Made by a program: the position numbers and the translations under genes. Source: Bacteroides sp. (GTDB lineage: Bacteria > Bacteroidota > Bacteroidia > Bacteroidales > SM23-62). Taken from it: DNA of 35,382 nucleotides. Where the stretch lies: the NCBI GenBank assembly GCA_030640625.1, contig DAOWJB010000352.1, positions 1-35,382 on the forward strand, read 5' to 3'. The notes below the pieces were generated by a model. The model did no database searches. It was given only the letters and a program-made list of their open reading frames with translations, and was not told the DNA's origin. Each line of letters opens with the position of its first letter. Within the stretch, counting starts at the first letter, position 1. Below, in pieces: positions 1 to 35,382 of the stretch.

Positions 1-1790
1 AGATGACTCACCCGCTGCTGCTGCTGGTATGCCCTGTTGCTGTAAACAGTTTTGCCCTGCAGATTATACAGGGTGATTGACCAATCCGCTGGATTCATGA
101 CATGCTGCAGATCAAGCGTAAAATAAGTACCTGCCGGATTCGGGTAGATCTCAAATGTTTTCTCAGGAGAATGCTCAATCCCAACCGGAATATCTGCCGG
201 GAGGGCTTTCCCCATGATGGGCCTGATCATCAGGGAACCGCTGAAACCTGAATTCAGCCATCCCTGTCCCAGGTTGTAGAAAATCTTATCATTGTTCACC
301 ATATTGCGGTCAAACCCGACGTTCAGGATATTTTCAGTGGTCTTTATCCAGCCTACATAAAATTCATCATCAAGGACCAGGATGGTATCATTTATCTCAT
401 AGGTGATAAATTTATTCAGTTCATCCTCATATTGTGGTTGAACCGGTTCTGAGGTATAGATGAGTTCACCCGGACCGGAGGTGGATTTATCATGATCCCA
501 CACCCCGATACGGAAATAATCCTGCGAGGCATCATCCTTTGTCCGGTTAAAAAACATCTTTACCCCGCGGAGGGTATCTTTTCTGAAAGTATTGAACTGA
601 TAAGCAACTGTAGCATTGGCCGTACCTGCACCCCGCAGTCCATATCCATTTTCGGCACTGCCATCATCATAGGCATAGTAGTTAAAGAATTGCTGGAACC
701 TTCTTACCGTGTCATTGAATTTATAATCCAGGTCCTCCGTGACAAGGTAAGACATCACCTCAAAAACAGTGGAATCAGCATCATAAAAAATAAATGGATA
801 GTTATAAGGGAAGTTAAATACATTCAAAACTCCTGGCTGCACATTGACGGCACCTCCATTGACAGAGTCCGTTTCCAGGTAGGCCAGGTCTGTGATCTTA
901 AGGATCCTGGTAACATTTCTAACTGTTGTGTCATTGTTCCGGTAGCGGATCTCCAGTGCGGGCTTTAATTCTGTCAGGTATGCCCTGGGGAAATGCTGCC
1001 ATGGGATGGCTTCATAATTCTTTAAGATAGACGGCATGGGCGAGATCATTGATACGTCATTGATGGCAGTAATATTTGATGATCTCGCGGTATCCAGATA
1101 GACATAATCAATATGCCAGTGGTCCACATTACCGCTTTTGTCTGTTTGAAATAGGGTTTTGGGAAGGCTTGCATAGTTCATGAAACGGAACTGGAATCCC
1201 TTTTTCAGGAATCGCTCCTCATTAACCTGGATAAAAACCTGTTGAAAAGTATCATTTACAGAACCTGTTTGACGCCAGACCCTTTCCCACCGGTTACTGT
1301 CGGGCGCAAAAAATTCAACGGTAAGGGAATCCCATTCTTCCGGATAATCCCCCAGTCCCATTGGCTCATAAAAGAAACTCAAATATATATCTGTCCGGCC
1401 CGGGTAATCAAGGTTGATGGGGCCCGAGGTCAGGAAATCCGATTCAAAAGGTAAAGTGCCAGTACCATTCAGGTAGCCTTCAGAATCAATGGCATCCATT
1501 GTGGCTACCCCAATGGATATTGGATTCAAGGTATAGGAAGTATTGATGAACGCATATTGGTCGATCCAAAAAGGGGCATGGGGCAGGGGGCCGATCCTCG
1601 CAAAATCATCAAAAAATGGCAGTTCGAGGGTATCCGGCTGGGTGTCAATCTCTGTGCTTTTTTTAACCTGTTTCGTACCATAGGCAGGAATACCCACAGG
1701 TACCAGGACTTCCTGGGCATGGATTGGCATGACAATTACCAGGGAGCATATAATGAGTATATAAATCTTAAAAATCTTCGTCTCTATCAT
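1..1790 (-). CDS. T9SS-exported cargo protein, partial (C-terminus beyond window)
   Basis: The frame is open from an ATG at 1790 to the left edge (596 codons visible), checked codon by codon with no stop. The N-terminus is a signal peptide: a charged start, a hydrophobic run (IYILIICSLVIVM) and a cut after HAQ. An LPFFDDF motif follows near residue 58, commonly seen in large secreted Bacteroidota proteins of unknown role. The last ~50 visible residues begin a type A T9SS sorting domain (FEIYPNPAGTYFTLDL, then ITLYNLQGKTVY), so roughly 40 residues should lie outside the window. Such proteins cross the outer membrane by type IX secretion and are usually anchored or released at the surface. No catalytic motif was recognised in the middle. 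The start lies 23 bases inside the upstream PASTA gene, suggesting translational coupling. Export is well supported; function is unknown. Confidence 0.82.
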   Translation of the reverse strand, partial: MIETKIFKIYILIICSLVIVMPIHAQEVLVPVGIPAYGTKQVKKSTEIDTQPDTLELPFFDDFARIGPLPHAPFWIDQYAFINTSYTLNPISIGVATMDAIDSEGYLNGTGTLPFESDFLTSGPINLDYPGRTDIYLSFFYEPMGLGDYPEEWDSLTVEFFAPDSNRWERVWRQTGSVNDTFQQVFIQVNEERFLKKGFQFRFMNYASLPKTLFQTDKSGNVDHWHIDYVYLDTARSSNITAINDVSMISPMPSILKNYEAIPWQHFPRAYLTELKPALEIRYRNNDTTVRNVTRILKITDLAYLETDSVNGGAVNVQPGVLNVFNFPYNYPFIFYDADSTVFEVMSYLVTEDLDYKFNDTVRRFQQFFNYYAYDDGSAENGYGLRGAGTANATVAYQFNTFRKDTLRGVKMFFNRTKDDASQDYFRIGVWDHDKSTSGPGELIYTSEPVQPQYEDELNKFITYEINDTILVLDDEFYVGWIKTTENILNVGFDRNMVNNDKIFYNLGQGWLNSGFSGSLMIRPIMGKALPADIPVGIEHSPEKTFEIYPNPAGTYFTLDLQHVMNPADWSITLYNLQGKTVYSNRAYQQQQRVSH

Positions 1791-2604
1791 CCGCAGAAGG
1801 GGTTATTTCATGTCCGGACAGGGGTAACTTTGTTGAATCTGCAGACAGCCAGATATCCACTGAGGATCCGAGGTTCATCAGGGCATCTTCATTGAATTCA
1901 GGTTTCTGCTTCCAGATAAAAGCATTGATCGAATCCTCTGCATCTTCAAAGGAGGCATCATAGATCACTGCGCCAAGATTCAAATAACGATGGGTGATCC
2001 TTTCCTTCGCCTGTTCAAAATACAATCCTACCAGATCGGGTGCAGCTGTTTTCTCATTACTCAATCCCCTGCCCAGTACCAGATCTATTTGGGATCCCTT
2101 GACAATCGAATCACCTTCTTCAATAACGTTTTCCTTATATTTTTGTTGTAGTACATTATTGACAGCAATATCAGGTATATAGGTCAGTTTACCGATGTTT
2201 AGTCCCGCTGTCTGTACAATAGCCCTTGCCTGCCTGAGAGTGACACCGACTATATTAGGCATTCTGATTATCTCGGGATTAAACGCGTTGATGGTGAGAA
2301 AAATTGTACGGTTCTCCTTTACCTTGAATTCAGGTCTCGGATTCTGGTCAATGATACTCCCACGGGTCAGGTTTGCATTATATACAGAGTCCACGATCTG
2401 GTAACGCAAGTCCTTGGCAGTAAGAATAGAATCTGCTTCAGGAATGCTTAAACCGGTGATATCCGGTACACTGAATGCCTGGCCATGCCGCGTGTAAATT
2501 CTCAGGAACAGCAAAACAATAATGGACATAAACACTATAATGGAGATGGCAATTAGCAGGTGTTTCAGGAAAAACCTGCTGATCAAAAATTTCAGAAAAT
2601 TCAT
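1768..2604 (-). CDS. PASTA-domain membrane protein
   Basis: A 278-residue protein with one N-terminal membrane segment (about residues 14-34, HLLIAISIIVFMSIIVLLF) followed by three PASTA repeats at roughly 42-108, 112-180 and 185-256. Each repeat opens with the usual pattern (VPDITGLSIPEA, MPNIVGVTLRQA, APDLVGLYFEQA). There is no kinase or transpeptidase domain, so this is the stand-alone Bacteroidota form, presumably facing the periplasm. PASTA modules bind muropeptides or act as spacers in Ser/Thr kinases and penicillin-binding proteins; the job of the stand-alone form is not established. In related genomes I recall similar genes near D-Ala-D-Ala ligase or rluD, but here the gene precedes a T9SS cargo gene and overlaps it. 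The tail is acidic (DDRDEDF). Confidence 0.85.
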   Translation of the reverse strand: MNFLKFLISRFFLKHLLIAISIIVFMSIIVLLFLRIYTRHGQAFSVPDITGLSIPEADSILTAKDLRYQIVDSVYNANLTRGSIIDQNPRPEFKVKENRTIFLTINAFNPEIIRMPNIVGVTLRQARAIVQTAGLNIGKLTYIPDIAVNNVLQQKYKENVIEEGDSIVKGSQIDLVLGRGLSNEKTAAPDLVGLYFEQAKERITHRYLNLGAVIYDASFEDAEDSINAFIWKQKPEFNEDALMNLGSSVDIWLSADSTKLPLSGHEITPSADDRDEDF

Positions 2605-2654
2605 ATTCCTGCCGATTATTAAATGGTAAATATAAAAACAAATTGGATGGGGAT

Positions 2655-2693
2655 AAATAAAAAATGGCTGGCCAGCGAAAGCCGGTCAGCCAT
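2655..2693 (-). terminator. Intrinsic terminator of rpmH
   Basis: An inverted repeat pairs ATGGCTGGCC (2664-2673) with GGTCAGCCAT (2684-2693), 9 of 10 positions, with a loop of about 10 bases. Read on the minus strand the stem is followed by TTTTTATTTAT. It lies 24 bases past the rpmH stop, so it ends that transcript. Confidence 0.75.
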
Positions 2694-2717
2694 ATATATT
2701 TATTTCAATATTCAGAT

Positions 2718-2876
2718 TTATACCTTGTGCCTCGGTTCGTCGGATACCGATAACTTCTTTCTTCCCTTGATCCTGCGAGCGGATAAAATATTGCGACCGT
2801 TGGCGGAACTCATCCTGGTCCGGAATCCATGCTTGTTCTTTCTTTTCCTTCTGGAAGGTTGGAATGTCCTTTTCAT
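2718..2876 (-). CDS. rpmH: 50S ribosomal protein L34
   Basis: A 52-residue basic protein with the L34 signature throughout: [19 protein letters not shown], then [20 protein letters not shown] and a Bacteroidota-like tail ending in PRHKV. L34 sits in the large ribosomal subunit near the peptidyl-transferase region and the exit tunnel. The ATG at 2876 gives the conserved MKRT start and the stop is at 2718-2720. Longer open frames exist on the opposite strand, but they are shadows. The gene has its own promoter (2903-2933) and terminator (2655-2693), so it is a single-gene transcript. Here it is not next to rnpA, its usual partner; rsmG lies just upstream instead. Confidence 0.97.
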
Positions 2877-2902
2877 CAAAAGCCGGTTTTAAATTCAGAC
2901 TG

Positions 2903-2933
2903 CAAAAGTAATGTTTTTTTCAAATATACCAAA
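2903..2933 (-). promoter_or_regulatory. Bacteroidota-type promoter of rpmH
   Basis: On the minus strand a TACTTTTG box (2903-2910) matches the -7 consensus TAnnTTTG. A TTTG (2930-2933) lies 19 bases upstream, the spacing expected of the -33 element. The ATG is about 27 bases downstream of the -7 box. The -33 element sits three bases from the rsmG stop, so rpmH is transcribed independently of rsmG. Confidence 0.7.
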
Positions 2934-2935
2934 CA

Positions 2936-3565
2936 TTAATACAAGCTGTGATACGGAAGGTACAGCAGTTTTTTACTTTCAAAAAATGCCTCTGAATAAA
3001 TCTTATTCAGGGAATGAATAGTGACATTTTTAAAGGCACTGAGCTCTTCCTGCAGGTCCCCTCCTTTCAGATAATAGATCCCGTTGCCTGTTGAAGTCCC
3101 TGACGGCGGATCGATCTTGTTTTTTACCCAGCCGGTAAACCGGTCCAGGTTTGTTACCGCCCTGCTGACAACATACCTTGCTTTTGAGGGGTAATCTTCA
3201 GCCCTTACCTGCAGGCAATTGGTATTGTCTATGTTCAGGGAATGAATGATCTGGTTCAAGGCATTTACTTTTTTCCCTGTGGAATCAATCAGGGTGAACT
3301 CTGAACCGGGAAAAAAAATGGCCAGCGGTATACCAGGGAATCCCCCCCCGGTACCCACATCCAGGATTGTATCACCGGGATTGAAATGCACATACCTGGC
3401 AATGGCCAGGGAATGCAGGATATGCCTTTCAGACAGATGGTCGACATCTTTCCTGGAAATCAGGTTGATCCTCCGGTTCCAGAAGATGATGGATTCCCGG
3501 AATTGCTGAAGCTGCTCTAGCTGGACAGTGCTTAACTCAGGAAAGTATTTGCGGATGATTTCCAT
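2936..3565 (-). CDS. rsmG: 16S rRNA (guanine-527-N7)-methyltransferase RsmG
   Basis: A 209-residue protein, the normal length for RsmG (GidB), which uses S-adenosylmethionine to methylate N7 of G527 in 16S rRNA. The SAM-binding motif is ILDVGTGGGFPGIPLAI (about residues 67-83), followed by LIDSTGKKVNAL, the acidic ribose-binding strand and helix. N-terminal family motifs are also present: FWNRRINLISR and ERHILHSL. In many bacteria rsmG lies next to mnmG; here it follows an ECF sigma factor gene (23-base gap) and precedes rpmH. No internal anomaly was seen. Confidence 0.95.
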   Translation of the reverse strand: MEIIRKYFPELSTVQLEQLQQFRESIIFWNRRINLISRKDVDHLSERHILHSLAIARYVHFNPGDTILDVGTGGGFPGIPLAIFFPGSEFTLIDSTGKKVNALNQIIHSLNIDNTNCLQVRAEDYPSKARYVVSRAVTNLDRFTGWVKNKIDPPSGTSTGNGIYYLKGGDLQEELSAFKNVTIHSLNKIYSEAFFESKKLLYLPYHSLY

Positions 3566-3588
3566 TAAAAATAACGGCTGAGATCTGG

Positions 3589-4188
3589 TTACATGCTCGA
3601 ACTGGTGCTCTTGAGAATATTGAAAAGAAGTTCCCTGGCCCGGAATAATTGTGCTTTTACAGTTCCAATGGGTAATTCAAGTTCCTGCGAGATCTCTTCA
3701 TAGGAATATTCCTTGAAATACCTCAGTTCTACCAGGGTGCGGTACCGCGGTTTCAGTTTATTCACCACCTCCCTGAGCAGTTTGACCTTCTGGCTGTTGA
3801 TCATATGTGCCTCAGGATCAAGTGTATCGGACTGAATGGTAACCGTGGTGGTATCGGGATCATCATTTGACTGATCGAGGGAGATGGTAGCAGCCCTTTT
3901 CTTTCGGATAAAGTCAATACAATTGTTCGTGGCGATCTTGAACAGCCAGGTACTGAATGCAAAATTCGGGGTGTATTGTCCGATATTCTTGAATGCCTTG
4001 CCGAATGCTTCAATTGTCAGGTCTTCAGCATCACTTGGATTATTGACCATTTTCAGCAACATGAAATATATGGCATCCCGGTACCTGCCTAATAATTCGG
4101 CGTAGGCTTTCTGATCACCTTCCCTGGCTTTCTGGACGAGCATAAAATCATGCTGTGCTTTATCTGAAAGATTGGGACTTACTTCCAT
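3589..4188 (-). CDS. ECF-type RNA polymerase sigma-70 factor
   Basis: A 199-residue sigma factor with only regions 2 and 4. Region 2 covers about residues 25-95 (AYAELLGRYRDAIYFMLLK, DAEDLTIEAFGKAFK, FSTWLFKIATNNCIDFIRK). Region 4 covers about 140-193 (LKPRYRTLVELRYFKEYSYE, then ISQELELPIGTVKAQLFRAR). They are joined by an acidic linker of about 35 residues. It would direct core polymerase to a small alternative regulon, typically envelope stress or nutrient uptake. It starts 10 bases inside the upstream glycosyltransferase gene, so the two are probably co-transcribed. No anti-sigma gene lies beside it. The exact ECF group cannot be told by eye. Confidence 0.92.
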   Translation of the reverse strand: MEVSPNLSDKAQHDFMLVQKAREGDQKAYAELLGRYRDAIYFMLLKMVNNPSDAEDLTIEAFGKAFKNIGQYTPNFAFSTWLFKIATNNCIDFIRKKRAATISLDQSNDDPDTTTVTIQSDTLDPEAHMINSQKVKLLREVVNKLKPRYRTLVELRYFKEYSYEEISQELELPIGTVKAQLFRARELLFNILKSTSSSM

Positions 4189-5354
4189 CTGGCTCGTTTT
4201 GTTTCGACATAATTGGAAAAGACCATAAACAGGTGCGCCCAGGGGAGGGCAAAATCCAACAGGGGCGAAGGTAATAATAAATATTTTTCGTTCAAACGGC
4301 CCATCGCTAATTTGATAATAACACTTGTTAATAACATTCTAAATATGAAGAGACCAAGCATATATGGGATTAAAACATGAAAAACAAGCAGGAAAATAAA
4401 GGCAGGATAAAAGAGCAAACGACTCATAAGTTCCAGTCCCACAACAAGTTTCGTCGAGAACCGGTACCTGGGACCTGTGGTCAGGTGCCTTTTTTTCTGA
4501 TAATACCAGCCTTTCCAGGTTTTTTCAGTATCAGACCATGTAAAACTGTCAGGCTGAATCTCAATGGCTGTATTGGCTTTTCTGGCTACCTCATTGATAA
4601 ATAGGTCATCATCCCCCGAGGCCAGCTCGTAATGAGTAGCAAATCCCCTGTTTTCAAAAAACAGAGCTCTCCTGTAAGCCAGGTTCCTCCCTGTGCCCAT
4701 GTAAGGATGACCGGCAAGGGACATACTGAGATACTGCAGGGCAATGAAGAATGCTTCATACCTGCTGACAAGGTTTACCAGGCCTTTTCCCCTGCGGTAG
4801 CCTCCGTAACCCAGCACGATCTTGTTATTCCCGGTGAAATTTTGCTGCATGAAGTATATCCATCTGTTTGTCGCGGGACTGCAGTCTGCGTCGGTAAGCA
4901 GCAACCTGTCATGTTTTGCTGCCTTGATGCCAATAGTCAGTGCCAGTTTTTTCCCCTCCCGTATATGGTCACTTTCCCTGATAAACGTGGAACGCAGATG
5001 AGAATATTGCCTTTGCAGGTCATTCAGGAGATCTTCCGTCCCGTCTGCAGAAGCATCATTAACAACAACAACCTCATATTCAGGGTAGTCCTGCTCGAGG
5101 ATCAAAGGTAGATTTGCCCTGAGATTTGCCTCCTCGTTCCTGGCACAGATGATGACAGAAACCGGGAATCTTTTGATGTTGGAACGAACAGATTTGTAAA
5201 AGATGACTTTTGGGAACACGAACAACCAGTAGATCAGCTGGATGAGAAAGCAGCCTGCATACACCAATGTAAGTAATTGAAAGACAATATTATATTCTGT
5301 AAAATTCAAATTTCCGGATATGCTAACAGGAGATACCGAAAGATAATTAAACAT
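4179..5354 (-). CDS. Membrane-anchored family 2 glycosyltransferase
   Basis: A GT-A fold transferase of 391 residues from this start. An N-terminal membrane helix spans about residues 22-48. The catalytic domain runs from VSVIICARNEEANLRANLPL through VVVNDASADGTEDLL and the DxD-like LLLTDADCSP (about 152-160) to GDDDLF and a QKKRH motif, comparable to the ED and QxxRW motifs of processive GT2 enzymes. Two or three membrane segments follow near the C-terminus. It probably adds sugars to a lipid-linked or surface glycan on the cytoplasmic face. The frame extends to an ATG at 5405, but that would run into the tgt promoter region; the ATG at 5354 leaves room for the divergent promoter. Donor and acceptor are not readable. 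Confidence 0.82.
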   Translation of the reverse strand: MFNYLSVSPVSISGNLNFTEYNIVFQLLTLVYAGCFLIQLIYWLFVFPKVIFYKSVRSNIKRFPVSVIICARNEEANLRANLPLILEQDYPEYEVVVVNDASADGTEDLLNDLQRQYSHLRSTFIRESDHIREGKKLALTIGIKAAKHDRLLLTDADCSPATNRWIYFMQQNFTGNNKIVLGYGGYRRGKGLVNLVSRYEAFFIALQYLSMSLAGHPYMGTGRNLAYRRALFFENRGFATHYELASGDDDLFINEVARKANTAIEIQPDSFTWSDTEKTWKGWYYQKKRHLTTGPRYRFSTKLVVGLELMSRLLFYPAFIFLLVFHVLIPYMLGLFIFRMLLTSVIIKLAMGRLNEKYLLLPSPLLDFALPWAHLFMVFSNYVETKRARWK

Positions 5355-5411
5355 TTCACATCCCAACAAATAAGCATGCTCAAAGTCTTCAGATTTTATC
5401 CACATTTACAT

Positions 5412-5419
5412 TATATTTG
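5412..5419 (+). promoter_or_regulatory. -7 element of the tgt promoter
   Basis: TATATTTG followed by C matches TAnnTTTG and lies 16 bases before the tgt ATG. No clear -33 TTG is present at the usual distance. Its position argues against the longer tgt frame starting at 5277. Confidence 0.55.
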
Positions 5420-5435
5420 CGCTAATTCTGCCTGC

Positions 5436-6566
5436 ATGAGGTTTACCCTACAACATTCGGATCCTTTAAGTAATGCGCGAACCGGGGTTTTGCAAACAGA
5501 TCATGGTCCCATTCCCACACCCATTTTCATGCCGGTTGGCACTGCCGCAACGGTAAAAGGCATACATCAGCGGGAATTACAACATGAAATTAAAGCCCCC
5601 GTCATCCTGGGCAATACCTATCACCTGGTTCTTCGGCCCGGGATAGATATTATTCACAAGGCCGGGGGGATTCACAGGTTTATGCAGTGGGATCGTGCGG
5701 TGCTGACCGACAGTGGCGGATACCAGGTCTTCTCCCTGGCAGACCAGAGGAAACTTACTCCCGAAGGAGCGATTTTCCGATCCCATATCGACGGGACAAA
5801 GCATACTTTCACCCCGGAGAATGTGGTAGATATTCAACGCAGGATGGGGGCTGACATCATGATGGCCTTTGATGAATGTACGCCCTATCCATGTGAATAT
5901 GACTATGCCCGCAAATCCATGATCCTGACCCATAAATGGCTGGACCGGGGAAAGCAGAGGTTCCTGGAGACCGCAGCGGTCTATGATTATACCCAGAGCT
6001 GGTTCCCCATTGTCCAGGGAAGTACCTTCCCCGACCTCAGGAAGGAATCTGCCAGGCGTATTGCTGATGCGGACATGGATGGGAATGCTATTGGCGGACT
6101 GTCAGTCGGTGAACCTGCAGAGATGATGTATGAAATGGTGGAGATTGTGACAGGGATCCTTCCCCCGGAAAAACCAAGATACCTGATGGGGGTGGGCACA
6201 CCGGTCAATTTACTTGAATCTGTTGCCAGGGGGATAGACATGTTTGATTGTGTGATACCTACCCGTAACGGGAGGAACGGACAGATCTTTACACGAGAGG
6301 GCATCATCAATATCAAAAATGAAAAATGGAAAGACGATTTTAGTCCCATTGACCCTTCCGGAGATTGTTTTGTGGATCAACAATATTCAAGGGCTTATTT
6401 ACGTCATCTTATCATCTCGGGTGAGTTGCTCGGGGCACAGGTTGCCAGCCTGCATAACCTCAGGTTTTATCTATGGTTAATGGAGGAAACAAGGGCACAG
6501 ATCCAGGCCGGGACCTTCAACCGGTGGAAAAATGAAATGATTTCAAAATTATCTATCCGCATATGA
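5436..6566 (+). CDS. tgt: tRNA-guanine(34) transglycosylase
   Basis: A 376-residue TIM-barrel enzyme that exchanges guanine 34 of GUN-anticodon tRNAs for preQ1 in queuosine synthesis. Visible motifs: PIFMPVGTAATVKG, LGNTYHL, LTDSGGYQVFSL (active-site Asp), GGLSVGEP in the substrate pocket, and FDCVIPTRNGRNG (catalytic nucleophile Asp). The canonical zinc motif CxCxxC is mostly lost: the matching stretch reads SGDCFVDQQYSRAYLRHL, with one Cys. As I recall, other Bacteroidota Tgt proteins also lack these ligands, so this is probably a lineage trait rather than a broken gene. I chose the ATG at 5436 because it follows the promoter box and gives the family N-terminus MRFTLQ. It overlaps the next gene by four bases (ATGA). 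Confidence 0.95.
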   Translation: MRFTLQHSDPLSNARTGVLQTDHGPIPTPIFMPVGTAATVKGIHQRELQHEIKAPVILGNTYHLVLRPGIDIIHKAGGIHRFMQWDRAVLTDSGGYQVFSLADQRKLTPEGAIFRSHIDGTKHTFTPENVVDIQRRMGADIMMAFDECTPYPCEYDYARKSMILTHKWLDRGKQRFLETAAVYDYTQSWFPIVQGSTFPDLRKESARRIADADMDGNAIGGLSVGEPAEMMYEMVEIVTGILPPEKPRYLMGVGTPVNLLESVARGIDMFDCVIPTRNGRNGQIFTREGIINIKNEKWKDDFSPIDPSGDCFVDQQYSRAYLRHLIISGELLGAQVASLHNLRFYLWLMEETRAQIQAGTFNRWKNEMISKLSIRI

Positions 6567-7660
6567 GAAGAAAACTGGGGATTACCATCATAGACCTGTA
6601 TATCACGAAAAAGTTCCTGGGAACCTTCTTTTTTTCCATTACCCTGATCCTTTTAATTGCGGTCATCTTTGATTTTTCGGAGAAGATTGACAATTTCCTC
6701 GATCACGATGCCACATTGATCGATATACTTACCAAGTATTACCTGAATTTCATGCCTTATTTTGCCGTACTGTTCAGTTCCCTGTTCACCTTTATATCAG
6801 TAATATATTTTACTTCCCGGATGGCGTACAGAACAGAGTTCATTGCCATTATCTGCAGCGGGATGAGCTTCAACAGGTTACTGGTTCCTTATTTCTTCTC
6901 TGCTACTGTCATTGCCATCTTCTCTTTTGTATTGATGGACTATGTCATACCAGATGCAAACCGGGTCAGGCTGGATTTTGAGGAAACCTATTACCACTCC
7001 GTGCCGATCCGTGTGACAGAACGGAATATCCACCGCCAGATCGAGCCCGGTGTATTTATTTACCTGGAGAGTTACAGCACCATCTCTGACCTGGGACATC
7101 GGTTCTCTATGGAAAAATACGAGGATGGAGCACTTGTATCGAAACTCATGTCTGATTATGTGAAATGGGATTCAACCGTCAATAAATGGGTGATCCGGAA
7201 TTATTATATCCGCAACCTGGACGGATACAGGGAACATATTACCTCGGGAACCAGGCTGGATACCACGCTGTCTATGCATCCCAGTGATTTTAAACGCCGG
7301 ATGAATTTCATGGAAACCATGAACATACGTGAGCTGACCGAGTATATTGAACAATTAAAAATGCTGGGTGAATCCAGTGTAAAAGCTTACCAGATTGAAA
7401 AACATAAGCGCTATGCTTTTCCATTTTCAGCCTTTATCCTGACATTGATAGGTGTTTCTGTATCCTCGAGAAAGGTCAAGGGAGGAATCGGGATGCAGCT
7501 TGGGATCGGACTGATGGTTGCTTTTTCCTACCTGCTGTTTATGCAGTTTTCTTCGCAGTTCGCCATAGGAGGCAGCCTTCATCCCGCAATTGCCGTATGG
7601 ATGCCCAACCTGGTCTATTCTTTTATTGCATTCTATTTCTACAGAATGGCTCCCAAATGA
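6563..7660 (+). CDS. LptF/LptG family (YjgP/YjgQ) LPS-export permease
   Basis: A 365-residue membrane protein of the YjgP/YjgQ family. These subunits form the inner-membrane core of the Lpt ABC transporter that extracts lipopolysaccharide and hands it to the periplasmic bridge. It opens with IIDLYITKKFLGTFFFSITL, has three N-terminal membrane segments (about residues 15-35, 55-80 and 98-120), a periplasmic beta-jellyroll region and three C-terminal segments (PFSAFILTLIGVSVSSRK and onward). LptF and LptG cannot be told apart here. It is translationally coupled to tgt by an ATGA overlap, an arrangement I have seen often in this phylum. Confidence 0.88.
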   Translation: MRRKLGITIIDLYITKKFLGTFFFSITLILLIAVIFDFSEKIDNFLDHDATLIDILTKYYLNFMPYFAVLFSSLFTFISVIYFTSRMAYRTEFIAIICSGMSFNRLLVPYFFSATVIAIFSFVLMDYVIPDANRVRLDFEETYYHSVPIRVTERNIHRQIEPGVFIYLESYSTISDLGHRFSMEKYEDGALVSKLMSDYVKWDSTVNKWVIRNYYIRNLDGYREHITSGTRLDTTLSMHPSDFKRRMNFMETMNIRELTEYIEQLKMLGESSVKAYQIEKHKRYAFPFSAFILTLIGVSVSSRKVKGGIGMQLGIGLMVAFSYLLFMQFSSQFAIGGSLHPAIAVWMPNLVYSFIAFYFYRMAPK

Positions 7661-7805
7661 TCAGCTGTTTAAAAAATGCCGTAAATATTTGCAAATAAGC
7701 ATTATAGGTGAATAGCATCACATTAATTGCGATAAAAATTTTTAAAATAACTTGGGATTTTGTAATGTTGTAGTCCATTCCTAAGCACTAAACCTATCGA
7801 AAAAT
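7661..7805 (+). promoter_or_regulatory. Intergenic region with candidate carboxyltransferase promoter
   Basis: A 145-base AT-rich gap. A TTG at 7727-7729 and TAACTTGG at 7748-7755 (one mismatch to TAnnTTTG) are 18 bases apart and could be the promoter, leaving a leader of about 45 bases. A perfect 12-base palindrome, TATTTGCAAATA, lies at 7686-7697 and could be an operator. No terminator hairpin was seen after the permease gene. Confidence 0.3.
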
Positions 7806-9350
7806 ATGCCATTAAAAAGAAAAATCCAGGAACTTCAGAAGAAAAGAGAAGAAGTCCTGAAAGGAGGAGGTGACAAGGCCCTGGAAAAGCAGGCGGCCAT
7901 GGGAAAACTGACCGCCCGGCAAAGGATCATCTCCATCCTGGACCCGGACTCATTCAACGAGTATGACCTGTTTGTTGAGCATGATGCCAAAGATTTTGAC
8001 ATGGATAAGAAAAGCCTTGCAGGTGATGGTGTCGTGATCGGTACCGGCACAGTGTTTGGAGCCCCTATCTGTATTTTTGCCCAGGATTTTACCGTTGCAG
8101 GCGGTTCACTGGGGAATATGCATGCCAGGAAGATCGTTAAAATCATGGAGCATGCCCTGAAAATGAAAATGCCGCTGATCGGTATCAATGATTCCGGTGG
8201 TGCCCGCATTCAGGAAGGTGTAAGCTCCCTGGCAGGATACGGGGAGATATTTTTCCGGAATACCATTTCCTCAGGGGTGATACCACAGATCTCGGTGATC
8301 CTCGGACCATGTGCCGGGGGCGCTGTCTATTCACCAGCCCTGACAGATTTTGTTTTTGTGGTGGACAAGATCTCCAAGATGTTTATTACCGGACCCGAAG
8401 TGATTAAAACGGTACTGGGGGAAGAAATCTCCATGGAAGATCTTGGAGGGGCCAGGGTCCATAGCGAGATAACAGGGAATGCACACTTTTATTCCACTTC
8501 AGAAGAGGAATGTTTTGAGCAGATCAAGAAACTGATCACTTTTATTCCCTGGAGCAACCTGCAAAAGGCAAAAAAGTTCCCGCCCAAAGATCCGAACCCG
8601 AAATATAATATCGAAAAGATAGTTCCGGGTGATCCCACCCAACCATATGATGTAAGGGATGTTGTCAGAGGCATTGTCGATGATTCAGATTTCTTTGAGG
8701 TGCAGGAGATGTGGGCCGCAAACATGGTCATAGGTTTTGGCAGGATGAAAGGAGAGACTGTAGGCTTTGTATGTAACCAGCCCCTGGTACTCGCTGGTGT
8801 GCTTGATGTGGATTCATCCGATAAGTCCGCCAGGTTCATTCGTTTTTGCGATGCATTCAATATACCCATTGTAACCCTGGTGGACCTGCCAGGTTATCTT
8901 CCGGGGGTGGACCAGGAACATGCGGGGGTCATCAGGCACGGTGCCAAGCTGCTTTATGCATATAGTGAGGCAACTGTTCCCAAAATGACTGTCATCATAA
9001 GGAAAGCCTATGGCGGAGGCTATATTGCCATGGCATCCAGGCATCTCAGGGCTGATTTCGTTTTTGCATGGCCGGGTGCGGAAATTGCGGTAATGGGACC
9101 GGAGGGTGCCGCCAATATCATCTTCAGGAAAGATATAGCTACGGCAGAGGATCCTGATAAGGTCAGGAAGCAAAAGGTGAAGGAATACAAGGATAAGTTT
9201 GCCAATCCATATGTTGCAGCTGCAAAAGGATACATCGATTCAGTGATCGAACCCAAGGAAACCAGGAAACATCTGCTTCACGCCATTGAAGTGGCAGTAA
9301 ATAAAGCGGTGTATCTGCCACAGAAAAAGCATGGTATTCCACCCTTTTAA
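7806..9350 (+). CDS. Acyl-CoA carboxylase/decarboxylase carboxyltransferase subunit
   Basis: A 514-residue carboxyltransferase of the propionyl-CoA carboxylase beta / methylmalonyl-CoA decarboxylase alpha family. It has two crotonase-like halves: an N-terminal half with FTVAGGSLGNMHARKI, GINDSGGARIQEGVSSLAGY and GPCAGGAVYSPALTDF, and a C-terminal half with VDLPGYLPGVDQEHAGVIRH, KAYGGGYIAMASRHL and GPEGAANIIF. It moves carboxyl groups between biotin and an acyl-CoA, probably propionyl-CoA/methylmalonyl-CoA. The next gene encodes a biotin carrier. A biotin carboxylase (for a carboxylase) or membrane beta subunit (for a sodium-pumping decarboxylase) is not adjacent, so direction and substrate stay open. 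Confidence 0.93.
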   Translation: MPLKRKIQELQKKREEVLKGGGDKALEKQAAMGKLTARQRIISILDPDSFNEYDLFVEHDAKDFDMDKKSLAGDGVVIGTGTVFGAPICIFAQDFTVAGGSLGNMHARKIVKIMEHALKMKMPLIGINDSGGARIQEGVSSLAGYGEIFFRNTISSGVIPQISVILGPCAGGAVYSPALTDFVFVVDKISKMFITGPEVIKTVLGEEISMEDLGGARVHSEITGNAHFYSTSEEECFEQIKKLITFIPWSNLQKAKKFPPKDPNPKYNIEKIVPGDPTQPYDVRDVVRGIVDDSDFFEVQEMWAANMVIGFGRMKGETVGFVCNQPLVLAGVLDVDSSDKSARFIRFCDAFNIPIVTLVDLPGYLPGVDQEHAGVIRHGAKLLYAYSEATVPKMTVIIRKAYGGGYIAMASRHLRADFVFAWPGAEIAVMGPEGAANIIFRKDIATAEDPDKVRKQKVKEYKDKFANPYVAAAKGYIDSVIEPKETRKHLLHAIEVAVNKAVYLPQKKHGIPPF

Positions 9351-9362
9351 ACCTAACGCTAT

Positions 9363-9815
9363 ATGGTAAGAACCAGAAAAACTACAGCGGGTACCAAGAC
9401 AAGAACAATGAAAACCCGAACAAGCAGTGCATCACGGAGTACTGCAAAGGAAAACAGCAAGGGTTCTTCAAACTGCATGGAAGCCAACGGAGATTGTGGT
9501 GACAAGAAGGCAAGGTGTAAAACGCTGATCATAGATGGCGACAAATACCGTACTAGGCTGAATACAAAATTTGAGAACAGAAAGGTCTGGAAAAATCCAA
9601 ATCCGAAAATGATTACTTCCAACATACCAGGCACCATTGTTAAGGTTTATATCAAGGTTGGCCAGGAAGTACAAAAGGGAGATCCGATCTTGCTGCTGGA
9701 AGCCATGAAAATGAAAAACAAGATCCTCTTTCATGCAGATGGCAAGGTAAAATCTATCAAGGTAAAGGAAGGGGAAAGGGTACCCAAGGACCATTTGATA
9801 CTTGAACTTGCTTAA
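9363..9815 (+). CDS. Biotin carrier protein with basic N-terminal tail
   Basis: 150 residues. The C-terminal ~65 form a biotinyl domain: ITSNIPGTIVKVYIKVGQEV, then the biotin-attachment motif EAMKMKN with the modified Lys at 116, and KVKEGERVPKDHLILEL. The middle part, TLIIDGDKYRTRLNTKFENR, resembles the front of other Bacteroidota carriers. Residues 1-52 are unusual: very rich in Lys, Arg, Thr and Ser, with three cysteines (38, 45, 52). A later start at Met15 or Met39 cannot be excluded. The gene lies 12 bases after the carboxyltransferase and surely serves it, swinging the carboxyl group between active sites. Confidence 0.9.
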   Translation: MVRTRKTTAGTKTRTMKTRTSSASRSTAKENSKGSSNCMEANGDCGDKKARCKTLIIDGDKYRTRLNTKFENRKVWKNPNPKMITSNIPGTIVKVYIKVGQEVQKGDPILLLEAMKMKNKILFHADGKVKSIKVKEGERVPKDHLILELA

Positions 9816-9830
9816 CCTGACAGAAATCCA

Positions 9831-10655
9831 TCAGGTAAACTTTTCAATATGCATAGAATGCCGGCTGATCTCAGCCGGCAAGTGGGGCATATCCCTGAAC
9901 AGACCAAATACAGCAGAACCACTGCCTGACATTGATGCATAGATGGCCCCCAAAGCATACAAAGCTTTTTTTATGCGACCTATCTCCGGGTATTTGTTAA
10001 AGACCGGAACTTCAAAATGGTTGACCAGGCAATCTTTCCAGTCAGCAGGAGAAAGCCTGAGCACATCTTCTACCGACTGACCCTTGTCTTCGGGCTGAAC
10101 CATTTTATAGGCCATGGCTGTATCCACAGCGATCCCCGGTAAAACGACAAGGATTGTATATCCCGCGAGATCAAGGGACAAGGGCTCCAGGTGTTCACCC
10201 CTGCCGGTTGCCAGGCTCGGTGCGTTGATAATGAAAAACGGGCAGTCACTTCCAATCGTTGATGCATAACCCATCAGGACAGGTTTATCCAGGTTTAACC
10301 TGAACATGTCATTTAATGCCAGCAGGGTAAAGGCAGCATCTGATGATCCGCCTCCAAGGCCGGCCCCTGTGGGAATCTTTTTGTGCAGATGAATGTTTAC
10401 ATGCGGTATCCGGTGCTTCTCCTGCAGAAGCCGGACTGCTCGTATACATAAATTGTCATTCTTGGCTGTCAGTGGGATACCTGTTACTGTGAGCCGGTTG
10501 GATACACTTGTTTTGTCAGGGTCTGCAGGCAGTATTTCCAGTACATCTGTCAATCCGACCGGCAGAAAAGCGGATTCCAGATCATGAAATCCGTCAGGCC
10601 GTTTTGTGAGTATCCTCAGTCCAAGGTTAATCTTTGCATTGGGAAATACGATCAT
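9831..10655 (-). CDS. ispE: 4-diphosphocytidyl-2-C-methyl-D-erythritol kinase
   Basis: A 274-residue GHMP kinase that phosphorylates CDP-methylerythritol with ATP, the fourth step of the MEP isoprenoid pathway. Family motifs are in order: FPNAKINLGLRIL at the N-terminus (substrate-binding Lys and Asn), the ATP loop KIPTGAGLGGGSSDAAF (about residues 91-107), and SGSGSAVFGLF near the C-terminus. Length is normal. It converges with the biotin carrier gene across a 15-base gap and diverges from dnaB. Its presence implies the MEP rather than the mevalonate route in this organism. Confidence 0.95.
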   Translation of the reverse strand: MIVFPNAKINLGLRILTKRPDGFHDLESAFLPVGLTDVLEILPADPDKTSVSNRLTVTGIPLTAKNDNLCIRAVRLLQEKHRIPHVNIHLHKKIPTGAGLGGGSSDAAFTLLALNDMFRLNLDKPVLMGYASTIGSDCPFFIINAPSLATGRGEHLEPLSLDLAGYTILVVLPGIAVDTAMAYKMVQPEDKGQSVEDVLRLSPADWKDCLVNHFEVPVFNKYPEIGRIKKALYALGAIYASMSGSGSAVFGLFRDMPHLPAEISRHSMHIEKFT

Positions 10656-10843
10656 GGATTGTTAACAATTTATTATATATAAGCACCGAGATATAGCGGC
10701 AATCACCATATATAACGGAAAGGATTATTTTTTAACAAGTTGCGTTAATAAGATTCAAAGGGATGTTTAAAAATGAACTGCAGGAATGAAGGTCCGGAGC
10801 GGGCTCATTTCATACCTTTGAATTCCTAATTCTGGTAAATATT
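10656..10843 (+). promoter_or_regulatory. ispE/dnaB divergent intergenic region with dnaB -7 box
   Basis: A 188-base gap between divergent genes. TACCTTTG at 10813-10820 is an exact TAnnTTTG match, 23 bases before the dnaB ATG. No convincing -33 element or ispE promoter was found. The rest is AT-rich and holds no recognisable gene. Confidence 0.5.
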
Positions 10844-12334
10844 ATGGCAATAAAAGGGAATCCGAAGATATCACCCAAGCTGGGTAATCTGAATGTTGAA
10901 TATGGAAAATTACCTCCGCAGGCTGTGGATCTCGAGGAGGCTGTACTGGGGGCGATCATGCTTGAAAAGGATGCTGTTCTTTCCGTACTTGATATCCTTA
11001 AATCCGAGAGTTTCTACAAGGATGCACACCAGAAGATCTACAAGGCTATCATTGATCTTTCCATGGCGGAAAAGGCCATCGATATTCTTACCGTAACGGA
11101 GGAACTGAAAAAACAAAAATCCCTGGAAGAGGTAGGGGGACCACTTTATATAACCCAACTTACCAGCAAGGTAGCCTCGGCGGCTCACCTGGAGTTTCAT
11201 GCCAGGATCATTCAGCAGAAATATATACAGAGAGAGCTGATCAGGGTTTCCTCGGACATTCAGCGGAAAGCCTTCGACGAGACCATGGACGTGGATGATT
11301 TGCTGGACCAGGCAGAAAGTGATCTTTTTGAGATAGCTGAAGGGAACATCAAGAGGGAGACAGCCAAAATCAATGTCCTGGTGAAACAAGCCATTCATCA
11401 AATTGAGGAAGCCGCCAAAAGGGAAGACAACCTCAGCGGTGTTCCTTCCGGATTTACCAAGCTTGACCGATTGACCTCGGGTTGGCAAAAGGCAGACCTG
11501 GTGATCATTGCTGCCAGACCATCCATGGGCAAGACCGCATTTGCACTGACCATGGGCAGAAACATAGCTATTGAACACAAACGTCCGGTTGCCATATTTT
11601 CACTGGAAATGTCATCCATCCAGTTGGTGAACAGGTTGATCGTATCGGAAACAGAGCTCCCTTCAGACCGCATACGCAATGGACGGCTGGAGGAATATGA
11701 GTGGAAGCAGCTAGATTATAAAATCAAAAGCCTGGTGGAGGCCCCGATATTCATAGATGACACACCGGCCATCTCCATCTTTGAACTTCGTGCCAAATGC
11801 AGGCGCCTGAAGGTTCAGCACGATATCCAGATGATCATCGTGGATTACCTTCAGTTGATGTCCGGTACGGGCGATTCAAGAGGCAGCAGGGAGCAGGAGG
11901 TCAGCACGATCTCCAGGTCACTGAAAGCCATTGCAAAGGAACTGGATGTACCGGTCATTGCACTCTCACAGCTGAACCGCTCGGTGGAACTAAGATCGGG
12001 TAATAAGCGGCCTCAATTATCAGACCTGAGGGAGTCCGGGGCCATTGAGCAGGATGCGGACATTGTCATTTTCATCCACCGTCCCGAGAAATATGATATT
12101 TATGAGGATGAGCAGGGAAATTCCCTGGTAGGTATTGCCGATATCATCCTGGCCAAGCACCGGAACGGTCCAATTGGCAATATTCAGTTAAAATTCAAGG
12201 ATGAGTCTGCCAAGTTTGTGGAACTGGATGCATTACAGCCGCTGCCCGGGGACGATCTGAACGGATCTGGTTACACCATAGGGTCAAAAATGAACAAGCA
12301 AGGAGTGGAGGAAGATACAGACCTTCCTTATTGA
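10844..12334 (+). CDS. dnaB: Replicative DNA helicase DnaB
   Basis: A 496-residue hexameric helicase that unwinds the chromosome at the fork. The N-terminal primase-binding domain begins GKLPPQAVDLEEAVLGAIML (about residues 21-40). The RecA-like domain carries Walker A AARPSMGKTAFAL, with Ser in place of the usual second Gly as in other Bacteroidota, then SLEMS, Walker B MIIVDYLQLM, VIALSQLNRSVE, LSDLRESGAIEQDADIVIFI and the arginine-finger region ILAKHRNGPIGNIQLKF. No intein interrupts the P-loop, a common insertion site. It is transcribed alone and converges with the HAD phosphatase gene eight bases downstream. Confidence 0.97.
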   Translation: MAIKGNPKISPKLGNLNVEYGKLPPQAVDLEEAVLGAIMLEKDAVLSVLDILKSESFYKDAHQKIYKAIIDLSMAEKAIDILTVTEELKKQKSLEEVGGPLYITQLTSKVASAAHLEFHARIIQQKYIQRELIRVSSDIQRKAFDETMDVDDLLDQAESDLFEIAEGNIKRETAKINVLVKQAIHQIEEAAKREDNLSGVPSGFTKLDRLTSGWQKADLVIIAARPSMGKTAFALTMGRNIAIEHKRPVAIFSLEMSSIQLVNRLIVSETELPSDRIRNGRLEEYEWKQLDYKIKSLVEAPIFIDDTPAISIFELRAKCRRLKVQHDIQMIIVDYLQLMSGTGDSRGSREQEVSTISRSLKAIAKELDVPVIALSQLNRSVELRSGNKRPQLSDLRESGAIEQDADIVIFIHRPEKYDIYEDEQGNSLVGIADIILAKHRNGPIGNIQLKFKDESAKFVELDALQPLPGDDLNGSGYTIGSKMNKQGVEEDTDLPY

Positions 12335-12342
12335 TAAGGATT

Positions 12343-13035
12343 TTACAGGATATCTTTTAATTCCAGCAGAGAATCAATCTCATAAGTCACCGGATCATTG
12401 TGGATCACATTATCCCGGTTCAGAAATACCTGGTCAATGCCAAAATTTCTGGCTCCAAGTATATCCACTTCCAGGTCATCCCCGATCATGAGACTCTCCT
12501 TTTTGTGGGCATTAACAGAACTCAGGGCATGATGAAAGATCTCCGCGCGAGGTTTATTATGTCCTACAAGCTCTGAGGTGGTAAGGCTTTTAAAATATTG
12601 TTCCAGCTGGCAGTTTCTCATTTTGATCTGCTGGGTGGTCTGAAATCCATTGGTGAGACAATGCAATTGGTAGTTACTATGAAGGTAGGAAAGGATCTCA
12701 AGGGCATGTGGGACCAGGAGGGTTTTTGTGGGACTGATATCCAGGTAATCGTCACCGATATGGGTGGCCAGTGCATCATCGCTGATCCCAAAATGAGACA
12801 GGCTCAACCTGAAGCGTTTGATGCGCAGGATATCCTTGGTCATTTCCCCCTTTCGATACAAGCTCCATAATTGCAGGTTGATCTCGTGATAGACCCGGAT
12901 AAAATCTTGCGGATCATCTATGGACCGGTCCAGGTGGTATTTGAAAAACAATTCATTCAGGGTTTCTCCGGAGTTGCGGTCAAAGTCCCATAATGTCCGG
13001 TCCAGGTCAAAGAAAATATGTTTATATCGGTACAA
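12343..13035 (-). CDS. HAD-family hydrolase, YjjG-like nucleotidase
   Basis: A 230-residue haloacid dehalogenase phosphatase. Motif I is FFDLDRTLWDFD with the nucleophile Asp and general-acid Asp (about residues 8-19), motif II is LHCLTNGF, motif III is the Lys of GHNKPRAEIF, and motif IV is MIGDDLEVDILGARNFGID. The capped helical insert and overall match resemble YjjG-type noncanonical pyrimidine nucleotidases, which remove phosphate from nucleoside monophosphates. The frame runs open to 13290 inside rmuC, but the only start giving the family N-terminus (MYRYKHIFF) is a TTG at 13035; no in-frame ATG is available between there and the domain. The divergent neighbour is rmuC. Confidence 0.85.
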   Translation of the reverse strand: MYRYKHIFFDLDRTLWDFDRNSGETLNELFFKYHLDRSIDDPQDFIRVYHEINLQLWSLYRKGEMTKDILRIKRFRLSLSHFGISDDALATHIGDDYLDISPTKTLLVPHALEILSYLHSNYQLHCLTNGFQTTQQIKMRNCQLEQYFKSLTTSELVGHNKPRAEIFHHALSSVNAHKKESLMIGDDLEVDILGARNFGIDQVFLNRDNVIHNDPVTYEIDSLLELKDIL

Positions 13036-13045
13036 GATAGCATGA

Positions 13046-13079
13046 TTGTTGCTTACTAAAGATAATGGTTTTATTTTTG
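13046..13079 (+). promoter_or_regulatory. rmuC promoter (-33 TTG, -7 TATTTTTG)
   Basis: TTG at 13049-13051 (with another at 13046-13048) and TATTTTTG at 13072-13079 are 20 bases apart, a good Bacteroidota promoter. The box ends six bases before the rmuC ATG at 13085, so transcription would begin at or near the start codon and the message would be essentially leaderless. Confidence 0.6.
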
Positions 13080-13084
13080 AACTT

Positions 13085-14365
13085 ATGGAATTTCTATACC
13101 TGGCCATTGGAATCATTTTAGGAGGAGGGATCGTATTTCTGCTTTTGCGGAGCTGGCTGGCTGGGAGGCAACAATACCTCCAGGAAAAGGTCGGGGGACT
13201 CCAGGAGGGATCAGTTGAACTGGACCGGCAGATAAAAGACAGGGAACAGGAGATTATCCGATTGACGAGAGAGCTGGCAGTAGTCACCACCGATCATAAG
13301 AACCTGAAGGAAAAACTGGCGGAGCAGAAAAGTGAGATCAGTGATTTGCAGGACCGCTTCAGGATTGAATTCAAAAATCTGGCGAATGAAATTTTCGAAG
13401 AGAAATCAAAAAAGTTTACTGAACAAAACAGATCAAATCTTGATCAGTTGCTGAAACCTCTGGGGGAAAAGATCCGGGATTTCGAAAAAAAGGTTGAAGA
13501 CACCTACGATAAGGAAGCACAGCAGCGCTTCAGCCTGAAAGAAGAGGTAAAGAGACTTGCAGAATTGAATAAAAAGGTAGCAGAGGATGCGGAAAACCTC
13601 ACCAGGGCATTGAAAGGCGATTCCAAATCACAGGGGAACTGGGGGGAAATGATCCTGGAAAGCGTTTTGGAAAGATCCGGTTTGGTTAAAGACCGGGAGT
13701 ACTCTGTCCAGCCCTCATTCCAGGGAGATGATGGCCGGCGCATGCAACCGGATGTGGTGGTATCCTACCCGGGGAACCGATCCGTGATCATAGATGCCAA
13801 AGTATCCCTGACGGCCTATGAAAGGCTGGTTGATGCCGCCAGTCCTGAACTCAGGGAAAAGTATCTGAAGGAACACCTTACCTCTATAAGGAACCATATA
13901 AATGAACTTGGCAATAAGAATTATCTTGATATATACCAGATCCAGTCCCTCGATTTCATCATGATGTTCCTGCCTGTGGAACCAGCTTATTTGCTTGCCA
14001 TCCGGGAAGACCCTGAAATATGGAATTATGCATATGACAGGAGAATCCTGCTGATCTCCCCGACCAACCTGTTGGCAGCCCTGAAATTGATAGCCAGCCT
14101 GTGGAGACAGGAATACCAGAATAAAAATGCCCTGGAGATTGCACGGCAGAGCGGAGATTTACTGGATAAGTTTTACGCCCTGCTGGCTGATCTGAACGAT
14201 CTCGGAAACAGGCTGAACCTTACCCAGAAGAGTTACGATGATGCCATCAATAAGCTATCAGAAGGAAAAGGAAACCTGATCCGCAGAGCCCAACGGATCG
14301 AAGAATTAGGTGCCAAGACAAAAAAGAAATTGCCGGATAACTTTGAATCCATGGCAGGAGATTGA
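13085..14365 (+). CDS. rmuC: DNA recombination protein RmuC
   Basis: 426 residues. An N-terminal membrane helix (about residues 3-22, LYLAIGIILGGGIVFLLL) is followed by a long coiled coil to about residue 150, then the RmuC nuclease-like domain: GNWGEMILESVLERSGL, QPDVVVSYPGNRSVIIDAKV and the D...DAKVSLTAYE stretch, which resembles a PD-(D/E)xK core. RmuC limits DNA inversion at short inverted repeats and has been implicated in phage defence in some bacteria. The frame also opens at 13046, but the ATG at 13085 follows the promoter box and gives a proper membrane-anchor start. Confidence 0.93.
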   Translation: MEFLYLAIGIILGGGIVFLLLRSWLAGRQQYLQEKVGGLQEGSVELDRQIKDREQEIIRLTRELAVVTTDHKNLKEKLAEQKSEISDLQDRFRIEFKNLANEIFEEKSKKFTEQNRSNLDQLLKPLGEKIRDFEKKVEDTYDKEAQQRFSLKEEVKRLAELNKKVAEDAENLTRALKGDSKSQGNWGEMILESVLERSGLVKDREYSVQPSFQGDDGRRMQPDVVVSYPGNRSVIIDAKVSLTAYERLVDAASPELREKYLKEHLTSIRNHINELGNKNYLDIYQIQSLDFIMMFLPVEPAYLLAIREDPEIWNYAYDRRILLISPTNLLAALKLIASLWRQEYQNKNALEIARQSGDLLDKFYALLADLNDLGNRLNLTQKSYDDAINKLSEGKGNLIRRAQRIEELGAKTKKKLPDNFESMAGD

Positions 14366-14396
14366 TCTGAGACCGCCGTATCCTGTCCGGGTCTGA

Positions 14397-14864
14397 TTAT
14401 TCTAAGATAGCTGGGATGCTGGACGCATTATTCTGCCTGACCTTGATATTCCAGTCAGCACAACAGATCATCCATCTATGAAATCTTAATGGCTCTTCCT
14501 GCTCTTCCTCAAGAAAATCCCACGGTTCTGAGGTGAATGCTGAGAAAGGCCGGATCATCCAGGTTGCTGCAGTCAGTTCAGTTTCTGAATCAACCTTAGT
14601 AGCTGAAGCAAAATTTGTTGCGGATTCTTGCTTCCATTCACTTTGTTCAATCATCCAGTCCTCAAGCTGTACTTTCTCTTCCATATAAAACTGGTAACTG
14701 CGTGCTGTAACTTCTGCGCTGAGTTCAATATCGTTTTGTATGTCAGAGGCATATGCCAGTAAAGGTTGGATTTCATTAATGAGAAAGGTGTTTTGTCCCA
14801 GCATAATGTGGCTGCCTGCGATCAGTATAAGCAGGATGGCCATGGTTTTTGCTAGTTTTTTCAT
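14397..14864 (-). CDS. Small secreted protein with three WMI repeats
   Basis: 155 residues with a clear signal peptide (MKKLAKTMAILLILIAGSHI, cut after MLGQ). The mature part is acidic and contains three Trp-Met-Ile motifs at residues 70-72, 102-104 and 131-133, spaced 32 and 29 apart, each preceded by a short acidic or polar lead-in (VQLEDWMI, LTAATWMI, LRFHRWMI). I recall secreted Bacteroidota proteins with repeated EDWM-type motifs, but their function is not known to me. A strong GGAGG ribosome site lies six bases before the ATG (14871-14875), which is unusual here. A pair of cysteines follows the last motif (WMICCADW). It sits alone between rmuC and rsmI. Real gene likely; function unknown. 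Confidence 0.7.
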   Translation of the reverse strand: MKKLAKTMAILLILIAGSHIMLGQNTFLINEIQPLLAYASDIQNDIELSAEVTARSYQFYMEEKVQLEDWMIEQSEWKQESATNFASATKVDSETELTAATWMIRPFSAFTSEPWDFLEEEQEEPLRFHRWMICCADWNIKVRQNNASSIPAILE

Positions 14865-14870
14865 GATTTA

Positions 14871-14875
14871 CCTCC
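14871..14875 (-). promoter_or_regulatory. Shine-Dalgarno site GGAGG of the WMI-repeat gene
   Basis: GGAGGTAAATC precedes the ATG on the minus strand with ideal spacing. Almost no other gene in the window has such a site, since Bacteroidota usually initiate without one, so it supports this start and suggests unusually strong translation. Confidence 0.65.
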
Positions 14876-15031
14876 AGGTTTATTAAACCCCCTGTTATCA
14901 ATCCCATCAATTGTGCCAAAATACATAAAGGCCAATAAATCAATTCCTTGATGGCGTGGTAGGTGTTTTTATCAGTTTGAAAAGTGAACGGTTTTAAGGC
15001 AATATGTGTCCGGAATCGTACACACAAAATG

Positions 15032-15700
15032 TTACTTGCCACCAACCAGAATAATACATTCCCCTTTTGGCTGTTTTTCTCCGAGCCGGAGCAGGATTTC
15101 CTCCAGTGTACCCCTGATAAATTCTTCATGTATTTTGGTGAGTTCCCTGGCCAGGCAGGCAGGTCTGTCCTTTCCGAATGTGTCTGAGAGTTGAAGAAGG
15201 CATTTGCTGACACGGTGTGGAGATTCGTACAGGATGATGGTACGGTTTTCTTCTTTGAGAGCATTCAGTCTTTTTTGCCTTCCTTTTTTCTGGGGAAGAA
15301 ATCCTTCGAACACAAATCTGTCACAGGGGAGTCCGGATGCAACCAGGGCAGGAACATAGGCTGTTGGACCGGGCAGGCATTCCACTTCTACCTGCTTCCT
15401 GATACATTCCCTGATGAGCAGGTATCCCGGATCGGAAATGCCCGGGGTACCAGCCTCAGATACCAGGGCCATTACTTCTCCGTTCAATATTCTTTCACTC
15501 AGCTGTTCAACGAACATATGTTCATTGAATTTATGATGTGATAGAGTCTTATTACTGATGCTGTGTTTTTTAAGCAGGATCCCTGTTTTCCTGGTATCCT
15601 CTGCAAGAACCAGGTCCACATCTTCCAATATCCTGAGAGCCCTGAGGGTAATATCTTCCAGGTTCCCAATGGGAGTTGGAACGATGTATAGCTTACTCAT
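15032..15700 (-). CDS. rsmI: 16S rRNA (cytidine-1402-2'-O)-methyltransferase RsmI
   Basis: A 222-residue SAM-dependent methyltransferase of the tetrapyrrole-methylase fold that methylates the ribose of C1402 in 16S rRNA. Visible motifs: LYIVPTPIGNLEDITLRAL at the start, VLAEDTRKTGILLK, ALVSEAGTPGISDPGYLLI, CLPGPTAYVPALVASGLPC, and ILYESPHRVSKCL, then PACLARELTKIHEEFIRG. It is the short form without the C-terminal extension seen in proteobacterial RsmI. Its ATG overlaps the stop of the upstream hypothetical gene by eight bases, so translation is probably coupled. Confidence 0.95.
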   Translation of the reverse strand: MSKLYIVPTPIGNLEDITLRALRILEDVDLVLAEDTRKTGILLKKHSISNKTLSHHKFNEHMFVEQLSERILNGEVMALVSEAGTPGISDPGYLLIRECIRKQVEVECLPGPTAYVPALVASGLPCDRFVFEGFLPQKKGRQKRLNALKEENRTIILYESPHRVSKCLLQLSDTFGKDRPACLARELTKIHEEFIRGTLEEILLRLGEKQPKGECIILVGGK

Positions 15701-16364
15701 TCTTATTTACAATGAATTTTCTTCTGACCAGGTCCAGTAACATCTGGACGGAGTCATCTTCCATATCCCAGTCATAGGATGTACTAATATAATTGAAGGC
15801 CTCATTGAAGTTGGAGGCATTGTCCAGTATGCTGATTGTCTGCTGGTAGCTCTCCTTATCCCCGTTAAAAAGCTCATTGATCAGTTTAAAGCGGTCGTTC
15901 AGACCGAGGGCTGTTCCGATATCCTGAATTGGTTTGGATTGAAGCTTTGTTGACAGGTCCTGCCGTGTGCCATTCTCTCCAAGACTTTCATTTATGAATT
16001 TTTTCCCTCCCTTGAATTTATCTGCAAGTGTGGCTGGTTCTTCCGTTTTGAGCTTGAAATCCTCAGGTTCGGATTGCTCTTCGCTGGCTTTTGCCTCATT
16101 CATGGTTTGGGTCTCATTCATGGCTTGCGGTACCTTCTTTTCAACCTCTTTCACAGCTTTTTCTTTGGTGCTGACAACTTTAGGTTTATCGGATAAGCTA
16201 TTTTTTTTCAGGCCAGAAACATCCGCATATAGCCTCCTGATCTTATCCATGACGATATCTATTTCTATAAGGGGAACCGGACCATCTGTATGCATTTGAC
16301 TGATCAGCTCACCAATATCTCCAACCTGGGTGATTATTTCATTGATATTGTACTTGCTTTCCAT
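15693..16364 (-). CDS. Conserved-looking hypothetical protein, cytoplasmic
   Basis: 223 residues with no signal peptide or membrane segment. Three parts are visible: a helical N-terminus (about 1-52, YNINEIITQVGDIGELISQM, then MDKIRRLYADVSGL), a charged Lys/Glu-rich, probably disordered linker (about 55-110), and a helical C-terminal domain (about 115-223) with SLGENGTRQDLSTKL, DIGTALGLNDRFKLINELF and YQQTISILDNASNFNEAFNY. The last part looks well conserved in style, and I associate such proteins with Bacteroidota, but no function is known to me. It is first in a two-gene operon with rsmI and diverges from tdk across a palindromic promoter region. A partner role in ribosome maturation is only a guess from context. 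Confidence 0.8.
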   Translation of the reverse strand: MESKYNINEIITQVGDIGELISQMHTDGPVPLIEIDIVMDKIRRLYADVSGLKKNSLSDKPKVVSTKEKAVKEVEKKVPQAMNETQTMNEAKASEEQSEPEDFKLKTEEPATLADKFKGGKKFINESLGENGTRQDLSTKLQSKPIQDIGTALGLNDRFKLINELFNGDKESYQQTISILDNASNFNEAFNYISTSYDWDMEDDSVQMLLDLVRRKFIVNKNE

Positions 16365-16373
16365 AAATGAGTA

Positions 16374-16391
16374 TTATTTTTGTAAAAATAA
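16374..16391. promoter_or_regulatory. Palindromic divergent promoter region for tdk and the hypothetical gene
   Basis: A perfect inverted repeat, TTATTTTT and AAAAATAA separated by GT, spans these bases. The plus strand contains TATTTTTG (16375-16382), an exact -7 box for tdk, with TTG at 16354-16356, 18 bases upstream. The minus strand reads a near-match, TATTTTTA, toward the other gene. Confidence 0.5.
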
Positions 16392-16417
16392 CGATAAAAA
16401 TATGATTTTCTTATCCG

Positions 16418-16996
16418 ATGTTCATCGAGATCCCTGCAAATAAGACAGATAAAAGAGGATGGATCGAAGTAATTACCGGATCCATGTTCTCAGGAAAGAC
16501 TGAAGAGCTGATCAGGAGGCTTAAGCGGGCCACAATTGCCATGCAGACGGTTGAAATATTCAAGCCCCAGATTGATGTCCGTTATTCCGAAGATGAGGTG
16601 ATATCACATGATGAGAATGCCATCCGGTCGACAGCGGTATCCACGGCGGGTAACATTCTCCTGCTGGCTGACAATGTGGATGTGGTAGGGGTGGATGAAG
16701 CGCAATTTTTCGATATGGGACTGATAGAAGTGTGCAACTCACTCGCCAATAGGGGCATCAGGGTGATTGTTGCCGGACTGGATATGGATTTCATGGGCAG
16801 GCCATTTGGACCAATCCCCGGTCTGATAGCAACTGCAGAATATGTTACCAAGGTTCATGCCATTTGTGTTAAATGTGGTAACCTTGCCCATCATACACAC
16901 CGGAAACTGAAGGCCGATAAACTTGTTTTATTGGGCGAAAAGAATCTGTATGAACCCCTTTGCAGGAAATGTTATAATGTTGCCCGCGCTGAATAA
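16418..16996 (+). CDS. tdk: Thymidine kinase
   Basis: A 192-residue type II thymidine kinase, phosphorylating thymidine with ATP in pyrimidine salvage. Motifs: P-loop [17 protein letters not shown] (about residues 19-35), the acidic [11 protein letters not shown], the lasso region [19 protein letters not shown], and a four-Cys zinc site (CVKC and CRKC near the C-terminus). Length is typical. The TAA stop shares its last A with the ATG of the murF-alr fusion, so the two are co-translated. Confidence 0.96.
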
Positions 16997-19443
16997 TGGA
17001 CAATTATACTATTAAAGAAATAGCCTCCATGGTTGGCGGAGAACTTACCGGTTCTCCTGAAGAGTTGATCCATGGCATCAGTACAGACAGCCGGACCATT
17101 CACCAGCCTGAAGCAACGCTTTTTGTCGCGATCCGGGGAGACCGGCATGACGGGCATTCATTCATTTCAGCATTGATAGACCGGGGTATCCGTGCATTTC
17201 TTGTACAGGAACTTCCTTCCCCCCTGGAAACAAATGTATCTTTTATCCTGGTGAAAGATACCCTGAAGGCACTTCAGGCATTGGCTGCAGCACATCGGAG
17301 CCGATATGAATGCAGGGTCATTGGAATTACAGGCAGCAATGGAAAAACCATTGTAAAGGAATGGATTAACCAGGCCCTTTCGCCTGATCAGAAAATAACG
17401 AGAAGTCCAAAAAGTTATAATTCACAGATAGGTGTACCACTGTCAGTACTATTGATGGATGAAGATACCGAAACTGCTGTTTTTGAGGCCGGTATCTCCC
17501 GTCCGCGGGAAATGACAAAATTGGAGGCAATTATCCGGCCCGACATAGGGATATTCACCAATATTGGCGAGGCCCATCAGGAAGGTTTTCAGGATCTCGA
17601 ATACAAGCTGAAGCAAAAATTAATCCTGTTCAATGATTCATCTAAAATCATTTACTGCAATGACCAGGCGATGGTGGAGCGTGTAATCAAAAAACGGTTT
17701 TCACAGCAAAAATTATTTTCCTGGTCTTTCGGGAAAGACAGCAATGTCAAGGTATCGAAGCGCGAAGAGACGGGTGAAGGAACTTTGCTGGATATCACCT
17801 GCCGGAAGGCCAGCTTTGAGCTCCTGGTACCATTTCCGGACAGGGCCTCTCTGGAAAATGCCATGCATGTCGTCTCCCTTATGTTATTGCTCGACATAGC
17901 GCCATTGGTGATACAATCCCGTATCGGCGACCTGAATCCGGTGGCGATGAGACTGGAGATGGTAAAAGCCTTGCATGGATGCACCATAATCAATGATACC
18001 TATAATTCCGATCTGAATTCCTTATCAATTGCATTGGATTACCTTAATCAGCAGCATCAACACGTGGTCAAAACGCTGATCCTTTCTGACATCATGCAAT
18101 CAGGGAAAGAGGAGGATATCCTCTATGCAGAAGTATCTGGTCTTTTAAGGCAGAAAGATATTACCCGTTTTATTGGCATTGGTCCGGCTTTAATGAGGAT
18201 GCACAGGTATTTCCCAGCCAACTCACAATTTTATTTGAACACTGCAGAATTTCTGTCAAGCCTGCCTGGCCTGGATTTCAGGAATGAGGCCATCCTGATT
18301 AAGGGGTCCAGGGCTTTCAGGTTTGAAAAAATAACCAATCGGCTCCAGCAGAAGAATCACCCGACCATTCTTGAGATTGATTTAAATGCATTGGTACATA
18401 ACCTGAATGTTTACCGGTCAAAAACCGACGCCAGGATCATGGTTATGGTAAAGGCATTTTCATACGGTAGCGGATCACAGGAAATTGCCAATGCTCTGCA
18501 ATACCAGCGGGTAGATTATCTCTGTGTAGCTTATGTGGATGAAGGAATTGCCCTGAGGGAGTCCGGCATACACCTTCCTGTCCTGGTCATGAATCCCGAA
18601 GTTTCCGGGTTTGACCTGATGATGGATCATGACCTTGAACCTGAGATCTACAGTTTCAGAAGCCTTTTCTCATTTCTTGCCGCCCTGGCAAAGAGGAACC
18701 TGATATCCTATCCCATCCACCTGAAACTGGAAACCGGCATGAACAGGCTGGGATTCAGGGAAGAGGAATTGGATCAGTTATTTGAAATACTGAAACAGCA
18801 TCAACATGTGAGAATCAGGTCGGTATTTTCACATTTAGGGACTTCTGACGATCCTGCTAATGATTCATTCACCCGGAGGCAGATAGAGACATTTCAGCGG
18901 ATGAGTACCAGGATACAGGATCAATATCCCGATAAGATCCTGAGGCATATTCTCAATACGGCTGGCATTGAAAGGTTTTCCGATGCAAGTTTTGACATGG
19001 TAAGACTGGGAATTGGTCTGTATGGGATCAGCCGGCATATGCGGGAAGAACTTCAACCGGTAAGTACACTGAAGAGCATCATATCCCAGATCAAACCAGT
19101 CAGGAAAGGAGAGTCGGTTGGGTATAACCGCAATTTCATCGCCCCGGATGACATGATCATTGGTATTGTCCCGGTGGGTTATGCTGACGGGCTCAGGCGG
19201 GATCTTGGCCGGCATGGAGTTTTTTTTCAATTAAATGGGATGGCGGTGCCGGTGCTGGGGACCATCTGCATGGATATGACCATGATCGATCTCACTGATA
19301 TGGAAGTAAATGAGGGGGATGAAGTGATTATTTTCGGACCCGATCATCCGGTAACCGAACTGGCAGAAAAGCTCGGTACCATTCCTTATGAGATACTTGC
19401 GGGTCTTTCAGAGAGGGTGAAGAGGGTTTATTTCCAGGAGTAG
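16996..19443 (+). CDS. murF/alr: Bifunctional MurF-type D-Ala-D-Ala ligase / alanine racemase
   Basis: An 815-residue fusion typical of Bacteroidota. Residues ~1-450 form a MurF-like Mur ligase: ISTDSRTIHQPEATLFVAIR, P-loop GITGSNGKTIVKEW, SPKSYNSQIGVPLSVLL, FEAGISRPREM, and NDTYNSDLNSL near the domain end. This half would add D-Ala-D-Ala to UDP-MurNAc-tripeptide. Residues ~455-815 form an alanine racemase: ILEIDLNALVHNLNVYR, PLP-Lys motif MVMVKAFSYGSG, LKLETGMNRLGF, MVRLGIGLYG, VPVGYADGLRR, and LGTICMDMTMIDLT near the catalytic Tyr region. It supplies D-Ala for the same pathway. The altered P-loop (GKTI rather than GKTT) and AFSYG (rather than ANAYG) are, as I recall, usual for this fusion. 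Confidence 0.95.
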   Translation: MDNYTIKEIASMVGGELTGSPEELIHGISTDSRTIHQPEATLFVAIRGDRHDGHSFISALIDRGIRAFLVQELPSPLETNVSFILVKDTLKALQALAAAHRSRYECRVIGITGSNGKTIVKEWINQALSPDQKITRSPKSYNSQIGVPLSVLLMDEDTETAVFEAGISRPREMTKLEAIIRPDIGIFTNIGEAHQEGFQDLEYKLKQKLILFNDSSKIIYCNDQAMVERVIKKRFSQQKLFSWSFGKDSNVKVSKREETGEGTLLDITCRKASFELLVPFPDRASLENAMHVVSLMLLLDIAPLVIQSRIGDLNPVAMRLEMVKALHGCTIINDTYNSDLNSLSIALDYLNQQHQHVVKTLILSDIMQSGKEEDILYAEVSGLLRQKDITRFIGIGPALMRMHRYFPANSQFYLNTAEFLSSLPGLDFRNEAILIKGSRAFRFEKITNRLQQKNHPTILEIDLNALVHNLNVYRSKTDARIMVMVKAFSYGSGSQEIANALQYQRVDYLCVAYVDEGIALRESGIHLPVLVMNPEVSGFDLMMDHDLEPEIYSFRSLFSFLAALAKRNLISYPIHLKLETGMNRLGFREEELDQLFEILKQHQHVRIRSVFSHLGTSDDPANDSFTRRQIETFQRMSTRIQDQYPDKILRHILNTAGIERFSDASFDMVRLGIGLYGISRHMREELQPVSTLKSIISQIKPVRKGESVGYNRNFIAPDDMIIGIVPVGYADGLRRDLGRHGVFFQLNGMAVPVLGTICMDMTMIDLTDMEVNEGDEVIIFGPDHPVTELAEKLGTIPYEILAGLSERVKRVYFQE

Positions 19444-19485
19444 AATATATTTATTAATTTCGAACCCCTGATAAACTAGCCGGGA

Positions 19486-21357
19486 ATGACAAACCTATCA
19501 GTCATTATAATCACTTTAAACGAGGAGAGAAACATCGCCAGGTGCCTGGAGTCTGTAAATGACATTGCCGATGAAATTGTGGTCGTTGATTCCTATTCCA
19601 CTGACGATACTGAAAAAATATGCAGATTATTCGGGGCCAGATTTATACAACACCGGTTTGAAGGCCATATAGAACAGAAGAACTGGGCCATTACACAGGC
19701 AAAATATCCCCATATCCTTTCGCTCGATGCCGATGAGGTTCTCTCTGCCAGGCTCAAGGCATCCATCAAGGCGGTCAAGGAAAACTGGGAATACGATGGT
19801 TACTATTGCAACCGGCTGACCAATTATTGTGGTAAATGGATCCGTCATTCCAGCTGGTATCCATCCCGGAAACTGAGATTGTGGAACAGCCGGAAGGGAG
19901 AGTGGGGAGGTATGAACCCGCATGACAGGTTTATCCTGGAAAAGGGAACCACCCGGAAATTCCTGAAGGGTGACCTCCTGCATTATTCCTATTATACCAT
20001 TCACCAGCACATTGAGCAGATCAATAAATTCTCTGATATTGCCGCCAAATCTTTTTTTGAAGTTGGCAGGAAGGCTTCCTGGTTCAACATATTATTCCAC
20101 CCGATATGGAGATTGTTCCGCGACTATGTTATCAAGTCCGGATTCATGGACGGTTTTTACGGGCTGGTTATTAGTCTGAATTCAGCACATGAAACCTTCC
20201 TGAAGTATTCCAAACTGCGGAAACTTTACAAGGATGCCGCAAATGCCTCCAAAAACAGGATTTGCTTCTTTAACAGCCTGAAAACCTGGGGTGGCGGGGA
20301 AAAATGGCATTTTGATCTGTCTACAGGACTGGCTAAAATGGGATACAATGTATTTGTCTATTGCAATCCCAGGAGTGAATTAGTGAAGAAAATTAAGGAT
20401 GCACGCGTCAGCCATCGCAGTATTGCCGTAAGTAATCTTAGTTTCCTGAATCCTTTCAAACTTATTCTCCTCTGGAGGATATTCCGCAGGGAAAGGGTAA
20501 AAACCCTGATCATGAACCTGTCTTCCGATTTAAAGGTTGCTGGAATTGCTGCAAAACTGGCAGGGGTAGATAACATCATTTACAAAAGGGCGAACGCCAT
20601 CCCTGTAAGGAATACATTCCTGAACAGGTTCCTGTACAGACGGATTATAACCCGGATGATTGCCAATTCTGAAGAGACAAAGCGTTCCATCCTGGCCAAT
20701 AATCCGAAACTTATCCATCCATCCAAGATACAGGTCATTTATCCAGGTATTGAATTGATTGACAGGGAAAAACTTAAGCAGAAACAAATCTACCGGAGAA
20801 AAGATGGTGAGATCATCCTGGGCAACGCGGGCCGGCTTTCCGAAGAAAAGGGCCAGATATACCTGATCCACCTGGCAGAGATCCTGAAGGAGAGAGGGAT
20901 AAAATTCAGGATCCTGGTCGCCGGCACCGGGAAACTGAAAACCTGGCTTAAAAAACAGGCCAGGCAGCGAAATGTTCACAGGGAGGTTTTATTTCTGGGC
21001 TTTATTGACAATGTGGAACAGTTTTATATGGATATCGATATTTTCCTGTTGACTTCTTTATGGGAAGGATTTGGATATGTCATGGTGGAAGCAATGGCAG
21101 AGAAAAAACCGGTCATTGCTTTCGATATCAAAAGCTCGGCTGAAGTAGTTAATAACGGGAAGACTGGATTCCTTGTCCCACGAGGAAACGTAGAAGCCAT
21201 GGCTCAGAAAGTTATTGAACTGGCAGGAAATAAAAAACTGCGGCAGGAATTCGGCGACAAAGGCTACCAGCGTGTTGAATCCCTTTTTACCATTGATCAT
21301 ACCATTGAGGAGATAAGGGATTTTATTACTGCCGAGAACGGCTTTTCTAGGAAATAA
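19486..21357 (+). CDS. Two-domain glycosyltransferase, GT2 fused to GT4
   Basis: 623 residues. The first ~230 are a GT2 domain of the WaaE/KdtX type (LSVIIITLNEERNIARCLES, EIVVVDSYSTDDTE, the DxD of LSLDADEVLS at 79-88, RKLRLWNSRKGEWGG), a family that adds sugars to LPS core. From about residue 256 to the end is a GT4-type GT-B domain (ICFFNSLKTWGGGEKWH, LGNAGRLSEEKGQIYLIHLA, LFLGFIDNVEQFY, and TSLWEGFGYVMVEAMAEKKP with the two conserved Glu). One polypeptide could add two successive sugars to lipid A-core or another lipid-linked glycan. It lies 42 bases after murF-alr, with TAATTTCG (one mismatch to a -7 box) in between, and begins the glycan region. Confidence 0.88.
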   Translation: MTNLSVIIITLNEERNIARCLESVNDIADEIVVVDSYSTDDTEKICRLFGARFIQHRFEGHIEQKNWAITQAKYPHILSLDADEVLSARLKASIKAVKENWEYDGYYCNRLTNYCGKWIRHSSWYPSRKLRLWNSRKGEWGGMNPHDRFILEKGTTRKFLKGDLLHYSYYTIHQHIEQINKFSDIAAKSFFEVGRKASWFNILFHPIWRLFRDYVIKSGFMDGFYGLVISLNSAHETFLKYSKLRKLYKDAANASKNRICFFNSLKTWGGGEKWHFDLSTGLAKMGYNVFVYCNPRSELVKKIKDARVSHRSIAVSNLSFLNPFKLILLWRIFRRERVKTLIMNLSSDLKVAGIAAKLAGVDNIIYKRANAIPVRNTFLNRFLYRRIITRMIANSEETKRSILANNPKLIHPSKIQVIYPGIELIDREKLKQKQIYRRKDGEIILGNAGRLSEEKGQIYLIHLAEILKERGIKFRILVAGTGKLKTWLKKQARQRNVHREVLFLGFIDNVEQFYMDIDIFLLTSLWEGFGYVMVEAMAEKKPVIAFDIKSSAEVVNNGKTGFLVPRGNVEAMAQKVIELAGNKKLRQEFGDKGYQRVESLFTIDHTIEEIRDFITAENGFSRK

Positions 21358-21494
21358 AATGAATATACTTCTCGGCCTGGAATTCAAGCCCCCCACAAAA
21401 AAAGATATAATACACTCAATACCAGGTGACATTGAGAAAAACCGAATTTGAATCAATTTTCAAATTAGATCTCTCAGCGAATCCCAGGTTAGAG

Positions 21495-21513
21495 AAGGTC
21501 AGAGACCTTTTTT
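21495..21513 (+). terminator. Short intrinsic terminator after the GT2-GT4 gene
   Basis: AAGGTC (21495-21500) pairs perfectly with GACCTT (21504-21509) around an AGA loop, and the stem runs into six T. It is 138 bases past the gene, so it is either a distal terminator or belongs to the remnant frame. Confidence 0.5.
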
Positions 21514-21702
21514 GTTTTGGGGTTTTTTAAACTGCTCATACTTTAAAAAAGTCTCAGCCAGAAGTTTTTTTAAATCATCGTTCTCCTTCAGCGCATCGTT
21601 ATAATCAGTTTCGCTGTCGATGTGTTTAAGATTCGTGTGAAGTATTATATCGATACAAAAATATGAACAATAAGGAATTCTTGTAATTTTATCCAGTAAT
21701 AA
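21499..21702 (-). pseudogene. Orphan C-terminal-looking reading frame
   Basis: A minus-strand frame of 67 codons between two stops, with no ATG or GTG. The C-terminal half looks like real protein: a charged helical stretch, DALKENDDLKKLLAETFLKY, then EQFKKPQNKKGL. The first half (RIPYCSYFCIDIILHTNLKH) is less convincing. It could be the tail of a lost gene, possibly of mobile origin, but I do not recognise the family. It could also be chance in AT-rich DNA. Confidence 0.3.
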
Positions 21703-21710
21703 TCACATCC

Positions 21711-22691
21711 ATGAAAATTCTTTTTATCGGTTCGAGAAAATATGATTACCTGCAGGATCTAACCTACAGTGGACTAATCAAGGTTCTTGGTCCCAGGAAC
21801 GTAGTCGAACTGAAATGGAATCCACGATACCACCTCCCCTACAAAGAGTATCCAAAGAACATTCCGACTAGCCGGAAAGGCATTCTGAATCCTCTCCTGA
21901 GCAATAGAAGAAATTATAATATGGTTCTGGTGGCAGCTGCCAAACCAGACTGCTTCAAGAGCTTTCTCTCCATTGCTTCTGATATACCGGCAAACGTACC
22001 CGTGGTTTTCATCGATGGAGGTGACCGGCAGGATTTCGGAGGGGACCTGGAAAGGATTGGGTATCCAGGCCTTTATAATGAGGCACTGAATCTCAGGCCC
22101 TTCGATGTAATATTTAAGAGGGAGTACCTGGAAGACACTCAATACCCTGATAATGTATTCCCACTCCCCCTTTCAATCAATTATAACCGTATTCCTAAAA
22201 CCGGAGTACAAAAAAAATACCAGGTCGCTTTCTGGGCTGTAGAAGGGCACCCAATCCGTACCCGGGTTCTCGAAATGCTTGAAGACCAGTTTGACTGCCA
22301 GGAGAACGGAACTGTCAGGAACCAGGAATTTAAAAAGTATAAACGAAAGGGGAAATATTATTTACAGGAACTGGCTGCCTGCATGATCAACCTGAGTTTT
22401 CGCGGTGGTGGATGGGATACCCTCAGGTACTGGGAAATTCCGGCAGTTGGGAGTTTTATGATAAGCCAGCCAATGAATATAGTAATACCGAATGATTTTC
22501 AAGCAGGCAGGGAAGCTGTATTCTGCGAAAAGGATGCCTCTGATCTGCTTGAGCTCTGCAGTTATTACCTGGCACATCCGGAAGAGCGGGAAAAAATTGC
22601 CAGGCAGGGTGCTGTACACGCCCGGGAATATCACAGCGATGGGGCAAGGGCAAGGTACATCCTGGGAGTTCTCTCAGAAACTAAAATTTAA
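21711..22691 (+). CDS. CgeB-like GT-B glycosyltransferase
   Basis: 326 residues with the layout of the CgeB / Glyco_trans_1_2 group. The N-terminal part begins MKILFIGSRKYDYLQDLTYS and includes FIDGGDRQDFGG and PFDVIFKREYL. The C-terminal sugar-nucleotide domain has LAACMINLSFRGGGWDTLRY, WEIPAVGSFMISQP and CEKDASDLLELCSYYLAHPE, ending in a helical AREYHSDGARARYIL. Such enzymes modify surface polysaccharide or glycoprotein glycans; the donor is not readable. No membrane segment was seen. It is separated by three bases from the next glycosyltransferase gene, so the two form an operon. Confidence 0.8.
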   Translation: MKILFIGSRKYDYLQDLTYSGLIKVLGPRNVVELKWNPRYHLPYKEYPKNIPTSRKGILNPLLSNRRNYNMVLVAAAKPDCFKSFLSIASDIPANVPVVFIDGGDRQDFGGDLERIGYPGLYNEALNLRPFDVIFKREYLEDTQYPDNVFPLPLSINYNRIPKTGVQKKYQVAFWAVEGHPIRTRVLEMLEDQFDCQENGTVRNQEFKKYKRKGKYYLQELAACMINLSFRGGGWDTLRYWEIPAVGSFMISQPMNIVIPNDFQAGREAVFCEKDASDLLELCSYYLAHPEEREKIARQGAVHAREYHSDGARARYILGVLSETKI

Positions 22692-22694
22692 AAT

Positions 22695-23513
22695 ATGGAT
22701 GCTCCCGGACTCTCCCTGATCATATCTTTTTATAACAAGCTCGATAACCTGAGACTAATACTGGCAAGCCTGAAGCTCCAGAGTTTCTCTGATTTCGAAG
22801 TCATGATTGCAGACGATGGATCATCGGAGGAGGTTACCAGGGAATTGGAAGATATCATTCAGAATGCTGATATTCGTATAAGGCATATCTGGCATGAAGA
22901 CATGGGATGGAGAAAGAACATTATCCTTAACAATTCAATCGTAGCCAGCCACAGTGATTACCTGGTTTTTATTGACGGGGACTGCATCCTTCATCCCAGG
23001 TGCCTGGAAGAACATTATAAGCTCCGCAGGAAAAACTGGATTATCGCCGGACGCAGGGTAAACCTTTCCCCTTCTCTTTCTGCGGGACTTACCCCCCGGA
23101 AAGTCAACAAAGGAAGGTTGTGGGGATCTTCGATGATAAAAATGGCATGCGACAGCTTCCGGCATGAAAACACACATTTTGAAAATGCCATCTATATCAG
23201 GAGTCCCTTTATACGCTCCAGGATCAACAAAAAAGACAAGGGTGTCCTGGGCTCGCATTTCTCCCTGTACAAAGGTGATATTATGGCGGTTAATGGTTTT
23301 GACGAAAGGTTTTTACACCCTGCAGTCGGAGAAGATACGGATCTTGAATTAAGGCTCCGCAGGAACGGCATGAAGGTACAGACCCTTAAACATATCGCCA
23401 TCCAGTACCATATTTATCATAAGACCCTTCCCCGGGAGGAAAGCAACCTCAGGATCATGGAGGAAAATAATCTACAGGGAGTAATCTACACACCCCATGG
23501 CATCCGAAAATAA
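22695..23513 (+). CDS. Family 2 glycosyltransferase with galactosyltransferase-like C-terminus
   Basis: A 272-residue soluble GT-A enzyme. It starts LSLIISFYNKLDNLRLILAS, then VMIADDGSSEEVTRELED, the DxD of YLVFIDGDCILHPRCLEEHY (about residues 93-112), and a C-terminal block (HFSLYKGDIMAVNGFDERF, GEDTDLELRLRRNGMKVQ) like that of chondroitin polymerase and beta-galactosyltransferase-type GT2 proteins. The ED of GEDTDL is the likely catalytic base. It would extend the same glycan as the two preceding enzymes. The gene is convergent with the chimeric relic 15 bases downstream. Confidence 0.88.
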   Translation: MDAPGLSLIISFYNKLDNLRLILASLKLQSFSDFEVMIADDGSSEEVTRELEDIIQNADIRIRHIWHEDMGWRKNIILNNSIVASHSDYLVFIDGDCILHPRCLEEHYKLRRKNWIIAGRRVNLSPSLSAGLTPRKVNKGRLWGSSMIKMACDSFRHENTHFENAIYIRSPFIRSRINKKDKGVLGSHFSLYKGDIMAVNGFDERFLHPAVGEDTDLELRLRRNGMKVQTLKHIAIQYHIYHKTLPREESNLRIMEENNLQGVIYTPHGIRK

Positions 23514-23528
23514 AACTGGCAGTCCAGT

Positions 23529-23765
23529 CTACTGATTCGAGGCTGTGGCCTGATCGACCACACCCTTAACCCATAGTATGGTCCTGGGATGCTTGGGATC
23601 GTTTGAGATAACGGTAATCGTCTTGTTCTGCTTGCCAACCTTGATACGTGAGTCGAAAATAACCTGCACCTGGTACCCATACTTCTTCAGGTACAAAACC
23701 TGGGAATAGAGGCATTCATCATGGGACCCTCCAAGTTCAATCAGGGCAATTTTATTTGTTTTTAT
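23529..23765 (-). pseudogene. Chimeric relic: glycosyltransferase N-terminus joined to DUF1573 C-terminus
   Basis: A continuous frame of 78 codons begins two bases after the TGA of the acyltransferase gene. Its first 36 residues (KTNKIALIELGGSHDECLYS, then QVLYLKKYGYQVQVI) have the look of the first strand, loop and helix of a GT-B glycosyltransferase. From there it reads FDSRIKVGKQNKTITVISND and PKHPRTILWVKGVV, closely matching the C-terminus of the DUF1573 protein at 34.2-35.3 kb (FNSAGKVGKQNKTITIITND and on). The first codon is ATA, where ATG would be expected, and no in-frame ATG exists downstream. The likely story is an internal deletion or recombination at a VIF-coding junction plus loss of the start. 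The DNA differs from the intact DUF1573 gene mostly at third positions, so it came from an older paralogue. Initiation from a non-ATG codon cannot be excluded. Confidence 0.72.
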
Positions 23766-23767
23766 GG

Positions 23768-24682
23768 TCAGGAATTGGATAAATCTCCGATATACACCGG
23801 GTTCTGTGCTTCATGCCTGAAATACTTCCAGCGTTTATGGGACCAGAGCCATAACTCCGGCCGCTGCAGAATGTTTCTTTCTACAATGGCATGATATTTT
23901 CTGGTTATCAGGAACTCGGGTACCTCCGCAGGATTCTCGCATATTAGCTTAAATTCTGCGCTGTAATATCCCCTTCGTATTTTTTGTATATCGAGAAATA
24001 ATACCGGGTAATTAAACCTTCTGGCAATCTTTTCTGGTCCGGTTATTACCGGCGTATCCTGGTTCAGGAAGGTAGTCCAGTGCTGGATACTGGTCCACTG
24101 CGGACGCTGATCAGCCACTGTATAAAGAACCACAGGCTTTTTGTCCTTCTGATAGGTCACCAGGGTTCTCAGGGTTGATTCCATCGGAATGCCGATGCCA
24201 CCGAACTGGGTCCTTAAATGAAGAAAAAACTTGTCAAAATATTTGTTTTGCAGAGGCTTATAAATTCCCAGAAGAGAGTGGGAGGATAGTCTAGTTATGC
24301 GGTTGCCCCATTCCCAGTTGCCATAATGACTTAATAACAGGACAATGCTCTTATTCTGTTTATAATAGTCCTGCAGCAAATCCGGATTTTTGAAATGGAT
24401 TCTTCTGGTATTCTCCTTTTCTCCCATATGGATGCGGTAGGCAGATTCGATAAAGTAGTCACAGAGTTGCCGGTAAAATTTCCTGGCAATGCGGCTGATC
24501 TCTTGCGGGGACTTATCGGGCAGGGAATTCTTTAAGTTTTGATGGACCGTCTTTTTCCGGTATCCAACAAGGTAAAAAAGGATCAAGAAAATAAAATCAG
24601 AAAGCAGGTACAGGACGCGCAAGGGCAGGAGGGTGATCAGCCAGATAAATGAATAAGCCAGGTAGAACAGAATTTTTTTCAT
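23768..24682 (-). CDS. LpxL-like lipid A / lysophospholipid acyltransferase
   Basis: 304 residues of the HtrB/LpxL family, membrane-bound acyltransferases that add a secondary acyl chain to lipid A or related lipids. An N-terminal hydrophobic anchor spans about residues 5-40. The catalytic HX4E motif is SHYGNWEWG (His119, Glu124). Further family marks are GIYKPLQNKYFDKF, the VADQRPQ region (DQ motif) and FLNQDTPVITGPEKIARRF. The C-terminus, WLWSHKRWKY, is the usual RPExWxWxHxRW-type ending. It follows the Crp/Fnr gene by six bases, so the two are probably one operon that once continued into the glycosyltransferase whose relic lies downstream. Confidence 0.92.
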   Translation of the reverse strand: MKKILFYLAYSFIWLITLLPLRVLYLLSDFIFLILFYLVGYRKKTVHQNLKNSLPDKSPQEISRIARKFYRQLCDYFIESAYRIHMGEKENTRRIHFKNPDLLQDYYKQNKSIVLLLSHYGNWEWGNRITRLSSHSLLGIYKPLQNKYFDKFFLHLRTQFGGIGIPMESTLRTLVTYQKDKKPVVLYTVADQRPQWTSIQHWTTFLNQDTPVITGPEKIARRFNYPVLFLDIQKIRRGYYSAEFKLICENPAEVPEFLITRKYHAIVERNILQRPELWLWSHKRWKYFRHEAQNPVYIGDLSNS

Positions 24683-24688
24683 CCCAGT

Positions 24689-25375
24689 CTATCCCAGGTC
24701 GCTGATCCGTTCAAGTTTCTGAAGATCCTGGATTTTTATTTTCCTGCCGTCAATACCGATAACAGCTTCACTGGCAAAGGTAGAAAGTGTTCGGATGGCA
24801 TTGGAGGTGGTCATGTTTGACAGATTGGCAATGTCCTCCCTGGAAAGGTAGATCTTGATGGTGCTGTTATCATCTTCAAAACCATAAGTGTCTTTCAGGA
24901 AGATCAGGGATTCGGCCAGTCTTCCCCTGATATGCTTCTGGGTGAGTGTGACCGTCCGGTTATTTGAGAATCCTAATTCTGTGGCAAATGCCTTGATAAT
25001 GCTCAGGCATAATTCAGTGTTTGACCGCAGTAATTTAAAGATGGTATCCCTGTCAATGGTGCAAATATCAGAATCTTCGATGGTAACTGCTGTGGCAGAA
25101 TGCTGCTCCTCAGCAAAAAGCGCCCTGTATCCAATAAATCCGACCGGTTTGGCCATTCTGACAATTTGTTCACGCCCACCTACTCCTTCCTTGAAAACCT
25201 TAACTTTTCCTTCAGCAATCCAGAGCAAACCAGCGGGCTTGTCCCCTTCCTTGAAAATAATCTCTCCCTTTTTGTAATGATGGCTTGAATAGTTTTTCTT
25301 CAGTAATTCCTTTTCTTCAGGGGATAGGACACTGAAGACTGACATTTTATTGTCAATGCACTCCTCGCAGGTCAT
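24689..25375 (-). CDS. Crp/Fnr-family transcriptional regulator
   Basis: 228 residues. A cyclic-nucleotide-binding-like beta-roll spans about 15-125 (HHYKKGEIIFKEGDKPAGLL, GKVKVFKEG, QHSATAVTIEDSDICTIDRD). A C-terminal winged helix follows (about 150-225) with recognition-helix region IKIYLSREDIANLSNMTTSN then AIRTLSTFASE. A short CEEC motif lies at residues 3-6; a true FNR-type four-cysteine iron-sulfur cluster is not evident. The effector is unknown. I chose the ATG at 25375 over the longer frame to 25489, because a promoter box lies at 25420-25427 and the extra residues would overlap nadE. It probably regulates envelope genes, including the acyltransferase it precedes; this is inferred from position only. 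Confidence 0.9.
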   Translation of the reverse strand: MTCEECIDNKMSVFSVLSPEEKELLKKNYSSHHYKKGEIIFKEGDKPAGLLWIAEGKVKVFKEGVGGREQIVRMAKPVGFIGYRALFAEEQHSATAVTIEDSDICTIDRDTIFKLLRSNTELCLSIIKAFATELGFSNNRTVTLTQKHIRGRLAESLIFLKDTYGFEDDNSTIKIYLSREDIANLSNMTTSNAIRTLSTFASEAVIGIDGRKIKIQDLQKLERISDLG

Positions 25376-25419
25376 GTCTGGAAATGAATTTAGGTATAAG
25401 CAATGTGTTGTAGAACATG

Positions 25420-25427
25420 CAAATGTA
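25420..25427 (-). promoter_or_regulatory. -7 element of the Crp/Fnr gene promoter
   Basis: On the minus strand TACATTTG matches TAnnTTTG exactly and is followed by C. A TTG on the same strand at 25450-25452 is 22 bases upstream. The leader to the ATG would be about 40 bases. Confidence 0.5.
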
Positions 25428-25448
25428 ACAAAAAAAATGCAAAGCATA

Positions 25449-27104
25449 TCAATATTTCGCCACAAGGGGCATTCGTCGCCCAACACCAAATGCTTTGGAG
25501 GAGATTCTCAGGATGGGTGGTGTCTGGTATCGTTTGTATTCATTCTGGGTGACCAGCCTTACAATATGTTCTGTCAGATCCTCATCCATCCCTTCGCTGA
25601 TGATTTCCTGCACCGCTTTTTGCTGGTCAATATAGGCAAACAAAATTTTATCAAGGATCTCATACTCTGGCAGACTGTCTGTATCCTTCTGATCGGGCCT
25701 TAATTCTGCCGAAGGAGGTTTGGTCAGGATGTTTTCAGGGATGATCTCATGCTGCCTGTTGATGAATTCAGCCAGCCTGTAAACGTCTGTTTTATAGACA
25801 TCGCCGAGGACTGAAAGACCACCAGCCATATCCCCATACAAGGTTCCATAACCAACAGCTGCTTCGCTTTTATTGCTGGTATTCAGCAGGATATTACCAA
25901 ATTTATTGGAAAGTGCCATGAGCAGCGTTCCCCTGATCCTGGATTGAATGTTTTCCTCTGTAATATCTTCAGGCAGGTCTGCGAAAACAGGTTTCAGGGC
26001 TGACTGGAAGGAATCGAAGGTCTCCTGTATAGGGACTACCTCATAGGATATTCCCAGGTTCCCTGCCAGGTGTTTTGCATCTGTCAGTGAATGTTCAGAT
26101 GAATATTTTGAGGGCATCAGGAGCACCGTGAGGTTTTCTGCTCCCAGGGCCTCGGCTGCAAGGATCAGCGTGACGGCCGAATCGATGCCACCGGACAATC
26201 CCAGTGTAGCCTTCTGGAAATTCATTTTGGTAAAATAATCCCTGATCCCCAGGATAAGGGCATGGTAGATCAGTTCCGGTCTTTCCCACTGCTTATGAAG
26301 TATCTTTGGCAGCCGGTCCCCTATCAGGTCATCCAGGTCGATTAGCTGGCTGTCTTCAGTAAACATATTGAGCGATCTGACAATTTCTCCATGCCTGTCC
26401 ACAACTAGGGAGCCGCCCTCAAACACCAGTTCGGTTTGTGCACCCACCTGGTTTACATATATTATCGGGAGCTTGAATTTACGCGCATTATTGGTGAATA
26501 TTTCAGTCTTGACCTGCTGGCGCAGATACGAGAACGGAGATGCTGCCAGGTTGATAACCAGATCAGGATTCAAGTCCACCAGTTTTTCGAGCGGATTCTC
26601 CGTATACAGGCGATTGTTGGAAAATGCATTGTCGGCCGGCTGGTCAAACCACAGATCCTCACAGATGGTAACGGCGATTTTTCTGTCTTTGAAGTGGAGC
26701 AGCTGAAATTCCCTGTTGGGTTCAAAATACCTGTATTCGTCGAAGATATCATAGGTAGGCAGGAGGGTTTTGTGGAATACCTGCTCAATTCTGCCATCGT
26801 ATAAAAAGTAGACAGAGTTAAATAATTTTTTTCCCGTTGGACTGGGATTCAGGGTAGGGGCACCGATCAGTATGCCGACATGATTGCTGATGGAAGCAAG
26901 CCGGTTGATGGCTTTTGTGCTTTCTTCAATAAAACTGCCATACTCAAGCAGGTCCTGTGGGGGATATCCCGTTACCGCCAGCTCCGAGAAAATGATGAGG
27001 TCCGCATTCAAGCCTTCGGCATTTTTTACCTCAAAGGCGATCCGGGAAATATTCTCGGCAAAGTTGCCAATGTGATAATTTAACTGTGCAAGTACAACCT
27101 TCAT
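25449..27104 (-). CDS. nadE: Glutamine-dependent NAD+ synthetase
   Basis: A 551-residue two-domain enzyme making NAD from nicotinic acid adenine dinucleotide, with ammonia from glutamine. The N-terminal nitrilase-type glutaminase (about 1-270) has the Glu-Lys-Cys triad: Glu41 in IIFSELAVTGYPPQD, Lys112 in HKTLLPTYDIFDEYRYF and Cys148 in VTICEDLWFD. The C-terminal ATP pyrophosphatase domain carries TLGLSGGIDSAVTLILAAEA, then LLMPSKYSS, NTSNKSEAAVGYGTLYGDMA and ITKPPSAELRPDQ-like sequence. Length fits the glutamine-dependent form. It lies five bases after the beta-barrel gene and would be co-transcribed with it from the palindromic promoter region at 27.76 kb. Confidence 0.97.
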   Translation of the reverse strand: MKVVLAQLNYHIGNFAENISRIAFEVKNAEGLNADLIIFSELAVTGYPPQDLLEYGSFIEESTKAINRLASISNHVGILIGAPTLNPSPTGKKLFNSVYFLYDGRIEQVFHKTLLPTYDIFDEYRYFEPNREFQLLHFKDRKIAVTICEDLWFDQPADNAFSNNRLYTENPLEKLVDLNPDLVINLAASPFSYLRQQVKTEIFTNNARKFKLPIIYVNQVGAQTELVFEGGSLVVDRHGEIVRSLNMFTEDSQLIDLDDLIGDRLPKILHKQWERPELIYHALILGIRDYFTKMNFQKATLGLSGGIDSAVTLILAAEALGAENLTVLLMPSKYSSEHSLTDAKHLAGNLGISYEVVPIQETFDSFQSALKPVFADLPEDITEENIQSRIRGTLLMALSNKFGNILLNTSNKSEAAVGYGTLYGDMAGGLSVLGDVYKTDVYRLAEFINRQHEIIPENILTKPPSAELRPDQKDTDSLPEYEILDKILFAYIDQQKAVQEIISEGMDEDLTEHIVRLVTQNEYKRYQTPPILRISSKAFGVGRRMPLVAKY

Positions 27105-27109
27105 ATTTT

Positions 27110-27763
27110 TCAGAATTTAACACCAAGACGCAGGGCCAGGGAGTTCACATAGACCCGGTAATCTTTATTCGTGGTCACATCCCAGATAGCACCAGTCAGG
27201 TAAATGCCTGCCAGGATGGCAAAATTTCCCCCAAAAGAAAATTCAACTCCTCCGCCCATGAAATAGGACATTAAAAAGAGATTTATCCCTTCCTTTATGT
27301 CTTCACCATTTATATTTTGTTCAGGAGCATCGGCGATGGCCCGGATGTTGATATGGTTATTCAGGCCAAGATGGGCGAACATGGTGGAATAACCAATCTG
27401 GCTTGAAGTGAGTTTAAGACTGAAAGGGATGGTAAGGTATTGTAGTTTGTAGGACACGGTTGTTCCAGGCGGAAGCGTATCCTTCCCTGAACCGAAATCA
27501 AAAACCATTGAATCAAGATAATGCAAATTCCCTCCGGTGTTCAGGATTGACAATCCGGTTGACAAAGCATAATTATCTGTATAAAACTTATCCATAACCA
27601 GTCCGATATTATATCCAAAATTCCATCCATCTCTCTGAATTCTGTCGGAACTTGATTTCATCCATGTGATCTGTGGGTCCACGACAACACTGAAACTAAG
27701 GTCCTGAGCGAATATCTGCAATGAGAAAGCCAGAATGATCAGACTTAATATGTACTTTTGCAT
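27110..27763 (-). CDS. Outer-membrane beta-barrel protein (PorT-like family)
   Basis: 217 residues with a signal peptide (MQKYILSLIILAFSLQIFAQ) and a mature part of alternating strands typical of small Bacteroidota barrels: FSVVVDPQITWMKSS, WNFGYNIGLVMDKFYTDNYA, TGLSILNTGGNLHY, YKLQYLTIPFSLKL and a final strand ending NSLALRLGVKF with C-terminal Phe. This is the general PorT-like barrel domain; it is not necessarily PorT itself. Ligand and role are unknown. It is first in an operon with nadE and diverges from gldB. Its ATG lies only five bases from the -7 box, suggesting a leaderless message. Confidence 0.85.
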   Translation of the reverse strand: MQKYILSLIILAFSLQIFAQDLSFSVVVDPQITWMKSSSDRIQRDGWNFGYNIGLVMDKFYTDNYALSTGLSILNTGGNLHYLDSMVFDFGSGKDTLPPGTTVSYKLQYLTIPFSLKLTSSQIGYSTMFAHLGLNNHINIRAIADAPEQNINGEDIKEGINLFLMSYFMGGGVEFSFGGNFAILAGIYLTGAIWDVTTNKDYRVYVNSLALRLGVKF

Positions 27764-27775
27764 TGTACAAAAGTA
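27753..27775. promoter_or_regulatory. Palindromic back-to-back promoters of the barrel gene and gldB
   Basis: TACTTTTG (27753-27760) and CAAAAGTA (27768-27775) are perfect inverted copies separated by seven bases. Each is an exact TAnnTTTG -7 box, one facing gldB on the plus strand and one facing the barrel gene on the minus strand. The two polymerase sites overlap and should exclude each other; the palindrome may alternatively be a repressor site. Confidence 0.6.
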
Positions 27776-27783
27776 TAATATTC

Positions 27784-28821
27784 GTGGAAAAGAATTTTAA
27801 ATATTTACGAACCACGGGGATGGTTTTTCTGCCTGTTATCCTGGTATTCGCCATGCTTTTTCAGGCCTGCAGGAAGGACCCTTATCAGACAGAAATTTCT
27901 GGCATGGATATGGACCTGCAGATCAATCGTTTTGAAAAGGATCTGTTCAACCTGGACTTCGATAGCATTCACGCGGCCATACCAATCTTAAAAAGCCGGC
28001 ATGGCGAATTCTTTGACATTTTCAATTACAGGATAATAAACATTGGCGGATCTGATCAGGTGACTTATCCCGATTATCTCAAAAGTTTTTTAACGGACTA
28101 CCTGAACAATGAAGTATACCGGGTGACCATGGAAGTATTCCCTGACCTTACAGTGTTACAATCCCAGTTAAATGATGCATTCAAACGTTATCATTATCAT
28201 TTTCCGGAAAAGCAGATACCAGAGGTGGTGAGTTTTATCTCAAGATTTAACCAGTCAATTGTCACTTCAGATGGTCTTTTGGCTGTTGGACTGGACAACT
28301 ACCTTGGTTCTGACTCAGAGTTTTACGAGAGACTGGCGAGGCATCAGTATCAGATCAATAACATGCATCCTGCTAAAATTTCCAGTGATTGTCTGCTGGG
28401 TTGGGGAATAACTGAATTTGAATATAATGATTCAGTTGACAATGTCCTGTCAAATATGATTTACCATGGAAAGATCGCCTATTTTACCAAATGGATGCTA
28501 CCTGCTCAGCCCGACAGCCTGATCATGGGATTTACTGCCGGCCAGATGAGATTTTGCCGGAACAATGAATCCAGGATGTGGGAATACCTGGTTGAAGAGA
28601 GGATCCTGTTCGAAACTGACCGGATGATCATTCAGAAGTATACAGGAAGCGGACCCTTTACCAGTGATTTTACCAGGGAATCTCCTGCAAGGGCAGCCGT
28701 CTGGCTCGGATGGAGAATAGTCGAAGATTATTTTCGAAATAATTCCAGGATATCCCTGAAGGATTTGATGGATGAGGATGATTATCAGAAGATCCTTACA
28801 CTTTCGAAATACAATCCCTAA
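27784..28821 (+). CDS. gldB: GldB-family gliding-motility lipoprotein
   Basis: 345 residues from a GTG start. A lipoprotein signal peptide has a basic front (EKNFKYLRTTG), a hydrophobic core (MVFLPVILVFAM) and the lipobox LFQAC. The mature protein matches GldB in style: DLQINRFEKDLFNLD near the front, DAFKRYHYHFPEKQIPEVVS, VGLDNYLG, the MIYHGKIAYFTKWMLP segment, and SPARAAVWLGWRIVEDYF near the end. GldB supports T9SS-dependent gliding in Flavobacterium and is related to zincin-like proteins, though its exact role is unsettled. Start choice: a TTG at 27763 lies inside the promoter palindrome, and an ATG at 27820 would drop the basic leader, so GTG at 27784 fits best. No gldC follows. Confidence 0.85.
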   Translation: MEKNFKYLRTTGMVFLPVILVFAMLFQACRKDPYQTEISGMDMDLQINRFEKDLFNLDFDSIHAAIPILKSRHGEFFDIFNYRIINIGGSDQVTYPDYLKSFLTDYLNNEVYRVTMEVFPDLTVLQSQLNDAFKRYHYHFPEKQIPEVVSFISRFNQSIVTSDGLLAVGLDNYLGSDSEFYERLARHQYQINNMHPAKISSDCLLGWGITEFEYNDSVDNVLSNMIYHGKIAYFTKWMLPAQPDSLIMGFTAGQMRFCRNNESRMWEYLVEERILFETDRMIIQKYTGSGPFTSDFTRESPARAAVWLGWRIVEDYFRNNSRISLKDLMDEDDYQKILTLSKYNP

Positions 28822-28861
28822 AAAAAAGCTGATCCGGTTAATAATTTATCCGGACCAGCTT
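28821..28861 (-). terminator. Intrinsic terminator of the ferredoxin gene
   Basis: Read on the minus strand, AAGCTGGTCCGG pairs with CCGGATCAGCTT (one G-T wobble) around a 12-base AT-rich loop and is followed by seven T. It starts 32 bases past the ferredoxin stop and directly abuts the gldB stop, so it may also slow transcripts arriving from gldB. Confidence 0.75.
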
Positions 28862-28893
28862 ATGGGTGCTATTATACCGGTACTTATGAGGAC

Positions 28894-29061
28894 TTATTCC
28901 GGATGGATAGCCTCTACCGGACAAACATCTGCACAGGAAGCACAGTCAGTACATTTTTCCGGATCAATTACATAAATATCACCTTCGGCGATAGCGTCTT
29001 CCGGACACTCATCAATACATGCCCCGCAGGCCGTACATTCATCGTTAATTACATATGCCAT
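28894..29061 (-). CDS. 2[4Fe-4S] ferredoxin
   Basis: A 55-residue bacterial ferredoxin with two complete cluster motifs: Cys9, 12, 15, 19 (CTACGACIDECP) and Cys37, 40, 43, 47 (CTDCASCADVCP). It carries electrons at low potential, for example for pyruvate:ferredoxin oxidoreductase or hydrogenase-type enzymes, suggesting anaerobic or facultative metabolism. The frame is exact from ATG 29061 to TAA 28894. It is a single-gene unit with its own promoter and terminator, and it converges with gldB. Confidence 0.96.
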   Translation of the reverse strand: MAYVINDECTACGACIDECPEDAIAEGDIYVIDPEKCTDCASCADVCPVEAIHPE

Positions 29062-29097
29062 TTTCGATAAGGATTTTTAGTAAAACAAATTTGAATA

Positions 29098-29127
29098 CAA
29101 ATTTAAATTCTATTTCTTTTAATACAA
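29098..29127 (-). promoter_or_regulatory. Ferredoxin promoter
   Basis: On the minus strand TAAATTTG (29098-29105) matches the -7 consensus, and TTG (29125-29127) lies 19 bases upstream as the -33 element. The leader is about 30 bases. This is one of the best promoter matches in the window. Confidence 0.65.
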
Positions 29128-29167
29128 GAAGTTTAATTAACATATTGTTATTAACGGACAACTCTGG

Positions 29168-30358
29168 TCAGGTATCTTTTAAATGAGACAGTGCCAGCCA
29201 GGCCATGGTGCCCACGCCTGTCTTAAGGGCTTCTTCATCGATATCAAAATTGGGTGTATGCAATTCCAGGGGTTCGACCTGCTTAGGATTCCTTACACCG
29301 AGCCGGTACAGGACAGAAGGATATTTTTGGGCAAAAAATGCAAAATCCTCTGCCGTCATCCTGATGTCCAGTTCATCAACTGATTCTTCACCGAGATATG
29401 TCCCGGCGAATTGGCGTGATTTAGCTGTAATGTCAGGATCATTGTAGAGAACAGGGTACCCTTCCACGATCTTGAATTCACAGCTGGCGCCCATGCTATC
29501 TGCAATGGACTGCGCTATATTAATCATTCTCGAATGGGCCTCCTTGCGCCATTTTTCGTCCATGGTTCGGAAGGTTCCTTCCATTCTCACCTCAGGCGGA
29601 ATGATATTTACAGCTCCATTGGCGATCATTTTTCCGAATGACAGAACAGTAGGTGTGGAGGCTTCTGCATGCCTGCTCACGATCTGTTGCAGGGCTACCA
29701 GGATATGTGAGGCGATCAATACACTGTCAGTGGTCTGATGGGGCATGGCGGCATGTCCTCCTTTTCCCCTGACAGTAATGTATATCTCATCACTTGATGC
29801 CATATATTTACCTGACCTGAAACCGACCCTGCCGGTATACATGACGGGGAATACATGCTGGGCTATCACCATGTCGGGTTCATCCTGTCCGAAAAGATTT
29901 TCCTGCATCATGAGCCTTGCGCCTCCCGGAGCTTTTTCCTCACCGGGCTGAAATATTAATTTAACCTTGCCGGGGAATTGATCCTTAAGTTGGTCGAGGA
30001 TCCTGGCAGCACCGATCAGGCACGCTGTGTGGACATCATGTCCGCATGCATGCATAACTCCATCATTGAGGGAACGGTAAGGGGTGGTATTCTCTTCCAG
30101 TATGGGCAGTGCATCCATGTCTGCACGCAAGGCAATGATCCTTCCTTTGCCGGTGCCATTGATCACAGCTACTATCCCTGTGCCGGCAATACCCTTCCGG
30201 AAGGCAATGTTTTCCTGCTCGAGCAGGCTGCAAATATATGCGGCTGTTTCATCTTCCTGGAATGATAATTCGGGATGCCGGTGCATATGTTGCCTGATTT
30301 CCAGCATCTCCGGGAATATTTCATTAGTCAGGTTTTGGATGGTCTGTTTTAGATTCAT
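29168..30358 (-). CDS. M20-family amidohydrolase (N-acyl-amino-acid / hippurate hydrolase type)
   Basis: A 396-residue M20D peptidase-fold enzyme that hydrolyses N-acyl amino acids or similar amides. The metal site is clear: LRADMDALPI, HACGHDVHTACLIGA (Cys and His ligands), QPGEEKAPGGARLM (catalytic Glu pair) and IAQHVFPVMYTGRVGFRSG. The dimerisation lid carries GKGGHAAMPHQTTDSV, and the final ligand lies in the RMTAEDFAFFAQ / HTPNFDIDEEAL region. No signal peptide, so cytosolic. It follows the TauE gene by 15 bases in what looks like one operon with the large barrel protein. The true substrate cannot be told from motifs. Confidence 0.93.
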   Translation of the reverse strand: MNLKQTIQNLTNEIFPEMLEIRQHMHRHPELSFQEDETAAYICSLLEQENIAFRKGIAGTGIVAVINGTGKGRIIALRADMDALPILEENTTPYRSLNDGVMHACGHDVHTACLIGAARILDQLKDQFPGKVKLIFQPGEEKAPGGARLMMQENLFGQDEPDMVIAQHVFPVMYTGRVGFRSGKYMASSDEIYITVRGKGGHAAMPHQTTDSVLIASHILVALQQIVSRHAEASTPTVLSFGKMIANGAVNIIPPEVRMEGTFRTMDEKWRKEAHSRMINIAQSIADSMGASCEFKIVEGYPVLYNDPDITAKSRQFAGTYLGEESVDELDIRMTAEDFAFFAQKYPSVLYRLGVRNPKQVEPLELHTPNFDIDEEALKTGVGTMAWLALSHLKDT

Positions 30359-30373
30359 AATTTATGACTTTAA

Positions 30374-30742
30374 TCATGGCCAGAAGATCATTCGGACTCC
30401 GGCCACGAGCATCAGTCCCCCAAAAATTTTCTTCAGTGTAGCAGCTGGTAATTGGACAGCCATCAGGGAGCCCAGGTAACTTCCGATAAAGAATACTGCC
30501 AGTAGCAGAATGGAATATTTAATATTGATATGTCCTGCTTTGTAATAGTTGATGAATGCCAGCAGGCCTATAGGTGCAAGCATCATACCAAGGCTAACCC
30601 CCTGCGCCTGGTGCTGTGTCAGTCCCAGGAAAAACACCAGTCCAGGTACAATAATAATACCCCCACCAACGCCCAGGCTGCCACTGATAAATCCGGCCAG
30701 TACACCTATGGCGATAAGTAATAGAATTTCATGTAAGCTCAT
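30374..30742 (-). CDS. Half-size TauE/SafE family permease
   Basis: 122 residues forming about four membrane segments. The family motif GVLAGFISGSLGVGGGIIIV with the following proline is at the front, then LTQHQAQGVSLGMMLAPIGL, INYYKAGHINIKYSILLLAV and ATLKKIFGGLMLVAGVRMI. TauE/SafE proteins are usually about 250 residues with two inverted copies; this is a single copy and probably works as a dimer. Similar short forms occur in Bacteroidota as I recall, so it is likely intact rather than truncated. The family exports sulfite, sulfonates or other organic anions. An ATG at 30763 is possible, but the one at 30742 gives the family start and avoids overlap with the upstream gene. Confidence 0.85.
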   Translation of the reverse strand: MSLHEILLLIAIGVLAGFISGSLGVGGGIIIVPGLVFFLGLTQHQAQGVSLGMMLAPIGLLAFINYYKAGHINIKYSILLLAVFFIGSYLGSLMAVQLPAATLKKIFGGLMLVAGVRMIFWP

Positions 30743-30752
30743 AGGCCTGGGA

Positions 30753-33700
30753 TTAAAAGTCAAGGTTCATTGAGAAATAGAAAATCCGGGGCAGGATGAT
30801 GTTGTTTTCGATTCCCCATGCCCAGTCTAACCTGATCCAGTAACCCAGCAACATGGAACGGACACCGAATCCATAACCGGCCACAATGGGTTCACGGTTC
30901 GAATCAATGGTAATGGTCAGAGGTCCGCTTTCGATGACCTCATTGTCATAGGCATTTTCGCCAGACCAGGGATGCGGGCCATTCCAGGCAGTACCAATGT
31001 CGCCGAAGCCTACGATCATGAAATTATTAAGAAAGTTATTACTGATGGGATGATTTGCAAAATACCTTACCACTGGCCATCTCAGTTCGGTATTGAACAC
31101 GGCAAATTTATCACCGTTACGGATGTTCTGCGTGAATCCCCGCATATTTGTAGAAAGTGTCTGATAGGAATAATTCTTACTGTGATCGATGGGGATGCTC
31201 TGGTCAAACTGTTGTACCCTTGAAGAGAAGTTTATCCAGTTATCCACGCTGCCCATGTAATAGATGATCCGGCTTCTGCCGAATGAAGAGGCTGTTGCAA
31301 AACGGTTTGCCCAGATCAGGGTCCGGTGTATCTTCACATAATGCCTGGCATCCAGTCCCACAGAGTATAGATCCCACATATTGCCATTAAACTGCTGATA
31401 GGCTTCAGCAAAGATCTTCATCCGGGTTCCATGGTGCAGGTTTTGTCCCAAATACCTGGTATTATCAAAAATATAGGCCAGGTTGAGTCCACCCCAGAAA
31501 TTTTGAATATTGGGCTCATTAAGGTTTTTCAGGTCGGTGGAAAGGAACACATAGTTGTCATGCCGGCCGTTGATGGTCCCTTCAAAGGCAGAAACCTGGT
31601 TAAAGGGCCAGCGCATCTTAAACATCAGATTATGTGAAAAGGATTTGAAATAGGATGATTGCCAATAGTTTTTAAAGACCTGCCGGTGAAAGATCAGCTG
31701 CTTGTTCAGCCTTCGCTTCAGGTTCTCAAAACTGAGCAGGTATTCATTGCTGTCAAAATCGGCGGCAAGCCTGACCCCGGCAGTTATTTTATAATCCTCA
31801 AAAAGGTCATTTGTGCCGAGTTTAAACATCAGGTTGAACCCGGGGTTATAGTAAACGGCACCACCAGTGAATGTCTGGTAAGAAGCATTCAAAAAACTAA
31901 AATCTATCTGGCTGGCCACATAGTTTGTGTAAAATGCTGTTTCATAAATTCTTGGAGGGGGGCGTACGAAGGCATTTGTGTCCAGCACCAGGTTCAGGTT
32001 ATCTTCGGCAAATTTTTCATTATAATAATTAAGCTTTTCAAGCTCGAAGACATAATTGTTTATATCGATCACCTGCCGGTCGAGGTCAAGGGTATCGGCG
32101 GATTGGGTTATGATCCGGTTGTCCTCAATTTCCTGGATGGATATCACTTCTTTCTTCACCCTTTTCAGGCTGTCAATCTTCCTTAGCTTGGCTGTATGTG
32201 ATTCCCGGAAAGCGGTATTGGTAAATTCTCGACCATAGGCATCCGGCATAGGATCCAGTTCATCCTTGTACATATAATACCGGTTATCATGAAAGATGAC
32301 TTCTGCATATTCACCAGTTTCCGGATTAACATCCTGTTCCAGGATATTCCGGCTGTAGTTGGTAATGGGGAATGACTGTGTATAATACCGGTAATGTGTG
32401 GTTGTATCAATGAAGCTTATCGTACTGTCATAATCAGCCACATACCTGTTAATCAGTCCGTTCTGGTCGCTCAGAAAAGTGAATTTATTATTGCCAATGG
32501 CAAATGGCTGCACATCATTAATAAAATGATGTTCAGAGATTTTATTGATCTTTTTCTGCCTGGTAGCATAGTCGATAACGTAAAGATTATGGGTCAGATA
32601 GCGGCTGTTCAGTGGTTTTCCATCGACATGGTATTCGGTGGTATCCTGGGGACGGTTCGAATTGAAGGTGATCTGTTTGGAGTTATTGATAAATCTTGGA
32701 TTGAAATCATCATAGATGTCATTCGTTAATCGCTCATTGGTCCCTGCAGAGATGGTATGAACATATATATCAGCCTGCCCCCTGTTTATCCCTGACAGCA
32801 CTATTTTAAATCCGTCATCCGAATAATCAAAATCCAGTACTTTTTCAAAGAATGCAAGATTCCTGTCCGTCAAGTCCTTTGTCTCAAGCATGTAGTAATA
32901 AAGGCGCAGTCCCCCTCCTTCCTCGGTGATAAAAGAGAGGATCCGGCTGGTAGGATGCCAGGCCAGCACAGGATAGGTGTAATCCGGGATCTGGTCAAGC
33001 CGGTGTTCCCGCTTGAGCAATCGTTTGGTTTTACCTGTACGGATATCATGCAGATAGATTTTATACTGCCCCAGTTCATTTGTTGCGAAGGCCAGATAAT
33101 TTCCATCCGGACTCAGCTTTACCTTATTATACACCCTTTTCTTATTGGGTTTGCTGAGGATCTTTCCGGTTAAAGGAAGTTCTCTTTCCGTCCTGCTTTC
33201 ATCGTATTGGTCCATGTAATAGGCCATCCAGTCATAAGAAAGATCCTTGATCGAAAATCCCAGTACATAAAGAAAACCGCTGTTGGCATTCTTATTGATC
33301 CGGGTGAGATAAAGGATATTTGGAATGACTGATTCCCCATATGATTCTGCAACATATTTCCAGAAAGAGTGTCCGGCATGCATGGCATCATCTCCGGTAA
33401 GCCAATTGAATCGCTCATACTCACCTGTCATGATACCGTCTTTTACCCGGTTCTCGATCTCAAAATCCCAGTCCTTTGACAGATAAGAGATAAGGCCTTT
33501 GGTATACCAATCCGGTAAATTGATCAGGGTTGAATTCGTCAGGTTTTCCCGGAATTCATTGCCATACAACAACTCGTTGATGACCACTTCCCCGATGGCG
33601 GCGCTGATCTGTTGTTCAAATTTTTTATGGTCCCCGTCAAAATAAATAAAGACCTTGTTCCGGATGACTTTGGTGATGCCTCCGGTATTATAATCCTCCC

Positions 33701-34040
33701 TGCCGGAGACCAATCCGATGTTACTCTGCCTGAAATCAGCAAGCTTATTGTATACGATAAATATCAAGCGTTTTTCCAGGGTATAATCAAAGAATTCTTC
33801 AGCATGTTCTATCTCTTCAGACAGAAAATCAGCAGTGTAATTGGCAAGGGCTTTTCCGGATTGGTTGAAATAGGTGTCAAATTTCTCGTACCTGTAAAAA
33901 TACCAGTAGAAATCGTTGAATTGAACCCTGTTCTTACCAAAGGCCATTTGGGTCCCATAATAGAACTGGCCCTGTAATTGTGATACAGCCAACAAGAAAA
34001 AAATAATAAGGACAATATTTGTTTTAACAATCCTGTTCAT
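30753..34040 (-). CDS. Large secreted protein: degenerate peptidase-like domain, TolB-type propeller, outer-membrane barrel
   Basis: 1095 residues. Signal peptide MNRIVKTNIVLIIFFLLAVS, cut after LQGQ. Residues ~25-290 resemble a gluzincin peptidase domain (NRVQFNDFYWYFYRYEKFDT, NLPDWYTKGLISYLSKDWD), but the HExxH zinc motif is absent: the matching place reads IGEVVINEL (149-157). Residues ~300-560 form a WD40/TolB-like propeller (VKLSPDGNYLAFATNELGQY, VLAWHPTSRILSFITEEGGG, FNPRFINNSKQITFNSNRPQ). After a charged linker, about residue 720 onward is a beta-barrel resembling the Omp85/BamA C-terminus (MKLGTNDLF-type strands, GFGDIGTAWNG, LRWPVVRYFANHP), ending in aromatic FYFSMNLDF. It is probably an outer-membrane protein with periplasmic propeller; function is unknown. 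I chose ATG 34040 over 34061 because it opens the signal peptide. Confidence 0.85.
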   Translation of the reverse strand: MNRIVKTNIVLIIFFLLAVSQLQGQFYYGTQMAFGKNRVQFNDFYWYFYRYEKFDTYFNQSGKALANYTADFLSEEIEHAEEFFDYTLEKRLIFIVYNKLADFRQSNIGLVSGREDYNTGGITKVIRNKVFIYFDGDHKKFEQQISAAIGEVVINELLYGNEFRENLTNSTLINLPDWYTKGLISYLSKDWDFEIENRVKDGIMTGEYERFNWLTGDDAMHAGHSFWKYVAESYGESVIPNILYLTRINKNANSGFLYVLGFSIKDLSYDWMAYYMDQYDESRTERELPLTGKILSKPNKKRVYNKVKLSPDGNYLAFATNELGQYKIYLHDIRTGKTKRLLKREHRLDQIPDYTYPVLAWHPTSRILSFITEEGGGLRLYYYMLETKDLTDRNLAFFEKVLDFDYSDDGFKIVLSGINRGQADIYVHTISAGTNERLTNDIYDDFNPRFINNSKQITFNSNRPQDTTEYHVDGKPLNSRYLTHNLYVIDYATRQKKINKISEHHFINDVQPFAIGNNKFTFLSDQNGLINRYVADYDSTISFIDTTTHYRYYTQSFPITNYSRNILEQDVNPETGEYAEVIFHDNRYYMYKDELDPMPDAYGREFTNTAFRESHTAKLRKIDSLKRVKKEVISIQEIEDNRIITQSADTLDLDRQVIDINNYVFELEKLNYYNEKFAEDNLNLVLDTNAFVRPPPRIYETAFYTNYVASQIDFSFLNASYQTFTGGAVYYNPGFNLMFKLGTNDLFEDYKITAGVRLAADFDSNEYLLSFENLKRRLNKQLIFHRQVFKNYWQSSYFKSFSHNLMFKMRWPFNQVSAFEGTINGRHDNYVFLSTDLKNLNEPNIQNFWGGLNLAYIFDNTRYLGQNLHHGTRMKIFAEAYQQFNGNMWDLYSVGLDARHYVKIHRTLIWANRFATASSFGRSRIIYYMGSVDNWINFSSRVQQFDQSIPIDHSKNYSYQTLSTNMRGFTQNIRNGDKFAVFNTELRWPVVRYFANHPISNNFLNNFMIVGFGDIGTAWNGPHPWSGENAYDNEVIESGPLTITIDSNREPIVAGYGFGVRSMLLGYWIRLDWAWGIENNIILPRIFYFSMNLDF

Positions 34041-34074
34041 GATACAGATTGATTCATCCATCGCCGGTATGGGG

Positions 34075-34082
34075 CAAAGTTA
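34075..34082 (-). promoter_or_regulatory. -7 element of the large barrel-protein operon
   Basis: On the minus strand TAACTTTG matches TAnnTTTG and is followed by C. A TTG on the same strand at 34105-34107 is 22 bases upstream. The leader would be about 30 bases. Confidence 0.5.
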
Positions 34083-34161
34083 AGGATATTTTGATCATTA
34101 TTAACAAGCAACCTTTGCAATTGAAATAGAGTCGTACATGTATATATAAACAGATATTTGT

Positions 34162-34169
34162 TACTTTTG
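34162..34169 (+). promoter_or_regulatory. -7 element of the DUF1573 gene
   Basis: TACTTTTG matches TAnnTTTG exactly, about 60 bases before the ATG. No clear -33 element was found. It faces away from the large barrel-protein promoter in the same 188-base divergent gap. Confidence 0.45.
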
Positions 34170-34228
34170 TTATGCTGGAATAAGGCAACAATCAACAGAA
34201 AGCATGATTGTAAATAACCGATAAAGAG

Positions 34229-35317
34229 ATGAAAAAAGAAATTATATTCCTGGCTTTAATATTTATGATTCCTTCCATATTAGTCAATGCACAAACCAAG
34301 GATGCAAATATTTCCTTTGATATAGAAGTTCATAATTTTGGAAAAATAAATGAGGCTGACGGTACGGTTACCGTTAATTTCGGATTTACCAACACAGGCA
34401 GCCTGCCATTAATGATCAAACAGGTGCATGCCAGTTGCGGATGTACTTCCCCAAACTGGTCAAAGGAACCCATCCTTCCCGGCAAGAAAGGTTTTGTCAG
34501 TGCCACCTACAACCCCAAGAGCCGGCCGGGCCCCTTCAGTAAGACAGTTACTGTGGTTTCCAACGCCAGCACGGCGAACAAGGTACTCACCATCAAGGGG
34601 GATGTAATTCCAAAGCCCAAATCCCTGGAGGATATTTACAGGTTCAGTATGGACAAGATCAGGCTGAAAACCAATCATATGAGTTTTGCCCGGGTGGTGA
34701 AGGACAAGCAGGGAATAAAGACTGTGGAAATGGTGAATGTCTCGGATAAGCCTGTCAAGGTTACCTTCAAGCGGGTGCCACCACATCTAACCCTGACAAC
34801 CAGTCCGGCAACATTGGACCCCGGACAGAAAGGGGTTATTAAAGGAATTTATAATTCTGAATTAAAGGAGGACTGGGGTTTTCTTGTCGACCGGGTAGAT
34901 GTGATGCTTGACGGCCAGTATAATTCAGCAAACCGCCTGACTGTCAGTGCCACCATCGAAGAGGATTTTGCAAGCTTGACGACTGAACAAAAGGCCAATG
35001 CTCCCAAGATTGCTTTTAGTGAAAGTACATTTGAATTTCAGCCGATCAAACAGGGGGAAAAGGGAGAACATATATTTACCATCAGCAACAACGGGAGGTC
35101 TGACCTGATCATCCGCAAGGTAAGGGCCAGTTGCGGCTGTACTGCTGTAAGTCCCAAAGAAAGGGTAGTGACTGCAGGCGGGAGCACCACCATGAAAGTG
35201 ATTTTCAACAGTGCAGGAAAGGTTGGTAAACAGAACAAGACCATTACCATTATCACTAATGATCCTGCTCATTCGAGAACTATTCTCTGGGTAAAAGGAA
35301 CCGTAACCCAATCCTAA
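34229..35317 (+). CDS. Secreted DUF1573-domain protein
   Basis: 362 residues with a signal peptide (MKKEIIFLALIFMIPSILVN, cut after AQ). Three immunoglobulin-like (ASH/MSP-type) modules are visible: about 28-130, 140-240 and 255-362. The first and third carry the DUF1573 hallmark SCGCT (Cys70/72 and Cys302/304) with a following PGxxG and TVTVVSN / TITIITND strand; the middle one lacks it. DUF1573 proteins are abundant in Bacteroidota, exported, and of unknown function; the paired cysteines could form a disulfide or bind metal. It is transcribed alone and closed by a strong terminator. Its last ~33 residues have a close relative in the chimeric relic at 23.5-23.8 kb. Confidence 0.93.
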   Translation: MKKEIIFLALIFMIPSILVNAQTKDANISFDIEVHNFGKINEADGTVTVNFGFTNTGSLPLMIKQVHASCGCTSPNWSKEPILPGKKGFVSATYNPKSRPGPFSKTVTVVSNASTANKVLTIKGDVIPKPKSLEDIYRFSMDKIRLKTNHMSFARVVKDKQGIKTVEMVNVSDKPVKVTFKRVPPHLTLTTSPATLDPGQKGVIKGIYNSELKEDWGFLVDRVDVMLDGQYNSANRLTVSATIEEDFASLTTEQKANAPKIAFSESTFEFQPIKQGEKGEHIFTISNNGRSDLIIRKVRASCGCTAVSPKERVVTAGGSTTMKVIFNSAGKVGKQNKTITIITNDPAHSRTILWVKGTVTQS

Positions 35318-35325
35318 AATACAGG

Positions 35326-35351
35326 GGCTGTCAAAGACAGCCTTTCTTTTT
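35326..35351 (+). terminator. Strong intrinsic terminator after the DUF1573 gene
   Basis: GGCTGTC (35326-35332) pairs perfectly with GACAGCC (35336-35342) around an AAA loop, followed by TTTCTTTTT. It begins nine bases past the stop codon. Confidence 0.85.
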
Positions 35352-35382
35352 AATAATACGTATTCATTAATCTATCTATATA

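Follow-up and report, generated by a model that had tools for sequence, protein, structure and literature searches.

What is the origin of the short open frame that lies directly downstream of an LpxL-type acyltransferase gene in the 35,382-nucleotide stretch of DNA analyzed here (hereafter, the window), and does this frame encode a new small protein? A sequence-only reading had described one open frame of 78 codons in which ATA stands for a lost ATG two bases after the acyltransferase stop, and on the minus strand this description is exact: the ATA occupies 23765-23763, the TAG ends at 23529, no stop interrupts the 78 codons, and the order at the upstream edge is TGA (23770-23768), CC and ATA, which accounts for the two bases. 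A plus-strand reading of 23529-23765 was rejected, as it contains three internal stops. The frame is composed of about 34 codons from a glycosyltransferase start followed by about 44 codons from a DUF1573 end, and we regard it as very probably a scar at the junction where a two-gene sugar-transferase cassette came in by horizontal replacement. The features at this junction are the following.

23529..23765, minus strand: chimeric frame of 78 codons, open from ATA to TAG, interpreted as a pseudogene junction
23664..23765, minus strand: 5' remnant of the resident GT-B glycosyltransferase gene, codons 1-34, start codon ATG changed to ATA (tblastn and nucleotide match to genome G002)
23529..23663, minus strand: 3' end of a G003-type DUF1573 gene (VIFDS...ASNQ stop), apparently arrived with the cassette (nucleotide identity, tree, Pfam)
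23768..24682, minus strand: LpxL-type lipid A acyltransferase, intact, directly upstream of the chimera (Pfam Lip_A_acyltrans, E 2.5e-34)

The first half was compared with the related genome G002, whose acyltransferase counterpart is 82% identical to that of the window at the amino acid level. At the homologous site of G002, TGA-CC-ATG opens an intact GT-B gene of 369 amino acids (L035 13446-14552) with no DUF1573 gene after it, and chimera residues 1-36 align to this gene with 72% amino acid identity over 36 residues (tblastn, E 1e-13), whereas the nucleotide match of the window to G002 stops at 23658. The intact parent belongs to a Bacteroidota family marked by a near-invariant SHDECLYSQ motif, homologues of which are spread across the phylum. 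Pfam, NCBIfam and PDB sequence searches with the G002 protein returned no match, and weak Glyco_transf_4 matches were detected in 5 of 18 homologues. An AlphaFold model built from these 18 homologues (mean pLDDT 90) retrieved BshA and other GT-B transferases as top Foldseek matches (TM 0.7, E 3e-10); it was this comparison of predicted folds alone that settled the parent as GT-B, and the previous assignment of the first half to a GT-B N-terminus holds because the model matches GT-B enzymes such as BshA. The parent would thereby have the same fold as BshA, PimB' and WaaG, although its family differs from known GT-B enzymes in lacking a Pfam or NCBIfam match in G002 and in exhibiting about 10% identity to solved structures. 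What the chimera retains of it is the strand-helix-strand that opens a Rossmann domain and nothing more, about 34 of 369 codons, where a functional GT-B enzyme requires both Rossmann-like domains.

The second half corresponds to the last ~40 residues of a protein with DUF1573 (PF07610), an ASH/HYDIN-like Ig domain. Chimera residues 32-70 cover less than half of the domain, aligning to profile positions 61-98 of 98 with an E-value of 4.7e-5 and 23.8 bits; this score is slightly below the curated cut-off of 26.1 bits because the tail alone is present. In comparison with its DUF1573 parent, the chimera is truncated, without the conserved cysteine-bearing part and without the N-terminal start. The same tail also matches the DUF1573 protein encoded elsewhere in the window (E 2.5e-14), so that the recognition of a DUF1573 tail and of a gene-fusion remnant was borne out, and the two-part similarity is not due to chance. 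The proposal that the halves meet at a VIF-coding junction present in both families did not survive the comparison with the parents, since VIF occurs on the DUF1573 side (KVIFDS in G003) and the G002 glycosyltransferase reads VHIILFED; any similarity at the junction is short, at most of the order of 10 bases.

Which DUF1573 gene provided this tail can be read from its nucleotides. Over 105 nt, the tail of the chimera shares 82% of its nucleotides with the G003 tail and 68% with the copy of the window, it groups as sister to G003 in a tree of these 105 bases (support 0.87), and it shares with the G003 protein a longer C-terminus. The tail of the window's own gene is instead 84-85% identical to those of G001 and G002. 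On the grounds of this tail comparison and of the flank of the own gene, an origin of the chimera tail from the window's own DUF1573 gene was rejected.

34229..35317, plus strand: intact DUF1573 gene of the window itself; its 3' flank is G002-like and lacks the cassette

In genome G005, two DUF1573 copies are found on separate contigs (C194 and C237; L039 and L040) with tails 94% identical, which is either a duplicate or a strain mixture in the metagenome-assembled genome (MAG).

The recipient locus was delimited by its colinearity with G002, which extends at approximately 81-82% nucleotide identity over window positions 35381-23658 and again over 21390-15868. Between these two blocks, 937 bp of the glycosyltransferase gene in G002 stand against 2.27 kb in the window, where codons ~37-348 of the resident gene are replaced by a segment of different affinity. 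This segment forms a single uninterrupted 2.1-kb match to G003 from 23668 to 21570. Beyond it, the end of the resident gene is still recognizable, with 79% nucleotide identity to the G002 gene end over 91 bp and 10 of 11 amino acids shared (EFQAEKYIHFI), and the ~180 bp left between this remnant and the segment have no match in six related genomes of the genus.

21570..23668: whole putatively acquired segment, colinear with G003 (L037 11171-9046), 76.3% nucleotide identity
22695..23513, plus strand: cassette gene 1, GT2-family glycosyltransferase, intact (Pfam Glycos_transf_2)
21711..22691, plus strand: cassette gene 2, Glyco_trans_1_2 glycosyltransferase, intact (Pfam PF13524)
21571..21648, minus strand: initial 26 codons of the gene located beyond the cassette in G003 (MTLHTNLKHIDSEPEYNEALSENENV), ATG changed to ATA (tblastn)
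21391..21569: unmatched DNA, about 180 bp, between the segment and the glycosyltransferase 3' remnant
21329..21390, minus strand: 3' remnant of the resident GT-B gene, in the region of its last ~20 codons (nucleotide and amino acid match to the G002 gene end)

The arrangement in G003 accounts for both edges of the segment. There, an intact DUF1573 gene is followed by the GT2 gene, the Glyco_trans_1_2 gene and a further gene, with the DUF1573 gene lying tail to tail with the cassette, and the segment in the window begins and ends with torn pieces of the two outer neighbors, namely 44 codons from the end of DUF1573 on one side and the 26 opening codons of the post-cassette gene on the other. The latter fragment, MTLHTNLKHIDSEPEYNEALSENENV, is 65% identical to the G003 gene over 26 amino acids (tblastn, E 7e-10). 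It constitutes a mirror scar of the chimera at 21571-21648 on the minus strand, where ATA likewise takes the place of ATG. The GT2 protein is 82% identical to the product of the G003 gene adjoining DUF1573 (dN 0.12, dS 1.18) and the Glyco_trans_1_2 protein is 77% identical to its G003 neighbor, while no match to the latter was detected in congeners other than G003. G003 is the one congener with close relatives of either cassette gene, and the pair was found in genomes G000 and G003 only. Across the order, relatives of the GT2 gene occur in 22 of 393 genomes, and the short flanks examined for 18 of these 22 contained no homologue of the Glyco_trans_1_2 partner.

Divergence from G003 is lower in the cassette than in the vertical background. 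At third codon positions, the cassette is 58% identical to G003, in comparison with 46% for seven vertical neighboring genes (Fisher p 3e-8), and at four-fold sites the corresponding values are 50% and 35% (p 3e-4). The grouping of the tail with G003, in combination with this reduced divergence, makes the segment look horizontally acquired, and these sequence comparisons fit a transfer that postdates the split of the lineages and has a G003-like relative as its source. G003 itself is to be taken as a stand-in for the donor, because the identity is only 76%. Since the neighbors are whole at the donor-type locus and torn in the window, the segment would have originated at a DUF1573-type site and entered the glycosyltransferase gene. 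As expected of a horizontal replacement, the intact gene is present at the same locus in relatives (G002 and G005), a colinear donor-type segment exists elsewhere, both ends of the recipient gene (the 5' and 3' glycosyltransferase remnants) are kept around the segment, and the segment is foreign relative to the vertical background in the tail tree and at synonymous sites.

The history that these observations suggest would start from an ancestor in which an intact GT-B glycosyltransferase gene stood directly behind lpxL. Codons ~37-348 of this gene would then have given way to 2.1 kb of DNA originating in a G003-like relative, probably by illegitimate or short-homology recombination, and this DNA would have carried as cargo the two intact cassette genes and the torn ends of both donor neighbors (44 DUF1573 codons and 26 codons of the next gene). 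By chance, the two broken gene pieces at one junction, the glycosyltransferase start and the DUF1573 end, would have met in a single reading frame, and the ATG of the chimera would have been lost since the junction formed. Foreign linear DNA can be integrated by homology-facilitated or other illegitimate recombination, with recipient DNA being lost at the junction; in this known process, a foreign segment replaces recipient DNA and ends inside genes with little or no homology at a junction, as is seen here (PMC3240628). In contrast to homology-facilitated recombination, no homologous anchor end is evident at this locus and both ends look non-homologous; the route suggested here is drawn from these end sequences.

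A different history had been put forward, in which a glycosyltransferase gene and a DUF1573 gene formerly stood in a row downstream of lpxL and were fused by a deletion. Although both partial genes do lie in a suitable order and strand for such a fusion, in G002 and G005 lpxL is directly followed by the intact glycosyltransferase and then by a convergent GT-fusion gene, with no DUF1573 gene between them, and the DUF1573 gene is found approximately 11 kb from the site both in G002 and in the window. An intact glycosyltransferase followed by DUF1573 downstream of lpxL was not found in the congeners seen, which are all fragmented MAGs with 72-90% completeness and carry the glycosyltransferase alone there, and the DUF1573 end appears to have come with the foreign 2.1-kb segment. 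The 3' end of the glycosyltransferase is moreover kept beyond the cassette, which is impossible by simple deletion; the event is a replacement or an insertion, and the proposed deletion is thereby reduced to a minimal probability. A move within the genome deserves somewhat more attention, because G003 has the cassette beside the orthologous DUF1573 gene and both sites lie on one contig here: the cassette could once have stood beside the window's own DUF1573 gene and later have reached the glycosyltransferase gene 11 kb away, by copying or by relocation, with loss at the original place. Yet the chimera tail is far less similar to the own copy than that copy is to G001 and G002 (68% versus 84-85%), the own 3' flank is G002-like, and the cassette is nearer to G003 than the vertical genes are, so we consider this quite unlikely. 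An assembly chimera must also be weighed in a MAG of 352 contigs with short similarity at one junction, but it would have had to produce two independent junctions within one gene with both gene ends in place, over a shared stretch of ~10 bases that is below usual assembly words, and with a segment 24% diverged from the sole known donor-type sequence; we hold such an artifact to be very unlikely. The preferred reading is still that of a junction scar left by a horizontally acquired cassette.

Whether the scar has become a gene is a separate matter. The sequence-only reading had raised the option of a new small protein under selection. Such a protein would be translated from a weak or internal start; the absence of in-frame stops and the few nonsynonymous changes with respect to both parents speak in its favor. 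These changes are counted in a single post-fusion sequence, in both halves, and they fit a recent event, which does not by itself speak against constraint, while the codons that are conserved go back to two genes that were once functional. The open frame is likewise cheap: when the G002 gene start and the G003 DUF1573 end were joined at random, 33% of the joins were open through to the DUF1573 stop, as the DUF1573 part is open by being a gene end and the phase alone must fit. The in-frame join is thus approximately a one-in-three chance event. Start signals are poor, with no ATG in the whole frame, the earliest TTG at codon 24, the earliest internal GTG at codon 33, and no ATG, GTG or TTG in the 14 open codons upstream. 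Neither parental piece amounts to a domain, the DUF1573 part being less than half of one and the glycosyltransferase part an initial strand-helix-strand, and no match spanning both halves was detected among 98 relatives or in a scan of the GTDB genome collection, which confines the two-part architecture to one genome. As evidence for a new protein, these features do not exceed what chance would give, the option gained no support, and a functional, selected product is extremely unlikely. We assign an equally slight probability to a very young fusion protein born at the horizontal-transfer junction, with low-level translation initiated at a non-standard start that is coupled to the translation of lpxL. 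The chimera is most likely a dead remnant, a pseudogene scar, which, judging from the absent standard start, is most likely not translated.

Chimeric pseudogenes at transfer breakpoints consist of truncated host and passenger genes joined at cassette edges, in-frame or out-of-frame. The present one differs in that no stop interrupts its frame over the full length and that both of its parents can be traced inside a single genus. It offers a traced case of how swaps of envelope-sugar genes leave in-frame chimeras that resemble new genes, the two parents, the two junctions and the layout of the donor locus all being visible inside one genus, and it cautions against reading an open chimeric frame as more than weak evidence for a new protein.

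The place after lpxL has also been altered in another member of the genus. At the same site of G001 (L042 10319-11480), the glycosyltransferase gene is decayed, with two early stops, an internal loss and a 37-amino-acid middle piece left, and a gene for an FkbM-type methyltransferase adjoins it beyond. Because G001 is also without the glycosyltransferase and carries FkbM there, the post-lpxL place is a turnover site for sugar-modifying genes in this genus, and in the window the new cassette may fill the role of the lost enzyme.

Follow-up and report, generated by a model that had tools for sequence, protein, structure and literature searches.

The DNA analysed here (the window, that is, the whole stretch of 35,382 nt) carries on its reverse (-) strand, to which all coordinates below refer, a large open reading frame (30753..34061; 1,102 codons from the first ATG) for a protein combining a pseudo-peptidase, a propeller and an Omp85-type part. 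The initial annotation had put the gene start at 34040, which is Met8 of this frame; since Met8 is invariant in 33 of 33 aligned orthologues, this start is favoured and is probably the true one. It opens a Sec-type signal peptide (33969..34040), recognised by reading the sequence. The signal peptide is not a lipoprotein signal of the TamL type: it runs into ...QLQGQFYYG, with no lipobox Cys after the hydrophobic stretch. QFYYG are probably the first residues of the mature protein; among the aligned orthologues Q32 is invariant and F33 nearly so. The order of the predicted domains is secure: signal peptide, peptidase-MA fold without HExxH, TolB-like propeller, linker and Omp85-type barrel.

The next gene downstream, which overlaps the end of this one, encodes a half-size TauE/SafE permease (30374..30763; positions 1-110 of the 237 of PF01925) and is followed by a gene for an M20-type amidohydrolase (29168..30358; PF01546, TIGR01891). 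The co-orientation of these genes had been described correctly, and it recurs in other genomes: by BLAST clustering, 9 of 23 contexts have a TauE/SafE homologue at +1, and 12 of 23 have one of the M20 gene at +1 or +2, with the window included in both counts. Frequent neighbours in the window's clade are the half-size TauE, M20, an MBL-fold hydrolase (named by eye) and DUF1573. These neighbours suggest no common pathway, and we rejected a deduction of function from them.

For the window's clade we used alignment A2 with 33 orthologues (excluded were a near copy, L004, a protein with a missing N-terminus, L030, and contig-broken copies) and alignment A5 with 21 of 25 proteins; alignment A4 contains 42 of 44 proteins of a sister lineage found in other classes of the phylum. 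L037, recorded as coming from a Flavobacteriales bacterium, was counted with the window's clade because the tree places it there.

Residues 33-297 (33171..33965) form a Peptidase-MA-like domain, predicted to be catalytically dead, which was identified by Pfam PF13485 and by profile comparison. With matches allowed up to E 1, PF13485 was found in 7 of the 33 A2 orthologues (2.3e-05 for the best); it was also found in 3 of the 21 A5 rows. Where shown, these matches are below the curated cut-off. In the sister lineage a Pfam scan found PF13485 (Peptidase_MA_2) in 42 of 42 proteins, and the N-terminal profile of the window's clade matched that of this HExxH-bearing lineage at 100% (E 5.7e-60). Judged by these matches, the N-terminal domain is a member of the peptidase MA clan by fold.

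The absence of HExxH from this peptidase-like front, claimed in the initial annotation, is borne out by alignment with HELVH-bearing relatives, with a small correction of register. The segment IGEVVINEL had been taken for the site; the true place of the former motif is A154-A-I-G-E158 (33588..33602), and the VINELLYG that follows aligns with VINDMFYG of the relatives. As HELVH aligns on A154-A-I-G-E158, the catalytic Glu is gone along with both His; its position is occupied by Ala or Gly in 32 of 33 A2 rows. The place of the presumed third metal ligand is Lys188 (33498..33500), aligned with the Glu of WxxEG in relatives, a residue to which we assign this role from M1-type peptidases. All 42 sister-lineage rows and all 10 paralogues have Glu there, as against only 7 of 33 and 4 of 21 rows of the window's clade, where the signature of an active gluzincin (HExxH plus the downstream Glu) was not found.

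All proteins of these sets were checked for HExxH. The motif occurred in none of the 59 window-clade orthologues having an N-terminus (first 330 residues; L030 stands outside the 59), in all 44 relatives fetched from the sister lineage and in all 10 members of a paralogue family B, which has the same domain order and an intact active site. Thus, to the question raised with the initial annotation, whether the loss is common to homologues, the answer is divided: it is fixed in the window's clade, and as a general feature it is ruled out by the sister lineage and the paralogues. On the tree the loss of HExxH is one change. The alignments and the tree show the predicted catalytic residues to have been lost once, in the window's clade; by the same comparison, the ancestral peptidase domain was a real one, i.e. 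HExxH-bearing. In the one pair for which dN/dS was calculated, it was 0.022 in the dead domain versus 0.033 in the barrel. The dead domain is under strong purifying selection and would therefore be kept for something other than catalysis.

The next segment, residues 298-600 (32262..33170; borders approximate), is a TolB-like/PD40 beta-propeller. The initial annotation had named a TolB-type propeller, and this held: the window protein matched Pfam PD40 with 25.7 bits (cut-off 20.9) and, by sequence, TolB structures (1.6e-06), while the NCBIfam TolB match had a value of 2.6e-16 but fell far below the NCBIfam bit cut-off. PD40 was present in 33 of 33 A2 rows and 9 of 21 A5 rows. TolB, the nearest solved structure by sequence, and BamB are likewise periplasmic beta-propellers; they differ in that each is a subunit of its own, soluble or a lipoprotein, with no barrel attached. 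The linker (residues 601-695; 31977..32261) is poorly conserved, with a mean pairwise identity of 0.189, and contains one stretch, IDINNYVFE (32043-32069), that is better conserved in the alignment. A Pfam scan of the window protein with E up to 10 found, by sequence, no POTRA family, and none was among the families shown for the 33 A2 orthologues (25 of 34 shown) or the 21 A5 proteins (all shown). In the place of POTRA there stand, as had been proposed, a propeller and a dead-looking peptidase fold.

Residues 696-1102, with the end ...LDF (30756..31976), make up the predicted Omp85-type beta-barrel. The window sequence taken singly has no match to the Pfam Omp85 family (PF01103), and this family was not listed for the A2 and A5 proteins among the same families shown. 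An orthologue fragment (G015:C383), 55% identical, passes the Omp85 cut-off with 26.6 bits versus 24, and the family was matched in 11 of 42 sister-lineage proteins. We made the comparison of the C-terminal part with BamA/TamA-type profiles that was suggested at the outset: the barrel profile of the window's clade matched TamL at 96.0% (E 3.9e-09) and BamA at 87.7% (E 3.5e-06), while the control profiles of TonB receptor and FadL reached 0.9% and 0.15%. The profile of the 33 orthologues alone matched TamL at 92.6% and BamA at only 4.4%, and no control across the four families exceeded 5.2%. The BamA, TamL, TonB receptor and FadL sets were gathered by Pfam family, the split between BamA and TamL being our own, by length and ends. 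On these profile matches, the barrel is assigned to the Omp85 superfamily.

An RGF or RGY motif in loop 6 is a hallmark of Omp85 proteins. The tripeptide RGF (residues 974-976; 31134..31142) in NMRGFTQNIRNG is invariant in 33 of 33 orthologues, and we take it to be this motif of loop 6. Of the 44 sister-lineage proteins, 13 lack RGF/RGY in the C-terminal part and L121 carries it only elsewhere; the Arg-Gly pair, however, never varies among the 42 that were aligned. The barrel is the best conserved part of the protein, with 49 invariant columns of 407, versus 11 of 265 in the peptidase domain. A barrel-only AlphaFold2 model (7 sequences; mean pLDDT 45.7) suggested 16 strands, with RGF placed, at low confidence, between strands 11 and 12; a full-length model (7 sequences; pLDDT 32) was unusable. 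Foldseek with the weak barrel model returned BamA and TamA among the top matches, mixed with other barrels and at low TM-scores, the best E-value belonging to FhuE, a TonB receptor; VIA put CymA first and BamA/TamA among many other barrels. We did not take these structural matches as proof.

A subfamily named 'WD40-Omp85', with a propeller before the Omp85 barrel, was introduced in 2014 by Heinz and Lithgow (PMC4104836); the sections available of that paper and of a 2024 paper (PMC11116518) list its proteins as uncharacterised. By predicted domain architecture the present protein falls into this kind, as it has a TolB-like propeller ahead of an Omp85 barrel and no POTRA match. We therefore rejected the notion of a new Omp85 architecture, the propeller type being already named (PMC4104836); the initial reading of propeller, peptidase fold and barrel in one polypeptide was right as to domains and concerned a subfamily already described. 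The difference is that section 10 of PMC4104836, in its available part, mentions the propeller only, whereas the present protein also has a peptidase fold. The word 'peptidase' occurs nowhere in PMC4104836, where a separate 'Metallo' subfamily carries PF00149. Our results thus give WD40-Omp85 proteins a peptidase domain, and add to the named kind the history of this domain, the match of the barrel to TamL/BamA-type profiles and a linkage to tamB and rnr.

We observed this linkage among sister-lineage genomes: 19 of 29 contexts, spread over eight family codes, have a TamB-like gene at -2 and the RNase R gene (rnr) at -1, both preceding the target gene and sharing its strand. In 17 of these 19 the gap ahead of the target is 91 bases or less. 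The contexts were a hand-picked, non-random choice meant to cover a wide spread; L247, in which no target was obtained, is outside the 29. Aligned together, 18 of the 19 adjacent TamB-like proteins match TamB over 1,436 columns (E 5e-111); L209 was left out of the TamB profiles, as its TamB-like frame is short at the locus end. At E 0.001, PF04357 is matched by only 4 of the 19; for the remainder, the families shown are AsmA, DUF748 and YhdP. In two genomes (G302, G183) the adjacent tamB is the sole PF04357 match. The linkage is missing in 10 of the 29 contexts, and in four genomes (G314, G330, G064, G255) the PF04357 matches are either distant from the gene or on a different contig. In the window's clade tamB is near the gene in one of 33 contexts, window included (L059; five genes away, on the other strand); no tamB was found within three genes in the 28 contexts checked, and the sole PF04357 match of the window genome is on another contig.

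As the gene often stands beside tamB in the sister branch, it is suggested to be part of a machine building the outer membrane. The alternative assembly or transport module of the initial annotation gains support from the tamB-rnr linkage, and we put it forward conditionally. We suggest, with a probability of about one half, that the protein is a WD40-Omp85-type assembly factor of the outer membrane, working like the Omp85 half of TAM (TamA/TamL with TamB). The likeness to TamA/TamL consists in a barrel profile closest to the TamL-type set and, in the sister lineage, in tamB within an operon-like cluster. The protein differs in having a pseudo-peptidase and a propeller instead of the three POTRA domains of TamA/TamL, which were not recognised by sequence, and in lacking the lipobox Cys; unlike in TAM, the gene has no linkage with tamB almost throughout the window's clade.

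One could instead consider a stand-alone fusion resembling BamA with BamB, as proposed for the WD40-Omp85 cluster in the available part of PMC4104836: the propeller would replace BamB, and the barrel would fold some of the outer-membrane proteins with no need of TamB, and the linkage seen in the sister lineage would reflect nothing beyond shared regulation. The near absence of linkage in the window's clade agrees with this, and bamA-tamB operons are known elsewhere, shared control without contact having been considered in PMC4494059, as far as that source was available. By itself, however, such a fusion leaves the tamB-rnr-target order of the sister contexts unexplained, and the missing linkage counts for little, since Bacteroidota tamL and tamB are not linked either, although they co-purify (PMC12045153, available part). 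We regard the fusion as unlikely.

Returning to the TAM-like assembly factor, the barrel would sit in the outer membrane, and the propeller and peptidase fold in the periplasm, in the usual place of POTRA. This placement agrees with PlpD, another Omp85 variant, whose N-terminal domain is periplasmic (PMC11116518, available sections). There they may bind partners or clients (TamB being the likeliest for the sister lineage) and pass them to the barrel seam. The ancestral protein would have used an active gluzincin-type zinc peptidase to clear stalled clients, as BepA does beside the BAM of E. coli; in the window's clade, after the single loss of the active site, the domain may have been retained as a binding or chaperone module. 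The homology of each domain, like their order, is shown by the profile comparisons; the periplasmic location, the contact with TamB and the handling of clients we infer. BepA, a soluble TPR protein, is not fused to a barrel, and we compare it with the intact sister form by way of analogy. In the parts available of PMC8423444, this E. coli M48 zinc metallopeptidase takes part in the assembly of outer-membrane proteins both as a protease and in a chaperone-like way, and a weakened maturation activity persists in its protease-dead E137Q form.

A bolder form of this idea, which we hold tentatively, is that a third kind of TAM exists outside the window's class, in other branches of the phylum, where the Omp85 partner of one TamB is not TamA/TamL and is instead a single protein with a propeller replacing POTRA and with a zinc peptidase of its own for quality control; in the window's class the operon link would have disappeared together with the peptidase activity, the protein becoming a pseudo-peptidase chaperone-insertase parallel to TamL. 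The pair of living and dead peptidases is a natural means of testing the role of the domain, and the conserved gene cluster makes TamB a candidate partner, with a function testable in culturable species. The results bear on how Bacteroidota, whose BAM is unlike that of E. coli, divide outer-membrane assembly among machines.

PlpD, a patatin-Omp85 protein, also has an enzyme domain ahead of an Omp85 barrel, differing in its patatin domain with one POTRA and in being dimeric, as described in the accessible portion of the literature. Its patatin domain is periplasmic and its barrel appears to have no lateral gate (PMC11116518, available sections). By this example, the present protein could be a membrane-anchored periplasmic enzyme or pseudoenzyme that inserts nothing, its barrel anchoring or gating, and its N-terminal part acting on lipids, peptidoglycan or periplasmic proteins. 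Paralogue family B and the M20-type hydrolase among the window-clade neighbours are in favour; against it, the dead catalytic site means that another site would be needed, and the barrel, not the peptidase domain, is best conserved. We consider such an enzyme rather improbable, somewhat more so than the fusion. Display or secretion of the N-terminal domains through the barrel (type Vd-like), the early model of PlpD retold in PMC11116518, is very improbable: the available sections of the same paper place the N-terminal domain of PlpD in the periplasm, and the propeller and peptidase fold are large and folded.

The available parts of two studies, covering three Bacteroidota species, do not name the protein among the BAM subunits, and we rejected a place for it in the published Bacteroidota BAM on that ground. 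It is widespread in Bacteroidota and unstudied, in the sense that the literature searched held no study of it. No match was obtained in 87 of 296 genomes of the phylum, and the 20 of these that were listed come from the window's class; the protein is therefore not essential in general. A search of viral contigs with the A2 profile found no relatives, and a contig search with the single protein yielded 6, all of them in MAGs.

The target ORF occupies 30753-34061 on the minus strand (1,102 codons); Met8 (34040), invariant among the 33 aligned near orthologues, is the better start candidate. The signal peptide, which lacks a lipobox Cys, leads with approximate borders into a ∼265-residue domain; next come a PD40/TolB-like propeller (the TolB-type propeller of the initial annotation), a linker of low conservation and a C-terminal barrel of ∼407 residues ending in LDF. 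By eye, 34068-34110 reads as TTG, ∼22 bases and then TAACTTTG, which we take to agree with the Bacteroidetes promoter pattern; it would give a short leader ahead of Met8.

The ∼265-residue domain is an intact peptidase domain in relatives and a dead one in the window clade, i.e. the orthologues of the target. PF13485 (Peptidase MA) was matched in 42/42 aligned proteins of the sister lineage, whose genomes all lie, by kinship labels, outside the window's class, and weakly in 7/33 orthologues; N-terminal profiles of the two groups aligned over 297 columns (E-value 5.7e-60). The absence of HExxH, claimed from the target, is indeed shared by the clade, yet not by all homologues: scored by pattern within the first 330 residues, the motif was found in 0/59 window-clade orthologues having the N-terminus (34 near, 25 in further families of its class), in contrast to 44/44 fetched sister-lineage proteins and 10/10 members of a paralogue family. 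HELVH of the relatives aligns to AAIGE in the target; thus, the catalytic Glu is gone along with the two His. Further downstream, the Glu of the WxxEG motif is invariant in sister lineage and paralogues, while its position holds Glu in just 7/33 near and 4/21 more distant rows of the window clade. In a 106-protein tree (quick method) the sister lineage and the paralogues are each set apart by a branch of support 100, and a single change separates intact from lost HExxH if the tree is rooted on the paralogues.

Still, the dead domain shows no decay. Its mean pairwise identity among the 33 orthologues is 0.461 (propeller 0.392, barrel 0.495). Comparing the window with locus L003, the sole pair with dS computable for all four parts, we observed dN/dS of 0.022 in the dead domain, 0.052 in the propeller, 0.067 in the linker and 0.033 in the barrel; since dead-domain dS is high here as well (1.72; saturated in the other four pairs), its ratio is rough.

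The window protein by itself has no Omp85 Pfam match; none is listed for the 33 near orthologues, with 25 of 34 families shown, or for 21 orthologues from other families. The Omp85 assignment is derived from relatives and from profile comparisons. An orthologue fragment, 55% identical, matched PF01103 with 26.6 bits (cut-off 24); 11/42 sister-lineage members have Omp85 Pfam matches (best 7.3e-15), and when genomes of that lineage were searched, the target itself was over the cut-off in 6/10. The Omp85-like nature of the barrel, proposed initially, was borne out in profile-profile comparison: the window-clade barrel matched TamL at 96.0% and BamA at 87.7%, versus controls from related genomes at 0.9% (TonB receptors) and 0.15% (FadL proteins), while a profile from the 33 orthologues alone gave 92.6% for TamL and only 4.4% for BamA, with the top control at 5.2%. 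An RGF motif is invariant in the 33 aligned barrels. A barrel-only AlphaFold2 model of low confidence has 16 strands, with RGF in a long loop joining strands 11 and 12; the full-length model was useless.

In the sister lineage a TamB-like gene at -2 and RNase R at -1 precede the target on the same strand in 19/29 contexts from eight family codes (RNase R at -1 in 20/29), with an RNase R-to-target gap of ≤91 bases in 17 of the 19. Though PF04357 was matched in only 4/19 TamB-like proteins taken singly, 18 of them matched seven TamB proteins of the genomes across 1,436 columns (E-value 5e-111), the C-terminal part at 99.96%. Genomes G302 and G183 have one PF04357 match each, adjoining the target gene; G259 and G326, with linked contexts, have none; G314, G330, G064 and G255 have matches away from it. 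Where a sister-lineage genome has two tamB (G140 and G309; loci L252 and L253), one adjoins an Omp85-matching ORF of 641 residues and the other leads the rnr-peptidase-Omp85 cluster.

No TamB-like gene was seen within three genes of the target in 28 window-clade contexts. A scan with a 25-protein TamB profile gave a hit in 1/33 contexts (23 near, including the window, and 10 more distant): locus L059, 2-2968 (1.8e-140), five genes upstream on the opposite strand and truncated where the locus ends; it may be a remnant of the linkage seen in the sister lineage. Both operon link and catalytic site are missing in the window clade; their joint loss would be a separate claim, beyond this observation.

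Omp85 barrels serve in insertion or translocation of polypeptides. The tamB linkage suggests that the sister-lineage protein is the outer-membrane end of TAM; location of the target, a TamB contact and the handling of clients are what we infer. As the N-terminal domain of PlpD, another Omp85 protein, is periplasmic (PMC11116518), the propeller and peptidase fold are by analogy most likely periplasmic. BepA degrades stalled clients and promotes maturation, and its protease-dead form retains weakened activity (PMC8423444). On the TAM reading the living peptidase of the sister lineage would be BepA-like, and the window protein would have retained only binding and hand-over.

WD40-Omp85 proteins have been named and compared to a BamA-BamB fusion (PMC4104836), and WD40-like ones again described as not well characterised (PMC11116518). 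The consulted portions of papers on TAM evolution (PMC4494059) and Flavobacterium johnsoniae TamL (PMC12045153) contain no occurrence of WD40 and no mention of proteins of the target kind, and those of two Bacteroidota BAM-complex studies do not name the protein; in F. johnsoniae tamL and tamB are essential and unlinked, tamL2 and tamB2 forming one operon (PMC12045153). Thus, the kind is already known; within the literature searched, what appears new in detail is that it has a peptidase domain, that this domain is dead throughout the window's class, and that the gene is linked to tamB and rnr. Orthologue-profile matches (E-value 1e-10) were found in 209/296 genomes sampled across the phylum, a count that includes the sister lineage and probably some paralogues and may miss others, as just two candidates per genome were scored; among the 87 genomes without a match, the 20 listed are all of the window's class or order.

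The paralogues (L038-L047; 1,007-1,056 aa) have the domain order of the target, intact HExxH as GHE[LM]VH, RGY/RGF and a C-terminal Trp; Omp85 Pfam was over the cut-off in 1/10, and their ten short contexts had no TamB-profile match. At L049 (3626-7450) the target ORF, of 1,274 aa, has an N-terminal extension and is probably a gene fusion; PF01467 (cytidylyltransferase-like) was matched in 1/33 near orthologues, by its letters this one, and the genes upstream, named by eye, are gmk- and YicC-like.

Downstream of the target lies a half-size TauE/SafE gene (30374-30763, 129 aa; PF01925 positions 1-110 of 237). BLAST-clustered homologues of 120-148 aa directly follow the target in 9/23 window-clade contexts and an M20 amidohydrolase comes after the target in 12/23, window and same-genus genomes counted in both. 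Given this recurrence, the half-size TauE/SafE protein appears to be a stable single-repeat form rather than a truncation. At L222 (1308-5974) two type IX secretion system proteins, PorV and a C25-type (PorU-like) one, are encoded 4-5 genes upstream on the opposite strand, and BLAST-clustered homologues were 3-5 genes upstream in 5/10 contexts of more distant class members. The window also encodes the gliding lipoprotein GldB (27763-28821; TIGR03514, 229.7 bits, over cut-off), adjoined by a gene for a small outer-membrane barrel (27110-27763) with a weak PorT-like match.
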